Positions 1 to 64,000 of a DNA stretch of 64,000 bases are shown here, in pieces. Below the pieces are notes generated by a model. It worked only from the letters and a program-made list of their open reading frames with translations, did no database searches and had not been told where the DNA came from. Source of the DNA: Methylobacterium sp. (GTDB lineage Bacteria > Pseudomonadota > Alphaproteobacteria > Rhizobiales > Beijerinckiaceae); assembly GCA_020252645.1 (NCBI GenBank), contig JADCCN010000010.1:1-64000 (forward strand). Reading direction: 5' to 3'. The position numbers and the translations under genes are program-made. How positions within the stretch are numbered: position 1 is the stretch's first letter; every line of letters starts with the position of its first letter.

Positions 1-243
1 ATCGTAAGGCGTCAGCGCCATCATCCGAGAGTGCCATGGAAACGATTTTCCCGCCCGAAAGCCCGCCGCTTGCGGCGTGGCGTCAAACAAGCGAATCGTA
101 AGGCGTCAGCGCCATCATCCGAGAGTGCCATGGAAACGATCTTCCCGCCCGAAAGCCCGCCGCTTGCGGCGTGGCGTCAAACAAGCGAATCGTAAGGCGT
201 CAGCGCCATCATCCGAGAGTGCCATGGAAACGATTTTCCCGCC
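1..243. repeat. 94-bp tandem repeat, 2.6 copies, overlapping the pssA start
   Basis: Units begin at 1, 95 and 189 with a period of 94 bp. Units 1 and 2 differ by one base (T/C at about position 47 of the unit). The third copy matches for 55 bp and then passes into the body of pssA. Each unit carries the pssA start ATG (36, 130, 224). Because 94 is not a multiple of 3, the three ATGs lie in three different frames, and the first two open 21-codon mini-ORFs that end at a TAA just inside the next unit. The array may continue beyond the left edge of the window. Confidence 0.95.
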
Positions 244-1039
244 TTACGAGCCCGAGCCCACGCCGCCGCAGCGGCGCTTCCGGCCCGTGCCGATCCGGAT
301 GCTGATTCCCAACCTCGTGACGCTGCTGGCGCTCGCGGCCGGGCTGACGGCAGTGAAGTTTGCGCTGGAAGGCCGGTTCGACATGGCCTCGATCTCGATC
401 ATGACGGCGGCTGTTCTGGATGGGCTCGACGGGAGAATCGCCCGCGCCCTGGGCGGAACCTCGCGTTTTGGCGCGGAACTCGATTCGCTGGCGGATTTCG
501 TAAGCTTCGGCTGCGCGCCCGCGCTCGTTCTTTACATGTGGGTGATGAAGGATGTGAAGACGGCGGGGTGGATCGCCGGGCTGGTTCTCGCTTTCGCGCA
601 GGCCCTGCGCCTCGCGCGCTTCAACGTGATGATCGACAGCCCCGCGAAGCCGGAATGGCAAAAAGCCTTTGCGGTGGGCGTGCCCGCGCCCTCCGGCGCG
701 ATGATGGCGCTTCTGCCGCTCAACCTGCATCTCGCCGGGGTGCCGAGCTTTTCGGGCGAATCGATCCTCGTGATGATCTGGACTGTCCTTACCGGCATCC
801 TCGCGGTGAGCTGGCTGCCGACCTTTTCCGGCAAGGGGCTGAAGACGCCGATTTCGCGCCAATGGGCGATTCCCCTGCTTCTGCTGGCGGGAATCGTGAT
901 CCTGCTGCTGGTGAGCCACCCTTTCGAAACGGTTTCCGCGCTCACGCTGGCCTATGTCGCCTGCCTTCCGGTATCGGCGCGCGCCTTTTTGCGGCGCAAG
1001 CGGCAGGATGAGGCGCCGGGCCTGCCCAATCCGGGCTGA
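224..1039 (+). CDS. pssA: CDP-diacylglycerol--serine O-phosphatidyltransferase
   Basis: Integral membrane enzyme that makes phosphatidylserine from CDP-diacylglycerol and serine, the first step to phosphatidylethanolamine. The CDP-alcohol phosphotransferase signature DGRIAR-x8-G-x3-D-x3-D is complete at residues 69-91, followed by several hydrophobic segments. Length 271 aa fits the family. I start at ATG 224 because homologues begin close to this point and the longer reading frame upstream is only the 94-bp tandem repeat read through. The duplication places two out-of-frame ATG mini-ORFs directly upstream, which could affect translation. psd is the usual upstream partner but would lie outside the window. 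Confidence 0.9.
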   Translation: METIFPPYEPEPTPPQRRFRPVPIRMLIPNLVTLLALAAGLTAVKFALEGRFDMASISIMTAAVLDGLDGRIARALGGTSRFGAELDSLADFVSFGCAPALVLYMWVMKDVKTAGWIAGLVLAFAQALRLARFNVMIDSPAKPEWQKAFAVGVPAPSGAMMALLPLNLHLAGVPSFSGESILVMIWTVLTGILAVSWLPTFSGKGLKTPISRQWAIPLLLLAGIVILLLVSHPFETVSALTLAYVACLPVSARAFLRRKRQDEAPGLPNPG

Positions 1040-1390
1040 ATCGGCTGCAAGGGCCGCTCCGAAGCCGGGCCAAGGCGGCCAAATTGCTAATACTTCTTCA
1101 AGAACTGGCCTGTTTCGGGCCATTGGCCGGCGCGCGCCCGGTGCCGGGCGTGGCGTTTGTGCAACATCGGTTTGAAAATCCACCCGCCAGGGCAATTGAC
1201 CGTGATTGCACGGTTGAATGGCGGGGAAGGGCGAGTAAGGTGCGGCTTGCGACGGGAGGTTCTTGTCGCAGCCGCTTTTCATTGCCGGGGGGCCGGAAAT
1301 GAAAATCGTCGAAAGGGACACCAGGGCGCGGCCGGGCAACCGGCGAGTTTCTGGAACTCCCGTGGTCTCGAAACTCTTTGGAGGTACACC
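1040..1390 (+). promoter_or_regulatory. Intergenic leader upstream of the porin
   Basis: 350 bp without a credible gene. It must hold the porin promoter and 5' leader. A 6-bp inverted repeat, ACCGTG-ATTG-CACGGT, lies at 1199-1214 and could be an operator, but it is short. A strong Shine-Dalgarno (GGAGG) sits just before the porin ATG. I could not assign -35/-10 boxes with confidence. Confidence 0.35.
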
Positions 1391-2641
1391 ATGAAGCTCG
1401 TGAAGAGCCTTCTCCTCGGTTCGGCAGCCGGCCTCGTTGCCGTTGCCGGCGCCTCGGCTGCCGATCTCGGCGTGAAGAAGCCGACGGCTGTTGAATATGT
1501 GAAGACCTGCCCGCAATACGGCGCCGGCTTCTTCGTCGTTCCCGGCACCACCTCGTGCCTGAAGATCATCGGCCGCGTTCGCGCGGAAGCCATCTTCAAC
1601 AACCCGGTGACCAAAGCTGCGGATGGCAACACCTTCCGTGTTCGCGGTTATTTCGGCTATGATCATCGCACGGCCACCGAATATGGCCTGCTCCGCACCC
1701 TTGTGCGCGGTTATCTGGGCCGTGACAACAACATCGGTGGCGCGATCGGCGGTGTGAACGCGTCGAATTCAAACGCTGTTCTCGAATATGCCTTCATCCA
1801 GTTCGGCGGCCTCACCGTCGGCCGCATCACTCCGGTCTGGGAGCATGGTTATTCGAACAGCTTCTACGGTTCGAATGTCTTCGGCGGCTTCTCCGATATC
1901 TCCTATATCAATTCGTTCGGTTACACCCTCCAGTTCGGCGGCGGCTTCTCGGCCACGGTCGCTCTGGATTCGGCTCGCGAGCGTCAGGTCGCCGTCACCG
2001 GCGGCGGTGGCTATGCCGGCCAGCGTATGCCGGACATCGTCGGCTCGCTTGACTATGCTGGCTCCTGGGGTGCTGTGAAGCTCGCCGGTGCTATTCATGA
2101 AATCCGCGCTCAGGGCCTCGCCGGTCTCGTCCCCAGCGCGGTTTATGGCTTCGCGATTGGCCTGAACGGCAAGATCAACCTGCCGATGATCTCGCAGGGC
2201 TCCAACATCTGGGCGAACGTGGTCTATGCCGATGGCGCGAGCTCGTATGCTGGTTTCGCTAGCAGCGGCAATATCGGTAATCGTACGTTCAACTTTGACG
2301 ATGCGGTCGTCTCGGCTGGCTCTTCTTCGCTCAGCAAGACCCAGGCCTGGGCTCTTGCCGGCGGTCTTGAGATCTTCGCGGCTCCGACCATTCGCCTTGG
2401 TCTCTATGGTTCGTATGGCCGGATCGACCCGAAGGGCGCATCGAACAACATCGATACCTACTCGGCCCTTGCCCAGGTCGCCTGGCTCCCGGTCCCGGGC
2501 TTCCTGATCGGTGCGGAAGGTGGCTACATCTACGCCCGTGGTGGCGTGAACGCCAACTCCGTTCCGCTCGGCACGACCGCGTCCCCTTCCCGTTCGCAGG
2601 ATCAGTGGGTTGGCCGCATCCGCTTCCAGCGCGACTTCTAA
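1391..2641 (+). CDS. Outer-membrane porin (alphaproteobacterial porin family)
   Basis: Predicted general diffusion porin, 416 aa. The start at 1391 has GGAGG eight bases upstream and begins a clear Sec signal peptide (about residues 1-23, ending ASAA). The mature N-terminus contains the GxGFFVVPGTxxCLKIxGRV-like motif of Rhizobiales porins, and the protein ends in Phe (RDF), as expected of a beta-barrel recognised by the BAM complex. Aromatic/Gly-rich alternating strands run throughout. It is a single-gene unit with its own terminator. Codon use looks strongly biased to C-ending codons, consistent with an abundant protein. Confidence 0.92.
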   Translation: MKLVKSLLLGSAAGLVAVAGASAADLGVKKPTAVEYVKTCPQYGAGFFVVPGTTSCLKIIGRVRAEAIFNNPVTKAADGNTFRVRGYFGYDHRTATEYGLLRTLVRGYLGRDNNIGGAIGGVNASNSNAVLEYAFIQFGGLTVGRITPVWEHGYSNSFYGSNVFGGFSDISYINSFGYTLQFGGGFSATVALDSARERQVAVTGGGGYAGQRMPDIVGSLDYAGSWGAVKLAGAIHEIRAQGLAGLVPSAVYGFAIGLNGKINLPMISQGSNIWANVVYADGASSYAGFASSGNIGNRTFNFDDAVVSAGSSSLSKTQAWALAGGLEIFAAPTIRLGLYGSYGRIDPKGASNNIDTYSALAQVAWLPVPGFLIGAEGGYIYARGGVNANSVPLGTTASPSRSQDQWVGRIRFQRDF

Positions 2642-2665
2642 TCTCTGACAAGAGGTTTGGAATTG

Positions 2666-2696
2666 GACCCGGGGTGAAAGCCCCGGGTCTTTTTTT
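2666..2696 (+). terminator. Rho-independent terminator of the porin
   Basis: Nine-base perfect stem GACCCGGGG / CCCCGGGTC with a 6-nt loop, followed by seven T residues, 24 bp after the porin stop codon. Confidence 0.93.
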
Positions 2697-2837
2697 GCCT
2701 CGTCGCCGGTGGAACGGGCTGCGCAAGGGCTGTTCGCCTGCCATTCAGAATGTTGACGAAATCCTGAACCATGCCAGTTTCGGTTGCCGGCCACGATCGG
2801 CGTGGCGAAGCGGCGCTTCTGTCGAGGGGTATGCGGG

Positions 2838-4241
2838 ATGTCATCGCCCATCCGTTGGTTTTTCGGGCTGGTCCCGGTCTTCGCCCTGCTGATCGCGGCC
2901 GGATCGATGCGCCAATCCGGCGTGGAGGCGGATCTGCGCCAGCGCGGCGAGATTGCGCTGAAAGCCGCGACGCTGGATTGGGCGAGCGTCACGCTGGCGG
3001 GTCGAGATGCCATCCTTCAGGGGGAGGCCCCGGCTCCCGAGGCGCTTCCCGCAGCGCTGGCCACCACCGGGCAGGTCGCCGGCATTCGTCTTGTCCGCAA
3101 CGCGATGACGCTGCTGCCGGAACGGAATCCCTTCACGACCGTGATTTCCCGGGATCGCGACCGCGTCATGCTGGCCGGGTTCATTCCGCCGGGGCCGTTC
3201 CGCAACCTGGTGACGGAGGCAACCCGCAAGGCGTTTCCCGGTTTGCCGATCGATGATCAGATGAAGGCGGCGCGCGGCGCATCCGCCCATTTCCTCCATC
3301 ATCTGGAATTCGGGCTGGCGCAGTTGTCCCGGCTTGCGCAAGGGCAGTTGAGCCTCGCCGATGAGACCCTCTCGCTCACCGGGCACGCGGCCAATGTGGA
3401 GATTCATGATGCCGTGCGTGCCGGGCTCGAGGCCCTGCCGGCGGGATTGGTGCTCGGCCGCGGGCTTGGCCGCGGCGACATCACCTCGCCGGCGATCCGC
3501 CCCTATCTTTTCAATGCCGTCCGCGGCGAGCGTAACCTCACCCTGATCGGTTTCGTGCCCGATTCAAAGGCTCGGGAGGATATTCTCGACCTTGCCCGCC
3601 GCTATTTCGAAGGCGACCATGTGGTCGAGACCCTGCAGATCGGTTTGGGTGCGCCCGCGGGCTTCCTCGCCGCCGTGCAAGGGGGGCTGCAGGAACTCTC
3701 GCGCCTGATGCCTGGCGCGTCCCTCGCCATGTCCGACCAGACGATTGCCCTGCGCGGCCTCGCGCCGCTCGAACCCGCGCGCGATCAGGTTCTGGCGGGG
3801 TTCCGTGCCCGCATGCCCGCGAGCTTCGGCATCACGCTCGACATCAACACGGCATCCCCGCCGCCGCCGATCCGGGTGGTCGGCGAGTGCAATTTCCTGT
3901 TCCGGGATCTGCTGTCCCGCGCGCGAATCCAGTTCGACACCGGCTCCTCGGCCATCGCGCCGGAAAGCTTGGGCTTGCTCGATCGGCTGGCGGTGGCGGT
4001 TCGCCGCTGCGAAGGCGCGAAAATCGAGATCGCGGGACATACGGATTCCGTCGGTTCGACCGAGAGCAACTTCGCCCTCTCGGAAGCGCGGGCAAGATCG
4101 GTGGTGGATCATCTTGCAAAATCCGGCATTGTCGGGGAGCGCATCGAGGCGCGCGGTTATGGTTCGGGCCGGCCTATCGCCTCCAACGAGACGGCAGAAG
4201 GGCGGGCGCAGAACCGTCGGATCGAATTCTCGGTGCAGTGA
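2838..4241 (+). CDS. OmpA-family cell-envelope protein with BON-like repeats
   Basis: 467 aa. An N-terminal hydrophobic anchor or signal (WFFGLVPVFALLIAAG) is followed by two to three repeated alpha/beta modules resembling BON domains, with recurring patterns of the type LxGxAxxxxxxxxVxxGL. The C-terminal 110 residues form an OmpA/MotB peptidoglycan-binding domain, with the motifs GHTDSVGS, LSEARARSV and NRRIEF. Such proteins tether the envelope to peptidoglycan. ATG 2838 is chosen because it starts exactly at the membrane segment; an upstream ATG would add 18 unlike residues. Nine bp separate it from the next gene, so the two are probably one operon and work together. Confidence 0.8.
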   Translation: MSSPIRWFFGLVPVFALLIAAGSMRQSGVEADLRQRGEIALKAATLDWASVTLAGRDAILQGEAPAPEALPAALATTGQVAGIRLVRNAMTLLPERNPFTTVISRDRDRVMLAGFIPPGPFRNLVTEATRKAFPGLPIDDQMKAARGASAHFLHHLEFGLAQLSRLAQGQLSLADETLSLTGHAANVEIHDAVRAGLEALPAGLVLGRGLGRGDITSPAIRPYLFNAVRGERNLTLIGFVPDSKAREDILDLARRYFEGDHVVETLQIGLGAPAGFLAAVQGGLQELSRLMPGASLAMSDQTIALRGLAPLEPARDQVLAGFRARMPASFGITLDINTASPPPPIRVVGECNFLFRDLLSRARIQFDTGSSAIAPESLGLLDRLAVAVRRCEGAKIEIAGHTDSVGSTESNFALSEARARSVVDHLAKSGIVGERIEARGYGSGRPIASNETAEGRAQNRRIEFSVQ

Positions 4242-4250
4242 GGTGCGGCC

Positions 4251-5270
4251 ATGATCTATCTGATCGGACAATTCTGGCTCTGGCTGCTCGCGGCCTTCGT
4301 GCTGGGCCTCGCGGTGGGGTGGTTCACATTCCGCGGGCGCGATGCTGCCTTCTGGCGCGGGCTCATTCCCTGGGCCATGCTGCTGGTGGTCGGCGCCCTT
4401 GTCGCGGCGTCGCGCGTGTTTCGCGATGGCTCCGGCTTCTGGGTCGATCTCGGCATGCTGCTGACCGGGTTCTATTTCATCGGCTGCTTCCTTGGCGATT
4501 TCTGGAAGGGCCGGCAGCTGTTCCAAACCGCGCCGGCCTCGGAGCCGGTTCTCACCCGGCCGAAGGAACTCGCTGTCGAGCCGATGACGACGAAGGCCGA
4601 GCCTGCCGCCGCCGAGGCAAAGGAGGAGGCGATCACGGGCTTGAGCCGGCCGAGGGATGGCGGGCCGGACGACCTCACGCGCATCTTCGGCATTGATCCG
4701 GAGACGGAAAGGAAACTCAACGCGCTGGGTCTTTATCATTTTGACCAGATCGCCGTGCTCACGGCCGGGCAGCGACGCTGGCTCTTCCGGCAACTCGGAT
4801 TCGAGGGCCGCTTCCCCAGCTGGTGGTGGCGCTGGAAAGATGAGGCCGGGCAGCTTCTCAACCGAAAATCCTCGCCCGATCCCACGGAAATGCCGCTCGC
4901 AATGGCTGGCTCGCCGGCCGAGCCGGTTCATCAGGGCGTCAAGCCCCGGGGGCTTCAGGCTCCGCGCGAGGGCAGGGCGGATGACCTCAAGCGCATTCGC
5001 GGCATCGGCCGGCAGAATGAGGGGCGGCTCCACGCGCTGGGCATCTGGCATTTCGATCAGATCGCCGGCTGGAGTGCCGAGGAAGTGCAATGGGTGGGTT
5101 CCCACCTCGCATTCCCCGGCCGCATCGAGCGCGAGGATTGGGTGGGGCAGGCGAGGCTGCTCGCGGCCGGAGCGGAAACGGAGTTTTCGAAGCGCGTCGC
5201 CAAGGGCCTCGTGCCCAGCTCCGCCGATGATGGCGACAAGGGGCGGGACAATGTCGCCAAGCTCGACTAG
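4251..5270 (+). CDS. Membrane protein with two helix-hairpin-helix-like modules
   Basis: 339 aa. Two or three N-terminal transmembrane helices (about 1-85) and a charged linker rich in Glu/Ala/Lys are followed by two related 60-residue modules, starting near 142 (DDLTRIFGID) and 243 (DDLKRIRGIG). Each has the pattern LxxIxGI...LxALGIxHFDQIAxWT. This GIG-type helix-hairpin-helix module is widespread in Rhizobiales membrane proteins and in tails of some complex I subunits. The first copy has lost the second Gly of GIG (GID). The stop codon TAG lies inside the palindromic repeat that follows. Function is unknown; pairing with the OmpA-type gene suggests an envelope role. Confidence 0.72.
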   Translation: MIYLIGQFWLWLLAAFVLGLAVGWFTFRGRDAAFWRGLIPWAMLLVVGALVAASRVFRDGSGFWVDLGMLLTGFYFIGCFLGDFWKGRQLFQTAPASEPVLTRPKELAVEPMTTKAEPAAAEAKEEAITGLSRPRDGGPDDLTRIFGIDPETERKLNALGLYHFDQIAVLTAGQRRWLFRQLGFEGRFPSWWWRWKDEAGQLLNRKSSPDPTEMPLAMAGSPAEPVHQGVKPRGLQAPREGRADDLKRIRGIGRQNEGRLHALGIWHFDQIAGWSAEEVQWVGSHLAFPGRIEREDWVGQARLLAAGAETEFSKRVAKGLVPSSADDGDKGRDNVAKLD

Positions 5271-5317
5271 AGCATGCTGTGAAAAACCGGATTCCACTTT
5301 TTCACAGCATGCTCTAG
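5267..5317. repeat. Palindromic intergenic repeat, copy A
   Basis: Perfect 20-bp inverted repeat (arms CTAGAGCATGCTGTGAAAAA and its complement) around an 11-bp loop. It supplies the last base of the coding region and the stop codon of the upstream gene. Its arms and loop match part of the X module of repeat loci at about 40.2 and 50.6 kb. It could fold in RNA and act as a terminator or mRNA stabiliser. It resembles RIME-type mosaic elements of Rhizobiales in form. Confidence 0.9.
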
Positions 5318-5356
5318 CCCGTGAAGCCGCCGCCCGAAAAGAAGGGCTGACCCGGC

Positions 5357-6286
5357 TCAGGCGGGATCGGCGGTGGCCAGAAAATCGAGAATCGCGGCGA
5401 TGGTCGGCTCATCCTCCAGCAATGGCGCATGGCCCTGCTTCGGCGCGATATGCAGCCGCGCGGCTTGGCTGAAATCACCTTCCGCATGCCGCGCGACCAT
5501 CGCCTCCGCCGTCTCCTGCGAGAGGAGATCGGAAAGCTCGCCGCGGATCAGCATGAAGGGCACGGGCTTCAGCGCATCGAATTGCGGCCAGAGCGGGGGA
5601 ATGGGTTTTTCGAGGTCGAGATCCGCCAAGGTGCGCATCAGGTTGGTATCGTAGCGCGGAACCAGCCGGCCATTCTCGCTTCGCCAGACCCGGCGGGCAA
5701 AGGCGAGCCAGCTCTCGTCGCTCTCCTCCGGGAAGGAGCCCCCGAACAGGTGCTTCAGCGTGATGACGGCCTGATCTTCCGAACGGGGCGTCGGGATCTT
5801 GCCGACATAGGAACGGATGCGCGCGAGCCCCTGCGCCTCGATGATCGCGCCGATATCGTTGAGGATCGCGCCTGCCAGCACGCCCGGTCGCGTAATGGCC
5901 GTGAGCATGGTGAGAAGCCCGCCGCGCGAGGTGCCAAGGAACAGCGCACGCGGGATGCCAAGGGCGGTGAGGGCGGCGTGGAGATCCTCCAGCTCCACCA
6001 TGAGATCGTATTTCTTCCAGTCGGAATCATAATCCGACAGGCCCCGGCCGCGATAATCGAAGGCCAGTACGCGCCGGCCCTGATCCCGCGCGATGCGGTT
6101 GCCGACCACCTCGAAATCGAGCGCATTGCGGGTGAGGCCGGGAAGGCAGATGACCGGCAGCCGAGCGGCATGCCGGTCGCCCGTTTCGGCGATGTGCAGG
6201 CGAAGCCCGTCCCCCGAACGGTAGAACAGGCTGCGCCAGCCCTGGAGTTCGGGATGCGGCGTTGCGGGATCAGAAGGCATCGGCAT
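5357..6286 (-). CDS. Alpha/beta-fold hydrolase
   Basis: 309 aa. Shows the oxyanion region ([10 protein letters not shown]), the DYRGRGLSD block typical of haloalkane-dehalogenase/epoxide-hydrolase-like enzymes, the nucleophile elbow GTSRG with catalytic Ser, and a C-terminal His in KQGHAPLL. Substrate cannot be predicted. The start at 6286 has a GGAGA ribosome site 7 nt upstream. It is divergent from dapA, with 122 bp between the two starts. Confidence 0.82.
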
Positions 6287-6408
6287 CACGTCTCTCCTGC
6301 GCGATTTCCTTGCCGTTCTATCCGCAGTGGTTGACGCGGCAAGCGTTTTCCGATGAAACCTTCGTCCTGCCGGGCACAAGATCCGGCATTCGATATGGAC
6401 CCTTTCCG

Positions 6409-7311
6409 ATGACTGCTCCGGCCAATGCCCATCGTTTCCGCGGTTCCTTCACGGCTCTGGTGACGCCGTTCAAAGGCGGCGCGCTTGATGAGGCGGCGTT
6501 CCGCGAGCATGTCTCCTGGCAGATCGCCGAGGGCACGAATGGCCTCGTGCCGGTGGGCACCACCGGCGAAAGCCCGACGCTCTCCCATGACGAGCACAAG
6601 CGCGTGGTGGAATGGTGCATTGCCGAGGCCAGGGGCCGCGTGCCGGTGATCGCCGGCGCGGGTTCGAACAACACCGCCGAGGCGATCGACCTTGCAAGGC
6701 ATGCCGAAAAGGCAGGCGCCGACGCGCTGCTTGTCGTCACGCCCTATTACAATCGTCCGACGCAGGAAGGGCTCTACCAGCACTTCAAGGCGGTGAACGA
6801 TGCCGTGGGCATTCCCATCTTCATCTACAACATTCCGCCGCGTTCGGTGGTGGACATGTCGAACGAGACGATGGCCCGGCTGTTTGAACTGAAGAACATC
6901 GCCGGCGTGAAGGATGCGACCGCCAATCTCGCGCGCGTTTCCCAGCAGCGCCACCTCTGCGGCAAGGATTTCATTCAGCTCTCGGGCGAGGACATGACGG
7001 CGCTCGCCTATAACGCGGCGGGCGGCCATGGCTGCATCTCGGTCGTGTCGAATGTCGCGCCGCGCCTCTGCGCGGAGATGCAGGCCCTGAGCCTCAAGGG
7101 CGATTTCGTCGGCGCGCTGAGCGTTCAGGATCGCCTCGTGCCGCTGCATGATGCGGTGTTCAGGGAGCCGGGCCTGGCCGGCGCGAAGCACGCGCTGAAG
7201 CTGCTGGGACGCATGAACGAGGAAATCCGCCTGCCGATGATGCCGGTTGCACAGGAGGCGACGAAAGCCGCGCTGCGCTCGGCACTCCGGCATGCGGGCC
7301 TCACGAACTGA
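6409..7311 (+). CDS. dapA: 4-hydroxy-tetrahydrodipicolinate synthase
   Basis: Condenses pyruvate with aspartate semialdehyde, the committed step to diaminopimelate and lysine. 300 aa, the usual length. The TTGES block (Thr51-Thr52), Tyr140 in YNIPPR and the Schiff-base Lys168 in GVKDAT are all present. ATG 6409 is chosen because homologues begin about ten residues before [10 protein letters not shown]; the longer frame upstream overlaps the divergent hydrolase start. paiB and smpB follow on the same strand. Confidence 0.95.
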
Positions 7312-7383
7312 TCAAGGAAGCAAGATCAAGCGAAGTGGTTGCCGGTTCGCGTGAAGATCTTGTGGTTTTGACAGGGGAACGCG

Positions 7384-8028
7384 ATGTATGAGCCCGCGCA
7401 TTTCCGGGTAGAAGATCGTGCGGCACTCTTCGAGGTGATCCGCGCGCATCCGCTCGCCCAGCTCATCACGGCGGGGCCGGGCGGGCTAATGGCGAACCCC
7501 ATTCCCTTCGTGCTGGCCGGCGAGCCGGGCCGCGAGCTTCTTCGCGCGCATCTCGCGCGGCCGAACGACCAGTGGCGCGAAATTGCCGCCGGCGCCGAGC
7601 CGCTCGTGATCTTCCAGAGTGTCGAGCATTACGTTTCGCCAAGCTGGTATGCCACGAAGGCGGAGACTCACAAGGTTGTGCCGACCTGGAATTACATCGT
7701 GGTGCAGGTCAGGGGGCAGGCCAGGGTGGATGACAGCCGTGAATGGCTGCATGGCCAGATCGATCAGCTCACGCAACAGCATGAGGCCAGCCGCGCCCGG
7801 CCATGGTCCGTGAACGATGCGCCAGAGCCCTATATCGAGGCGCAGATGCGCGGCATCGTCGGCGTGGAGATCGCGATCCGCGAGATCACCGGCAAGTTCA
7901 AGCTCAGCCAGAACCGCCGGATCGAGGATCGGCAAGGCGTGGTCGCGGGGCTCGCCGAGGATGGCGATGCGCAGGCCGAGGCGATGCGCGCGCTCATCGC
8001 GGCGCATCTTGCGCGCACGGCCCGCTGA
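7384..8028 (+). CDS. PaiB-type FMN-binding negative transcriptional regulator family protein
   Basis: 214 aa, the whole length of the PaiB family (split-barrel flavin-binding fold). Begins MYEPAHFR and has the family blocks NPIPFVL, HLARPNDQW and VSPSWYATK...VPTWNY, and GKFKLSQN near the C-terminus. The prototype from Bacillus subtilis represses sporulation and protease genes, but most homologues are not characterised, so a role as regulator here is not shown. It follows dapA by 72 bp and precedes smpB by 15 bp. Confidence 0.85.
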   Translation: MYEPAHFRVEDRAALFEVIRAHPLAQLITAGPGGLMANPIPFVLAGEPGRELLRAHLARPNDQWREIAAGAEPLVIFQSVEHYVSPSWYATKAETHKVVPTWNYIVVQVRGQARVDDSREWLHGQIDQLTQQHEASRARPWSVNDAPEPYIEAQMRGIVGVEIAIREITGKFKLSQNRRIEDRQGVVAGLAEDGDAQAEAMRALIAAHLARTAR

Positions 8029-8043
8029 GCCCACATACGATCC

Positions 8044-8511
8044 ATGACCGACAATGCCCGCTTCAGAATCGCGGCCGATAACCGCAAGGCCCGCTTTCAT
8101 TTCGAGATCGTCGACGCGATCGAGGCCGGGCTCGTGCTGACGGGCACCGAGGTGAAGGCCCTGCGCGGCGGCAAGGCGACGATCGCCGAGAGCTACGCCA
8201 CGATCGAGAATGGCGAGCTCATGCTCGTGAATTCCTATATTCCGGAATATCTGCAAGCCAATCGCTTCAACCACGAGCCGAAACGGCCGCGCAAGCTGCT
8301 CGCCAGCAAAAAGCAGATCGCCCGCTTCGCGCAGGCCATCGAGCGCGAGGGCATGACACTCATTCCGCTGAAGGTCTATTTCAACGAGAAGGGCCGCGCA
8401 AAGATCGAGGTCGCCATCGCGCGCGGCAAGAAGCTGCATGACAAGCGCGAGAGCGAGAAGGAACGCGACTGGAAGCGCGAGCAGGGGCGGCTCTTGCGCG
8501 ATCGCGGTTAA
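8044..8511 (+). CDS. smpB: SsrA-binding protein SmpB
   Basis: Small basic protein that binds tmRNA and delivers it to stalled ribosomes in trans-translation. 155 aa, complete. Contains the [13 protein letters not shown] block, NSYIPEY, and the Lys/Arg-rich C-terminal tail (KKLHDKRE...DWKRE) that enters the mRNA channel. Its stop codon overlaps that of the converging glycosylase gene. No tmRNA gene was seen in the window. Confidence 0.95.
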
Positions 8512-9134
8512 GCAACCAGCGACCTGATGCGTGCGAAGACATCGCGGAACATCGCTTCCGTCAGCACGCCGGTATTCGTGTTGTAGCGCGAGCAATGGTA
8601 GCTCGAGACCAGCGTCACCCGGCCCAGTTGCACCTCGCCGGCATGGCGGAACGGCAGGCGGGATGCCTTTTCGCCCAGTGCGCGCACCGTGCTCTGATGC
8701 GCGATCTGCCCCAGCACGAGAATGACCGAAAGGCGGGGCATTCCGGCGATGACAGCTTCAAGGAACGGCCGGCATTGCGTGATTTCCGCCGGTTCCGGCT
8801 TGTTCTGCGGTGGCACGCAACGCACGGCATTGGTGATGCGGCAATCCTGAAGCGTCAGCCCGTCATCGGGCGCAGCGCGGTATTCGCCGGACGCGAAACC
8901 GAAATCGATCAATGTGCGATAGAGCAAGTCGCCGGCAAAATCGCCGGTGAATGGCCGCCCCGTGGCATTCGCACCGCGCAAACCCGGCGCAAGCCCGACG
9001 ATGAGCAGTCGCGCATCCGCGCTGCCGAAGGCGGGAACCGGCGCGTTATGCCAGCCCGGCTCGCGGCCCCGCCATTCCCCGCGAAAGGCAGCGAGGCGCG
9101 GGCAGAGGGGGCAATCGCCGGAGGGCTCGCTCAC
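8508..9134 (-). CDS. Uracil-DNA glycosylase, family 5 (UDGb type)
   Basis: 208 aa base-excision repair enzyme. Motif A reads [19 protein letters not shown], the family 5 form without the catalytic Asp/Asn of other families, and motif B is [12 protein letters not shown]. Cys residues in CPLC near the N-terminus and two more near residues 97-104 ([10 protein letters not shown]) fit a 4Fe-4S cluster site. Overlaps the upstream NYN gene by 4 bp on the same strand, so the two are cotranscribed. Confidence 0.88.
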
Positions 9135-9757
9135 TCGTCGTCGCGGTCACGCGAGGGGCGGGACGGGCGCTCGATGAAGGAGGGCATGCTGCTGCGCCCC
9201 TCGGCCATGCCGGGCATGCGCGGCTCGCGTGCGGGGCGCTGGGCCGGATCACGCCCGATCTTCGACTGAAGTTCCCCGAGTTCCACGAACTGGTCGGCCT
9301 GGCGGCGGAGGTCATCCGCGATCATCGGCGGCTGGGTCTGGATGGTGGAAACCACCGAGACGCGCACGCCCTTGCGCTGGATCGCCTCCACAAGGGAGCG
9401 GAAATCGCCATCGCCGGAGAACAGAACCATGTGGGTGATGAAGGGGGCGAGCTCCATCGCATCCACCGCGAGCTCGATATCCATGTTGCCCTTCACCTTG
9501 CGACGCCCTTGCGCGTCGGTGAATTCCTTCACCGGCTTGGTGACGACGGTATAGCCGTTGTAATCCAGCCAATCGATCAGCGGGCGGATGGAGGAGTATT
9601 CCTGATCCTCCACGAGCGCGGTGTAATAGAAGGCGCGCACGAGATAGCCGCGCGAGCCGTATTCCTTGAGGAGCTGGCGATAATCGATATCAAAGCCAAG
9701 GCTTTTTGAAGTGGCGTAGAGATTTGCGCCATCGATAAACAGGGCGATGCGATCCAT
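9131..9757 (-). CDS. NYN domain (LabA/DUF88 family) putative ribonuclease
   Basis: 208 aa. PIN-like NYN fold with acidic residues in FIDGANLYAT, KGNMDIELAVDAM and FSGDGDFRSLVE. The C-terminal 50 residues are low-complexity, rich in Pro, Arg, Ser and acidic residues, and probably disordered. ATG 9757 is preferred because the family starts a few residues before the FIDGAN strand; TTG 9778 or ATG 9775 would add six or seven residues. Likely acts on RNA; target unknown. Same operon as the glycosylase. Confidence 0.85.
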   Translation of the reverse strand: MDRIALFIDGANLYATSKSLGFDIDYRQLLKEYGSRGYLVRAFYYTALVEDQEYSSIRPLIDWLDYNGYTVVTKPVKEFTDAQGRRKVKGNMDIELAVDAMELAPFITHMVLFSGDGDFRSLVEAIQRKGVRVSVVSTIQTQPPMIADDLRRQADQFVELGELQSKIGRDPAQRPAREPRMPGMAEGRSSMPSFIERPSRPSRDRDDE

Positions 9758-10001
9758 GAGGCGGCAACATTCCATCAAAGGTGATCGTGTTCAAATGACG
9801 ATCTTCATTAACGCTGTCACTATGCCGCAAATGATCCGGGCGGTCCATTGCGTATATGCAAGTTTGCCGATACTTCGCCGAAAATGTCCGCCCTCGGCGC
9901 GTCGTACGGTTCTCCGGCCTTGACGCGGCTTGCAGCCAGGGCCGGAAGCGTGTATGCGCAGATCTTCCTTTGAAATTCAAGCCTCAAGGAGCGTGTCTTT
10001 C

Positions 10002-10409
10002 ATGGCTCGCGTCACCGTCGAAGATTGCGTCGACAAGGTCGAGAACCGCTTCGAGCTCGTGCTGCTCGCAAGCCACCGCGCTCGCATGCTGGCCAATGGC
10101 TCCAATCCGCTGGTCGCACGGGATCGCGACAAGAATCCGGTTGTCGCCTTGCGCGAGATCGCCGAGGAGCGCTTGTCGCCGGGCGATCTGAAGGAAGAGT
10201 TCATCCATTCGCTGCAGAAATATGTCGAGGTGGACGAGCCGGAACCCGAGACCGTGCCGCGCCTTCAGGCCCCTTCCGCGGGCCTCCAGCCGGCGGCGGC
10301 CTCGCCGGATGACGATACCGCGGTGGAATTCGACCGGATGTCGGAAGAGGATCTCCTGCGCGGCCTTGATGGCCTCGTCGCGCCGACCGAGCAGGATGAC
10401 GACGAATAA
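10002..10409 (+). CDS. rpoZ: DNA-directed RNA polymerase omega subunit
   Basis: 135 aa. [30 protein letters not shown] is the conserved omega N-terminus in pieces (VEDC, NRFELV, ASHRAR), followed by NKNPV-like [13 protein letters not shown]. The C-terminal tail is acidic and about 50 aa longer than in E. coli, as common in alphaproteobacteria. ATG 10002 has AAGGA 11 nt upstream. Lies upstream of rsh, the usual order, but separated from it by a terminator. Confidence 0.95.
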
Positions 10410-10456
10410 TCTGATATTTCGCCGTTGCACGGGGGGTATCCGGTTGTCATATTGAG

Positions 10457-10485
10457 AAGGGCGTCGCTTTTGCGCCGCCCTTTTT
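10457..10485 (+). terminator. Rho-independent terminator after rpoZ
   Basis: Stem AAGGGCG / CGCCCTT around a 12-nt loop with further internal pairing, then a run of T. Lies between rpoZ and rsh, so rsh may have its own promoter or depend on read-through. Confidence 0.8.
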
Positions 10486-10548
10486 GATTCCAATGATGCG
10501 TCACGCTTTCCGTCGCGGCACACCAGAGCACGGGCAAGACAGCCGGCC

Positions 10549-12750
10549 ATGATGCGGCAGTACGAACTCGTCGAGCGGGTGAAGCGCTATAATCCACGCG
10601 CGGATGAGGACCTGCTCAACAGGGCCTATGTCTATGCGATGAAGGCGCATGGAACCCAGAAGCGCGCTTCCGGCGACCCCTATTTTTCGCATCCCCTCGA
10701 AGTTGCGGCCATCCTCACCGAATTGCGTGTCGATGACGAGACCATCGCTGCCGCGATGCTTCATGATACGATCGAGGATACCGAAACCACCCGCACGGAT
10801 ATCGAGAGCCGCTTCGGCGCGGACATCGCGACCCTTGTCGAGGGTCTGACCAAGATCAAGAAGCTCGATCTCGTCTCCAAGAAGGCCGCACAGGCCGAAA
10901 ACTTGCGCAAGATGCTTCTGGCGGTCGCCGAGGATGCGCGCGTCCTGCTCGTGAAGCTGGCCGATCGCCTGCACAACATGCGCACGCTTCATTACGTGCC
11001 GCCGGACAAGCGCGCGCGCATCGCCGAGGAAACGCTCGAGATCTACGCCCCGCTCGCGGGTCGCATCGGCATGCAGGAGATGCGCGAGGAACTCGAGGAA
11101 ATCTGCTTCCGCGTGCTGATGCCTGATGCGCATATGATGGTGATGCAGCGGCTGGAGGCGTTCCGGTCGCGCGCCGGGCCGATCATCGCCTTCATCGAGA
11201 ACGACCTGCGCGGGAAACTCGCCGCCAACGGCATCGAGGGTGATGTGAAGGGACGCGAGAAGCGGCCCTATTCCATCTGGCGGAAGATGGAGCGCAAGAG
11301 CGTCTCCTTCGAGCAATTGCCGGATATCCTGGGCTTCCGGGTGATGGTGGGCAACATCCCGGATTGTTACCGTGTCCTGGGCATCGTTCACAACGCCTGG
11401 CCCTTCGTTCCGGGGCGCTTCAAGGACTATATCTCCACGCCGAAGCAGAACGATTATCGCTCGATCCACACCACCGTCGTCGGTCCCAAGCACCAGCGCG
11501 TCGAGCTTCAGATCCGCACGCAGGCCATGGACGAGATCGCCGAATACGGCATCGCCGCGCATGCGCTCTACAAGGACCAGTCCGTCGCCGAGCGCGATGC
11601 CGTGCTCGGCAAGGAGGCGCGCGCCTATAACTGGCTGCGCCGGACGATCGAAACCCTGGCAGAGGGCGACAATCCCGAAGAGTTCATCGAGCATACGAAA
11701 CTCGAGCTCTTTCATGATCAGGTGTTCTGCTTCACGCCCAAGGGCCTGCTCATCACCCTGCCGCGCAGCGCGACCCCGATCGATTTCGCCTATGCCGTGC
11801 ATACCGATGTGGGCAACCATGCCGTCGGCTGCCGCATCAACGGGCGCAACGCGCCGCTGACGAGTGAATTGCGCAACGGCGATGAGGTGGAAATCCTCAC
11901 CTCCGAGGCGCAGGTGCCGCCGCCGGCATGGGAGAGCCTCGTCGTCACCGGCAAGGCGCGCTCCTCCATCCGCCGCGCGACGCGCGAGGCCGTGCGAAAG
12001 CAATTCGCCGGGCTCGGACGGCGCATCATCGAGCGTGCCTTCGAACGCATGGGCAAGCCGCAGAGCGAGGAGAAGCTCGCCTCCGTCGTGCGGCGGCTCG
12101 CCCGGCCCGGCCTCGAGGATGTCTATGCCGCCGTGGGCCGCGGCGAACTCCATTCCGGCGATGTCGTGAAGGCGGTGTTCCCCGATTTCAAGGAGGAAAC
12201 GCCGAAAACCGCCGCCGGCCTCAACGGCGCGGGCTGGTTCGGCGTGCAGGGCGCCGACGAGGTTAAATTCAAGGTGCCGGGCAAGGAAGGGGGCGCAAGC
12301 GCGCTGCCCATTCGCGGCCTTTCGGATGACCTGCCGGTGCGTTTCGCGCCGGGTGGCGGGCCGGTGCCGGGCGAGCGGATCGTCGGCATCCTGACGCCGG
12401 GCGAGGGAATCACGATCTACCCCATCCAGTCGCCGAGTCTCTCGGCCTTCGACGAGGAGCCCTGGCGCTGGCTGGATGTGCGCTGGGATGTGGAGGAGGG
12501 CGAGCGCCGCCGCTACCCCGCGCGGCTGATCGTTTCGGTGATCAACGAGCCGGGCAGCCTCGCCGAGGTGGCCCGCGTGATGGCGGAGACGGATGCGAAT
12601 ATCGACAATATCGAGATGCGCTCGAAGACCAGGGATTTCCGCGAGATGCTGTTCGACATCGAGGTGTGGAACATCAAGCATCTCACGGCCATCATCACGG
12701 ATCTCAAGGCAAAGCCAATGATCGCGAATGTCGAAAGGGTTGTGGGCTGA
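10549..12750 (+). CDS. rsh: Bifunctional (p)ppGpp synthetase/hydrolase, RelA/SpoT homologue
   Basis: 733 aa, the long RSH type. N-terminal HD hydrolase domain with AAMLHDTIEDTE and LADRLHNMRTL; synthetase domain with the GRFKDYISTPKQNDYRSIHT block and ELQIRTQAMDEIAE; TGS domain near residue 390 (VFCFTPKG, IDFAYAVHT); C-terminal ACT domain (LIVSVINEPGSLAEVARVMAE). Hydrolase and synthetase motifs both look intact, so this is probably the single enzyme setting ppGpp in the stringent response. Two ATGs are adjacent at the start. Its stop overlaps the next start (TGATG). Confidence 0.95.
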   Translation: MMRQYELVERVKRYNPRADEDLLNRAYVYAMKAHGTQKRASGDPYFSHPLEVAAILTELRVDDETIAAAMLHDTIEDTETTRTDIESRFGADIATLVEGLTKIKKLDLVSKKAAQAENLRKMLLAVAEDARVLLVKLADRLHNMRTLHYVPPDKRARIAEETLEIYAPLAGRIGMQEMREELEEICFRVLMPDAHMMVMQRLEAFRSRAGPIIAFIENDLRGKLAANGIEGDVKGREKRPYSIWRKMERKSVSFEQLPDILGFRVMVGNIPDCYRVLGIVHNAWPFVPGRFKDYISTPKQNDYRSIHTTVVGPKHQRVELQIRTQAMDEIAEYGIAAHALYKDQSVAERDAVLGKEARAYNWLRRTIETLAEGDNPEEFIEHTKLELFHDQVFCFTPKGLLITLPRSATPIDFAYAVHTDVGNHAVGCRINGRNAPLTSELRNGDEVEILTSEAQVPPPAWESLVVTGKARSSIRRATREAVRKQFAGLGRRIIERAFERMGKPQSEEKLASVVRRLARPGLEDVYAAVGRGELHSGDVVKAVFPDFKEETPKTAAGLNGAGWFGVQGADEVKFKVPGKEGGASALPIRGLSDDLPVRFAPGGGPVPGERIVGILTPGEGITIYPIQSPSLSAFDEEPWRWLDVRWDVEEGERRRYPARLIVSVINEPGSLAEVARVMAETDANIDNIEMRSKTRDFREMLFDIEVWNIKHLTAIITDLKAKPMIANVERVVG

Positions 12751-13025
12751 TGAGCCTTTTCGCAGCCTTGCCAACGGATATGCGCCTCACCCGCACCGGA
12801 CTGGAGACCCTGCTTGCGATGATTGCCGGCCGCCTTCCGGGGCCGCCGATCGCCAAGATATTGAATTTCTGGCTGACGGAAGCGGAATTCGGTCGCCTGG
12901 TCTTCGCCGGCGACCCGCCGGAACATGCGCCTGGTGAAGCGAACCTTGTCGATTTCGCCGACAAGGTTTACGTCCACGGCTCTGAAACCTGCATGATCTT
13001 CCCGAAGGAGGGGCCGGGCGCATGA
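12750..13025 (+). CDS. Small protein, possible remnant of a PaaI-type hot-dog thioesterase
   Basis: 91 aa, start overlapping the rsh stop and end overlapping pyrE. The N-terminal 58 residues ([38 protein letters not shown]) look like the start of PaaI-family acyl-CoA thioesterases. After that the sequence does not continue into the expected GTVHGG helix-strand core and ends within 33 residues. The tail has its own pattern ([20 protein letters not shown]). Either a truncated thioesterase kept by translational coupling or a distinct small protein. No frameshift restoring the missing core was visible. Confidence 0.55.
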
Positions 13026-13618
13026 CGAGAGACGAGATCCTGGCGGAGTTCCGTGCGGCCGGTGCCCTGCTGGAGGGGCATTTCATCCTGTCCTCGGGGC
13101 GGCGCTCGCCGGTCTTCATCCAGAAATTCCGGGTGTTCGAGCATCCGGGGCGCACCGAGACGCTCTGCCGCGCCCTGGCCGAAAAGCTCACGGCCGCTTT
13201 CGGCAAGGTGGATGTGGTGGTGGCCCCCGCGATCGGCGGCATCGTGCCGGGCTACGAGATCGCCCGCGCGCTGGGCGCCCGCTCCATCTTCGTCGAGCGC
13301 GAGGAGGGTGTTTTCCAACTCCGCCGCGGCTTCGAGATCCGCGAGGGCGAGCGCGTGGTGGTGGTCGAGGATATCGTGACGACGGGCCTCTCCGTGCGCG
13401 AATGCCTGAATTCGCTGGGCGACCAGCCCGGCAAGATCCTGGGCGTGGCCTGTCTCATCGACCGCTCGGGCGGCAAGGCGGATGTCGGTGCGCCGCTCGT
13501 CGCTTTGTGTGAATTTGTCGTACCGGATTACGATCCACGCGAATTGCCGCCGGAATTGGCGAAAATCCCGCCAGTCAAGCCGGGTTCGCGCAGCATTCAG
13601 GGGGCAAGGGCCGGATGA
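13022..13618 (+). CDS. pyrE: Orotate phosphoribosyltransferase
   Basis: Forms orotidine 5'-phosphate from orotate and PRPP in UMP synthesis. 198 aa. PRPP-binding motif [13 protein letters not shown], the flexible-loop EREEG and an N-terminal [12 protein letters not shown] block typical of the PyrE form found in alphaproteobacteria. 4-bp overlaps with both neighbours indicate translational coupling. Confidence 0.94.
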
Positions 13619-14367
13619 GCGCAAAACTCCGCCTCGGGGTGAATATCGATCATGTCGCCACCGTGCGAAATGCGCGGGGCGGCGCGCGGCCCGATCCCGT
13701 GCGTGCGGCGCTTCTTGCCATCGAAGCGGGGGCGGATGGCATCACGGCGCATCTGCGCGAGGATCGCCGCCATATCCGCGATGCGGATATTGAACGTCTC
13801 AAGGCTGAAATCTCGAAGCCGCTGAATTTCGAGATGGCGGTGACGGATGAGATGCTCGCCATCGCAACCCGCACGCGGCCCCATGCCTGCTGCCTCGTGC
13901 CGGAAAAGCGCGAGGAGCGCACCACCGAAGGCGGGCTGGATGTGGTGGGCCAGAAGGCCGCGCTCATCCCGGCCATCGCGAAGCTGAAGGCCGCGGGCTG
14001 CCGCATCTCGCTCTTCATCGAGCCGGATGAGGCGCCGATCCGCCTCTCGAGGGAACTGGGCGCGGATATCGTGGAACTCCATACCGGCACCTGGTGCCAT
14101 GCGGTGGAAGCGGGGGATGCCGCGAAAGCAGAGGCGGAATTCCAGCGCCTCAAGGCCGGTGCGGCGTTCGGGGCTTCGATTGGCCTTGAAATGCATGCGG
14201 GCCATGGCCTCGATTTCGACACCGCCGAAAAGCTCGCGACCGTGCCGGAATTCGTGGAATTCAACATCGGGCATTTTCTCATGGGCGAGGCGATCTTCAT
14301 CGGCCTGCCCGAAGCGATCCGCCAGATGCGCGCGAGCATGGATCGCGGCGTGGTGTGGCGCGCATGA
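13615..14367 (+). CDS. pdxJ: Pyridoxine 5'-phosphate synthase
   Basis: Last step of the DXP-dependent vitamin B6 route, condensing DXP with aminoacetone phosphate. 250 aa TIM barrel. Family blocks [42 protein letters not shown] and GHGLDFDT are complete. Overlaps pyrE by 4 bp and acpS by 4 bp. Confidence 0.96.
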
Positions 14368-14768
14368 TCATCGGGATCGGCTCCGATCTCTGCCGCATCG
14401 ACCGTATCGAGAAGACGCTTGGCCGCTTCGGCGAGCGCTTCATCAGCCGGGTCTTCACCGAAACGGAGCGCGCGCGCTCCGAGCGCCGGGCCGAGCGCGT
14501 GGCAAGCTACGCCAAGCGCTTTGCCGCCAAGGAGGCGATGTCGAAAGCCCTGGGCACCGGGCTTCGCATGGGGATCGCCTGGCGCGACATGGGCGTGGTG
14601 AACGAGCCTTCGGGCCGGCCCACGATGCGGCTCGCGGGGAAGGTCGCAGAGCGCCTCAGGGCCATCACTCCCGCGGGCCACCGCGCCGTGATCCACCTGA
14701 CCATCACGGATGACGCGCCCTATGCGCTGGCCGTGGTGGTGATCGAGGCCTTGCCCGATAGCGGATGA
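14364..14768 (+). CDS. acpS: Holo-[acyl-carrier-protein] synthase
   Basis: Transfers phosphopantetheine from CoA to acyl carrier protein. 134 aa. [13 protein letters not shown] with the Mg-binding Asp and the second motif [15 protein letters not shown] are present. ATG 14364 overlaps the pdxJ stop (ATGA), which decides this start over the one three codons upstream. Sits directly before lepB as in many alphaproteobacteria. Confidence 0.94.
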
Positions 14769-14851
14769 TCGCCGTTCTGCCGCCGCATTGCCCTTGCAGA
14801 AACCCGCCTGTATACCCCTTCGAAACTTGAATTTCCCGAGGAAATCCCCGC

Positions 14852-15619
14852 ATGACGAACCAGACGCCGGGCGAGCCCGCGAAAGCCCGATCGGGCGGCT
14901 GGGGCGAAACGATCCGCGTGATCGTGGAAGCCCTGCTGATCGCCGTGGTCATCCGCACGCTGCTGTTCCAGCCCTTCTCGATTCCCTCCGGTTCGCTGAT
15001 CCCGACCTTGCTGATCGGGGATTATCTGTTCGTCTCGAAATTCAGCTATGGCTTTTCGAGGCATTCCTTCCCGTTCTCGGCGGCGCCCTTCTCCGGCCGC
15101 ATCTGGGCCGCCGAGCCGACGCGCGGCGATATTGCCGTGTTCAAGCTGCCGAAGGATAACGAGACCGATTACATCAAGCGCGTGATCGGCCTGCCGGGCG
15201 ATCGGGTTCAGGTTCTCGATGGCCGCCTGCATATCAATGGCCAGCCGGTGGAGAAGGTGGCGGATGGCTTTATCGAGGACCGGGATGCCTTCGGCCGCGT
15301 AGCCCGCGTGCCGCGTTTCCGTGAAACCCTGCCGAATGGCGTGAGCTACCATGTGATCGAGCGCGAGGGAAATCGCGGCTATTTCGACAACACCGTGGAA
15401 TTTGTCGTGCCCGCCGGCCATTTCTTCATGATGGGCGATAATCGCGACAATTCGACCGACAGCCGCGATCTGCAATCCGTGGGTTTCGTGCCCTTCGAGA
15501 ATTTCGTGGGCAAGGCACAGATCATCTTCTTTTCCATGGAAGAGGGCACGCCGGCCTGGCAGGTCTGGCGCTGGCCGACCGATGTGCGCTGGAACCGCAT
15601 CTTCCAGATGGTGCGCTGA
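14852..15619 (+). CDS. lepB: Signal peptidase I
   Basis: 255 aa inner-membrane serine protease that removes Sec and Tat signal peptides. One N-terminal transmembrane helix (about 24-43) is followed by box B PSGSLIPTLLIGD with the nucleophile Ser, and YIKRVIGLPGDRV with the general-base Lys, then GDNRDNSTDSR. The residue after the catalytic Ser is Leu rather than the usual Met. lepB-rnc-era-recO is the common alphaproteobacterial order. Confidence 0.95.
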   Translation: MTNQTPGEPAKARSGGWGETIRVIVEALLIAVVIRTLLFQPFSIPSGSLIPTLLIGDYLFVSKFSYGFSRHSFPFSAAPFSGRIWAAEPTRGDIAVFKLPKDNETDYIKRVIGLPGDRVQVLDGRLHINGQPVEKVADGFIEDRDAFGRVARVPRFRETLPNGVSYHVIEREGNRGYFDNTVEFVVPAGHFFMMGDNRDNSTDSRDLQSVGFVPFENFVGKAQIIFFSMEEGTPAWQVWRWPTDVRWNRIFQMVR

Positions 15620-15621
15620 CC

Positions 15622-16305
15622 TTGGCGCGGCCGGGGCGCGACATGCTGGAAGCGCGGATCGGATACGCGTTCCGCAATGCCGAGTTGCTGGATGAGGCGC
15701 TGACCCATGTCTCCGTCTCGCTGCCGGGGGGGAAATCCTACCAGCGGCTGGAATATCTCGGTGATCGCGTGCTGGGCCTCGTGATCGCTGAGATGCTGTT
15801 CGAGGTCTTTCCGAAGGCGCCGGAGGGCGATCTCTCGCGCCGCCTCGCCGATCTCGTGCGCAAGGAGACCTGTGCGGAAATCGCGCGGGGCTGGGGCCTC
15901 GGTGATCATCTCCGGCTGGGGGAGGGGGAGCGGCGCTCGGGGGCAAGGAAGCGCGACGCCATTCTCGGTGATGCCTGCGAGGCCGTGCTTGGCGCGGTGT
16001 TCCGCGATGGCGGTTTCGAGGCGGCGAAGGCGCTCGTCCGCACCCATTGGGAAGCGCGGATGCACGCGCCGCTGATCGCGCCGAAAGACCCCAAGACCAG
16101 GCTTCAGGAATTCGTGCAGGCGAAGGGTCTGGCAGTGCCGCGTTATCAGGATGTCGGGCGCTCCGGCCCGGACCATGCTCCGGTCTTCGAGGTCGCGGTT
16201 CTGGTCGATGGCTATCCGCCGGCCTCCGCCCATGGACCGTCGAAACGCGTGGCGGAACGTGCCGCCGCCGAAACCTGGCTCGCGCGCGAAGGAGTGCCGT
16301 CATGA
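15622..16305 (+). CDS. rnc: Ribonuclease III
   Basis: 227 aa. RNase III signature QRLEYLGDRVLGLVIAE with catalytic acidic residues, DACEAVLGAVF, and a C-terminal double-stranded RNA-binding domain (KTRLQEFVQAKG...VAERAAAETWL). The start is uncertain: TTG 15622 lies two bases after the lepB stop and gives the MARP N-terminus common in relatives; ATG 15643 would leave only a few residues before the first helix. No clear ribosome site precedes either. Overlaps era by 4 bp. Confidence 0.93.
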   Translation: MARPGRDMLEARIGYAFRNAELLDEALTHVSVSLPGGKSYQRLEYLGDRVLGLVIAEMLFEVFPKAPEGDLSRRLADLVRKETCAEIARGWGLGDHLRLGEGERRSGARKRDAILGDACEAVLGAVFRDGGFEAAKALVRTHWEARMHAPLIAPKDPKTRLQEFVQAKGLAVPRYQDVGRSGPDHAPVFEVAVLVDGYPPASAHGPSKRVAERAAAETWLAREGVPS

Positions 16306-17228
16306 CCGTCGAAAGCGGAAGCCCGGAGACGCGCTGCGGTTTCGTCGCGCTGATCGGCGCGCCCAATGCGGGCAAATCGACGCTGCTCAACGCGCTGGTC
16401 GGCGCCAAGGTCTCGATTGTATCGCGGAAAGTTCAGACGACCCGCACGACGGTGCGCGGGATCGCCATCGAGGGGCAGACCCAGATCGTCTTTGTCGATA
16501 CCCCTGGAATTTTCCGTCCGAAACGGCGCCTTGAGACCGCGATGGTCAGCTCCGCATGGGGCGGCGCGGCAGATGCCGATGTCGTCGCCGTGCTGGTGGA
16601 TGTCACCCGCCACAAGGACGAGGTGCAGGAGGCCGTGCTGGCGCGGCTCGAGGAGATCCGCCAGCCGAAGATCCTGATCCTCAACAAGATCGACCTTCTG
16701 GGCCGCGAGGAATTGCTGGCCATCGCTGCCGGCCTCAACGCGCGGGCCAAGTTCGCGGCGACCTTCATGATCTCCGCGCTCACGGGCTCGGGCGTGAAGG
16801 ATATCCTGGCCGATCTCGCCCGCCGGCTGCCGAAAGGGCCCTGGCTCTACCCCGAGGACGAGATTTCCGATGCGCCCTTGCGCTTTCTCGCGGCGGAAAT
16901 CACCCGCGAGAAGATTTTCGAGCGCCTGCATGACGAATTGCCCTATCGCTCCACGGTGGAGACCGAAAGCTGGAAGGTTTTGAAGAATGGCGAAGTGCGC
17001 GTCGAGCAGGTGATCTATGTCGAGCGCGAGAGCCAGCGGAAGATCATGCTGGGCGAGAAGGGCCGCACCATCAAGGCGATCGGCTCGGCCGCGCGCGCGG
17101 AGATCGCCGAGGCGGCGGAAACCAGGGTGCATCTCTTCCTCTTCGTGAAAGTGCGCGAGAACTGGACCGACGATCCCGAGCGCTATCGCGAGATGGGCCT
17201 CGAATTCCCCAAAGAGCCAAAGGCGTAA
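16302..17228 (+). CDS. era: GTPase Era
   Basis: 308 aa ribosome-assembly GTPase binding the 3' end of 16S rRNA. G1 GAPNAGKST, G3 DTPG, G4 NKID, then the KH domain with GxxG as GEKGRTIK. ATG 16302 overlaps the rnc stop (ATGA), fixing the start. Confidence 0.96.
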   Translation: MTVESGSPETRCGFVALIGAPNAGKSTLLNALVGAKVSIVSRKVQTTRTTVRGIAIEGQTQIVFVDTPGIFRPKRRLETAMVSSAWGGAADADVVAVLVDVTRHKDEVQEAVLARLEEIRQPKILILNKIDLLGREELLAIAAGLNARAKFAATFMISALTGSGVKDILADLARRLPKGPWLYPEDEISDAPLRFLAAEITREKIFERLHDELPYRSTVETESWKVLKNGEVRVEQVIYVERESQRKIMLGEKGRTIKAIGSAARAEIAEAAETRVHLFLFVKVRENWTDDPERYREMGLEFPKEPKA

Positions 17229-17234
17229 AATCGG

Positions 17235-17978
17235 ATGGAATGGCGCGACGAGGGCCTTGTTCTCGCCACGCGCCGCCATGGCGAGCGGGATTCGATCCTC
17301 GAGGTGATGACCGAGGCGCATGGCCGGCATCTCGGCCTCGTGCGCGGCGGGCGCTCGAGCCGCATCGCGCCGATGCTCCAGCCCGGCAATCGCGTCTTGC
17401 TCGTCTGGCGCGCGCGGCTCGAGGAGCATCTCGGGCAGTTCACGGCGGAGACCCTGGAAGCGCGGGCCGGGCAGGTTCTGGCATCGCCGCTGGCACTGCA
17501 GGCGGTAAACCACCTCGGAACGCTGCTGCGCCTGCTGCCCGAACGCGAGCCCCATCCGCAGGTCTATGCCGCAGCCGACGGCCTTTGCGGACTTCTGGGA
17601 GAACCGTTTCTGCTGGCCGAAACGCTGGTGCGGTTCGAACTCATGATCCTGCGCGAATTGGGTTTCGGGGTCGATCTCTCCGAATGCGCGGCCACGGGGC
17701 AGCGCGAGGATCTCATCTTCGTCTCGCCGAAATCGGGCCGCGCCGTTTCGCGCGGGGCCGGCGAGCCTTATGCGCCGAAGCTCCTCGCCTTGCCCGGCTT
17801 CCTGCTCGCCGGGCCATCCCGCCCGGATGAAACGCCCGCCATGGCCGAGCTGCTCGCAGGTTTCCGGCTCAGCGGGTTCTTCCTCGCCCGCCACGTCTTC
17901 GAGCCCCGCGCCCTGCCGCCCGGCGGCGGGCGCGCCGCTTTTCTGGTGCTGCTCGAGGCGCTCCCGCCCAATCGTTGA
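17235..17978 (+). CDS. recO: DNA repair protein RecO
   Basis: 247 aa, recombination mediator that loads RecA with RecR. N-terminal OB-fold (EGLVLATRRHGERDSILEVMTEAHGRHLGLVRGG) and the C-terminal helical region with FELMILRELGFGVDL are typical. The zinc-binding Cys set seen in some RecO proteins is not evident here. Last gene of the lepB-rnc-era-recO run; a 100-bp AT-rich gap follows. Confidence 0.92.
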   Translation: MEWRDEGLVLATRRHGERDSILEVMTEAHGRHLGLVRGGRSSRIAPMLQPGNRVLLVWRARLEEHLGQFTAETLEARAGQVLASPLALQAVNHLGTLLRLLPEREPHPQVYAAADGLCGLLGEPFLLAETLVRFELMILRELGFGVDLSECAATGQREDLIFVSPKSGRAVSRGAGEPYAPKLLALPGFLLAGPSRPDETPAMAELLAGFRLSGFFLARHVFEPRALPPGGGRAAFLVLLEALPPNR

Positions 17979-18078
17979 GCACGCAACATTTTCGACATTT
18001 CAAGCAAATTTTAGCGATCTTTTTCATCGAATTCTTCGTCTTTGGCGGCCTACTTTCATGGTACCTAGGAGAGGGACC

Positions 18079-19392
18079 ATGCGGACTGCAGAAGCAGGAC
18101 GTTCATTCGCACGCAGTCGCAGCGGAGCCGTCGCGCTTGTGTTTGCCCTGTCGCTGCCCGTGTTGCTGGGCGGCGTGGGACTTGCCGTGGATTATGCCAT
18201 GGTCTCCCACCAGCAGGCCGCCCTGCAATCCGCCTCCGACAGCGCAGCCCTCCGCGCCGCGCGCGAGATGATCATCGCCGAGCCGTCCCCGGCGCGCGTG
18301 CAGGCGGTGGCGAAGCGGACCGTCGACTCCATCCTTTCCGAGAGCGGGCGCATCAGGCGTCCGAAGATCGACTGGACCGTGACCTCGGTGCTGGATGACA
18401 CAACCAAAAGCGTCATCGTGAAAGTGTCTCGGCCCGTGAAGCCGGTTTTCGCGAAGATCTATGCCCTCCTGGGCTTCGTGCCCGATCCCTGGGTGATGGA
18501 AACCTCGTCGAAGGTCATCCTGTCCCACAATTCCAAACTTTGCATGCTTCTCACCGGTGAAAACGGCACGGTGCTCGAGCTCAGGAAGAATGCGCGCCTC
18601 ACCGGAACGCAATGCTCGATCCATTCGAATTCACGCTCGGCCAGCGGCATCAGGCTGGGCGAAGGCTCCGAGCTCGTGGCGGATCTCGTCTGCTCGCGGG
18701 GCGGCATCAACAATCAGGGCAGCACCATCCGGACCGACACCCTGAACGATTGCCCGCCCGTGGAAGACCCGCTGCGGGCGCGGCCGGCCCCGCCGGTCGG
18801 CTCCTGCATCGCGGCGAGCCGAACGGTCTTGAGGAGCGGGACACATACACTGAACCCGGGCACTTATTGCGGCGGGATCGATGCCCGGGGCACGGCCAAG
18901 GTCTTCCTCAATCCGGGCATCTATGTGTTTCTCGATGGCGATCTCACCGTGACCCATGATGCGGAAATCCGCGGCAGGCATGTCGGCCTCTATTTCCGCG
19001 GCGCGGCCTCCTATTTCCGCTTCCGCGACAATGCGCTCGTGGATCTGATCGGCCCGAAGGACGGCCCGATGGCCGGCCTGCTCATCTGGCGCGACCGCGC
19101 GAACAACCTTTCGGACAAGGCTGCCGGACGAGATTCCTCTCAGACCAATTCGGTCAACGCCAACCGCGCGATGCGTCTTACGGGCACCATCTACCTGCCG
19201 GAAGGGCAGCTCTTCATCGGCGCGAAGGCGCCGGTCGCGCAGGTCTCGGATTACACGGTGATCCTCGCCCGAAAGCTCGAATTGCTCGACGGCCCGAACC
19301 TCGTTCTGAACACGAATTATGCCGATTCGGACGTGCCCGTGCCGCAGGACCTCGGCCCGATCGGGCTCAGGAACATGCGCCTGACGAACTGA
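18079..19392 (+). CDS. TadG-like secreted protein, paralogue 1
   Basis: 437 aa. N-terminal TadE/TadG-type segment: a single hydrophobic helix after a positively charged start (RSRSGAVALVFALSLPVLLGG) followed by DYAMVSHQQAALQSASDSAALRAAREM, the usual signal of Flp-pilus assembly pseudopilin-like proteins. The long C-terminal part has repeating Gly-rich strands (NPGTYCGGID, NPGIYVFLDGDL, MRLTGTIYLPEGQLF, DGPNLVLNTNY) and conserved Cys residues, suggesting an exported beta-rich domain. ATG 18079 has a GAGAGGG ribosome site. Paralogous to the next gene; no other tad genes nearby. Confidence 0.75.
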   Translation: MRTAEAGRSFARSRSGAVALVFALSLPVLLGGVGLAVDYAMVSHQQAALQSASDSAALRAAREMIIAEPSPARVQAVAKRTVDSILSESGRIRRPKIDWTVTSVLDDTTKSVIVKVSRPVKPVFAKIYALLGFVPDPWVMETSSKVILSHNSKLCMLLTGENGTVLELRKNARLTGTQCSIHSNSRSASGIRLGEGSELVADLVCSRGGINNQGSTIRTDTLNDCPPVEDPLRARPAPPVGSCIAASRTVLRSGTHTLNPGTYCGGIDARGTAKVFLNPGIYVFLDGDLTVTHDAEIRGRHVGLYFRGAASYFRFRDNALVDLIGPKDGPMAGLLIWRDRANNLSDKAAGRDSSQTNSVNANRAMRLTGTIYLPEGQLFIGAKAPVAQVSDYTVILARKLELLDGPNLVLNTNYADSDVPVPQDLGPIGLRNMRLTN

Positions 19393-19555
19393 GTTCCCGG
19401 CAGGTTTCATACCGCCGGATTACGGAAAAACCGCCGTTTTCTGCGCCAGGTCGTGCAGCATGGTTAAGCACCTTGCGCGGTCTTCCTTTCGCTCGCCGGG
19501 CTCAGCCCTTATCGGGAGGATGCATCCTTCCGCCCGCGACGAGGACAAGACCGCC

Positions 19556-20971
19556 ATGACTGCCGGAGGCTCCAAAGGCCGAAACAGCAAGCCGCGCTTG
19601 CTGCGCGACGGACTGGCCATGTTCCGGGATCGGCGCGGCTCCGCGATCACGATCTTCGCTCTCGCCCTGCCTTCGGTTCTCGCCCTCCTGGGTGGCGCGT
19701 TGGATTACGCCGCCGTCATGCGCGACCAGAGCCGTCTGCAATCGGCGGCGGATGCCGCGGCACTCGCGGTTGCGCGTGAAATGTCCATGGGGCCGATGAG
19801 CCCGGATCGCGTGCAGATGCTGGCCGCCACCTATGTCGCGGCGCAATTCACCGATCCGCCCCGCGTCGCCGGAACGATCATCGAGAAGGGGATGGGCGTG
19901 CAGGTGCGCATCCAGAAGCCGGCCGAGGCGCCGCTCGGCATCCTGCCGATGCTGGGTGCCTTCAGCGATCTCTCGGCCAGCGCGGTGGCGCGTGTGAACG
20001 CGGATTCCATGCCAATCAAGCTTTGCCTGCTCTCGCTGGGCGACAAGGGCAATGGCGGCATCTACATGCACAACAATGCGGTGATCACGGCGCCGCAATG
20101 CATGCTGCAATCCAACTCCACCGTTCGCGAGGCCATCATCATCCGGCAGGGTTCGAAGCTGCAATCGAACCTCACCTGCGCGAGGGGGGGCATTGCGAAT
20201 GATGCGGGCATCCTCCAGACGATCCTCCTGACGGATTGCCCGCCCGTTGCGAACCCGCTCGAACAGAAGCCCGAACCGCCCGCGAGCGGCCCGTGCCTCG
20301 CCAACAAGCTGGAGATCCGTGGCACGGAGAAACGAACGCTCGCGCCCGGCATCTATTGCAACGGCGTCACCATCGAAGGCTCCGCCCAGGTCACGCTCGC
20401 GCCCGGCATCTTCGTTTTCCGTGGCGGGCCGCTCATCGCCAGGCAGAGCAGCGAGTTGCTCGGCAATGGCGTGACGCTGATGTTCTCCGGCCGGAAATCC
20501 TACTTCCGCTTCCTCGATAACAGCCTCATCCGCCTCTCGGCCCCCGCCAGCGGCATCAGCGCCGGCATGCTGCTCTGGGAGTCCCGCACCTTCCAGAAAG
20601 GCCATAACTCCTGGCAGAATGGCGGTTGTGGCAACAAACTGGGCGATGATGACGATGACAGGGGCACGTTTGGCTGTTCCCTCCGGGGAGGGGCTGGTCT
20701 CGTGCCGCCCAGGAAGAACAACGAGCATCACATCAATTCGGAGCGTGCCCGCGAACTGACAGGCACCATCTATCTGCGCAACGGTTTGCTGCTGGTGGAC
20801 AGCCGCCGGCCCATTGCGGACCAATCGCCCTTCACGATCATCGTGGTCGGCCGTCTCGATCTCTACGATGGCCCGAACCTCGTGCTGAACGCCAATTATG
20901 GCGGTACGACGGTTCCGGTGCCGCTAGGCCTCGGCCCGATCGGCGCGAAGAGCGTGCGGCTCGGCAATTGA
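19556..20971 (+). CDS. TadG-like secreted protein, paralogue 2
   Basis: 471 aa and similar along its whole length to the gene before it: RRGSAITIFALALPSVLALLGG helix, SRLQSAADAAALAVAREM, then TCARGGI, TDCPPVANPL, APGIYCNGV, APGIFVFRGGPL, LTGTIYLRNGLLL and DGPNLVLNANYG blocks. It carries a Gly/Asn/Asp-rich insertion (about residues 358-393) absent from paralogue 1. Several in-frame ATGs exist (19460, 19520, 19556); 19556 is chosen for the purine-rich stretch upstream and best agreement with paralogue 1. Probably an exported, membrane-anchored protein. Confidence 0.72.
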   Translation: MTAGGSKGRNSKPRLLRDGLAMFRDRRGSAITIFALALPSVLALLGGALDYAAVMRDQSRLQSAADAAALAVAREMSMGPMSPDRVQMLAATYVAAQFTDPPRVAGTIIEKGMGVQVRIQKPAEAPLGILPMLGAFSDLSASAVARVNADSMPIKLCLLSLGDKGNGGIYMHNNAVITAPQCMLQSNSTVREAIIIRQGSKLQSNLTCARGGIANDAGILQTILLTDCPPVANPLEQKPEPPASGPCLANKLEIRGTEKRTLAPGIYCNGVTIEGSAQVTLAPGIFVFRGGPLIARQSSELLGNGVTLMFSGRKSYFRFLDNSLIRLSAPASGISAGMLLWESRTFQKGHNSWQNGGCGNKLGDDDDDRGTFGCSLRGGAGLVPPRKNNEHHINSERARELTGTIYLRNGLLLVDSRRPIADQSPFTIIVVGRLDLYDGPNLVLNANYGGTTVPVPLGLGPIGAKSVRLGN

Positions 20972-21039
20972 GGCCCGAGGTTGGGGGAAAGCGGGCCGCG
21001 GCACTTTACGCGAATCGCCCCATCCTCTAGCCGGGTTCC

Positions 21040-23280
21040 ATGGGAAAACCGGTCGAACCGCCGCCCGAAGGGGCCACCGAGATTGTTGCGCTGCGCGAGG
21101 CGCTGGAAGAGCGTTACCTCGCCTATGCGCTCTCGACCATCATGCACCGCGCCTTGCCCGATGCGCGCGACGGGCTGAAACCCGTGCATCGGCGCATTCT
21201 CTACGGGATGCATCTCCTCAGGTTGAACCCGGCCGCGCCCTTCAAGAAGAGCGCGAAGATCGTCGGCGACGTGATGGGCACGTTCCACCCGCATGGCGAT
21301 CAGGCGATCTACGACGCGCTCGTGCGGCTCGCTCAGGATTTCTCCTCGCGTTATCCGCTGGTCGACGGGCAGGGCAATTTCGGCAATATCGATGGCGATG
21401 GCGCCGCCGCCTATCGCTACACCGAAGCGCGGATGACCGAGGTTGCGCGCCTGCTGCTCGAAGGCATCGACGAGGACGCCGTTGCCTTCCGCCCGAATTA
21501 TGACGGGCTCAACGAGGAGCCGATCGTGCTCCCCGGTGCCTTCCCGAACCTGCTCGCCAATGGCGCGCAGGGCATCGCGGTGGGCATGGCGACCTCGATT
21601 CCGCCCCATAACGCGGCCGAACTTTGTGCCGCCGCGATGGCGCTGATCGATGATCGCGACGCCTCGCTCGAAACCCTCATGCAGCACGTGCCGGGCCCGG
21701 ATTTCCCGACCGGCGGCGTGATCGTGGAGACGCCCCGGAGCCTCGCCGAGACCTATCGGACGGGGCGCGGCTCCATCCGCTGCCGGGCCCGCTGGCACAA
21801 GGAGGAGACGGGGCGGGGGACCTATGTCGTCGTCGTGACCGAGATTCCCTATCTCGTGCAGAAGTCGCGGCTGATCGAGAAGATCGCCGAGCTTCTGAAC
21901 GAGAAGAAGCTGCCGCTTCTGAACGATGTGCGCGATGAGAGCGCCGAGGATATCCGCGTCGTGCTCGAGCCGAAGAGCCGGGCAGTGGAGGCGGAAATCC
22001 TGATGGAAGCGCTGTTCAAGCTCACGGAACTGGAAACGCGCTTCCCCGTGAACATCAACGTGCTCATCGACGGCAAGGTGCCGAAGGTGGTGGGCCTCGC
22101 CGAGGCCCTGCGCGCCTTCCTCGATCATCGCCGCGATGTGCTCTTGCGCCGCTCGCGCTTCCGCCTCGGGCAGATCGAGGCCCGGCTTGAAATCCTTGGC
22201 GGCTTGCTGGTCGCGTTCCTCAATCTGGACGAGGTGATCCGCATCATCCGCGAGGAGGATGAGCCGAAGCCGGTGCTGATGAAGCGATTCGCGCTGACCG
22301 AGGTGCAGGCCAATGCCATCCTGGACACTCGTCTGCGCCAGTTGCGCAGGCTCGAGGAAATGGAACTCCGCAAGGAGCATGACGAGCTCTCGAAGGAGAA
22401 GGCGGATATCGAGGCTTTGCTCGGCTCGGAAGCCCGGCAATGGAAGACCGTGCGCTGGGAGATCGGCGAGGTCGGCAGGAAATTCTCGAAGCAAACGCCG
22501 CTGGGCAAGCGCCGCTCGACCTTCGGCACCGCCAGCGATGTCTCGATCGATGTCGCGGAAGCGCTGATCGAGCGCGAGCCGATCACGGTCGTGGTGACAG
22601 AGAAGGGCTGGATCCGCGCGCTCAAGGGGCATAATGTCGATCTTGCGACGCTCGCCTTCAAGGGCGATGACGCGCTGGCCTTTGCCTTCCCGACCGAGAC
22701 AACCGCAAAGGTCATCCTGCTCACCACCGATGGCAAGGCCTTCACGCTCGATGCCTCGAAGCTGCCCGGCGGGCGCGGGTTTGGCGAACCCATCCGCCTG
22801 ATGGTCGATCTCGATGCCGATGCCGAGATCATGGCGGCCTTCCCGCATCAGCCGGGCAGGAAATGGATCATCGCGGCGAAGGATGCGCGCGGCTTCGTGG
22901 TGCCGGGCGATGATCTGCTCTCTTCCACCCGCAAGGGGCGGCAGGTGATGGTGGTGGATGATGCGCGCCTCTGGCGCATCGCGCCGGTCGAGGGTGATTC
23001 CGTCGCGATCGTCGGCGAGAACAGAAAGCTGCTGGTCTTCCCCCTGGTCGAGGTGCCGGAAATGGCGCGCGGCAAGGGTGTGCGCCTGCTGAAGATGAAG
23101 GATGGCGGGCTTTCCGACCTCAAGACCTTCACCGGCGAAGCCGGGCTCACCTGGAAGGACAGCGCGGACCGCGTCTTCACCCTCAAGGGCGAGGAACTGC
23201 GCGACTGGTCGGGAGCGCGTGCTGAAGCGGGGCGGCTTGTGCCGAAAGGCTTCCCGCGTTCGGGCCAGTTTTCAGGCTGA
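21040..23280 (+). CDS. parC: DNA topoisomerase IV subunit A
   Basis: 746 aa type II topoisomerase subunit that decatenates chromosomes. Contains the breakage-reunion domain with [13 protein letters not shown], the catalytic Tyr127 in [11 protein letters not shown], and a C-terminal beta-propeller of about 230 aa. ParC rather than GyrA because the GyrA box QRRGGKG is absent from the C-terminal domain. In the quinolone-resistance region the position usually Ser is Gln88 and the acidic position is Asp92. ATG at 21040. parE is not in the window. Confidence 0.92.
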
Positions 23281-23397
23281 TCCCTTTTCTTGCGCCCCTG
23301 CAAAATTGTGCTGCTTTCCAGGCGGTTGCAGAGTGCGTGAGCGCAACATACCCTTGGTGCGCAAGGCCCCATTCCCGGCGGCTCCGGAGGCGCATCC

Positions 23398-23976
23398 ATG
23401 ACCACCATCGCAATTGTCTATCATTCCGGCTATGGCCACACCGCTGTGGTCGCGGAGGCCGTTGCCGAGGGCGTGACCCGAGGCGGCGCGACGCCAAAAC
23501 TCCTGAAGATCGAGAATGCCGCGCAGGATTTCTCCGCCTTCATCGAGGAAGTGAGCAAGGCCGAGGCTGTGATCTTCGGCGCACCGACCTACATGGGCGA
23601 CATTTCCGCGCCGCTGAAGGCGTTCTTCGAGGCCTCTGCCGGAACCTGGATGAAGCAGGGCTGGAAGGACAAGATCGCCGCCGGCTTCACCAATGGCCTG
23701 ACTTTCGCAGGCGACAAGGGCCATTCGCTCACCTCGATGGTGGTTTTGGCCATGCAGCACGGCATGATCTGGGTCGGCAGCGCGCAGCCTTTGGGCAATG
23801 TCAACGGCAACACGACCTCGGCGCCGGAAGCGGTGAACCGCCTCGGCTATTCGATGGGCGTCGTCACGCAGTCGGATAATGCCGGCCCGGATGTCACCCC
23901 GCCTTCGGGCGACCGCGAGAGCGCGCGCCTGCTGGGCGAACGCGTGGCGATGATCACCGCGAAGTTTTCGGCCTGA
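23398..23976 (+). CDS. Flavodoxin-fold NAD(P)H-dependent oxidoreductase (WrbA-like)
   Basis: 192 aa. FMN phosphate-binding loop YHSGYGHTAVVAE at the N-terminus, GAPTYMGDISAPLKAFFE, and GFTNGLTFAGDKGHSL as in WrbA-like quinone reductases. Probably a soluble FMN-dependent quinone reductase or general flavoprotein reductase. Single gene with CGGAGG before the ATG. Confidence 0.8.
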   Translation: MTTIAIVYHSGYGHTAVVAEAVAEGVTRGGATPKLLKIENAAQDFSAFIEEVSKAEAVIFGAPTYMGDISAPLKAFFEASAGTWMKQGWKDKIAAGFTNGLTFAGDKGHSLTSMVVLAMQHGMIWVGSAQPLGNVNGNTTSAPEAVNRLGYSMGVVTQSDNAGPDVTPPSGDRESARLLGERVAMITAKFSA

Positions 23977-24049
23977 TGCAAGCCCGCCAAAGAATGGCAT
24001 AGTGACGGCGCGGTGTGAGTCGCGCCGTATTCTGTTCGGGAGAAGGCCG

Positions 24050-24706
24050 ATGTCCGAAGCCGCGCCGCAGCCACGCCTGCTCTGCTTTTTCGATGCGATG
24101 TGCTCGTGGTGCTATGGCTTCGCGCCGGAAATGGACAAGATCGCAAACCATTTCGGCAACCGGCTCGAATATCTCACCTTCACCGGCGGGCTCCGGCCCT
24201 TCAACCGCGAGCCGGTCTCGGACGAGATGCGCGACAATCTGCTCGAGACCTGGCGGCGGATCGAGGAACTCACCGGCCAGCCTTTCGGCGGCGAATTGAT
24301 GCTCGACCAGGATTTCATCTACGACACCGAACCGGCGAGCCGCGCGATCGTGACCATGCGCCACGCCCAGCCGAGCCAGGATTACTCCTATTATCTCACC
24401 ATCCAGAAGGCATTCTACGAGCGTGGCGAGAACATCACCCGCGAGGATGTTCTGGCGGGCTATGCCTCGCTGTTCGGCGTTCCGGTCGAGCGCTTTCAGG
24501 AACTTTTCCACTCCGAGGCGATCAAGCAGGCGGTGCTCAACGATTTCGGCGTGGCCAAGCAATTCGGCATCGAGGGCTTCCCCACGCTCATCCTGCACCG
24601 GACGGATGCCCAGAATCCGAACGCGCTGCTGCTGGTCGGGCAAGGATATGCCCCGGCACAGGACATGATTCAGCACATCGAGGCCGGCCTCACCGCCGAT
24701 CTTTGA
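24050..24706 (+). CDS. DsbA-family thioredoxin-fold oxidoreductase
   Basis: 218 aa. FFDAMCSWCYGFAPEMDK gives a CxxC active site in a cytosolic DsbA/FrnE-like protein without signal peptide; GIEGFPTLIL carries the cis-Pro of the thioredoxin fold. ATG 24050 has GGGAGAAGG just upstream. The helical insertion between them fits the 2-hydroxychromene-2-carboxylate isomerase/FrnE group. Substrate unknown. Converges tightly with bpt, stop codon against stop codon. Confidence 0.82.
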   Translation: MSEAAPQPRLLCFFDAMCSWCYGFAPEMDKIANHFGNRLEYLTFTGGLRPFNREPVSDEMRDNLLETWRRIEELTGQPFGGELMLDQDFIYDTEPASRAIVTMRHAQPSQDYSYYLTIQKAFYERGENITREDVLAGYASLFGVPVERFQELFHSEAIKQAVLNDFGVAKQFGIEGFPTLILHRTDAQNPNALLLVGQGYAPAQDMIQHIEAGLTADL

Positions 24707-25441
24707 TTATTTCTCCACCCGCTCCCAGGCGACCATGCCGAGCCGCTCCTGCGGCAGGAAGCGGGCCTTGTAGTCCATTTTCTTCGACCCCTCGACCCAG
24801 TAGCCGAGATAGAGATAGGGCAGGCCGAGGGTTTTGGCGCGCGCGATATGGTCGAGGATCATCATCGTGCCGAGCGAGCGGCTTTCATGGTCCGGCTCGT
24901 AGAAGGAATAGACCATCGACAGCCCGTCCGAGAGGATATCGGTCAGCGAAACCGCGACGAGTTCGCCGGGATGCTGGCCTTCGGGGGGGCGGCGATATTC
25001 CACCAGCCGTGTCTCGACATGGCTGTCTTCCACCATCATCGCGTAATCGAGAACCGACATATCCACCATCCCGCCATCGGAATGGCGCCCATCGAGATAG
25101 GCGCGGAACAGGGAATACTGCTCGGAGGCGGGGCTCGCGGGCTGCATCCGCCCGGTGATGTCGGCATTGTTGCGCATCACCCGGCGGAAACTGTCCGAGA
25201 GGCGAAACTCGTTCACCAGAACGCGCACGGAGACGCAGGCACGGCAATTCTCGCAAGCCGGTCGATAGGCGATGGATTGGCTGCGGCGGAAGCCGCCCTG
25301 CGTGAGGATTTCGTTGAGCTGGATCGCCCGTTTCCCCACGAGATGGGTGAAGACCTTCCGTTCCTGCCGCCCCGGCAAATAGGGGCAGGTTGTCGGAGCC
25401 GTGAGAAAGAATTGCGGCGTCGCACGCGGCTGCTGGGTCAT
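24707..25441 (-). CDS. bpt: Aspartate/glutamate leucyltransferase (Bpt)
   Basis: 244 aa. Adds Leu to proteins with N-terminal Asp or Glu, marking them for ClpS-dependent degradation. Family blocks [61 protein letters not shown] and [20 protein letters not shown] are complete. ATG 25441 is chosen since homologues start close to the FFLTAP strand; upstream codons are not conserved-looking. Follows ilvA by 82 bp on the same strand. Confidence 0.93.
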
Positions 25442-25523
25442 GGTCGAATGAAATCCTGCTCCCGAATCTGCCTCGCTTGCAAGTAGCCCGAACAAAAGAT
25501 TGCGTTGGGTCAATTGTTTTTTG

Positions 25524-26810
25524 TCAATCGGCCTGCGTCCTGAGAGGGGCGGCGGGTTTCGGCGTCCACGGCATGACAACGCCATTGGGGTCGATCCGTT
25601 GCGGGTTCAGCCCTTCAGCGGCCAGCGCATCGAAGATTTCGGCCGCATGCGCCTCTCCGCGTGTTTCCACCGTCACATCCAGCGAAACGCCCTTGGCCGG
25701 CACCGAGAGAAAAGTGCGGCGATGGGTCACTTCGAGGATGTTCGCGCCGAGTTCGCCGAGCCGGGTCGCCACGCGGCCGAGAAAGCCGGGACGGTCATCC
25801 GAGGTGAGGCGGAAGGAGATGATCCGCTGCTTGCGCTCGAGTTCCCGCACCATGATGGAGGCGAGGATGCGCGCGTCGATGTTCCCGCCGCAGAGGATGA
25901 GCCCCGCCTTGCGGCCCCGGAACCGTTGCGGCTCCTGCAGAAGCGCGGCGAGACCCGCCGCGCCCGCGCCCTCGGCCATGGAGCGCTGGTGGTTCGCGAA
26001 GGCATCGACCGCGCGTTCCACCGCGCTTTCCGGCACCAGAATGGGGCCGGAGACGAGGCTTCTGGCGATCTCCAGCGTGAGCTTGCCGGGATGTTTCACG
26101 GCAATGCCCTCGGCCAGCGTGGGCCCGCCGATGGTGAGGCTCGAACCTTGCATCGCATTGTGGAAGGAGGGGTAGCTCGCGACCTCCACGCCGAAGATCT
26201 CGATGGAAGGCTTCAGCGCCTTCGCCGCAAGCGCCACGCCGGAGATCAGCCCCCCGCCGCCCATGGGCACGAGGATGCAATCGAGATCGGGGAAATCGGC
26301 CAGCATTTCGAGGCCGATCGTGCCCTGTCCGGCCACGATGTCGGGGTCGTCATAGGGATGCACGAGCACCAGCCCGCGTTCAGCGATGAGTCGCTCCACC
26401 TCGCCCTGGCTTTCGGCCAGTGTCTCGCCCTTGAGAATCACTTCCGCGCCGAAGCGGGCGGTGTTCTCCACCTTCACCTGCGGGGTCGCCTCGGGCATCA
26501 CGATGGTCGCGGGGATGCCCAGACGCTGCGCGTGATAGGCCACGGCCTGCGCATGGTTGCCGGCCGACATGGCGATGACGCCCTTCTTTCGGGCTTCGGT
26601 ATCGAGGCGGGACATCTTCACATAGGCACCGCGTTCCTTGAAGGAGCCGGTGACCTGCATGTTCTCGAACTTCACCACGCAATCCGCACCCGTCAGTGCC
26701 GAAAGGCGCGGAGCCGCAAGACAGGGCGTGCGGATGATCTGACCCTTCAGAAGACGAGCGGCGGCTTCGATGGCCGCGAGATCCGGCCAGTGGGCGGGTG
26801 TGTTCGGCAT
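25524..26810 (-). CDS. ilvA: Threonine ammonia-lyase (threonine dehydratase)
   Basis: 428 aa PLP enzyme converting threonine to 2-oxobutanoate. Pyridoxal Lys58 in [23 protein letters not shown], and the phosphate-binding [10 protein letters not shown]-terminal ACT domain (about 345-415) begins [21 protein letters not shown], the single-ACT form. Whether biosynthetic or catabolic cannot be settled. Starts 6 bp after the end of the livH-type permease, so the two are cotranscribed. Confidence 0.92.
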
Positions 26811-26816
26811 GCGGAT

Positions 26817-28187
26817 TTAACCCTTCAGGCCCTTCGGCGTTTGGAAGCGCCGATCGGGTCCCTCCGAATAGCCGAAAAAGCCCCCGGGTTTCAGCACCAA
26901 AAAAGCCGCCAAAAGCGTGAAAGACGCCAACTCCCAGTGCTCTATGGCGTGAAAAACCATCCAGAGCGTCTGCATCACGCCGATCAGCGCGCCGGCCAGC
27001 ACCGCGCCGCCGAGCGATCCCACCCCGCCGAGGATCGCCGCCATCAGCCCGGCGAGGCCCATCATCGTGCCGGAGGAGAAGGTGATGCCGCCATAAAGCA
27101 GCGTGACCGAAGCGCCCGCGAGGCCAGCGAGCGCGGTCGCGATCAGGCTCGAAAGGATGAGCACGCGGCGCGGGTCGAGCCCCAGCAGCTCGGCTGCCTC
27201 CGGGTCATCGGCGATGGCCCGCCAGGCGCGGCCGAAACGGCTCCTGCGCAGGACGAGGAGCACAAGCGCGATGGCGAGCAGGTTCATCGCCGCAATACCA
27301 AGCGCGCGAGGGCTGGCCATCACCTCGAAGCCACCGCCGGATGCCAGCGCGAAACTGCCTTCCCCCACCGGCGGCAGCCAGGTGTTGCGTGCGCCCTGCG
27401 CGAGGCGAAGGCCTTCCTGCACCGCGATCATCATGCCGACACCCGCGACGAGAATCGGCTGGCCCCCGCGCATCGCCAGCGGATGGAGGATGCGCTTTCC
27501 CGCGACGACGCCCCAAAGCGCGATGGTCCCCAGGGTGACCAGCAGTGCCGCCGGCTCGATCGCCGGACCGCCGCGCGGAAACAGGGCCGCCAGCAGCAGG
27601 ATCGCGAGGCTGGCGACCATTCCACCCATGGCTGCGAATTCCCCGAAGGCGAGGTTGATGCGCCCGATCAACCCGTAGATCAGCGCGGTCGCAAGGGCGA
27701 GCAAGGCCAGAAGCGTGAGGCGCGGCAATCCGCCCAGCGCATATTGCAGCGCCGTCGCCAGCTCGCGCGAAGGGAGCTCGATCAGGCCATCGCCGCGCCC
27801 CGGCGGCCCCGGATCGGACATCACCGAGACCTGTGATTCGAGCCAGCGCTCCTTCAGGAACCAAAGCTGCGATTCGCCGAGGCCGACTCCATCCAGCAGA
27901 ACCGCGACGAGATCGCGTTTGGCGGCGGAATAACCCGCGCCGCCGAACCGGCAGGTCAGGAGGCGCTCCGGCGCCTCCCGGCCGCCGGCGCGAAAGGTGA
28001 TATGGACCGTGCGACCGCCCGCGGCCTCGCTGTCGATCACGGCGATGCCGTCATCCTGCGCAAAAAGCGCCGGAAGCAGCATGCGGCACAAGCGGCCCTG
28101 CTCAGCATCGAGCGAGCCCGCGCAGGCGGCGGCGAGCATGAGAAAAGCCAGCGCGGCAAGACGCGGGAAAAGGGCCCGAAACGGCAT
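26817..28187 (-). CDS. LivH/UrtB-type ABC transporter permease with extracytoplasmic N-terminal domain
   Basis: 456 aa. The C-terminal 290 residues form a branched-chain amino-acid/urea ABC permease of the LivH class with about eight transmembrane helices (GLIGRINLAFGEFAAMGGM, FRRSRFGRAWRAIADDPEAAELLGLD-like block, GGVGSLGGAVLAG). Before it lies a signal- or lipoprotein-like N-terminus (FLMLAAAC) and about 120 residues predicted outside the cytoplasm, an arrangement known from UrtB proteins. ATG 28187 is chosen at the start of the signal segment. No partner LivM, ATPase or binding-protein gene is adjacent. Cotranscribed with ilvA and probably hemB. Confidence 0.82.
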   Translation of the reverse strand: MPFRALFPRLAALAFLMLAAACAGSLDAEQGRLCRMLLPALFAQDDGIAVIDSEAAGGRTVHITFRAGGREAPERLLTCRFGGAGYSAAKRDLVAVLLDGVGLGESQLWFLKERWLESQVSVMSDPGPPGRGDGLIELPSRELATALQYALGGLPRLTLLALLALATALIYGLIGRINLAFGEFAAMGGMVASLAILLLAALFPRGGPAIEPAALLVTLGTIALWGVVAGKRILHPLAMRGGQPILVAGVGMMIAVQEGLRLAQGARNTWLPPVGEGSFALASGGGFEVMASPRALGIAAMNLLAIALVLLVLRRSRFGRAWRAIADDPEAAELLGLDPRRVLILSSLIATALAGLAGASVTLLYGGITFSSGTMMGLAGLMAAILGGVGSLGGAVLAGALIGVMQTLWMVFHAIEHWELASFTLLAAFLVLKPGGFFGYSEGPDRRFQTPKGLKG

Positions 28188-28251
28188 GGCGCCGAGGTGA
28201 GGGAAAAGTCCGGGTTTTGGCAAGGCCGGATTTGCGCGCGATCGCGCAGGT

Positions 28252-29421
<1,170 letters not shown>

Positions 29422-29450
29422 CTAGGCCAGAACACATGAGGGTGCATGGC

Positions 29451-30506
29451 ATGATGGTCGGACACAGCGATCTGGTGGCGGAACGGCGCGGAGCCCTGGG
29501 GTTGATCACACTCAATCGCCCGCAGGCGCTCAATGCGCTCAACGATGCGATGGTCGATGGCCTTCGCGCCGCGCTCGACGAATGGCGCGATGATGACACG
29601 ATTCGCCATGTGATGATCCGCGGCACCGGCCCCAAGGCCTTCTGCGCCGGGGGGGATATCCGGCTGATGCATGATCTCGGACGCGCGGGGAAACACGCCG
29701 TCGCGCTCGATTTCTGGGCGCGGGAATACCGGTTGAACGCGGTCATCAAGCATTATCCGAAGCCCTATATCGCGCTGATCGATGGCATCGTGATGGGGGG
29801 CGGCGTGGGTGTTTCGCTGCATGGCTCCCATCGCCTCGCCGGCCCGAGTTATCTTTTCGCCATGCCGGAAGTGGGGATCGGCTTCTTCCCGGATGTCGGC
29901 GCGAGCCATGCGCTCCCGCGCCTCACCGGGGCCGTGGGGGCGTGGCTGGCGGTGACCGGCGCGCGCATCCGCCGGGCCGATGCGATCGAGCTCGGCCTTG
30001 CGACCCATGCCGTGCCTCAGCATTGCGAGGAAGAATTGCTGATGCATCTGACGGCCGGGGTTCCGGTGGATTCCGCGCTGTCGCGGGTCGCCGAACACGA
30101 GCAGGCCGCCCCGATCCTCGCCAAGCTCGATGCCATCAACCGGCATTTCTCGTTTGATGCGGTGGGCGAAATCCTCGCCTCGCTGGAGGCCGCCGGGCCG
30201 GATGATGCCTTCGCCGCCGAGACGCTCGCCGGCATGCGGGTCAAGTCGCCGATGTCGATGGCGATCGCGATCGAGCAGGTCAAGCGCGGCCGCGTGCTCG
30301 ATTTCAACGACGCTATGGTGATGGAATACCGGATTGTCAGCCGGCTGGTGCATGACCCGGATTTCTACGAGGGCGTGCGCGCGCTGATCATCGACAAGGA
30401 CAACCACCCGCGCTGGAACCCCGCGCGGATCGAGGATGTCGACCCGGCGAAGGTCGCCGCGCATTTCGAGCCGCTTCTGCGCGATCTCGACCTCCCCGGA
30501 GCCTGA
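29451..30506 (+). CDS. Enoyl-CoA hydratase/isomerase family, likely 3-hydroxyisobutyryl-CoA hydrolase
   Basis: 351 aa, longer than plain enoyl-CoA hydratases and matching the HIBYL-CoA hydrolase group of valine catabolism. Crotonase core LITLNRPQALNALN, oxyanion loop KAFCAGGDIR, IDGIVMGGGVG, and PEVGIGFFPDVGASH with the Glu/Asp pair typical of the hydrolase. C-terminal DKDNHPRWNP block is also diagnostic. ATG 29451 has GAGGG 8 nt upstream; ATG 29436 and TTG 29400 are possible longer starts. The next gene begins 4 bp after its stop. Confidence 0.88.
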   Translation: MMVGHSDLVAERRGALGLITLNRPQALNALNDAMVDGLRAALDEWRDDDTIRHVMIRGTGPKAFCAGGDIRLMHDLGRAGKHAVALDFWAREYRLNAVIKHYPKPYIALIDGIVMGGGVGVSLHGSHRLAGPSYLFAMPEVGIGFFPDVGASHALPRLTGAVGAWLAVTGARIRRADAIELGLATHAVPQHCEEELLMHLTAGVPVDSALSRVAEHEQAAPILAKLDAINRHFSFDAVGEILASLEAAGPDDAFAAETLAGMRVKSPMSMAIAIEQVKRGRVLDFNDAMVMEYRIVSRLVHDPDFYEGVRALIIDKDNHPRWNPARIEDVDPAKVAAHFEPLLRDLDLPGA

Positions 30507-30510
30507 GCCC

Positions 30511-30969
30511 ATGGCGCATCCGCGCGACCGCGACAGACACACAGAATTCGTGATCGAACCCGGCGGGCGCGACGAGCCGCCCATCGGGGGCGAATTGAAG
30601 GCCGCCGGCGTGCGCTGGGACCAGATGACGACCCTCTTCCTGCGGCTCGCGGCGGCGATCTCGATGCTCAAGGGCATCGGCTTCTGGATGCTCATCCTTG
30701 GATTGGGCGATCTGCCGCTCACCGAGGAGCCGCGCCTCAGGCAGGCCATCATCGTGGCCTTCGCATTGCTCAATTGCTCGGCGGCGGTGGGGTTGTGGCT
30801 GCTCGCCACCTGGGGCACGAGCCTCTGGCTGTTCCTCTCGACCTTCGAGTTCGTGCTGGGTGTCACCGGCTATGCGCGGACGGTGGGCCTCTTCACGGCC
30901 ACCGGCTCCGGCATCATGATGTTCGTGTTCTTCGCGCTTACCTTTCTGTTCAGACGACAGAAATTCTGA
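30511..30969 (+). CDS. Small membrane protein, DUF6163-like
   Basis: 152 aa with four predicted transmembrane helices after a charged N-terminal 45 residues. Pattern MTTLFLRLAAAISMLKGIGFW and TWGTSLWLFLSTFEFVLG resembles a Hyphomicrobiales-specific membrane family that I recall as DUF6163; that assignment is from memory. Function unknown. Cotranscribed with the hydrolase gene before it. Confidence 0.65.
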   Translation: MAHPRDRDRHTEFVIEPGGRDEPPIGGELKAAGVRWDQMTTLFLRLAAAISMLKGIGFWMLILGLGDLPLTEEPRLRQAIIVAFALLNCSAAVGLWLLATWGTSLWLFLSTFEFVLGVTGYARTVGLFTATGSGIMMFVFFALTFLFRRQKF

Positions 30970-31025
30970 CGGGCCGCGGCCTTGCGCTGGCCTTCCGGCG
31001 GGCCGGGCGAGTCATCGTTACCGAA

Positions 31026-31054
31026 TTGTGAGATTCATTTCTTGAAAATACTAA
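31026..31054 (+). promoter_or_regulatory. Possible promoter upstream of ldtR
   Basis: TTGTGA and TACTAA separated by 17 bp in a distinctly AT-rich stretch (about 31020-31150) that contrasts with flanking GC-rich DNA. A second -10-like TATACAT lies at 31141. Assignment is by eye only. Confidence 0.3.
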
Positions 31055-31169
31055 CAAATCCAAAGAAGTGATTTCATTTACCGCGAAGGATGAATACCAA
31101 ATTTACGCTGGAATTTAAACGCATCTTCACAGGGCTGCCTTATACATACCCCTAGAACACGAGGGCGGG

Positions 31170-31188
31170 CTCAAGTCTGCCTCAAGTC
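31170..31188 (+). promoter_or_regulatory. Direct repeat upstream of ldtR, candidate operator
   Basis: CTCAAGTC occurs twice with an 11-bp period (31170-31177 and 31181-31188), about one helical turn apart, 18 bp before the ldtR start. Position fits autoregulation by the LdtR MarR-type protein, but no known consensus was applied. Confidence 0.35.
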
Positions 31189-31205
31189 AAACAGGGGTGC
31201 TGAAT

Positions 31206-31718
31206 ATGTCGAAGAGCAATGTTGCTGTCCGGACGGAAGGCGTCGCAGAAGCCGCCCAGGCCGTACGCCCGAAATACCTCGAAGCTCTGGCCCTCGTGGA
31301 GCGTCTTCACCGGCGTCTGCTTGATGTGATCAAGGACGAATTCGATCGCCGCGGCCGCAATGATGTGAACAGCGTGCAGGCGCTGCTGCTTTACAACATC
31401 GGCGATCATGATGTGACCGCCAGCGAATTGCGCACGCGTGGCTATTATCTCGGCTCGAACGTCTCCTACAATGTGAAGAAGCTGGTGGAGCTTGGCTATC
31501 TTTCGCATCAGCGCAGCCGCGTGGATCGTCGTTCGGTCCGCATCCGCCTCGCGCCGAAGGGCCAGGAAGTGCACAAGATCGTTTCGGAGCTCTACGAGAA
31601 GCATGTGCGCACCATCGAGCAGATCGGCGGCATCGGCCAGCATGATTTCGATACGCTGAACCACGCGCTGATGCGTCTCGATCGCTTCTGGACCGACCAG
31701 ATCCGCTATCGGCTTTGA
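31206..31718 (+). CDS. ldtR: MarR-family regulator of the LdtR type
   Basis: 170 aa winged helix-turn-helix protein. The conserved stretch VNSVQALLLYNIGDHDVTASELRTRGYYLGSNVSYNVKKLVELGYL is the hallmark of LdtR (quoted in part: TRGYYLGSNVSYN). In Liberibacter and rhizobia LdtR controls an L,D-transpeptidase gene, and here an L,D-transpeptidase lies 360 bp downstream. ATG 31206 has AGGGG upstream; GTG 31197 would add three residues. Followed by its own terminator. Confidence 0.88.
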   Translation: MSKSNVAVRTEGVAEAAQAVRPKYLEALALVERLHRRLLDVIKDEFDRRGRNDVNSVQALLLYNIGDHDVTASELRTRGYYLGSNVSYNVKKLVELGYLSHQRSRVDRRSVRIRLAPKGQEVHKIVSELYEKHVRTIEQIGGIGQHDFDTLNHALMRLDRFWTDQIRYRL

Positions 31719-31823
31719 TCTTGCGGCGAAGGCCGGTCCCGCCCCGCTGCGGGCCGGAGGACCCTCCCGAATTCGCGGATCGCGGCCTCTCGTGATCCCA
31801 TCTGCGGAATCTGTCCCCGACCG

Positions 31824-31859
31824 AAGGCCCGCTGCTCCCGGCGGGCCTTGTTCTTTTTT
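31824..31859 (+). terminator. Rho-independent terminator after ldtR
   Basis: Perfect 9-bp stem AAGGCCCGC / GCGGGCCTT, 8-nt loop, then a T-rich tail (GTTCTTTTTT). Confidence 0.92.
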
Positions 31860-32078
31860 CGCGGCCTCACGCGCTCGTGAGCGATAATTGCGCCGGCGCG
31901 CCACAAATTCGCCCCCGTTCGCCCGCTCTAGGGAGAAACCGATGAGATTGTGCGGTGCCGGGAATCCTGCGCAAACGGTTTCGCAATTCTTCTCGGTTTA
32001 CGAAACAGTGATCATGACGGGCGTTCTTGGCGGACCGGGATCGGTTCTTCCTCGGCGCGAACGGGACGGGTGACAGGG

Positions 32079-33380
32079 ATGTCGGGCGATCGGGCTTCAC
32101 GCTTTTCGGGGATGGGAATGGACCGCCGTGCGTTCCTCTCGGGAACGGCCGGCTTGTTCGGTGCCGCCGCGGCGTTTCCCTCCTTCGCTCAGCAATCGCC
32201 GATGATCGGTGGCCAGGCCGAATGGGCGCAGAGCTATGACACGGGCACCATCCGCTCCCGCAATATCCGCACCTCCTATCCCATTCTCGGCCCCGCGACG
32301 GCGCAGGCGCTCGAAGGGGCGATCGGCGTCTACCAGCAGCTCGTCGCGCGCGGCGGCCATCCGCCGCTGCCTTCCGACCAGCGCCTGCAACTCGGCACCC
32401 GCCATCCGAATGTGCAGGCCTTGCGCGCGCGCCTGATCGAGCTTGGCGATCTTTCCCCGAATGTCGGCAACAGCGACATCTTCGATTCCTTTGTGGATGG
32501 CGCGGTGAAGCGCTATGAGGCCCGCCACGGCCTTACCCCCAAGGGCGTTGTGGGTGTGCAGACCTTCGCGGCGCTCAACACCCCGGCAGAAATCCGCCTT
32601 CGCCAGCTCGAGATCAACCTCGTGCGGCTGCGCGGCTATCCGGGCAATCTCGGCAACCGTTATGTCACCGTGAACATTCCGGCGGCCTATGTGGAGACGG
32701 TCGAGAACGGCCAGGTCGCAACGCGCCACGTGGCCGGCGTCGGCAAGATCGACCGCCCGTCGCCCATCATGAATGCCAGGATCGTGGAGGTGAATTTCCA
32801 CCCTTTCTGGACCGTGCCGGCCTCGATCATCCGCAAGGATCTGATCCCGCTGATGCAGAAGAACCCGAATTACCTCACCGAGCAGAAGATCCGCATCTTC
32901 AACCAGCAGGGGCAGGAGCTTCAGCCCGCGCAGGTGAACTGGAATTCGGACGAGGCGACGCGCTACCTGTTCCGGCAGGACCCCGGCGGCGAGCACAATT
33001 CGCTCGGCTTCGTGCGCATCAACATCCCGAATCCACATGGCGTATACATGCATGACACGCCGGCCAAGGGCATTTTCGGCGACGATTACCGCTTCGTTTC
33101 TTCGGGCTGCGTGCGCGTGCAGAACGTGCGCGAATACATCTACTGGATCCTGCAGGATAACCCGCAATGGACCCGCGATGCGATCGACGAGGCCTTCCGC
33201 GCCGCGCGCCGCATCGATGCGCGCCCGCGCGAGCCGATTCCGGTCTACTGGACCTACATCACCGCCTGGGCGACGCCCGATGGCGTGATCCAGTTCCGCG
33301 ACGACATCTATGGCAAGGATGGCGTGGGTCCCGGCGCCGTGACACAGGCCTTGCGCGAGGGCGATGATCGGCCGGATTGA
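32079..33380 (+). CDS. L,D-transpeptidase (YkuD family)
   Basis: 433 aa periplasmic enzyme making 3-3 cross-links or protein anchors in peptidoglycan. N-terminal twin-arginine-like signal (MDRRAFLSGTAG...FAQQ), a peptidoglycan-binding-like region (QLGTRHPNVQALRARL), then the YkuD catalytic domain with HDTPAKGIF and the Cys motif SSGCVRVQN. Close to the LdtP type controlled by LdtR, encoded just upstream. Start 32079 precedes the Tat motif; ATGs at 32112 and 32118 are alternatives. Confidence 0.88.
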   Translation: MSGDRASRFSGMGMDRRAFLSGTAGLFGAAAAFPSFAQQSPMIGGQAEWAQSYDTGTIRSRNIRTSYPILGPATAQALEGAIGVYQQLVARGGHPPLPSDQRLQLGTRHPNVQALRARLIELGDLSPNVGNSDIFDSFVDGAVKRYEARHGLTPKGVVGVQTFAALNTPAEIRLRQLEINLVRLRGYPGNLGNRYVTVNIPAAYVETVENGQVATRHVAGVGKIDRPSPIMNARIVEVNFHPFWTVPASIIRKDLIPLMQKNPNYLTEQKIRIFNQQGQELQPAQVNWNSDEATRYLFRQDPGGEHNSLGFVRINIPNPHGVYMHDTPAKGIFGDDYRFVSSGCVRVQNVREYIYWILQDNPQWTRDAIDEAFRAARRIDARPREPIPVYWTYITAWATPDGVIQFRDDIYGKDGVGPGAVTQALREGDDRPD

Positions 33381-33848
33381 TCCGGAAACGAGCCCCGGAA
33401 TTTTCGCCATCACCGACCTCTTCGCCGAGAAGCCGCCGGCGCAGGAACCCGTTTCGGGCTGCCGGGCACGCAAGGGCTGGCGCGCATGGTGCTGTCTGGA
33501 ATCGACATGGCAGCGGCATCGCCAGGAACGAGGCGGCCATCGCGCCTCCCAGTTGAACCATGTCAGTTCAACCATGTCAGTTCAAACATGGCAGTTCTGC
33601 GGGGATAATGGCGAAAGAGCCCATTTCACCCGATCGGCCTGCGCCCGGCCTGAAGAACAATCTTCGCCTTTCTTTTGTCCAGTTTCTGTGCTAACAGAAC
33701 TTTCATCGAGTTTTCGGCTGAATGGCTTGCCGACGAGTCTTGGTTTTTTCCCGGGCTCCGTCTCTAGACCTTCCAATCAAGACATCGATAGACCTCGCGC
33801 GCGCTTCTGGTGCCCGCCTTACACCTTGTTTCTTGAAAGGAAACTGCC
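33381..33848 (+). other. Long intergenic region upstream of cspA
   Basis: 468 bp without a credible gene on either strand. Probably carries the cspA promoter and a long 5' untranslated region, typical of cold-shock mRNAs. It contains a short tandem repeat (separate entry). The final 100 bp are pyrimidine-rich, with AAAGGA before the cspA ATG. Confidence 0.5.
33550..33591. repeat. 14-bp tandem repeat, three imperfect copies
   Basis: Unit CAGTTCAACCATGT occurs at 33550, 33564 and 33578, with one mismatch in the first unit and two in the third. Lies in the intergenic region between ldt and cspA. Confidence 0.85.
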
Positions 33849-34061
33849 ATGCAGACCGGAACCGTGAAATGGTTCAACGCCACCAAGGGCTTCGGCTTCA
33901 TCCAGCCGGATGCCGGCGGCCCTGATGTGTTCGTTCACATCACTGCGCTGGAGCGCGCCGGCATTCGCGGCCTCGCGGAAGGCCAGAAGGTCGAGTTCGT
34001 GCTCACCCCCGACCGCCGCACCGGCAAGTCGGCGGCCGACCAGCTCCGCCTCGTGAACTGA
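33849..34061 (+). CDS. cspA: Cold-shock protein, CspA family
   Basis: 70 aa single-stranded nucleic-acid chaperone. RNP1 KGFGFIQ and RNP2 VFVHI are intact, in the order typical of CspA ([16 protein letters not shown]). AAAGGA ribosome site 6 nt before the ATG. Monocistronic, with a terminator following. Confidence 0.95.
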
Positions 34062-34094
34062 ACCTCTTCGGCCAAGGCCGGATGGATTGTCGAG

Positions 34095-34121
34095 ACCGCG
34101 TCCTCCGGGGCGCGGTTTTTT
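34095..34121 (+). terminator. Rho-independent terminator after cspA
   Basis: Stem ACCGCG / CGCGGT with a 10-nt loop followed by six T, 33 bp after the cspA stop. Confidence 0.85.
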
Positions 34122-34291
34122 GTTGTCGTCTCGCATCCTGCGCAGGGCGGCTCTTTGCGATGCGAGGGGCTTCCGCCCTTGTGATTGCAGGCTGTCCGCT
34201 TTAGAGAACGCGGCTTCGGGCGACGGGTGGATTCCCGCTTTTGCATGTCTGCCCGGCCCGGGCCCCGCCAGGGAGTTGCCAAGGAGCAATC

Positions 34292-35584
34292 ATGACCGCC
34301 GCTGCCGCCATCCGCTCGAATTCCTTCTTCTCGGCGAGCCTTGCCGATGCCGATCCCGAAATTGCCAAGGCCGTGCAGCTCGAACTCGGTCGCCAGCGCG
34401 ACGAGATCGAACTCATCGCCTCCGAGAACATCGTGAGCCGCGCCGTGCTCGAGGCGCAGGGCTCGGTGATGACCAACAAATATGCGGAAGGCTATCCCGG
34501 CCGGCGCTATTATGGCGGCTGCCAGTTCGTGGATATCGCCGAGGAACTCGCCATTTCCCGCGTGAAGCAGCTTTTCGGCTGCGATTTCGCGAATGTGCAG
34601 CCGAATTCGGGCAGCCAGGCCAACCAGGCCGTGTTCCTCGCGCTGATGAAGCCTGGCGATACCTTCATGGGCCTGAACCTCGCGGCGGGCGGCCATCTCA
34701 CGCATGGCGCTTCCGTGAACATGAGCGGCAAGTGGTTCAACGTGGTGCCCTACAACGTGAACCCGGAAACCCATCTGATCGACATGGAGGAGGTCGAGCG
34801 CCTCGCCCTTGAACACAAGCCGAAGATCATCGTGGCCGGCGGCTCGGGCTATGCCCGCCTTTGGGATTTCGAGGCCTTCCGCCGCATCGCCGATGCCGTG
34901 GGCGCGTATTTCCTGGTCGATATCGCGCATTTCGCGGGCCTCGTCGCGGGCGGCGCGCATCCCTCGCCGTTCCCGCATGCGCATGTCGTCACTTCGACCA
35001 CGCACAAGACCTTGCGCGGGCCCCGCGGCGGCATCGTGCTGACGAACGATCCCGAGATCGCCAGGAAGATCAATTCGGCCGTGTTCCCCGGCCTGCAGGG
35101 CGGCCCGCTGATGCATGTGATCGCGGCCAAGGCCGTGGCCTTCAACGAGGCTTTGCAGCCGGAATTCAAGAATTACGCCCATGCCGTCGTTGCCAATGCG
35201 AAGGCTTTGGCCGAGACGCTGAAATCCAAGGGTTTCGCCATTATCACCGGCGGCACGGATAACCACCTGATGCTGGTCGATCTGCGCCCGAAGAAGGTGA
35301 CGGGTGTCGCCGCCGAGAAGGCTCTGGGCCGTGCGCATATCACCTGCAACAAGAACGGCATTCCCTTCGATCCTGAAAAGCCGATGGTCACGAGCGGCAT
35401 CCGCCTCGGTTCGCCCGCGGCCACCTCGCGCGGCTTCGGCGTGGCGGAGTTTCAGCAGGTCGGCAATCTCATCGCCGAGGTGATCGACGGCCTTGCCAAG
35501 AACGGTGAAGAGGGCAATGGCACCGTGGAAGAGGCCGTGAAGGCCAGGGTTCATGCGCTGACGGGTCGCTTCCCGATCTATTGA
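34292..35584 (+). CDS. glyA: Serine hydroxymethyltransferase
   Basis: 430 aa PLP enzyme interconverting serine and glycine with tetrahydrofolate. [34 protein letters not shown] and the PLP Lys in [17 protein letters not shown] 34292 has AAGGAG upstream. A 170-bp leader separates it from the cspA terminator; I saw no riboswitch that I could name there. nrdR follows, as in many rhizobia. Confidence 0.96.
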
Positions 35585-35594
35585 TTGCGCGCAG

Positions 35595-35617
35595 GCCGGC
35601 TTTTCATCGGAGCCGGC
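35595..35617 (+). terminator. Hairpin after glyA, possible weak terminator
   Basis: Seven-base stem GCCGGCT / AGCCGGC with a 9-nt loop, 11 bp after the glyA stop, followed by TTGACCTTT rather than a clean T run. May only partly stop transcription into nrdR. Confidence 0.45.
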
Positions 35618-35791
35618 TTGACCTTTGCGCCTCTTTCCAACAGGCGGGGATGTATTTTCCGATCAAGTGGATACCGGTTGATCGAAGAAAATGCGATGAG
35701 TTCAAGCAACGGAGCTTGTCTTGCGATCCTCGATCGCCAGCCAAGCTCCGGCTGGGCCGGGAAGGCCCGGTTTTCGTTCCGGATTGCCCCG

Positions 35792-36277
35792 ATGCGCTGC
35801 CCCTTCTGTGGTTCCTTCGACACGCAGGTGAAGGATAGCCGCCCCGCCGATGACGGCGGCGCGATCCGTCGCCGGCGCGTCTGCACCGATTGCGGCGGCC
35901 GTTTCACAACTTTCGAGCGCGTGCAACTGAAGGAACTGATGGTTGTGAAGCGCTCGGGCCGGCGCGTGCCGTTCGACCGCGAGAAGCTCGCGCGCTCCAT
36001 CGAGATCGCGCTCCGCAAGCGCCCGATCGACCGCGACCGCGTGGAAAGGCTCATCAACGGCATCGTGCGCGAACTCGAGAGCCAGTCCGAGGGCGAGGTG
36101 ACCAGCGAGGGCATCGGCGCGCTGGTGATGGAGCGCCTGCGGCGGCTGGATCAGGTCGCCTATGTGCGCTTCGCCTCGGTCTACAAGAACTTCAACGCGG
36201 CCGAGGAATTCGGAGACATCCTCCGCGAACTCGGGCACGAGGAAGCCTCGGGCGAGGCCGCCGAGGATGGCGGATGA
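35792..36277 (+). CDS. nrdR: Transcriptional repressor NrdR
   Basis: 161 aa. N-terminal zinc ribbon (MRCPFCGS ... CTDCGGRF) and an ATP-cone domain sensing dATP/ATP. Represses ribonucleotide reductase genes. ATG 35792 is fixed by the universal MRCPFC start; the reading frame extends 69 codons upstream without conserved features. First gene of the ribD-ribE-ribH-nusB-thiL operon and overlapping ribD by 4 bp. Confidence 0.95.
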
Positions 36278-37428
36278 TGCAGCGCCTGCGGGATGAAGCC
36301 TTCATGCGCGCCGCCATTGCGCTGGCTCGGCGGGGATTGGGACGCACCTGGCCGAACCCCTCCGTAGCGGCGCTGGTGGTGGATGAGAGCGTCGAGCCGC
36401 CGGTGGTTCGCGCGCGCGGTTGCACCGCGCCGGGCGGGCGGCCCCACGCCGAAGCGAATGCGGTGACGGCAGCCGGCGAGGCTGCGCGGGGGGCAACGCT
36501 CTATGTCACGCTCGAACCCTGCGCGCGGCGCTCGCAGCGGGTGTTCGGGCCGTCCTGCACGGAAGTCATCCTGGAAAGCGGCATAGCCCGCGTGGTGATC
36601 GGCGCGGCCGATCCCTCGCCCTTCGCGAGCGGGGAGGGCACGGAGGCCCTGCGCAAGGCAGGCATCGCGGTGGTGACGGGCCTTTGCGAGGCGGAGGCGC
36701 GCGAGGTGACGCGCGGCCATTGCCTCCGCGTCTCCGGCCATCGCCCCTTCGTGACCCTCAAGCTCGCGCAGACCGCGGATGGTTTCGCCGGAACCGCAGA
36801 CCGCAAGCCGATCATGATCACGGGCGAGGAGGCACGCGCCTATGTGCATCGCCTGCGCTCCATCCATGATGCGTTGATCACCGGCATCGGCACGGTGCTG
36901 ACCGATGATCCCCGGCTCGATGTGCGCCTGCCGGGCATGGCGGGCATGAGCCCGATGCGCGTAGTGCTCGATACCCAGGGTCGCCTGCCCGCTCATGCGC
37001 GGATCATCACGCAAGCGGCCAGCGCGCCCGTGCTGGTTCTCTCCGCGCAGGAGCGCAAGCAATTCCATGGCGTTTCCGATCGGGCCGCGAGCCAGGCGAA
37101 TCCATCGGGCGGACAGGGCGAACAGGCTGTTGAAATCCTTCGTATTCCCAAGACCGAGGATGGCCATCTCGATCTCGCGGCGGCCCTTGGCGCGCTCGCC
37201 GCGCAGGGCATCACCCGCGTGATGGTCGAGGCCGGGCCCACGCTTTCCAACGCCTTCGCGAAAGCCGGCTTCATCGACCGCCTCGAACTCCTGACCGGCG
37301 CGCATGCCACCGGCCAGGGCCTGCCCGCCATCGGCCCGGACCTTGCCGGATGGATCGCGAAGGCCCAACTCGTGGACGAGCGCATGCTCGGGCCGGACCG
37401 GCTCGAAATTCGCAAGGGGCAGGGCTGA
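36274..37428 (+). CDS. ribD: Bifunctional riboflavin deaminase-reductase RibD
   Basis: 384 aa. N-terminal cytidine-deaminase-like zinc domain ([34 protein letters not shown]) and C-terminal NADPH reductase domain ([41 protein letters not shown]). Catalyses steps two and three of riboflavin synthesis. The spacing of the second zinc Cys pair is wider than in E. coli. ATG 36274 overlaps the nrdR stop; 36277 is an alternative. Confidence 0.93.
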
Positions 37429-38069
37429 TGTTCACCGGCATCGTCACCGATATCGGGATTGTGGAACGGGTTGAGGGCGGCTCAAGCCTCAAGCGCTTGA
37501 GGATTGCCTGTTCCTACGACCCCGCGACGATCGCGATCGGTGCCTCCATCGCCTGCGCCGGCTGCTGCCTCACGGCCATCGCTGTCGGCGGCGAGGCGGG
37601 CGCGAGCTGGTTCGAGGTGGAGGCGGCGGCAGAAACGCTCCGCCTCACCCATGTCGGAACGTGGCAAAAGGGCACGCGCATCAATCTCGAACGCGCGCTG
37701 AAGATCGGCGACGAACTCGGCGGCCATATCGTGACCGGGCATGTCGATGCCCTGTCCGAAATCATCTCGCGCGAGGAGGTTACGCCGTCGGATGCCAATT
37801 GGGGTGCCACCGCGCGCTTCACGCTTCGCGCGCCGAAACCCCTGCATCGCTTCATCGCGGCCAAGGGCTCGGTCGCGCTCGATGGCGTCTCGCTCACGGT
37901 GAACCATGTGGAGGATGATCTCTTCTGCGTGCTGCTCATTCCGCATACCCTCGCGGTCACCACTTTCGGGGAGCGGAAGGCGGGCGAGCCGGTGCATCTC
38001 GAGATCGACATGATGGCGCGCTACGCGGCGCGGCTTGCCGAGACCGCGGCGCTTGCCGAGAGGCAGTGA
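37428..38069 (+). CDS. ribE: Riboflavin synthase, alpha subunit
   Basis: 213 aa. Two lumazine-binding barrels in tandem, opened by [10 protein letters not shown] and with GGHIVTGHVD at the start of the second half. Dismutates 6,7-dimethyl-8-ribityllumazine to riboflavin. TGATG overlap with ribD. Confidence 0.95.
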   Translation: MFTGIVTDIGIVERVEGGSSLKRLRIACSYDPATIAIGASIACAGCCLTAIAVGGEAGASWFEVEAAAETLRLTHVGTWQKGTRINLERALKIGDELGGHIVTGHVDALSEIISREEVTPSDANWGATARFTLRAPKPLHRFIAAKGSVALDGVSLTVNHVEDDLFCVLLIPHTLAVTTFGERKAGEPVHLEIDMMARYAARLAETAALAERQ

Positions 38070-38109
38070 AGCGCCTAAACGCAAGCGCTCAGGATTTCAG
38101 GAGTTTGTC

Positions 38110-38583
38110 ATGGCCGAGGCCAAGCGCCGGCAGGCGCCGATTGCAGGCGCGCGCGGTGCCCATATCGTCGTGATCGAGGGGCGCTACTACGACCACCTTA
38201 ACGACATGCTGCGCGAGGGCGCGACGGCGGCGATCGCTGCGGCTGGCGCGGAATTCGAGATCATCACCGTGCCCGGCGCGCTGGAGATTCCCGTCGCCAT
38301 GGCGATCCGCGCCGAACAGCAGCCGAAGCCCGATGGTTTCGTGGCGCTTGGCGTGGTCATTCGTGGCGAAACCTCGCATTATGACATCGTCTCGGTGCAG
38401 GCGAACCGCGCGCTGATCGATTATTCAACGAGCCATGCCATGCCCTTCGGCAACGCGATTCTCACGGTGGAGAGCGAGGCGCAGGCGGAAGCGCGCGCCA
38501 ACCCGGCGAAGGGCGACAAGGGGGGCGATGCCGCCCGTGCTGCCCTCACGCTTGTCGCTCTCAAGCGCGGAGCCGGCCGATGA
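38110..38583 (+). CDS. ribH: 6,7-dimethyl-8-ribityllumazine synthase
   Basis: 157 aa. GALEIPVAM, GVVIRGETSHYD with the catalytic His, and a C-terminal region ending in Ala/Lys-rich residues. Supplies the substrate of RibE. CAGGAG ribosome site before ATG 38110. Overlaps nusB by 4 bp. Confidence 0.95.
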   Translation: MAEAKRRQAPIAGARGAHIVVIEGRYYDHLNDMLREGATAAIAAAGAEFEIITVPGALEIPVAMAIRAEQQPKPDGFVALGVVIRGETSHYDIVSVQANRALIDYSTSHAMPFGNAILTVESEAQAEARANPAKGDKGGDAARAALTLVALKRGAGR

Positions 38584-39098
38584 TCGAGCAAGGCAAGAAG
38601 ATCCGCTCGCGCGATCGCTCGGTCAGCCGGGGCGAAAAGCGCGCCGCGGCGCGCCTCGCGGCCGTGCAGGCGCTCTACCAGATGGAACTCGCGGGGAAAG
38701 GCCTCAACGAGGTCTTCGCCGAGTTCGAGAGTTTCTGGATGGGTCGCGAGATCGAGGGTGACCAGTACAAGCCCGCCGAGGCTGCCCTGTTCCGCCTCAT
38801 CCTCGAAGGGGTGCTCGCCGACCAGGTGGCGCTGGACCAGGCGGTGGACCGCATTCTCGAGGGCTGGCCGCTGAAGCGCGTGGAAGCCATCATGCGCGCG
38901 ACCCTGCGCGCCGGTGCCTTCGAGCTCAAGCATGGCAGGGATGTGCCGCCGCGCGTCATCCTCTCGGAATATGTCGATATCGCCTCCGCCTTCCTCGAAA
39001 AGGACGAGGTGGGCATGGTCAATGCCGTGCTCGACAAGCTGGCGCGCGACTATCGCGCCGAGGACCTGGCGAAATCCGCGCCCGCGCGCGAGGGCTGA
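38580..39098 (+). CDS. nusB: Transcription antitermination factor NusB
   Basis: 172 aa. All-helical NusB fold with AARLAAVQALYQMEL and the C-terminal VILSEYVDIASAFLEKDEVGMVNAVLDKLAR. Works with NusE/S10 at boxA of rRNA operons. The charged N-terminal 20 residues are longer than in E. coli. ribH-nusB-thiL is a widely conserved order. Confidence 0.95.
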   Translation: MIEQGKKIRSRDRSVSRGEKRAAARLAAVQALYQMELAGKGLNEVFAEFESFWMGREIEGDQYKPAEAALFRLILEGVLADQVALDQAVDRILEGWPLKRVEAIMRATLRAGAFELKHGRDVPPRVILSEYVDIASAFLEKDEVGMVNAVLDKLARDYRAEDLAKSAPAREG

Positions 39099-39104
39099 GG
39101 CACC

Positions 39105-40097
39105 ATGACCGGCGCCGATACGCCCGGCGAATTCGAGCTGATCGCGCGCTTTTTCGCGCCGCTCGCCGGGCCGGGCGCCTTCGGGCTTGCTGATGATGCC
39201 GCAACGCTCGATCTCCCGGCGGGCGAAAGCCTTGTCGTCACCAAGGACATGATCGTCGAGGGCGTGCATTTCTTTGGCGAGGATGCGCCCGCTTCCATCG
39301 CGCGCAAGGCTTTGGCCGTGAACCTCTCGGATCTTGCGGCCAAGGGCGCGCATCCCCTGGGGTTTGTGCTCGGGTTCGGGCGCACGCGGAAGCAGGGGGA
39401 GGCGTGGCTGGCCGGTTTCGCGGCGGGCCTTGCGGCGCTCTCGCGCGAAAGCGGCTGTGCGCTCCTGGGCGGAGACACGGTGAACGCGCCGGCGCTCACG
39501 CTCTCCATCACCGCCTTCGGAACGGTGCCCCGGGGGCGCATGGTGCCCCGGCAGGGCGGCGCGCCGGGTGATCTCGTCTATGTCTCGGGAACGATCGGCG
39601 ATGCCGCCCTCGGGCTTCGCCTGCGCCTCGCGCCCGATGCCCCCTGGGCGCGCGCCCTTGAGCCGGAACACCGCCATTTCCTGTTCGACCGTTATCTTCA
39701 TCCCCGACCGCGCAATGCGCTCTCGCCCGCCTTGCTCGCCCATGCGCGGGGTGCAATGGACGTTTCGGATGGGCTCGTGGGCGATGCGGACAAGCTCGCG
39801 AGCCGCCTCGGCGGGCGTTTCGAGATTGGTGACGTGCCGCTCTCGGATGCGGCCCGCGCAGCCTTGCTCGCCGAGCCTGCGCTCATCGAAACGCTCCTCA
39901 CCGGGGGCGATGATTACGAGATCCTCTGCGTCATCCCGCCGGATCAAGCCGGGGCCTTCGAAGGGGCGGCACGGGAGGCAGGCGTGCCGATGGCGCGCAT
40001 CGGCACGCTGGGTGAGGCGGGCGGGGTGCGTGTTTGGCGCAACCCTGATGGCCGCGAACGTCGCTTCACGCGGCGCGCCTATGCGCATAGTTTCTAA
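39105..40097 (+). CDS. thiL: Thiamine-monophosphate kinase
   Basis: 330 aa, PurM-like ATP enzyme making thiamine diphosphate. Blocks ADDAATL, VVTKDMIVEGVHF, KALAVNLSDLAAKGA, LLGGDTV, AMDVSDGLVGD and LLTGGDDYEIL are all in place. Last gene of the rib-nusB operon; a cluster of palindromic repeats begins 12 bp after its stop and may end transcription. Confidence 0.95.
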   Translation: MTGADTPGEFELIARFFAPLAGPGAFGLADDAATLDLPAGESLVVTKDMIVEGVHFFGEDAPASIARKALAVNLSDLAAKGAHPLGFVLGFGRTRKQGEAWLAGFAAGLAALSRESGCALLGGDTVNAPALTLSITAFGTVPRGRMVPRQGGAPGDLVYVSGTIGDAALGLRLRLAPDAPWARALEPEHRHFLFDRYLHPRPRNALSPALLAHARGAMDVSDGLVGDADKLASRLGGRFEIGDVPLSDAARAALLAEPALIETLLTGGDDYEILCVIPPDQAGAFEGAAREAGVPMARIGTLGEAGGVRVWRNPDGRERRFTRRAYAHSF

Positions 40098-40109
40098 GGA
40101 TACGAGACG

Positions 40110-40312
40110 AGAGCGGTCGATCTGACTGAATGAGATTGACCGCTCTAAGCTCTTGATTTACCGCATTTTCTTTCGAAGAGCCGGTATCTGCTTCTTCGAA
40201 AAAATGCTCTAGAGCATGATGTGTTCAGACGGAAGCACATCATGCTCTTATCTTGTTATTATCGCATGCTTTTTTGTGAAAAACCGGATTCCACTTTTTC
40301 ACAGCATGCTCT
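40110..40312. repeat. Mosaic of palindromic intergenic repeats, locus B
   Basis: Four modules in a row. First, a 9-bp inverted repeat AGAGCGGTC...GACCGCTCT (40110-40146). Second, an imperfect palindrome from GCATTTT to AAAATGC (40163-40207). Third, module Y, AGAGCATGATGTG...CACATCATGCTCT (40211-40248). Fourth, the X module in reverse orientation (40249-40312). Y is identical, as reverse complement, to the Y module at locus C; X differs there by two bases. No protein is encoded. Fills the whole thiL-MFS gap. Confidence 0.92.
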
Positions 40313-40326
40313 AAGAGGAACGTTCC

Positions 40327-41520
40327 ATGGCCCATGATGATGCGCTCGCCCGGCGCAATGCGCTGGTGCTCTCGGGCGCGCAGGCCTTGGCCGGGGCCAA
40401 TGCCTCGGTGGTCTTCGCCACGGGCGCGCTGGTGGGGGCCTCGCTCGGGCCGTCGCCGGCCTGGGCCACGGCGCCCACGACGACCTTCGTGCTCGGCACG
40501 GCGCTGGCCACCATGCCCGCGGCCTATCTGCTGCGCAGGCTCGGGCGCCGCGCGGCCTATCAATATGGCGCTGCCATGGGGCTGCTGGCGGGCCTGCTCG
40601 CGGCCTATGCCGTGCGCGAGGGGTCGTTCGCCCTGTTCATGATCGCGACGGCGATGTGCGGCTGCTACCAGGCCTTTGTCGTGAACTATCGTTTCGGCGC
40701 GACGGATAATGCGAGCCCCGGCTTCCGCCCCAAGGCGATCGCCTGGGTGCTCGCGGGCGGCATCGCCGCGGCCTTCGTGGGGCCGCAGCTCGTGATCCAC
40801 ACCATGGACATGATGCCGCCTTTCACCTTCATGGCGAGCTATATCGGCCAGGCGCTCGTGGCGGGGCTGAGCATTTTCCTGCTGTTCTTCTTCCGGAACG
40901 CACCCGCGCCGGCCGCCGGATCGCAGGAGCCGGCTCGGCCCTTGCGCGAAATCCTGAAATCGCGCCGCCTGAAACTCGCCATCGGCATTTCGGCCATCGC
41001 GCAGGCGCTGATGAATTTCATCATGACCGCGACCCCGCTTGCGATGATCGGCTGCTTCCACACGACGACCGAGGCGACCCTGGCCATCCAGTGGCATATC
41101 GTGGGGATGTTCCTGCCCGGCTTCTTCACCGGCCCGCTGATTGCCCGGTTCGGCGTCTACAAGGTGATCGCCGCGGGCCTGATCCTGCTTGCGCTCTGTG
41201 GAATCGTGGGGCTTTCCGGCATCACCATCGCGCATTTCAACACCGCGCTCATCCTGCTGGGCGTGGGCTGGAATTTCGCCTTCGTCGGTGCATCCGCGGT
41301 GGTGGCCGAGGGCCAGAAGCCCTCCGAACGCAACCTGGTGCAGGGTTTCACCGATCTCGTGATCTTTTCGGTCACGGCGCTTGCCTCGCTGTCTTCCGGC
41401 AAGCTGCTTGCGGGATTCGGCTGGGCGAGCCTCAACATCGCGCTTTTTCCCTTCATCATCGCCGCTCTTGCGATGGTCGCACTGCTGCTGCGCGACGATC
41501 GCCGGCGCGTTTCGGGCTGA
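40327..41520 (+). CDS. Major facilitator superfamily transporter
   Basis: 397 aa with about 12 hydrophobic segments. The loop LLRRLGRRAAYQYGAAMG between helices 2 and 3 matches the MFS signature, and GPLIARFGVYKVI repeats it in the second half. Substrate unknown. Single gene between repeat locus B and hppA; GAGGAACG precedes the ATG. Confidence 0.85.
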   Translation: MAHDDALARRNALVLSGAQALAGANASVVFATGALVGASLGPSPAWATAPTTTFVLGTALATMPAAYLLRRLGRRAAYQYGAAMGLLAGLLAAYAVREGSFALFMIATAMCGCYQAFVVNYRFGATDNASPGFRPKAIAWVLAGGIAAAFVGPQLVIHTMDMMPPFTFMASYIGQALVAGLSIFLLFFFRNAPAPAAGSQEPARPLREILKSRRLKLAIGISAIAQALMNFIMTATPLAMIGCFHTTTEATLAIQWHIVGMFLPGFFTGPLIARFGVYKVIAAGLILLALCGIVGLSGITIAHFNTALILLGVGWNFAFVGASAVVAEGQKPSERNLVQGFTDLVIFSVTALASLSSGKLLAGFGWASLNIALFPFIIAALAMVALLLRDDRRRVSG

Positions 41521-41695
41521 TGCGGCTCATTCCCGGTCGAAAACGCAGGCTTGCCCCGAAATGGGGGCTTGGAGAAGTGGTTGAAGCTTTGTAAACCCGT
41601 GCGCGACCCGCAGGACCGGACCGTGGCAGGGGGCTTCGTTCGGGGAGCCTGCGGAAAACAAGAACACTTCGATTGAAACGCAGAACGGGCACGAC

Positions 41696-43846
41696 ATGAC
41701 ACCACTTCTCGTGATCATCGCGCTGGGAGCGCTCTCCATCCTTTATGCCGTCATCACCATCAATCAGGTGATGAGCAAGGATGCGGGCAGCCAGCGCATG
41801 CAGGAAATCGCCGCCGCCGTTGCGGAAGGCGCTCAGGCCTATCTCAACCGCCAGTACAAGACGATCGCGCTCGTGGGCGTGGTGATCTTCGTCGGCACGT
41901 GGTTCCTGCTGGGCTTGCCCGTCGCTATCGGCTTCCTGATCGGTGCGGTGCTTTCGGGCGCGGCCGGCTATATCGGCATGAACGTCTCGGTGCGCGCCAA
42001 TGTGCGCACGGCGCAGGCCGCGATGCAGAGCCTCGCGGGTGGCCTCGACCTCGCCTTCAAGGCGGGTGCCGTGACCGGCATGCTCGTGGCGGGCCTCGCG
42101 CTCCTCGGCGTGGCGGTCTACTACATGATCCTCACGCAGTTCATGGGCCACGCGCCCGCGAGCCGCACCGTGATCGACGCGCTGGTGGCGCTCGGCTTCG
42201 GCGCTTCGCTCATCTCGATCTTCGCGCGTCTTGGCGGCGGCATCTTCACGAAGGGCGCTGACGTCGGCGCCGACCTCGTGGGCAAGGTGGAAGCCGGCAT
42301 TCCCGAGGATGACCCGCGCAACCCCGCCGTGATCGCCGACAATGTGGGCGACAACGTGGGTGACTGCGCCGGCATGGCGGCCGACCTCTTCGAGACCTAT
42401 GCGGTGACGATCGTCGCCACGATGGTTCTCGCGGCGATCTTCTTTGCCGGCCAGGCGAGCCTTGCGAGCGCGATGATCTACCCGATGATGATCGGTGGCG
42501 TCTGCATCCTCACCTCGATCATCGGCACCTATTTCGTGAAGCTCGGCGCCAATGGTTCGATCATGGGCGCGCTTTACAAGGGCCTCATCGCCACCGGCGT
42601 CCTCTCCATCGGGGGCCTCTGGGTCGCGACGCAGTTCACCATCGGCTGGGGCTCGATCGGCACGGTGGGCGGCCAGAGCATCACCGGCGGCGCGCTTTTC
42701 CTCTGCGGCCTCGTGGGCCTCGCGGTGACCGCGGCGATCGTGTGGATCACCGAATATTACACCGGCACCGGCATGCGCCCGGTGAACTCGATCAGCCAGG
42801 CCTCGGTGACCGGCCATGGCACCAACGTCATCCAGGGCCTCGCGGTCAGCCTCGAATCGACGGCGCTGCCGACCCTCGTCATCGTCGCGGGCGTGATCCT
42901 CACCTATAACCTGGCGGGGCTTTTCGGCACGGCGATCGCCACGGCCTCCATGCTCGGCCTCGCCGGCATGATCGTGGCGCTCGACGCCTTCGGCCCCGTG
43001 ACGGATAATGCCGGCGGCATCGCCGAGATGGCGGGCCTGCCCAAGGAAGTGCGCAAGTCGACCGACGCGCTCGACGCGGTGGGCAACACCACGAAGGCGG
43101 TCACCAAGGGCTATGCGATCGGTTCGGCGGGTCTCGGCGCGCTGGTGCTCTTCGCCGCTTACAACTACGACCTGCAATACTTCATTGCGGAAGCGAACAA
43201 GGCGGGCTCGACGGCGTTCCCCTATTTCAAGGGCATCGGGACGATCGATTTCGGCCTCGCCAACCCTTACGTGGTGGTGGGCCTGCTGCTCGGCGGCCTT
43301 ATCCCCTACCTCTTCGGCGGCATCGCGATGACGGCCGTGGGCCGCGCGGCCGGCGACGTGGTGGTGGAAGTGCGCCGCCAGTTCAAGGAGAAGCCGGGCA
43401 TCATGGACGGCACGGAGAAGCCGGATTATGCCCGCGCTGTCGACATGCTGACCAAGGCCGCCATCCGCGAGATGATCATCCCCTCGCTGCTGCCGGTTCT
43501 GGCGCCTGTCGTCATCTTCTTCGGCGTGAACGCCATTGCCGGCAAGGCGCAGGCCTTCGCGGCGGTGGGCGCGATGCTGCTGGGCGTGATCGTGACGGGC
43601 CTGTTCGTCGCCATCTCGATGACCTCGGGCGGCGGCGCCTGGGACAACGCGAAGAAATCCTTCGAGGACGGCTTCGTGGACCAGGATGGCGTGCGCCACA
43701 TGAAGGGCTCGGATGCGCACAAGGCGTCGGTGACCGGCGACACTGTCGGCGATCCCTACAAGGACACCGCCGGCCCGGCCGTGAATCCGGCCATCAAGAT
43801 CACGAACATCGTGGCGCTGCTGCTGCTCGCGATCCTCGCGCATTGA
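41696..43846 (+). CDS. hppA: Membrane-bound proton-translocating pyrophosphatase
   Basis: 716 aa, about 16 transmembrane helices. Couples PPi hydrolysis to H+ pumping. Substrate-site motifs [33 protein letters not shown] and GGAWDNAKK...D are complete. Lys467 in GNTTKA is the residue that marks the K+-independent subclass, where K+-dependent enzymes have Ala. Followed by a terminator. Confidence 0.96.
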
Positions 43847-43920
43847 CTGGAACAATAGCGAAGCCCTGCCTCTTGGCGAGCTTCGCAATTGGCCACTTCA
43901 ACAGGGACTGATTCCTGAAG

Positions 43921-43947
43921 CGGCGCCGCTTGCGCCGTTTTTTTTTT
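43921..43947 (+). terminator. Rho-independent terminator after hppA
   Basis: Perfect stem CGGCGC / GCGCCG with a 5-nt loop and ten T residues. Confidence 0.93.
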
Positions 43948-43987
43948 CCGTTAGCCTCGCTCGTATCGAAGATGGGGAGGCTGATCG

Positions 43988-44257
43988 ATGAAGAAGACAT
44001 TGATCCTGATCGCAGTGTGTTCGGGGGTTTCCTTCCAATACTCCGCTGTCCCGGCCCTCGCTTACGATCCGCTTTGCGATCAGGTGAAAAGCCGGGCAGA
44101 TAAGGCCCGCTGTCAGTGCAATTCGGACGCGGGAGGGGTCGTTCGGCGGCGCCCGAACGACAGGGGAAAGGAGGCGATTTACTGGTCGCGTCCCAGGCGG
44201 CCAGCCGCTGTCGCTCAGGTCAGCGCATGCATGCGCAGCAAAGGTTTTCCGACGTAA
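43988..44257 (+). CDS. Small secreted Cys-containing protein
   Basis: 89 aa. Clear Sec signal peptide (MKKTLILIAVCSGVSF..., cleavage likely after ALA at residue 25). The mature 64 residues have four Cys (DPLC, ARCQC, SACM) and end in ACMRSKGFPT, a tail often seen in small periplasmic proteins. GGGAGG lies 8 nt before the ATG. Not recognised as a named family. Base composition is less GC-rich than the neighbours, and it adjoins the bamE duplication. Confidence 0.6.
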   Translation: MKKTLILIAVCSGVSFQYSAVPALAYDPLCDQVKSRADKARCQCNSDAGGVVRRRPNDRGKEAIYWSRPRRPAAVAQVSACMRSKGFPT

Positions 44258-44302
44258 TCATTCGTCGCTTCGGAGACGACGAGCTTTCCGCTGAGGGAAA
44301 CA

Positions 44303-44474
44303 TCACACCGCGCTGGCGCCGAGGCGGCGGAAGATACCGCCGAGAAAGCTCGATTCCTGGCCGCCCGTGGGCGTTGTACGCGAGATGAAATCGAACACGA
44401 CGCCATCCTTCAGGCCATAATCGGCGACGCGCGTGACGCGGTTCTTGTCATCGAGGTAGAAGGCGATCACCCGC
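44303..44474 (-). pseudogene. Truncated duplicate of the bamE 3' end
   Basis: 172 bp matching 45134-45305 without gaps and with three mismatches, all synonymous, so the encoded last 56 residues of BamE including the stop are identical. The signal peptide and N-terminal two thirds are missing. The open frame runs on upstream into unrelated sequence (start near 44554), giving an 83-aa chimeric ORF without lipobox. Best seen as a partial gene copy in direct orientation with the intact gene 831 bp away. Confidence 0.92.
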
Positions 44475-44497
44475 GGGGGAAACTCCGCGGGTTTTTT
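44470..44497 (+). terminator. Hairpin with T tract at the edge of the bamE duplicate
   Basis: Stem CCCGCGG / CCGCGGG with an 8-nt loop followed by six T. It begins inside the last bases of the duplicated segment, so the junction of the duplication created or used this hairpin. Confidence 0.8.
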
Positions 44498-44529
44498 GTT
44501 GGTTCTGCTGGACTTGTGTTTTTCTGGTG

Positions 44530-44940
44530 ATGCGCCAATCTTGGCCTGTGTCAAAACAACCGGACCTCTTTCTAGGACTGCTTCCGGTCGAGGATATCAA
44601 CCGAACGCTGAACCTCGAACTCGAGGTGGGACCCGTGGTGTTCAGCCGTGCCGCCCAGCGACACGCGGCGGCCCGGCATCCCTCGGAATATCCGTTCTTG
44701 CAGCCTCACGTCGCGGCGATTGTCGCCGCCCCGCTCTATCTGGGAGATGATTTTCGCAACCTGGGCAAGATCGAGCTGATTGGCACAGCCCATGGCCTAA
44801 CCGGGTTTGCGCTGGTCGCCATAACCATCCAAAGAGACAAGCAGGGACATTATCATGTCGCAAGCCTCTATCCGGTCTCGCGAGGCAAGATCGAAAGCCG
44901 GAAGGCGAAAGGCTTTCTGAGGCCGGTTCACAAAAAATAA
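44530..44940 (+). CDS. Small protein, possible BECR/RelE-fold nuclease (PBECR-like)
   Basis: 136 aa, no signal peptide or membrane segment. Central pattern FSRAAQRHAAARHPSEY, VAAIVAAPLYLGDD, GKIELIG, FALVAITIQRDKQGHYHVASLYPVS recalls phage-associated BECR-fold (barnase/EndoU/colicin E5-D/RelE) nucleases, with an N-terminal His, a strand pair and a C-terminal Tyr/Ser/Lys cluster (SRGKIESRKAKGF). The assignment is by pattern memory and tentative. No antitoxin gene is adjacent. It lies between the bamE duplicate and bamE and has its own terminator. GTG 44527 is an alternative start; no clear ribosome site. Confidence 0.5.
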   Translation: MRQSWPVSKQPDLFLGLLPVEDINRTLNLELEVGPVVFSRAAQRHAAARHPSEYPFLQPHVAAIVAAPLYLGDDFRNLGKIELIGTAHGLTGFALVAITIQRDKQGHYHVASLYPVSRGKIESRKAKGFLRPVHKK

Positions 44941-44960
44941 GGGGGCTTGCGCCCCCTTTT
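44939..44960 (+). terminator. Rho-independent terminator after the nuclease-like gene
   Basis: Perfect 8-bp stem AAGGGGGC / GCCCCCTT with tetraloop TTGC, starting within the stop codon and ending in TTTT. Confidence 0.88.
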
Positions 44961-45133
44961 GATCGAACTGAATTGCCGGGTTGCCCAGTTCCGGATCTCT
45001 TCACCGATTGCTCGGCTACTTTGCCTGCTTGAACATGTTCTCGCAGGCGCGTGAGGAGGCCGTTCTCACCTCAATTCCGATCTCCATGAATTCTAGCGCG
45101 ACATATGGTTTTTTCAAGAGGCATTACCCTTCC

Positions 45134-45583
45134 TCACACCGCGCTGGCACCGAGGCGGCGGAAGATGCCGCCGAGAAAGCTCGATTCCTGGCCGCCCGTG
45201 GGCGTTGTGCGCGAGATGAAATCGAACACGACGCCATCCTTCAGGCCATAATCGGCGACGCGCGTGACGCGGTTCTTGTCATCGAGGTAGAAGGCGATCA
45301 CCCGCTGGTCGGTGACGCGGTCATTGAGCGCGAGCACGGGGCGCGAGAGCTTCTGGGAGATGTAGTAATAGGTCTGCCCGCCCACGGTGGAGGTGGCGGA
45401 GGGCGTGCCCATCACCAGCAGCACCTGTTCGGCCGAGGAGCCGACCTTGATCTGCGCCAGGGCCTTCTCGTCGAGCACATAGCCGCGCTGGCCGATGCTC
45501 TGATCGGCGCAGCCGGCGGTCGCAAGAAGCAGGGCCGCGATCGCCGTGGCGCCAGCCAGGCCGGGCAGGGTGCGCATCGTCAT
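45134..45583 (-). CDS. bamE: Outer membrane protein assembly factor BamE (SmpA/OmlA family lipoprotein)
   Basis: 149 aa lipoprotein. Signal peptide ending in lipobox ATAGC, then the BamE fold (IKVGSSAEQVLLVMGTPSATSTVGGQTYYYIS, VIAFYLDDKNRVTRVADYGL). Accessory lipoprotein of the beta-barrel assembly machinery. ATG 45583 or 45577 both give a normal signal. Divergent from the bc1 chaperone gene, as in many Hyphomicrobiales. Its 3' third is duplicated at 44303-44474. Confidence 0.93.
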   Translation of the reverse strand: MTMRTLPGLAGATAIAALLLATAGCADQSIGQRGYVLDEKALAQIKVGSSAEQVLLVMGTPSATSTVGGQTYYYISQKLSRPVLALNDRVTDQRVIAFYLDDKNRVTRVADYGLKDGVVFDFISRTTPTGGQESSFLGGIFRRLGASAV

Positions 45584-45800
45584 GCGTAAAACTCCATTCG
45601 ATCGGAACGCGCTCGCGGAAGATGCGGGTGGAACCCGCGCCCGCAAGCCGGATGTTGGGGCCTTGGATGCCCTTTTCGGCTGCGAAAGACAATCATTCGA
45701 TTGCGGAGAAATGAAGATTGAAAAACGCTGCGGCCTCCGCCACAAGCGGCGGCAAGCTCGGTTTTTTTCGCCTTTGGTTGTTCCCTACCGCAGGATTTCC

Positions 45801-46331
45801 ATGTTCGGCTGGTTGTTCCGCTCCCGCTCGGTGCCTGATGCGACGAGGCTGTTTCTCGATCTCGTCGCGGCTGCGCGCAATCCCGTCGCCTATCGGGATC
45901 ATGGCGTCGCGGATAGCTTCGAGGGCCGTTTCGAGCGGCTCGCCCTGGTGACGACGCTGGTTTTGCGGCGGCTTTCGAAGATGCCTCCTCCGGCCGAGGC
46001 CGTGGGGCAGGAGCTGGTGGACCAGCTCTTCCGGCATCTCGATGATGGTTTCCGCCGTTCGGGCGTGGGTGATCTCTCGGTCGGCAAGAAGGTGAAGGCG
46101 CTGGCGCAGGGCTTCTATGGCCGTGCCGGGGCCTATACCGATGCGATTGAATCCGGGGATGAGGCGCTGCTCCGCGCAGCGCTCGCGCGCAATCTCTACG
46201 GCTCCGAGCGGATGCCGGAGGACGTGCCGGCCGGGCTTCTGGCCGAGATCGTCGACATGATCGCAACCCTCGATTCGAAGGATCTCGCCGGGCTTCTGGC
46301 CGGCGATGCCCTGGCGGGAGGCCGGGCATGA
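45801..46331 (+). CDS. Ubiquinol-cytochrome c chaperone family protein
   Basis: 176 aa. Helical protein with FLDLVAAARNPVAYRDHGVADSFEGRFERLALVTTLVLRRL and the later MDDGFRRSGVGDLSVGKKVKALAQGFYGRAGAY-type block that define the Cbp3/UQCC1-like family (quoted from FRRSGVGDLSVGKKVK). Expected to assist cytochrome b/bc1 assembly. Overlaps yceD by 4 bp. Confidence 0.88.
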   Translation: MFGWLFRSRSVPDATRLFLDLVAAARNPVAYRDHGVADSFEGRFERLALVTTLVLRRLSKMPPPAEAVGQELVDQLFRHLDDGFRRSGVGDLSVGKKVKALAQGFYGRAGAYTDAIESGDEALLRAALARNLYGSERMPEDVPAGLLAEIVDMIATLDSKDLAGLLAGDALAGGRA

Positions 46332-46933
46332 GCAAATCCAAGATCCCGGCCAAGATCCCGACCAAGAGCCCGGCCAAGAGCCCGGCCAAGCTTCCCGCCC
46401 TGCCCTATACCGAGCCGCTTCCGGTGACGACACTAAGGGGCGAGACGCATCTCGTGCTGAAGCCCGATGCCGAAACACGAGCGCGGATCGCGAAGTTCGC
46501 AGGGCTTCACGCGCTCGATCGCTTCGAGGCGAACCTGATGCTGCGCCCCAGGCATGATGGCTCGGTGGACGTCAACGGCCATGTCGAGGCCGAGACGCAG
46601 CCGATCTGCGTCGTCACGCTCGAGCCCTTCGCCGATCGCGTCTCCGAGCCGGTGGAGGCGACCTTCGCGCCGCCGGAGGTGCTGGCGCGCCTCGCCGAGC
46701 GCGAAGTGGAGGAAGACGAGGATGCGCTCGTCGATGGCAGTCCCGAGTTGCCGGACGAGATCGTCAACGGCCATATCGATCCGGCGGCTCTCGCGGTGGA
46801 ATATCTGATCCTCGGGCTTGACCCCTATCCGCGCAAGCCGGATGCCGATTTCGCCGAGATCAAGATCGGTGAGGACATGATTTCGCCTTTCGCGGCGCTC
46901 AAGGCCCTGAAATCGGATGAGGGCAAGGGCTGA
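46328..46933 (+). CDS. YceD family protein (DUF177), rRNA accumulation factor
   Basis: 201 aa. Core DUF177 pattern with GHVEAETQPICVVTLEPF, where the usual metal-binding Cys set is partly present, and the C-terminal EYLILGLDPYPRKPDA. Homologues support 23S rRNA accumulation. The first 25 residues are a Lys/Pro/Ala tail of four-residue repeats (KIPAKIPTKSPAKSPAK) from a 12-bp tandem repeat. rpmF, the usual neighbour, is absent; plsX follows. Confidence 0.85.
   Translation: MSKSKIPAKIPTKSPAKSPAKLPALPYTEPLPVTTLRGETHLVLKPDAETRARIAKFAGLHALDRFEANLMLRPRHDGSVDVNGHVEAETQPICVVTLEPFADRVSEPVEATFAPPEVLARLAEREVEEDEDALVDGSPELPDEIVNGHIDPAALAVEYLILGLDPYPRKPDADFAEIKIGEDMISPFAALKALKSDEGKG
46340..46399. repeat. 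12-bp in-frame tandem repeat in the yceD 5' end
   Basis: Five units of the form AAG-ATC/AGC/CTT-CCN-GCC/ACC, encoding K-(I/S/L)-P-(A/T). Units three and four are identical. Length is a multiple of three, so copy-number change would keep the frame. Confidence 0.9.
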
Positions 46934-47056
46934 TCGCGGCCGCATGGCGCTTGCAAGCGGCCTTCGCGCATTCTAATCGAACCCACCGGTGTCGCGGAGC
47001 GTCCTGCCTGCCGGTTCGAATGCCGGCGCGTCGGCCGGTCGAGGAGTGAACACCGG

Positions 47057-48196
47057 ATGAGCGACGAGGCCCAGGCTCACGAGCCGCGCAGAAGCGGGCG
47101 CAATCTGCGCATCTCGCTCGATGCGATGGGTGGCGATTTCGGTCCCGCGGTGACTGTGCCCGGCGCGGCGCTGGCGCTGGAACGGCACCCCGATTGCGAA
47201 TTCCTGCTGTTCGGCCGCGAAAGCGAGATCAGCGCCGAACTCGACAAGCACCCCGCTCTGAAGGCCCGCGCCCGGGTGATCCACGCGGATGTCGTGGTCT
47301 CCATGGACGAGAAACCGAGCCAGGCCCTGCGTCACGGCCGCTACAAATCCTCAATGTGGATGGCCGTCGACGCCGTGCGCAAGGGCGAGGCGGATGTCTG
47401 CTGTTCCGCCGGCAATACCGGCGCATTGATGGTGATGACCCGTTTCTGCCTGCGCATGATGCTGGGCATCGACCGCCCGGCACTGGCCTGCATGTGGCCC
47501 ACCGCGCGCGGGGAAAGCATCGTGCTCGATGTCGGCGCCTCCATCGGTGCCACGGCGGAAAACCTGGTGGACATGGCGATCATGGGCTCGGCGATGGCGC
47601 GGATCGTGTTCGATCTCGAGCGCCCTTCGGTCGGGCTGCTGAATGTCGGCGTCGAGGAGATCAAGGGCTTGGAGCAGGTGAAGGAGGCCGGCAGTATCCT
47701 GCGCGAGGCCAACCTCCCGAACATGAACTATATCGGCTTCGTCGAGGGCGATGACATCGGCAAGGGCCGTTCGGATGTGGTCGTCACGGAAGGCTTTGCC
47801 GGGAATATCGCGCTGAAGACCGCCGAGGGCACCGCGAAGCAGATCGGCGATTACCTCAGAAGCGCCATCCAGTCGTCATTCCTGGCGAAGATCGGCTATC
47901 TTCTGGCGCGCGGCGCGTTCAATTCCCTGCGCAGCAAGATGGACCCGCGCCGGGTGAATGGCGCGGTCTTCCTCGGGCTCAACGGCGTGGTGGTGAAGAG
48001 CCATGGCGGCACGGATGCCCTGGGCTTTGCAAGCGCCGTGGATGTGGCCTACGACATGGCGAAATATGATTTGATGGCGAAGATCGGCTCGGCCCTGGCC
48101 GAACGCGGCGACTGGGTTCTGCCCGGCGCCTCTTCCGCCATGGTCGAGAACCGCGCCGGCGAAGACCCGGCCGAAAGGGAAACGGGATCAGCCTGA
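47057..48196 (+). CDS. plsX: Phosphate acyltransferase PlsX
   Basis: 379 aa. Makes acyl-phosphate from acyl-ACP for phospholipid synthesis. Family blocks [43 protein letters not shown] and [25 protein letters not shown] upstream of ATG 47057. Its stop overlaps the fabH start. Confidence 0.95.
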
Positions 48197-49167
48197 TGCG
48201 TCGCTCGCGGATTGCCGGCGTGGGGAGCTTTCTGCCCGCGCGCATCGTCACGAATGCCGAACTTTCAGAGCGGATGGACACGTCCGACGAGTGGATCCGC
48301 CAGCGCACCGGCATCGGCCAGCGCCATATCGCGGCCGAGGGCGAGACAACCAGCATGCTCGGGCTGAAGGCGGCGGAGGCGGCGCTCGCCCATGCCGGCC
48401 TCGCCGCGCAGGATATCGACCTCATCGTCCTGGCGACCGCCACGCCGGATTATACCTTTCCCTCCACCGCCACACAGGTTCAGGCAGCGCTCGGCATCAC
48501 CCATGGCGCGGCCTTCGATGTCGCGGCGGTGTGCTCGGGCTTCGTCTATGCATTGACGGTTGCGGACAAGTTCATCACCTCCGGCGCGAACAAGCGCGCG
48601 CTGGTGATCGGTGCGGAGACCTTCTCGCGCATTCTCGATTGGGAAGATCGCACCACGGCCGTGCTCTTTGGCGATGGCGCGGGCGCGGTCGTGCTTGAGG
48701 CGATCGACGGCAAGGGGGATGCCGCGGATACGGGCATTCTCACCACGCATCTGCGCTCGGACGGGCGTCATCGCGCGAAGCTCTATGTCGATGGCGGCCC
48801 GTCCTCCACCGGTACCGTCGGTCATCTGCGCATGGAAGGCCGCGAGGTCTTCAAGCATGCCGTGGGCATGATCACGGATGTCATCGTCGATGCCTTCGCA
48901 GCCACGGGCTATTCGGCTGAGACAATCGACTGGTTCGTGCCGCATCAGGCGAACCAGCGCATCATCACCGCCAGCGCGGACAAGCTCGGCATCGCGCCCG
49001 GCAAGGTGGTGATGACGGTCGACATGCATGGCAATACCTCCGCCGCCTCCATTCCGCTCGCGCTGGATGTTGCGGTGAGGGATGGCCGGATCCAGCGCGG
49101 CCAGATCGTGCTGATCGAGGCGATGGGTGGTGGATTCACCTGGGGATCGGCGCTTTTCCGCTTCTAG
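48196..49167 (+). CDS. fabH: 3-oxoacyl-[acyl-carrier-protein] synthase III
   Basis: 323 aa. Condenses acetyl-CoA with malonyl-ACP to start fatty-acid synthesis. Catalytic triad Cys113 ([11 protein letters not shown]), His in VPHQANQRI and Asn in [17 protein letters not shown] overlap with plsX, the common plsX-fabH-ihfA order. Confidence 0.96.
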
Positions 49168-49179
49168 CGAAGCCTGGCA

Positions 49180-49202
49180 GCAGGGTTGAAGCTTGACCCT
49201 GC
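49180..49202 (+). terminator. Hairpin between fabH and ihfA
   Basis: Stem GCAGGGT / ACCCTGC with a 9-nt loop, 12 bp after the fabH stop, without a T run. May be a weak terminator or processing site. Confidence 0.4.
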
Positions 49203-49325
49203 GACCGCTTGTTAATAGCTTCAGGAAATCAGAAGGATAGATTTGAAGATTCTGCGCCGTTGTCGGGGTGGCCGCAACAAGAAGAGAATGGCCGCCGTTA
49301 GCTCGGCCAATTGAGGGAGTTGAAC

Positions 49326-49637
49326 ATGGCTGGGCGCACCATTACCCGTGCCGATCTTTGTGAGGCCGTCTACCAGAAGCTTGGCCTGAGCCGGGCCGAA
49401 TCGGCCGAACTCGTCGAGACCGTGCTCAAGGAAATCAGCGACACGCTGGTTTCCGGCGAGACCGTGAAGCTCTCTTCCTTCGGTTCGTTCATCGTCCGGG
49501 AGAAGGGCGAGCGCATTGGCCGCAACCCGAAAACCGGTGTTGAAGTTCCAATCACCCCGCGCCGCGTGCTGGTGTTCAAGCCGTCCAATGTGATGAAGGC
49601 GAGGATCAACGGCGACGAGGCCGCCGACGACGATTGA
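49326..49637 (+). CDS. ihfA: Integration host factor alpha subunit
   Basis: 103 aa DNA-bending protein of the HU/IHF family. [44 protein letters not shown], and the IHF-alpha arm [21 protein letters not shown] ribosome site fixes ATG 49326. MerR-type gene follows, as in other Hyphomicrobiales. Confidence 0.95.
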
Positions 49638-49763
49638 CTTCGAACAATTTCCGGTCGCCTTTTTTCCCGATAGAGACATGCACCGGGGCGCTCCGTCCGC
49701 TTCCAGGCGGTCGGGCCAAACCGACAGGATTCCACCTGTTTCGGCACCCGGGGGAGGGGGCTG

Positions 49764-50522
49764 ATGGACAAGGCACCGGACGCGTACCGGACAATCAGCG
49801 AGGTGGGCGAGGATCTCGACATCGCGCAGCATGTCCTGCGTTTCTGGGAAACACGATTTCCGCAGATCAAGCCCCTGAAGCGCGGAGGCGGTCGCCGTTA
49901 CTACCGGCCCGATGATGTCGAGTTGCTCAAGGGTATCCGGCATCTGCTCTATCGCGAGGGTTACACGATCAAGGGTGTGCAGCGCATCCTGAAGGAGCAG
50001 GGCGCCAGGGCCGTGCAGGCCGTGGGTCGCGCCGACGGGCTCGTGCCCGGCCTCGCGCCGGCCTCACCGAATGATGCCTTCGAGGATGATGCCTTCGAGG
50101 ATGATGCCTTCGAGAATGATGCCTTCGAGGATGTTGCGCCACCACCCGCGGCCCATGCGCCGCCCGAACCACCGCGCCGGACGCAGGCTCCTCCGCCTCC
50201 GGAAATCCTCACTCCGGTCCCTGCTTCATCGCAGCAGCTCGTCCTGGCGCTGCAGCCTGCACCGCAGGCCGTCGAGCCGCCATCGACGGCGAGCCGCATG
50301 AAGGAAGGTCAGGTCTCGTTCACGCGAGGCGGATTGGGCGCGCGACCTTCCTCCATGCCGCCGAACGAACCGTCATTAGCCGGGCAGGCCGCTTCGATCT
50401 CGCCGCAGCCCGCGCATCCCTTCGCCCGGAAAGCCTTCCTCGATGCGCTGAACGAACTGGAATCGGCGCGCGCCGCGATCGGCCGCATCCTTGCGAGCCG
50501 CCATCGCCCCGGTGGCGATTGA
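49764..50522 (+). CDS. MerR-family transcriptional regulator
   Basis: 252 aa. N-terminal MerR winged helix (about 8-75): [48 protein letters not shown]. The rest is Pro/Ala-rich low complexity with a five-residue repeat (DDAFE) encoded by a 15-bp tandem repeat, then a short conserved helix at the C-terminus ([19 protein letters not shown]). No Cys metal site. Effector unknown. Conserved position after ihfA. Confidence 0.88.
50070..50129. repeat. 15-bp in-frame tandem repeat inside the MerR gene
   Basis: Four units of (G/A)ATGATGCCTTCGAG encode (D/N)DAFE. The two central units are identical at the DNA level, indicating recent slippage or duplication. Confidence 0.92.
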
Positions 50523-50540
50523 TCACGGCGGCTTTGCCTT

Positions 50541-50705
50541 AGAGCATGCTGTGAAAAAGTGGAATCCGGTTTTTCACAAAAAAGCATACGATAATAATAA
50601 GATAAGAGCATGCTGTGAAAAAGTGGAATCCGGTTTTTCACAAAAAGCATGCGATAATAATAACATAAGAGCATGATGTGCTTCCGTCTGAACACATCAT
50701 GCTCT
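50541..50705. repeat. Mosaic palindromic intergenic repeat, locus C
   Basis: Two direct X modules (50541-50604 and 50605-50667) followed by one Y module (50668-50705, a 13-bp inverted repeat with 12-nt loop). The reverse complement of this X-Y order is at locus B, and half of X forms copy A. The X module contains the internal inverted repeat GTGAAAAA...TTTTTCAC. Lies between the converging MerR and YfhO-type genes. Confidence 0.93.
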
Positions 50706-50717
50706 AAGGGCGGTTGT

Positions 50718-53096
50718 TCATCCCGGTAGGAAGCCCGTCGCCATCAGGAAGCGCCGCAACACCCCGCGCATCGGCTCGAAGCGGAAAGTCACTGTCTTGA
50801 CGCCGGCCGGCAGGATGACCGCGCGGAAGATGCCGTTGGCACGCAGAACCGGCGTGGATTTCCCGTCGATTTCCGCAAACCACCAGGGGTGCCAGATGTC
50901 GTTCAGCAGCAGCACGCCGCCGCGCTGGGCATCGGTTTCCACCGTGATCTCGGTGTTGGTGTAGCGCGTGATCCTTGCCGTTCCGCCGAGGCGCGTGCGC
51001 GGCAGGGGCAGCGAGGTGCGCTCGATATAGGCGACGCGGCGGAAATCGGTGCCCGGCCATTCGCCGAGTTGCAGCAGCCGGGTCTGATCCACGATCTGCG
51101 CCTCGTTCACCACCATCACGCGGGGCAGCGCATCCGGGTTCTCGTAGATATAGGCGTCCTTCGTGCGCGCCACGAGCGGCAAGGGGTTGGAGCGAATGCG
51201 CGGGTCGACCTCGGCGATCGGCGCGCCGATCGCGATGAAGCGCAGGCCCATCAGGTTCGCGAAGGGCGAGCGGTAGGAGGGGAAGAGCGGGGCGAAATTA
51301 TGCTGCTCGATGCCGGCGACCTGGTCGCCAGCGCCGGTGGCCGTGGCGTAATGCTTCAGGCGCAGCGGGTTGTAGCCCAGGGTATTCTCGAGGCCATGCA
51401 CAAGGCCGAGATTGGGCCAATGGAAGCCGAGCCCGGCAATCTCCACGCGGTCACGGCGCGTGCCATCCTCGACGATGTGCTTCTTGAGTTCGAGGATGGT
51501 GTCGTTCTGCGTCTCAAGCCGAAGCGCGTCATATTCGGCGATGGGAAGGCCGGTGGAATCACTGGGACGCATGTTCCAGCCGAAATCGGCCGCGAGCAGA
51601 GCCGCGAAGGTCGTCGCCGCGAGAACGGGGCGCCTGAGGGCGATCGGCCGCACCAGGAGCACGACGATGAAAGTCGCCGCAACGAAGCCGAAGGCGATCA
51701 GGATATCGAAAGCGGATTGCTGCAGCTTGCCGAGCCAGATCGCCATGCCGATGGCCGCCGCGAACCCCGTGACCACAAGGCCGCCGAGCACGACTATCGC
51801 ACCGCGCCCGATCTCCTCGCCGCGGCGGATCAGATGATCGAGGCCGAACCCGGCTAGGAAGGCCCCGAGCGCGCTGACGAGGAACAGCGAATCCGCCGGT
51901 CGCCGGAAGAGCGAAACACCCGGAAGCGCGTGGTAGAGCACACCGAAGATCGGCGTGTATTTCCCCAGCGCGTAGAGGATCATCAGAATGAACATGATGC
52001 CCAGCGCCATGAAGCGATGGCCATAGGCCCGGCGCGAGGTGAGCCACAGGACGATGGCCGCGAAGGGCAGCACGCCCATGTAGAAATTCGCCATGTTCCG
52101 CGCCACGACGAGATTGACGATATAGGGCCAATGGACGCTCGGCGCGCCCCAATACTGCTCATTCGGCCCAATCGTCCCGAAGAGGTTCGCGACAAGCAGG
52201 GTGAGCAGGCTCGAGGGATGCAGCGAGCCCATCTCCGCATCGGCAATGGTGAAATGCGGGCGGTTCGATTCGGCGGCGAAGCTCAGCACCAGGATGGTCG
52301 GCAGAGCGATGATCGCCGTGCCGACGACCAGGCCGGCCAGCAGCGGCTTCAATGTCGCGCGGAAGCGCCCGACAAAGGCGCCGCCGGTCATCCAGTAGGC
52401 CACGACATAGCCGCCCAGCGCGACAAGCGTGAGGAATGCCACCTGGTCCGGGTCAAGCGCGGTCAGTGCCGCGAACATCCCGGCAAGCGCGCCATAACGT
52501 GCCGAGCCAAGGCGCAGGCCGCGCTCGAGCATCCACAAGGCCCAGGGAAAATAGATGAGCGAAAAAATCTGCCCCGTATGCTGGATGCGCCAGGATGCCG
52601 CCCCGCCATAGGCAAAGGCGATGGCCGCCACAAGGGCCGCCGCGGGGTGCCAGCGCCGGTCCCGCCCGAAGCCCAGCACGCCGAAGGCGCCAAACAGCAG
52701 GCCGAGAAACGTCACGCCATCCACCATCCGCATGGACGGATCGGGCGTCAGCGAGGCCAGAAGCAGATGGGGCGGGGAGAAGATCAGCGATTGCGGGTCG
52801 GCGATCTGCGGGTGCCCGCCGAACACGAAGGGCGCCCAGAAAGGGCTTTCGCCGCGATGGAGTGATTGGGCCAGAAACACCACCTGCGCGTGAAAATGCG
52901 CCTTCGCATCCCATGGAATGGTAACGGCGCCCGAGAGCCAGGGCCAGGCCAGTCCCGCCCAGACCAGCACCAGCAGGCCGGAAGCCGACAGCCAGACCCG
53001 CGCATCATCCCCCGGAGGAACAACCGGGGGGTAGGTGATGCGGGGCAGAGGGACCGTGGAAAGGTCCCTCCCCGGTTCAGGTGATTTCTGGAGCAT
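50718..53096 (-). CDS. YfhO-type integral membrane protein, possible glycosyltransferase
   Basis: 792 aa with about 12-14 transmembrane helices, then a C-terminal extracytoplasmic domain of about 240 residues. GT-C-like start (WLSGAVTIPWDAKAHFHAQVVFLAQSL with acidic residue in the first loop) and the FGGHPQIADPQ block are typical of bacterial YfhO/DUF6044-like proteins. Family members in Firmicutes modify lipoteichoic acid with sugars; here the acceptor is unknown. Start at ATG 53096 near the signal-anchor. Upstream of ribA by orientation only. Confidence 0.75.
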   Translation of the reverse strand: MLQKSPEPGRDLSTVPLPRITYPPVVPPGDDARVWLSASGLLVLVWAGLAWPWLSGAVTIPWDAKAHFHAQVVFLAQSLHRGESPFWAPFVFGGHPQIADPQSLIFSPPHLLLASLTPDPSMRMVDGVTFLGLLFGAFGVLGFGRDRRWHPAAALVAAIAFAYGGAASWRIQHTGQIFSLIYFPWALWMLERGLRLGSARYGALAGMFAALTALDPDQVAFLTLVALGGYVVAYWMTGGAFVGRFRATLKPLLAGLVVGTAIIALPTILVLSFAAESNRPHFTIADAEMGSLHPSSLLTLLVANLFGTIGPNEQYWGAPSVHWPYIVNLVVARNMANFYMGVLPFAAIVLWLTSRRAYGHRFMALGIMFILMILYALGKYTPIFGVLYHALPGVSLFRRPADSLFLVSALGAFLAGFGLDHLIRRGEEIGRGAIVVLGGLVVTGFAAAIGMAIWLGKLQQSAFDILIAFGFVAATFIVVLLVRPIALRRPVLAATTFAALLAADFGWNMRPSDSTGLPIAEYDALRLETQNDTILELKKHIVEDGTRRDRVEIAGLGFHWPNLGLVHGLENTLGYNPLRLKHYATATGAGDQVAGIEQHNFAPLFPSYRSPFANLMGLRFIAIGAPIAEVDPRIRSNPLPLVARTKDAYIYENPDALPRVMVVNEAQIVDQTRLLQLGEWPGTDFRRVAYIERTSLPLPRTRLGGTARITRYTNTEITVETDAQRGGVLLLNDIWHPWWFAEIDGKSTPVLRANGIFRAVILPAGVKTVTFRFEPMRGVLRRFLMATGFLPG

Positions 53097-53141
53097 GCAT
53101 CCCCCTCACGCCCTGGGAACCGACGGGTTCTCCCTGACCGG

Positions 53142-54263
53142 TCAGTCCGTCAGCGGCGCATGGGCGACCATCGCATCGAAATCGATGAAATGGCCGGCGC
53201 GGTCACGCTTGGAAGCAAGGTAGCGCACGTTCTCGGCCGTCGGGCGGCCATAGGCGCGATTATCGGCCACGACCTCGAGACCCGACGCCTTCAGCGCGCC
53301 GATCTTCTCGGGGTTGTTGGTCATCACGCGGACGCTGGTCACGCCGAGCCTGCGCAGCATCTCGGCCGCGAAGTCGAAGCGACGCTGGTCGAGGCCGAAG
53401 CCCAGAACCTCGTCGGCATCATAGGTGTCCCAGCCCTGCGACTGGAGCTTGTAGGCGCGCATCTTGTTGGCAATGCCGTTTCCGCGGCCCTCCTGATCGA
53501 GGTAGAGCAGGATGCCGCCATCGGCCTGCGCCATCTTCTGCACGGTGCCGCGCAGCTGGTCGCCGCAATCACACTTCAGTGAGCCGAAAAGGTCGCCGGT
53601 GAGGCAGGCGGAATGCATGCGGATGGCCACGGGCTTTGCGAAATCCGGCTTGCCGACGATGATCGCCACCTGGTCGCGCAGGCCTTCGCCGCCGCGGAAC
53701 ACCACGAACTCGGTCTCGGCCGCGAATTCCAGCGGCACGGGCGCGCGGCCGACGATCTGGATGGCCTTCACCTGCGCCGCACGATAAGCGCGGATGTCCT
53801 TCAGCGAAACGCGCACAAGATCATCGGTCAGCGCCGAAGCCGGCACCGGAATGGCATAGACGGCCGGGGTGAGCAGCGCGAGGCGCGCCAGCTCGATCGC
53901 GCCTTCGTCCGGCATGGTGGTGGGTGAAACCGGCGCGTCGATCCGCGCATCGATCTTCAGGGCCAGCGTTTCCACACGCGCCGCATCCGGCACCGGAAAG
54001 GCCACGATACCGGGCTGCTGACGATCCAGACCCAGACGACGCAGGCGCGCCGCGGGGATGATGAGCCGAGCGCGGCCCGGGGCGAGCGTGTCGAGGCCTT
54101 CCGCGATCCGCTGGGTCAGAGCGTCCACCAGAAGCACGACGAGGGCTTCCCCCCCTTCCAGAACCGCCACGGGGCGGCCGGCGCGGAATTCGGCGATGGC
54201 GCGATCTACCGCGCGTTCATCCGCAGTATCGAAAAGCCCAAGAACTTCGGCAACTTTGCTCAT
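53142..54263 (-). CDS. ribA: GTP cyclohydrolase II with degenerate RibB-like N-terminal domain
   Basis: 373 aa. C-terminal GTP cyclohydrolase II domain with zinc ligands in CLTGDLFGSLKCDCGDQL and catalytic LYLDQEGRGNGIANK...YDADEVLGFG. Opens the imidazole ring of GTP as the first step to riboflavin. The N-terminal 170 residues have the outline of DHBP synthase, but its acidic DDEDREN-type active site is replaced (AVLEGGEALVVLL), so DHBP synthase activity is unlikely. ATG 54263 chosen on family length. Divergent from the RibD_C gene. Confidence 0.88.
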   Translation of the reverse strand: MSKVAEVLGLFDTADERAVDRAIAEFRAGRPVAVLEGGEALVVLLVDALTQRIAEGLDTLAPGRARLIIPAARLRRLGLDRQQPGIVAFPVPDAARVETLALKIDARIDAPVSPTTMPDEGAIELARLALLTPAVYAIPVPASALTDDLVRVSLKDIRAYRAAQVKAIQIVGRAPVPLEFAAETEFVVFRGGEGLRDQVAIIVGKPDFAKPVAIRMHSACLTGDLFGSLKCDCGDQLRGTVQKMAQADGGILLYLDQEGRGNGIANKMRAYKLQSQGWDTYDADEVLGFGLDQRRFDFAAEMLRRLGVTSVRVMTNNPEKIGALKASGLEVVADNRAYGRPTAENVRYLASKRDRAGHFIDFDAMVAHAPLTD

Positions 54264-54483
54264 CTCACTTCCAATCAGTCCATGTTTGCGGTCTTTTCGA
54301 CGGAGGAATTCCATCGGATGGACACCGTGTTCACACTCGGTTGAGGCACTTATCACAAGTGAAGATGAACGCAGGCTGTCTGAGCGCGCACCCGGTTTAA
54401 AATTCCTTGCCTTTGGCGGCACTGTCCCTTCAGAACGAAAAGCGTTGTCCTTCCGCGGGCCGCTTCCGGGCGGTGAAAGCACC

Positions 54484-55200
54484 ATGCTTCCTTCTACGTG
54501 CCAGAGCGCTGAACCGTTCCGTTTTTTTCGTGCGAACGATGCGGATCGCCCGTTCATCGTCGCGCAGCTCGGCCAATCGCTCGACGGGCGCATCGCAACC
54601 GTCACGGGCGACAGCAAGTATATCGGCAGCCGCCCTTCGCTCGCCCATCTCCATGCCATCCGCGCCCATGTGGATGCGGTTGTGGTGGGCATCGGCACGG
54701 TTCTGGCGGATGATCCGAAACTCAATGTGCGGCTTTGCGAAGGCCCGAATCCGGCGCGCGTCGTCATCGATGCGAAGGGCCGGCTCCCGGCCGCCGCGCA
54801 ATGTCTCGACGGTTCCGATGGTGCGCGGCGGGTCGTGCTGCGCGGCCCGGATGCGAGAGGCGAGACCCTGCCTGCGGGCGTCGAGGTTCATCGCCTGCCC
54901 ACAAGTGCTGCGGGGCGGTTCGATCTCGTGGAACTCGCGCGGGCGTTGCGGCGTCTCGGTTTTGAGCGCGTGCTGCTGGAAGGCGGCGCGGCGATGATCT
55001 CGCAGGCGATCGATGCCGGCATCGTCGATCGGCTGCACCTCATGGTCTCGCCCGTGCTGATCGGCTCCGGCCAGCCCGGTCTCGAGCTCGAACCGGTGCA
55101 GCGCCTGGCCGATGCCCGGCGTCCTGTCGTGGAGGTGACTTTGCTCGGCGAGGGCGAGGTGTTATTCGATTGCGACATCAGTTCCAGGAAAAGGGGTTGA
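54484..55200 (+). CDS. Stand-alone RibD C-terminal (DHFR-like) reductase
   Basis: 238 aa. NADPH-binding reductase fold: FIVAQLGQSLDGRIAT, AHVDAVVVGIGTVLADDPKLNVRL, VLLEGGAAMISQAIDAGIVDRLHLMVSPVLIGSG. The deaminase domain of RibD is absent. Full ribD is present elsewhere in the window, so this copy may reduce another pyrimidine or pterin compound. 220 bp upstream separate it from ribA and contain a short inverted repeat CACTT-ATCAC-AAGTG (54347-54361). ATG 54484 has GGTGAAAG upstream. Cytochrome b561 starts 2 bp after it. Confidence 0.82.
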   Translation: MLPSTCQSAEPFRFFRANDADRPFIVAQLGQSLDGRIATVTGDSKYIGSRPSLAHLHAIRAHVDAVVVGIGTVLADDPKLNVRLCEGPNPARVVIDAKGRLPAAAQCLDGSDGARRVVLRGPDARGETLPAGVEVHRLPTSAAGRFDLVELARALRRLGFERVLLEGGAAMISQAIDAGIVDRLHLMVSPVLIGSGQPGLELEPVQRLADARRPVVEVTLLGEGEVLFDCDISSRKRG

Positions 55201-55202
55201 CC

Positions 55203-55757
55203 ATGGCATCGGGAACCGAACCGCAATCCTATTCCAGCGCGCAGAAGGTGCTGCACTGGCTCATCACGCTGCTGGTGCTGATGATGGCTCCCATCGGATT
55301 CTACATGGTCAACCGCGGGGAGAAGACCAATTTCGACGCGCTCACCAACACGCTCTACACCAACCACAAGACCTTCGGCTTCCTCTTCCTGATGCTCGTC
55401 GCCTTGCGCATCGTCATCCGCTCCCGGCAGGGTGTTCCCGCGCCGGTCTCCACGCTCACGCCATTCGAGCGCCTTGCCTCCGAGGCGGTGCACAAGGGCT
55501 TGTATGCGTTGATGGTTCTCGTGCCGCTGCTCGGCTGGGCAGGTGTATCGGCCTTTCCGGCGCGCGGCATCCTCTTCGGGCTTTCGCTGCCGCCGATCAT
55601 GCCGGTGAACGCGGATCTCGCGAAGTTTCTCCTTCAACTCCATGGCTACGCGGCCGTCGCCATGCTGGTGCTGATCGCGGCGCATTTCACCGGTGCCATG
55701 ATGCATCGCTTCGTCAAGAAGGATGGTGTGATGCGCCGGATGATGCCCGGCGCCTGA
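55203..55757 (+). CDS. Cytochrome b561 family protein
   Basis: 184 aa with four transmembrane helices. Haem-ligand His candidates: KVLHWL, TNHKTFGF, AVHKGLYALM, LHGYAA and AHFTGAMMH. Likely moves electrons from quinol across the inner membrane. Directly coupled (2 bp) to the RibD_C reductase gene. Confidence 0.85.
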   Translation: MASGTEPQSYSSAQKVLHWLITLLVLMMAPIGFYMVNRGEKTNFDALTNTLYTNHKTFGFLFLMLVALRIVIRSRQGVPAPVSTLTPFERLASEAVHKGLYALMVLVPLLGWAGVSAFPARGILFGLSLPPIMPVNADLAKFLLQLHGYAAVAMLVLIAAHFTGAMMHRFVKKDGVMRRMMPGA

Positions 55758-55790
55758 CGCCAGTGCGGCCGGCCTCGCCGCAAGCGCCGA

Positions 55791-56642
55791 TCAGGCCTTC
55801 GCAGCGAGGATATCGGTGTGACCGGTCTTCATGCGCGAGCCCTTCTGGTCGCCCATGGAGGTGCGCCAGAACAGCCAGTCATCCGCGCCATTGTCGGCGA
55901 TCAGCCCGGTTTCCATCACCGCGCCATGCAGGCCCTTCAGAAGCTCGGTCTTGAGCGCGATATCCGAAGGTTTCAGCACCCAGGGTGTGTCGGCTGCTTC
56001 CACGCCATAGCCCGCTTCCTTCAGCAGGCGAGCCAGCGTGGCAGCGGCCATCGGCCCCTCCGCCGGACCGAAGCCCTTGTCGCGCTTCTGGTGGATCTTG
56101 AAGGCGTTGATCATGCCCCAATCGAAGGGGTGGGCGGGGATGAACTCGTCCTCGCCGTTATAGGTCAGCACCGTATAGAAGATCGCGGGCGTGGATCTCA
56201 GCGCCTGCACGAAGCGGCGCATCCAGGGTTCGGAGATGAGATCGAACAGGGCCGAGGCCGTGACGATGTCGATCTCGCCCGAGATGACCTTCTCGAGTTC
56301 GATATTGAGATCCGCGATGCGGAAGGTGACGCCGATCTTCCTGCCCTCCTTCACCAGCACGAGTTTTTCGCCGATCGTCCTGGCCTCGTCCGCCCATTCG
56401 GTCAGAACCCTGGCGGCGCGTTCGATCAGGGCGGGATCGTAATCCACGAGCGTCCAATCCTGGTTCGCCCCGAGGGCCGGCGCGGTGGCGCGCAGGTTCG
56501 AGCCCGTGCCACAGCCGAGATCGGTGATGCGCAGGGTATCGCGTCCCTCGACGCGCCTGGCGAGACTGGCAAGCAGCCCGGCGGAACGGGAGCGATGGTC
56601 GGCCGGCTCGCGCAGAGCCAGCCAATCGGCGGAGAAACCCAT
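55791..56642 (-). CDS. Class I SAM-dependent methyltransferase
   Basis: 283 aa. SAM-binding motif I ITDLGCGTGSNLRA near residue 38, acidic strand-2 end in LVDYDPALIE, motif IV region DIVTASALFDLISEPWM. Acceptor not predictable. Last gene of the tight leftward four-gene operon, 2 bp after the glycosyltransferase. Confidence 0.85.
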   Translation of the reverse strand: MGFSADWLALREPADHRSRSAGLLASLARRVEGRDTLRITDLGCGTGSNLRATAPALGANQDWTLVDYDPALIERAARVLTEWADEARTIGEKLVLVKEGRKIGVTFRIADLNIELEKVISGEIDIVTASALFDLISEPWMRRFVQALRSTPAIFYTVLTYNGEDEFIPAHPFDWGMINAFKIHQKRDKGFGPAEGPMAAATLARLLKEAGYGVEAADTPWVLKPSDIALKTELLKGLHGAVMETGLIADNGADDWLFWRTSMGDQKGSRMKTGHTDILAAKA

Positions 56643-56644
56643 GG

Positions 56645-57730
56645 TCAGGGGCCTTTCGAGGCAGGGGAGACGAGATTCGGGCCATTGCCGGCAAGGCCTT
56701 GCAGCGCGCCGGCGATGATGCGGGCCGTATCCTCCCAGGCCGGGAGATTCTGGCCCGCGCGATGAGCGGCCTCGGCGAGGCGCGCGCGCAATCCGGGGTC
56801 GGCGAGGGCGTCGTCCAGCGCCTTGCGGAGCGCCGGAACATCGCCCGGCGGCACTTTCAGTCCCGCGCCATCCGGCACGGTCTCGGAGGCCGCGCCGCCC
56901 GTGGTGGTGACGATGGGAAGCCCGCGCTGCAAGGCTTCGCCGAGGACCATGCCATAGCCCTCGAACAGTGAGGACATGACAAAGAGATCAGCCGTTTCAA
57001 ACAGATGATCGAGATCGCGATCCGTCACGGCGCCGAGGAGCCGGATATGCCCGTCAAGGCCGGAGAGGCGGATCTGGTCGCGCAGGGCATCCACGGTTTC
57101 AAGGCTGCGCGCCGTGCCGGCGATGCGCAGTTTCCAGTTCCGGCGCTTCAGGCCGTGAAGCGCCTCGACGAGCACACCATAGCCCTTGCGCGGCACGATG
57201 GAGCCCACCGCAAGCATGTTCACGACATCGGATCTGGAACCCAAGGCGCGCGATTTCCGCGCCGTGCCGGGCTCCGCGACCGTGATCCTGGCGCGCGGCA
57301 CGCCAAAATCGCCGGCCAGAATCTTCGCAGTGAGCGGGGAGGTGACAATCACGTGTTCCGCCAGGGCGAGTGCGGCCGATTCCGAATCATGCAAAGTCGC
57401 CGCTCGCTCCGGCGAGATGCCGTTCTCCAAGGCGAGCGGATGATGGCAGAGCGCCACGATCCGCCGGTTGAAGCGCCGGATCAGCTCTTCCGGCATCGCG
57501 CCATAGGCGAGGCCATCGATCAGCAGGATGCAATCGGCGGGCAGGCTCGCGATGATCGCGGCACTATGCTCGAGATCCGCCGCGCCCGGGTTGGGGTAGC
57601 TGCCGGGCAGGGCCACGTGCAGGACCTCCACCCCTGCCTGCGGCAGGAGGCGGATCACCGCGCGATCATAGGCATAGCCGCCTGTGGGCAGTGCGAGATC
57701 GCCGGGGATGACGAAGGCGACCCTGGTCAT
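56645..57730 (-). CDS. GT4-family glycosyltransferase
   Basis: 361 aa GT-B fold. N-terminal FVIPGDLALPTGGYAYDRAV (Gly-rich acceptor loop) and C-terminal donor domain AVGSIVPRKGYGVLVEAL, ADLFVMSSLFEGYGMVLGEALQRGLPIV with the ExxxxxxxE motif and GAGLKVPPGD. Probably a retaining glycosyltransferase using a nucleotide sugar. ATG 57730 overlaps nothing but sits 4 bp after the pterin-synthase-like gene; GTG 57748 is an alternative. Confidence 0.86.
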   Translation of the reverse strand: MTRVAFVIPGDLALPTGGYAYDRAVIRLLPQAGVEVLHVALPGSYPNPGAADLEHSAAIIASLPADCILLIDGLAYGAMPEELIRRFNRRIVALCHHPLALENGISPERAATLHDSESAALALAEHVIVTSPLTAKILAGDFGVPRARITVAEPGTARKSRALGSRSDVVNMLAVGSIVPRKGYGVLVEALHGLKRRNWKLRIAGTARSLETVDALRDQIRLSGLDGHIRLLGAVTDRDLDHLFETADLFVMSSLFEGYGMVLGEALQRGLPIVTTTGGAASETVPDGAGLKVPPGDVPALRKALDDALADPGLRARLAEAAHRAGQNLPAWEDTARIIAGALQGLAGNGPNLVSPASKGP

Positions 57731-57734
57731 CGAC

Positions 57735-58136
57735 TTACGCAACCGCACCCTCGAACCAGGCGCGGGCGAGGTCGGTTTCGTGCAGAGTCACGCGGATCTT
57801 CGTCAGGCCCTTGCCATCCTCGCCGAGCGCGCCGGATTTCGCGGCCTTCACCATCTCCCCGAAGATGTGACGGGCGAGGAATTCCGTGGTGGTGAGGATG
57901 CCCCTGAACTGCGGCAGCTCGTCGAGGTTCTGGTATTTCAGCGGCTTCAGCACGGCCGCGAGCGTTTCCAGCGCGGCACCAATATCGACCACCACGTTCT
58001 GCTTCGTCATCGTCTCGCGGAAGAAGGCGACATCCACCACGAAGGTGGCGCCGTGCATGTTCTGCGCCGGGCCAAAGAACGGATCGGGCAGCGAATGGCC
58101 GATCATGATGCGATCACGGACTTCAACGGCGAACAT
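57735..58136 (-). CDS. 6-pyruvoyltetrahydropterin synthase/QueD-like protein
   Basis: 133 aa T-fold protein. Recognisable by RIMIGHSLP (first His), NMHGATFVVDVAF (second His), TTTEFLARHIF and the C-terminal Glu in IRVTLHETDLARAW. Departures from QueD/PTPS: the catalytic Cys region before HGH is GPAQN, with no Cys, and the HGH pair is HGA, so one zinc His is Ala. It may bind a pterin-like ligand without the classical reaction or catalyse another step. Second gene of the four-gene operon. Confidence 0.82.
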   Translation of the reverse strand: MFAVEVRDRIMIGHSLPDPFFGPAQNMHGATFVVDVAFFRETMTKQNVVVDIGAALETLAAVLKPLKYQNLDELPQFRGILTTTEFLARHIFGEMVKAAKSGALGEDGKGLTKIRVTLHETDLARAWFEGAVA

Positions 58137-58147
58137 GGGGCGGTTCC

Positions 58148-59128
58148 TTAGTAGCTCACGACAGTGACGAGACCTTTCGCATCCGTGGCGAGCAAGCGCG
58201 GAATGGCGTCGGGCAAGGCGTGGAAGGGAAGCGTTTCGGTCAGAAGCGCATCGAGCCTTTCGTCGCGGAGTAAGCGCAAGGCTGCCTGAAGGCGCGATGA
58301 ATAAGACCAGCCGCGCGATGCATGTCCCGGCGAGACCATGCCGACCTGCGAGGAGACGAGCTTCACCCGGCCCGCATGGAAATGCCCGCCGAGCGGCACC
58401 ATCAGCGGCTTCTCGCCATACCAGGAAAGTTCGATCACCGTTCCGTTGGGGGCGGTCGAGGCAATGGCTGACGCGAGGCCCGGCTGGCTGGCGGAGGCGT
58501 GGAAGACGACATCCTGGTGCTTCGGCGCCTCGGCCGGCAGGGCGAATCCTGCGCCGAAGGCTTCGGCCATCGCGGCGCGTTCGGGGTTCACGTCCACCAG
58601 CGTCACCTCCGCGCCGGGAAAGCGCGCGGCAAGACAGGTCACGAGCAAGCCCACGAGGCCACCGCCCACGATCGTCACGCGGTCCGCAGCACTCATGCCG
58701 GAATCCCAGATCGCGTTGAGCGCGGTTTCCATATTGGCGGCGAGTGTCGCGCGCGGAGTGGGGACATCATCGGGAATGAGCTGGAGCATCGCGGTTTTCG
58801 CGTTGAACGCATCCTGATGCGGGTGGAGCACGAAGACGCGTTTGCCAACGAGTTCCGCCGGCCCCTCCTCCACGCGCGCGACCGCGCAATAGCCGTATTT
58901 CACGGGGAAGGGGAAATCTCCCGCCTGGTGCGGGCAGCGCATCCGCTCGCGCTCGCCTTCGGGCACGAGGCCCGAAGCGATGAGCCGCTCCGTTCCGCGC
59001 GAGAGTGCCGATGCGAGCATCACGAGCCGCGATTCATCCGCCAATGGCGGTTCCACGCGCTCCTCGCGCAGTTCGGCCTGCATGGGCCCGACATACCAGA
59101 GCGCGCGGGCGGCGGTGGATGAGAACAT
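58148..59128 (-). CDS. Zinc-free MDR-type alcohol dehydrogenase family protein
   Basis: 326 aa medium-chain dehydrogenase/reductase. Rossmann motif VTIVGGGLVGLLVTCLAA followed by VTLVDVNPER, and the substrate-domain piece PVKYGYCAVARVEEGP. The catalytic zinc Cys is replaced by the ALSRGTERLI block and the structural-zinc Cys loop is missing. First gene of the leftward operon, promoter likely in 59129-59310 shared with opgH. Confidence 0.84.
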   Translation of the reverse strand: MFSSTAARALWYVGPMQAELREERVEPPLADESRLVMLASALSRGTERLIASGLVPEGERERMRCPHQAGDFPFPVKYGYCAVARVEEGPAELVGKRVFVLHPHQDAFNAKTAMLQLIPDDVPTPRATLAANMETALNAIWDSGMSAADRVTIVGGGLVGLLVTCLAARFPGAEVTLVDVNPERAAMAEAFGAGFALPAEAPKHQDVVFHASASQPGLASAIASTAPNGTVIELSWYGEKPLMVPLGGHFHAGRVKLVSSQVGMVSPGHASRGWSYSSRLQAALRLLRDERLDALLTETLPFHALPDAIPRLLATDAKGLVTVVSY

Positions 59129-59310
59129 GGTTGCACCGTTCCAGTTTGCTTCTGTTCAGATTGCGCATGGCAGGTAGCGCCCGCCCAGGCGGGGAAACCC
59201 GTTTCGCGCCGGTTTCGCAACGAACCCTTTTCATGCCAGAGAGGGACACGCAAGGCGGGACTTTTCAGGCGCTCGCCCCATTTGATTTGCGTCCGAAAGG
59301 CCGACCCGAC

Positions 59311-61107
59311 ATGACGACCACCACCGAGCCCGCCGCCCCCCGCGCCGAGCTTCCCCTGACCCCCACCGGCACCCAGAGCGCCGAGGTGCTGATGCTGCGC
59401 CGCATCATCGTGGCGGGCCTCAACATTTTCCTCTATCTCGCCCTGGCTGCATGGGCATGGTCCATTCTCGCGGTCGAGGGTTGGTCGATCGTCGATATCC
59501 TGCTGTTCATCTGCTTCCTGTTCGGCACGCCCTGGGCGGTTCTGGGCTTCTGGAACGCCGTCATCGGCCTCATCCTGCTGCATGGGCCGCGCAACGCCAT
59601 GCAGGATGTCGCGCCCTTCGCCTCGATTGCTGATCCCGCCATGCCCGTGACGCTGAAGACCGCGATCTTCATGACGCTCCGCAACGAGGACCCCTCGCGC
59701 GCCTTCCGCCGCCTGCGGCTGGTGAAGGAAACGGTGGATGCCACGGGCCATGGCGAGAAATTCGCCTATTTCCTGCTCTCCGATTCCAGCAAGGAGGATG
59801 TGGCGGCGCAGGAGGAGGAGCTTTTCGCCGCATGGAAGGCCGAGGCCGGCGAGGCCGCGCCGCTCTTCTATCGCCGGCGCACGGAGAATACCGGCTTCAA
59901 GGCCGGCAATGTGAAGGATTTCCTGAACCGCTGGGGCTCTGATTACGACCTGATGCTGCCGCTCGACGCCGACAGCCTGATGGATGGCGAGACAATCCTG
60001 CGCCATGTCCGCATCATGGAGGCGAACCCGAAGCTCGGCATCCTGCAGAGCCTCGTGGTCGGCATGCCCTCGCAGAGCCTTTTCGCGCGCGTCTTCCAGT
60101 TCGGCATGCGGCAGGGCATGCGCTCGTACACGATGGGTCAGGCCTGGTGGGTGGGCGATTGCGGCCCGTTCTGGGGGCATAACGCGCTTGCGCGCATTGC
60201 GCCGTTCCGGGATCATTGCGAATTGCCGGTGCTGCCGGGTCCGCCGCCCTTCGGCGGGCATATCCTCAGCCATGATCAGGTGGAAGCCACCTTCATGCGT
60301 CGCGCCGGTTATGAAGTGCGCGTGATGCCGGAGGAGGGCGGCTCCTGGGAGGAAAACCCGCCGACCATCCTCGAATTCATGAAGCGCAATACCCGCTGGT
60401 GCCAGGGAAACCTGCAATATTTCAAGCTTCTGGATACCAGGGGGCTCTTTCCGGTCAGCCGCTTCCAGCTGATCTGGGCGATCCTGATGTTCCTCGGCAT
60501 CCCCGCCTGGACGCTGATGCTGCCGCTGGCGGCGCTGAAGCCCTTCGATGGCGAGAGCCTCGCGGCCTTCCCCGTGGGCTCGGCGCTGGCGCTCTACATC
60601 TTCTTCACGATCATGAACCTCATGCCGAAGATCGCGGGCCTGCTGGATATTCTTCTCACCCCCGGCGGCACGAAGCGCTATGGCGGCACGGCGAAGTTCC
60701 TGTTCGCGGGACTGAGCGAGATCGTTTTCGCCTGGATCCTCGGCGCGTCGGATACGTTCCGCACCACGGTTTTCATCGTCGGCCTCATCTTCGGGAAGTC
60801 GGTGACCTGGGGCGGGCAGGCGCGTGATGCGCATGGCGTGCCGTGGGATGTCGCGATCTCGAATCTCTGGCCGCAGACTTTGTTCGGCTTCGTTGTGGTG
60901 GGCCTGATGGCCGCGACCTCCATCCCGTTCGCGCTCTGGTCGCTGCCGCTCACGCTCGGCTTCCTTGTCGCCATCCCCTTCGCGGTATGGAGCGCCGAGC
61001 CCGCGCTCGGCGTCGCGAGCGTGCGAAGCGGGCTCTACGCGATCCCCGAGGAAATCAACACCCCGGCCATTGTCGCGAAGCTCCGCGCCCGGGAAGCGGG
61101 GCTCTGA
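59311..61107 (+). CDS. opgH: Glucans biosynthesis glucosyltransferase OpgH/MdoH
   Basis: 598 aa membrane GT2 enzyme for osmoregulated periplasmic glucan backbone. N-terminal helices (about 28-75), GT2 core with SSKEDVAAQE, LPLDADSLMDG (DxD) and the RNTRWCQGN (QxxRW-like) motif, then about six C-terminal helices. Shorter than E. coli OpgH at both ends. ATG 59311 is preferred; 59233 is possible. OpgG is not present in the window. Followed at 1 bp by a FkbM methyltransferase. Confidence 0.88.
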   Translation: MTTTTEPAAPRAELPLTPTGTQSAEVLMLRRIIVAGLNIFLYLALAAWAWSILAVEGWSIVDILLFICFLFGTPWAVLGFWNAVIGLILLHGPRNAMQDVAPFASIADPAMPVTLKTAIFMTLRNEDPSRAFRRLRLVKETVDATGHGEKFAYFLLSDSSKEDVAAQEEELFAAWKAEAGEAAPLFYRRRTENTGFKAGNVKDFLNRWGSDYDLMLPLDADSLMDGETILRHVRIMEANPKLGILQSLVVGMPSQSLFARVFQFGMRQGMRSYTMGQAWWVGDCGPFWGHNALARIAPFRDHCELPVLPGPPPFGGHILSHDQVEATFMRRAGYEVRVMPEEGGSWEENPPTILEFMKRNTRWCQGNLQYFKLLDTRGLFPVSRFQLIWAILMFLGIPAWTLMLPLAALKPFDGESLAAFPVGSALALYIFFTIMNLMPKIAGLLDILLTPGGTKRYGGTAKFLFAGLSEIVFAWILGASDTFRTTVFIVGLIFGKSVTWGGQARDAHGVPWDVAISNLWPQTLFGFVVVGLMAATSIPFALWSLPLTLGFLVAIPFAVWSAEPALGVASVRSGLYAIPEEINTPAIVAKLRAREAGL

Positions 61108-61108
61108 C

Positions 61109-61879
61109 ATGGCGCTCTCCACCCTGGAAATCTCGGCGCTCACGAAGAAATGGCCGCAACTCAGGCGCTCCTTCGAGGTGTATCACGGCGATCAGTCCCG
61201 CGATGATGCGATGGATGCGCTCTATGCGCGCTTCCTCTCCGCGGGATCGCTGGCCTTCGATGTGGGAAGCCATGTCGGAGACCGGATCGGCTCGTTCCGC
61301 CGCTGCGGCGCGCGCGTCGTGGCGCTCGAACCCCAGCCGGATTGCGCAAGCGCGATCCGCCTCATCTTCGCGGGAGATGCGGGCGTGACTTTGCTCGAAA
61401 GCGCCTGCGGGCCGAAGCCCGGCGAAATCACGCTGCACGTGAATTCTGCGAACCCCACCGTCTCCACCGCATCGGCGGATTTCCTGAAGGCGGCGGATGG
61501 CGCGGCGGGCTGGGAAGGCCAGCTCTGGGATCGCGAGATCCATGTGCCGGTCACCACGCTCGATGCGCTGATCGCGCGATATGGCATGCCGGATTTCGTG
61601 AAGATCGACGTCGAGGGTTTCGAGGCGGATGTGCTCGGCGGGCTGACGCGCGCCATTCCGGCGCTTTCCTTCGAGTTCACGACCATCCAGCGTGATGTGG
61701 CCTATCAATGCCTGGCGCTGATCGCGAAGCGCGGGGCCTATCGCTTCAACATCGCGCTTGGCGAAAGCCAGAAGATGGCCTTCGCGGAAGCCGTTTCGGC
61801 CGAGGCGATGGAAGCGCATATCCGCGCCCTGCCGCATGAAGCGAATTCGGGAGATGTCTATGCGTTTCTCGATCGCTGA
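61109..61879 (+). CDS. FkbM-family SAM-dependent methyltransferase
   Basis: 256 aa. FDVGSHVGDRIGSFRRCGARVVALEPQPD carries motif I and the acidic ribose ligand; PDFVKIDVEGFEADVLGGL is the FkbM hallmark. Probably methylates a sugar or other O-acceptor. Between opgH and a secreted protein, so possible glucan decoration. Confidence 0.86.
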   Translation: MALSTLEISALTKKWPQLRRSFEVYHGDQSRDDAMDALYARFLSAGSLAFDVGSHVGDRIGSFRRCGARVVALEPQPDCASAIRLIFAGDAGVTLLESACGPKPGEITLHVNSANPTVSTASADFLKAADGAAGWEGQLWDREIHVPVTTLDALIARYGMPDFVKIDVEGFEADVLGGLTRAIPALSFEFTTIQRDVAYQCLALIAKRGAYRFNIALGESQKMAFAEAVSAEAMEAHIRALPHEANSGDVYAFLDR

Positions 61880-62855
61880 TGTGCTGGCGTCATGGCCGGG
61901 GACAGGCATTGTCTTCCTCCTTCTCTCGCTGTCGCCCGCTTTCGCCCAGAACACACCCGGAGGCCCCGTGCTCGCTCCCCCGAAAGACGAAATGACCGTC
62001 AAGGTCCAGAACCTCTCCGAACCCGAAGTCTGCGCCGAGAAGGACAATATCGACATCCGCTTCTCGAACCCGGATGTGCGGCGCTTCAAGATCCAGGCGA
62101 TCCAGCCGAGCTATATCGGCATGCTGCGCGAGGATCGCTACCTGCCGGACTGGACCGCCTGCGACATGACGGGCGACCCGGCCTTCGTTTCGGGCAAGCC
62201 GCGGCAGGTGACGTTATGGGAAACGCCCTCGATGTGGGTGGTGGGGCATGTCTTCCCGGCCTTCTGGCGGCCGGCCACCGTGCCGGTGAAGATCGGCGAC
62301 CGGGTGGAGCACGGCCTGCATCTCATCCAGCTCTGGATGCGCGTGAACGAGCGTTCGGAAGAGATGCTCGTGGTCTATCCGCCCGATGGCTACTGGCGCA
62401 TGCGGCCGTTGCCGCCGAAGCATCTGGGCTGGACCGCCTATGGTTCGAGTTTCATGGTCGGTCCGGTGACGATGGAGGGCCGCCCGGTGGTGGCGCTGAA
62501 GGAGATCGCCTTCGATCCCGAGGAGAAGAAATTCACCTTCAGCTTCCGCGATGGCGGGGAGGGTGGCTTGCGCATCGTGCATCTGGATGCCGATCGCTTC
62601 GTGATCGAGGCGACGCTTGCGGGGAACTTGCCGAAGGACAAGCCCTTCGCGGCCTTGCGCTCGATGTATATCACCGAAACGAATAATGATGCAGCCCGCG
62701 TCGCCTGGCGGGAAACGGGCAATCCGCGCTGGGGCGAGGCACATATCCTCGATTACAAGGGTGGAGAGGCGACGGAATTCTGGGCCGGCCGTCACGTGGC
62801 CTCGCGCCACAACACCTCGGCGCCCGACATGGTGTTCTCCCGGTTCGAGAAGTGA
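61860..62855 (+). CDS. Secreted protein of unknown function in the opgH operon
   Basis: 331 aa. Signal peptide (about 1-27; ...LLSLSPAFAQ), then a beta-rich periplasmic domain without recognised motifs; a Trp/Tyr/Pro-rich middle (YPPDGYWRMRPLPPKHLGW). ATG 61860 overlaps the FkbM gene by 20 bp, marking a shared operon. Role in glucan export or modification is only inferred from context. Confidence 0.7.
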   Translation: MRFSIADVLASWPGTGIVFLLLSLSPAFAQNTPGGPVLAPPKDEMTVKVQNLSEPEVCAEKDNIDIRFSNPDVRRFKIQAIQPSYIGMLREDRYLPDWTACDMTGDPAFVSGKPRQVTLWETPSMWVVGHVFPAFWRPATVPVKIGDRVEHGLHLIQLWMRVNERSEEMLVVYPPDGYWRMRPLPPKHLGWTAYGSSFMVGPVTMEGRPVVALKEIAFDPEEKKFTFSFRDGGEGGLRIVHLDADRFVIEATLAGNLPKDKPFAALRSMYITETNNDAARVAWRETGNPRWGEAHILDYKGGEATEFWAGRHVASRHNTSAPDMVFSRFEK

Positions 62856-63002
62856 GGGCCGCCGCTTCGCGCCGAAAGCGGTCATTCCGACTTTACCAAC
62901 GGGGCTCTGTATTTTTTACAATCTTTGATTGTGCGTTATGAATGATTTTACCACGTATTAACACTACAGGAGACATAAACACAACCTCTGGTTTTATTGC
63001 GC

Positions 63003-63040
63003 TCACTCCGGCCCGGCTGATCGGCTTAACGGCGGAGTGA
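63003..63040 (+). promoter_or_regulatory. Hairpin in the chemoreceptor leader
   Basis: TCACTCCG / CGGAGTGA inverted repeat with a 22-nt loop, ending 19 bp before the chemoreceptor ATG. The preceding 120 bp are AT-rich and probably hold the promoter. Confidence 0.4.
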
Positions 63041-63059
63041 CCGTTCGAGAGGGACTGAG

Positions 63060-64000
63060 ATGGGCATTCTCAACAATATCCGGCTGAAGACGAAGCTCTT
63101 TGCTGTCGTGGTTTTTCTGATCGCGGTTTCCGCCAGCATTTCCGCGATTGTCTACTTCGCCACCAAGACCGTCATCGAGACGACGGCCGAATTGCAGGCC
63201 GCTTCGGCACGTCTCCAGCATACCGGGCGCGCCACCGCCAACGTCCTCGCCTATGCCCGTGCCGTGGAATTCCTTCCCCTCGAGCTGACCGCCGAGCAGC
63301 GCACGCATTTCGAAAACCTCGCGGATGAGGAATTGCAGCGGTTCCGCGGCCGCTTCGACCAGATCAAGCCGATTTCTGCGGCCGACCAGGCCGATCTTGA
63401 TCGGATCCGCGAGCATATCTTGCAGTACGAGCCGGAAAGCCATCGGAAGGTCGCGAGCCTCTCGCGCGAGCACAAGTTCGAGGAGGCCACGAAGGTCGCG
63501 TTCACGGGCGAGGAGAGGATCGCGGAAATCCGCAAGCATCTGCGCGGCATCGAGGACCGGAATTACAGCTTCTACCGTGATGGCGTGGCGAGGCAGAATG
63601 TTCAGCTGGCCGATCTTCTCCGGACGATCATCATCATTGCCGTCGCAGGCTGCGTGCTGGGCCTTCTGGCCGCCTTCACGACGATTGTCATCGGCATCAC
63701 CCAGCCCTTGATGCGCCTGATCCAAGCCATGCAATCCCTGGCAGCGGGCCGCACCGACAAGGAGATCGACGGCAGCGCACGCAAGGACGAGATCGGCCAG
63801 ATGGCACAAACAGTCGCTGTGTTCCGCGAGAACGCGCTGGAGCGCGCCCGGCTCGAAAGCGAGAGGCGCCGCGAACGGGACATGGAAAAGGCGCGCCAGA
63901 CCCGTATCGACGGGCTCATCACCCATTTCCGGGGCAGTATCGGCGATATTCGCCAGCTTCTCGACGGTCAGCTCGATATCCTGAAGAGTTCCTCCTCCAC
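63060..64000 (+). CDS. Methyl-accepting chemotaxis protein, N-terminal part (cut by window end)
   Basis: 313 residues are visible with no stop. N-terminal transmembrane helix (FAVVVFLIAVSASISAIVYFA), a helical periplasmic sensor of about 150 residues, a second membrane helix (IIIIAVAGCVLGLLAAFTTIVIGI), a HAMP domain (ITQPLMRLIQAMQSLAAG...EIGQMAQTVAVFREN) and the start of a coiled coil. The MCP signalling tip would lie beyond 64000. GAGAGGGAC precedes ATG 63060. Confidence 0.85.
   Translation, partial: MGILNNIRLKTKLFAVVVFLIAVSASISAIVYFATKTVIETTAELQAASARLQHTGRATANVLAYARAVEFLPLELTAEQRTHFENLADEELQRFRGRFDQIKPISAADQADLDRIREHILQYEPESHRKVASLSREHKFEEATKVAFTGEERIAEIRKHLRGIEDRNYSFYRDGVARQNVQLADLLRTIIIIAVAGCVLGLLAAFTTIVIGITQPLMRLIQAMQSLAAGRTDKEIDGSARKDEIGQMAQTVAVFRENALERARLESERRRERDMEKARQTRIDGLITHFRGSIGDIRQLLDGQLDILKSSSS

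Follow-up and report, generated by a model that had tools for sequence, protein, structure and literature searches.

A conserved bacterial gene set around a PTPS-IV T-fold protein and a candidate pathway that leaves riboflavin synthesis at its first steps

Four closely packed genes on a contig of Methylobacterium sp. encode a dehydrogenase, a T-fold protein, a glycosyltransferase and a methyltransferase, and genes of two families from early riboflavin synthesis lie beside them. We asked if these genes belong together and what they could make. The window is the whole stretch of DNA analysed, 64,000 nucleotides of contig JADCCN010000010.1, and the features discussed here lie in it as follows.

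53142..54263, minus strand: GTP cyclohydrolase II RibA, 373 aa (PRK08815, 496.8 bits, cut-off 464)
54484..55200, plus strand: stand-alone RibD_C pyrimidine reductase (PF01872, 130.5 bits, the sole Pfam family in the ORF)
55203..55757, plus strand: cytochrome b561 (PF01292, 96 bits)
55791..56642, minus strand: class I SAM methyltransferase (MT) of a cluster-specific family (Methyltransf_25, PF13649, 32.9 bits, cut-off 27)
56645..57730, minus strand: GT4 glycosyltransferase (Glycos_transf_1, PF00534, 106.5 bits, cut-off 26.4)
57735..58136, minus strand: PTPS-IV T-fold protein, SCO6650 family (PF01242, 73.0 bits, cut-off 22.4; signature FGPAQ)
58148..59128, minus strand: MDR dehydrogenase (PF00107, 34.2 bits, cut-off 31.8; no ADH_N match)
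59129..59310, no strand: divergent intergenic region, which, judged by position only, likely holds promoters for both mdoH and the MDR-led operon
59311..61107, plus strand: MdoH-type glucosyltransferase, the divergent neighbour (MdoH models, at most 874 bits)
61109..61879, plus strand: FkbM-type methyltransferase, a recurrent neighbour (PF05050, 58.2 bits)

The gaps between the four minus-strand genes (59128 to 55791) are 11, 4 and 2 bp as read from the sequence, with the GT4 start taken as the ATG at 57730 and a longer GTG ORF set aside. This arrangement had been described in the original prediction and was confirmed, as were the four families by HMM searches. From the spacing and the conserved order reported below we infer that the four genes form a single transcript. 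The window MDR belongs to a cluster-specific family that is distant kin of BchC, the bacteriochlorophyll dehydrogenase, whose model is its top NCBIfam match and aligns along roughly three quarters of its length. It was rejected as BchC itself, with 37.3 bits against a cut-off of 291.25. Cysteine occurs in at most 15 of the 24 rows in every column of the MDR alignment, and the window protein is probably without zinc.

The T-fold protein is the single PF01242 match of the window genome and is homologous over its full length to SCO6650 of Streptomyces coelicolor (3D7J, E 2.1e-36). PTPS-IV is a published subfamily of COG0720 with the signature FGPAQ (cluster-node 62), and its neighbourhood has been reported to include PF00925 (RibA) and PF01872 (RibD_C) (PMC5445326); the subfamily and this neighbourhood are thus already known. 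Both genes lie less than 5 kb from the PTPS-IV gene of the window. The F, G, P and A of the signature are present in all 23 aligned rows and the Q in 22. Alanine 24, His28, Ala30 and Glu120 are invariant (23/23), and the window protein reads AQNMHGA where QueD has CxxxHGH. We take position 24 to be the site of the catalytic Cys, position 30 a site of a zinc His, and Glu120 the anchoring Glu. The Asp/His pair of QueD/PTPS is absent from the alignment. PTPS-IV, as its alignment reads, is without the QueD/PTPS catalytic residues and retains the anchoring Glu. The structure paper on SCO6650 reportedly describes no zinc and no catalytic triad. Assignment to PTPS-II (CxxxxxHGH) or PTPS-III (ExxHGH) was also rejected, as the window protein has no Cys ahead of HGA and has HGA instead of HGH in the former case, and reads QNMHGA in the latter.

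In our sample of Alphaproteobacteria PTPS-IV was found in 36 of 289 genomes. The cluster-type MDR was found in the identical 36, always at 355 bits or more, and the next best score was 64. The cluster-type MT was present in 33 of the 36, at 212 bits or more, and in 0 of the 253 others; the next genome reached 43. A cluster-type stand-alone RibD_C was found in 30/36 versus 1/253, and that one genome is the only PTPS-IV-free genome with any of the partners MDR, MT or RibD_C. One of the six PTPS-IV genomes that have no cluster-type RibD_C is 68% complete. Where the MT lies 63 kb from the PTPS gene, as in one genome, PTPS, MDR and MT are all retained nonetheless.

Gene neighbourhoods were compared within a radius of 9.5 kb at 35 loci, consisting of 34 class-sample loci and the window. 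We found MDR at 34, GT4 at 33, MT at 31, RibD_C at 27 and RibA at 12 of them. The full order MDR-PTPS-GT4-MT was seen in 92 of 127 loci, a set that was not deduplicated, holds some loci cut by contig ends and consists mostly of loci picked as near relatives. Seven Rhodobacterales loci carry RibA-MDR-PTPS-MT-RibD_C in one direction, which upholds the suggestion that RibA and RibD_C are part of the set. In these seven loci, and in locus L238, GT4 does not follow PTPS, so glycosylation would not be universal; in the Rhodobacteraceae locus L110 it does come after PTPS. All six genomes sampled from Pseudomonadota outside the class carry MDR, PTPS, GT4, MT, CDP-alcohol phosphatidyltransferase (CDP-PT) and PF03706, and five of them RibD_C. 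MDR-PTPS-GT4-MT is also kept on plasmids of Methylosinus (whose MT was recognised in a separate locus comparison), Streptomyces, Thiodictyon, Microbacterium, Rhizobium and Agrobacterium, actinobacterial plasmids thus bearing the block as well. Three Streptomyces plasmids carry a solitary PTPS-IV, with no reference cluster gene detected within 7.5 kb at E 1e-8. Relatives are encoded in at least 579 stretches of the genome collection, and genomes as small as 1.4 and 1.6 Mb carry PTPS-IV. The window gene set is widespread in bacteria and is no local accident. The claim that the genes are a conserved unit therefore held, through co-occurrence across the 289 genomes and a recurrent order; the neighbourhood check found them not confined to the window genome but recurring in the class sample and in the six Pseudomonadota outside it.

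The accompanying genes vary by locus and include RibD_C, RibA, creatininase, CDP-alcohol phosphatidyltransferase and PF03706. The creatininase, CDP-alcohol phosphatidyltransferase and PF03706 genes of this wider set had no place in the first account of the locus. Cytochrome b561 and the MdoH-type glucosyltransferase are each neighbours at 31 of 72 chosen loci and at 7 and 8, respectively, of the 35 class-sample loci, where the FkbM-type methyltransferase occurs at 6. An unbiased survey of shared families used the longest non-overlapping ORFs of the 72 chosen loci and may be distorted by GC-rich shadow ORFs; in it FkbM and CDP-PT fell together as a single group, for which a fusion ORF at one locus is the probable cause. 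PF03706 (LPGtm) was found by BLAST at 0 of the 35 class-sample loci, although loci from elsewhere clearly carry it.

Could RibA and RibD_C simply serve riboflavin, with MDR, PTPS-IV, GT4 and MT making an unrelated envelope compound next to them? The window RibA has the motifs HSACLTGD...CDCG and RAY, and both its PRK08815 score above the cut-off and its zinc-Cys motif place it in GTP cyclohydrolase II. The RibA domain of the RibBA protein encoded in the same genome is degraded, without the zinc-cysteine motif, and the window RibA may therefore mainly serve riboflavin. It may be the sole intact classical GTP cyclohydrolase II of the genome, judged from these two of the three PF00925 matches. 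The low count of RibA near PTPS-IV, 12 of 35 loci, also favours a separate role. Against this, the genome has a full RibD as well, in a riboflavin operon that lies at 36-39 kb in the window. The stand-alone protein is a reductase domain without deaminase (only PF01872 was found in the ORF; top PDB matches of its profile are 6p8c and 2azn, named diaminopyrimidinone reductase and putative aminouracil reductase, respectively), and it is this cluster-type RibD_C that tracks PTPS-IV. The one-strand arrangement in the seven Rhodobacterales loci also argues against this reading, and we consider a role in riboflavin synthesis only to be unlikely.

Other roles fit poorly too. Six plasmid records name PTPS-IV 6-carboxytetrahydropterin synthase and attach GO queuosine terms, which would make it a QueD acting in queuosine precursor synthesis. 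The window protein does score against the QueD model, weakly, at 31.5 bits; the curated cut-off of 89.25 bits is not reached and the PTPS-I motif is absent. Three genomes also have a second, weak PTPS match besides PTPS-IV. With the catalytic residues of QueD/PTPS missing from the protein, we take the queuosine annotation to be wrong, and the role it implies is scarcely credible. Involvement in F420 biosynthesis was stated in 2016 from unpublished data (PMC5041015), and in one genome CofH and PTPS-IV share a contig, about 9.4 kb apart. However, just 7 of the 36 genomes with PTPS-IV have a match to the FO synthase CofH that scores over the cut-off. The search found no CofH in the window genome, which was therefore rejected as a carrier of this pathway; the odds of an F420 role are close to negligible. 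The gene set might alternatively supply dihydroneopterin for folate without GTP cyclohydrolase I. FolE and FolE2 were both not found in four of the 36 genomes, including that of the window, but the latter assembly consists of 25 contigs and its missing FolE is possibly an assembly gap; with FolE in the other 32, a genus-mate among them, we regard a folate role as highly improbable. A toxoflavin-like 7-azapteridine antibiotic is a further candidate, since toxoflavin synthesis also begins with GTP cyclohydrolase II, a RibD-type protein and a methyltransferase, a parallel drawn in the original prediction too. No toxoflavin genes are known for MDR, PTPS-IV or GT4, and the genomes of 1.4 and 1.6 Mb are a poor fit to a specialised antibiotic, so that such a product seems very remote.

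Given the established gene set, its conservation and co-occurrence and the loss of the PTPS active site, we favour a dedicated pathway that departs from the first riboflavin steps, is in places plasmid-borne and has the four genes as its core (probability about 0.6). Its probable outcome is the conversion of GTP to a modified compound of pterin-like type. RibA would open GTP to the diaminopyrimidinone ribosyl phosphate and the stand-alone RibD_C would convert the ribosyl to a ribityl chain with the ring not deaminated, both substrates being those expected of the families. In Streptomyces a formyl intermediate may come first, its formyl group removed by the creatininase-family protein. The RibA motif was readable in 50 of 56 RibA loci (a stricter pattern, which read 6 of 56, was dropped) and has Tyr in 49 and Met in one, from Streptomyces. 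A strict link between creatininase and the Met-type RibA failed, as three of the four creatininase-bearing loci have Tyr, and the formyl-intermediate link is therefore not strict. Speculatively, MDR would then form a ketone by oxidising one of the hydroxyls of the side chain. PTPS-IV, without the catalytic Cys, Asp and His and without a full zinc site, might hold a 2-amino-4-oxopyrimidine or pterin through its conserved Glu and aid ring closure or rearrangement to the pterin-like compound. MT and, in most loci, GT4 would decorate it, and the CDP-alcohol phosphatidyltransferase and PF03706 proteins of many loci might attach it to the membrane or move it across; the product and this membrane link are as speculative as the MDR and PTPS-IV chemistry. 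The original prediction of a glycosylated, methylated pterin pathway is thus supported in part, for the conserved unit, with a pterin product and its glycosylation still hypothetical. Weighing against the dedicated pathway are the scarcity of RibA near PTPS-IV, the chance that the window RibA works mainly for riboflavin, the six genomes with no cluster-type RibD_C, the several Rhodobacterales loci in which GT4 does not come after PTPS, the Tyr-type RibA found alongside creatininase and the solitary PTPS-IV of the three Streptomyces plasmids. In a fuller version the cluster would make natural products of a new class, namely pterins that are methylated, in many cases glycosylated, and anchored to a membrane lipid, with no need for GTP cyclohydrolase I: RibA and RibD_C would give a ribityl diaminopyrimidinone, MDR would oxidise its 2'-hydroxyl, the zinc-free T-fold protein would close a dihydropterin ring, and CDP-alcohol phosphatidyltransferase and PF03706 would place the product in the membrane. 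Taken as a whole this version is improbable.

If the favoured pathway is real, a GTP-derived metabolite is common to alphaproteobacteria, other Pseudomonadota and actinobacteria, is encoded on plasmids and is retained by small genomes (1.4 and 1.6 Mb), which makes it a sizeable unknown. The sequence in any case contradicts the 6-carboxytetrahydropterin synthase and queuosine names on the six plasmid records.

Early riboflavin and toxoflavin synthesis share with this set the first enzymes, RibA and RibD, acting on GTP-derived pyrimidines; here, in contrast, RibD_C stands alone and comes with T-fold, MDR and usually GT4 genes. PTPS-IV falls in one Pfam family with the QueD/PTPS proteins (PTPS-I, PTPS-II) and shares with them the anchoring Glu and two of the three His positions that bind zinc, whereas its catalytic Cys, Asp-His pair and third zinc His are replaced. 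The original prediction knew of no named system with this exact set. For the whole set this stands, as no account was found in the literature searched, which lay mostly outside subscription papers and preprints; the T-fold protein, however, fits the published PTPS-IV. In the portion of PMC5445326 that we draw on, no function is given and none of MDR, GT4, MT, CDP-PT, PF03706 and creatininase is named as a partner. The orphan structure SCO6650/3D7J, labelled an uncharacterised protein, and the PTPS-IV subfamily thereby gain a close-knit group of partners, through which their function can be tested directly.

The coordinates and HMM families of the four core genes agree with the single unit, with gaps of 11, 4 and 2 bp, claimed in the original prediction. 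The genes and their neighbours in the window are as follows.

Genes of the cluster and its flanks in the window (families of the first four by HMM score)
59128-58148, minus strand, MDR dehydrogenase
58136-57735, minus strand, PTPS-like T-fold protein (PTPS-IV)
57730-56645, minus strand, GT4 glycosyltransferase
56642-55791, minus strand, methyltransferase (MT)
55203-55757, plus strand, cytochrome b561, beside the four-gene set
54484-55200, plus strand, stand-alone RibD_C reductase, beside the four-gene set
54263-53142, minus strand, RibA, beside the four-gene set
59311-61107, divergent, MdoH-type glucosyltransferase, on the flank opposite RibA and RibD_C
61109-61879, divergent, FkbM methyltransferase, on the same flank as MdoH

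Directly downstream of ribA lies a large ORF (50718-53096), probably encoding a membrane protein. Counting the window, 6 of 72 chosen loci have a member of its family close to PTPS-IV.

We found the PTPS-like protein in all 17 sampled genomes of the genus and in 21 of 41 relatives; the nearest named relative among the matches listed was Rhabdaerophilum calidifontis (93% identity, locus L052). In an even draw across the class it was present in 36 of 289 genomes, covering 30 genera. The cluster-type MDR gave 36 matches of at least 355 bits in exactly the same 36 genomes, and the next match scored 64 bits. The MT was found in 33 of the 36 (best match at least 212 bits; the next genome reached 43 bits) and in none of the 253 others; the three PTPS-IV genomes without it were G093 (87% complete), G284 and G315. 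At a threshold of 245 bits (the next matches, at 173 bits, were ordinary RibD-like proteins), the cluster-type RibD_C occurred in 30 of the 36 as against one of the 253, G166 (74% complete), although kinship among the sampled genomes means that none of these co-occurrence counts are independent draws. The G166 contig carries RibD_C and a CDP-alcohol phosphatidyltransferase (CDP-PT); none of MDR, PTPS, GT4 and MT was seen on it. The genes do not stand together in one genome alone: the set, not always complete, recurs among these 36 and beyond the class. The cluster is real, conserved and uncharacterised. Loci L153 (genome G200, 1.6 Mb) and L161 (G297, 1.4 Mb) keep MDR, PTPS, GT4, MT, creatininase, RibD_C and RibA together; a TAA was reported inside the RibD_C match of G297.

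Gene order was read in 127 PTPS loci (L052-L177 and the window), a set not cleared of duplicates, with many near relatives and some loci ended by contig edges. MDR lies immediately upstream of PTPS on the same strand in 114, GT4 immediately downstream in 108, and the complete order MDR-PTPS-GT4-MT is seen in 92. RibA, MDR, PTPS, MT and RibD_C are co-directional, with no GT4 between, in L105, L106, L112, L117, L124, L125 and L136. A second set, drawn more evenly, comprised 35 loci: the window and one from each of 34 genomes of the class sample, with genus-mate G001 excluded. Here the partners within 9.5 kb were MDR (34), GT4 (33), MT (31), RibD_C (27), RibA (12), CDP-PT (10, with the CDP-PT/FkbM fusion of L170 scored as FkbM), MdoH (8), cytochrome b561 (7) and creatininase (6). 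Within the same range PF03706 was found in none of the 35, and no locus of this set held CDP-PT and MdoH together; outside it, L124 and L127 have both. The L170 fusion is a single ORF (5440-7176) joining a CDP-PT domain to an FkbM methyltransferase domain.

A PTPS-IV profile search of 299 phylum genomes gave 19 at 193 bits or more, the next scoring 55.6 bits. Six of the 19 come from outside the class, and all six have CDP-PT, MDR, PTPS, GT4, MT (detected by HMM alone in four) and a PF03706 protein. RibD_C is present in five; the locus of the sixth lies near a contig end. In the phylum sample, many genomes of the family-level group f187 (L203, for example) score 32-51 bits against the profile, and most of these alignments extend further than those of ordinary QueD-like proteins; the f187 proteins are possibly an intermediate subfamily.

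Twenty records of the plasmid collection hold a PTPS-IV protein. An annotated MDR precedes PTPS in 8 of the 12 examined, two of these eight lacking an adjoining GT4, and on an unannotated Arthrobacter plasmid MDR, PTPS and GT4 were detected by tblastn. Three Streptomyces plasmids of the 12 have a solitary copy. The solitary copies of L234, L235 and L236, on linear Streptomyces plasmids, are 76-82% identical to the clustered copy of S. fungicidicus and are surrounded by MBL-fold, cupin, sigma-factor and BTAD regulator genes. No RibD_C was found within the stretch read of the S. fungicidicus block.

The sole close solved relative of the T-fold protein is 3D7J (SCO6650), labelled uncharacterised. 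Among 23 family members H14, H28 and E120 are invariant. Positions 24 and 30 are Ala in all 23, where QueD has its catalytic Cys and a zinc His, respectively. The Asp-His pair of QueD is also replaced: position 67 is Asn in 16, Ala in two and Lys, Arg, Gly, Ser or His in one each, never Asp, and position 68 is Tyr in 20, Phe in two and Leu in one. That PTPS-IV serves F420 is stated, from unpublished work, in a passage of PMC5041015; however, CofH scored above the cut-off in only 7 of the 36 PTPS-IV genomes, and no CofH match turned up in the genome of the window.

The partner genes suggest a pathway starting from RibA. Judged by family, RibA and RibD_C would produce ribityl diaminopyrimidinone phosphate. 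MDR, whose best NCBIfam match is BchC at a score well under cut-off, is a candidate for oxidising an alcohol on the side chain. With the 2'-hydroxyl as its target, a dihydropterin would form once the 5-amino group attacks, a reaction that PTPS-IV might guide by binding. MT and GT4 would decorate the product. The seven CDP-PT residues D132, D135, G136, R140, G149, D153 and D157, which make up the active-site motif, are kept in 21 of 21 sequences, so the enzyme is probably active; together with PF03706 this hints at a lipid-linked product.

The window's genome has three GCH II-family (PF00925) matches, the third on contig C19, and two RibD_C matches, one being the full RibD of a riboflavin operon that lies around 36-39 kb in the window (gene names from ORF reading). 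The RibA half of the RibBA on contig C12 (L179) lacks the zinc-cysteine motif, and therefore the RibA of the window may serve riboflavin synthesis as well. Set against this RibBA, with the C19 match left out, it is perhaps the genome's only classical GCH II. Neither FolE nor FolE2 was found in four of the 36 PTPS-IV genomes: the window's own (99.74% complete), G200, G267 and G297. FolE is present in genus-mate G001. We regard the absence from the window's genome, and a folate connection, as a lead and not a result.

In SCO6655 a Tyr-to-Met change halts the reaction at the formylamino intermediate. The RibA of the Streptomyces cluster has Met where 49 of 50 readable loci show Tyr, and a creatininase is present in that locus. 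According to a passage of PMC9478397, a creatininase-annotated formamidase acts on this intermediate. The link with Met-type RibA is not strict, since three Tyr-type loci carry creatininase too.

The original prediction knew of no named system with this set. This holds for the partner set as a pathway, of which no account was found in the literature searched, but not for the PTPS-IV subfamily and part of its neighbourhood, both already known. In the portion of PMC5445326 consulted, FGPAQ is the PTPS-IV signature and a 561-sequence cluster has PF00925 and PF01872 in its neighbourhood; the T-fold protein of the cluster shares the FGPAQ motif with this published PTPS-IV.
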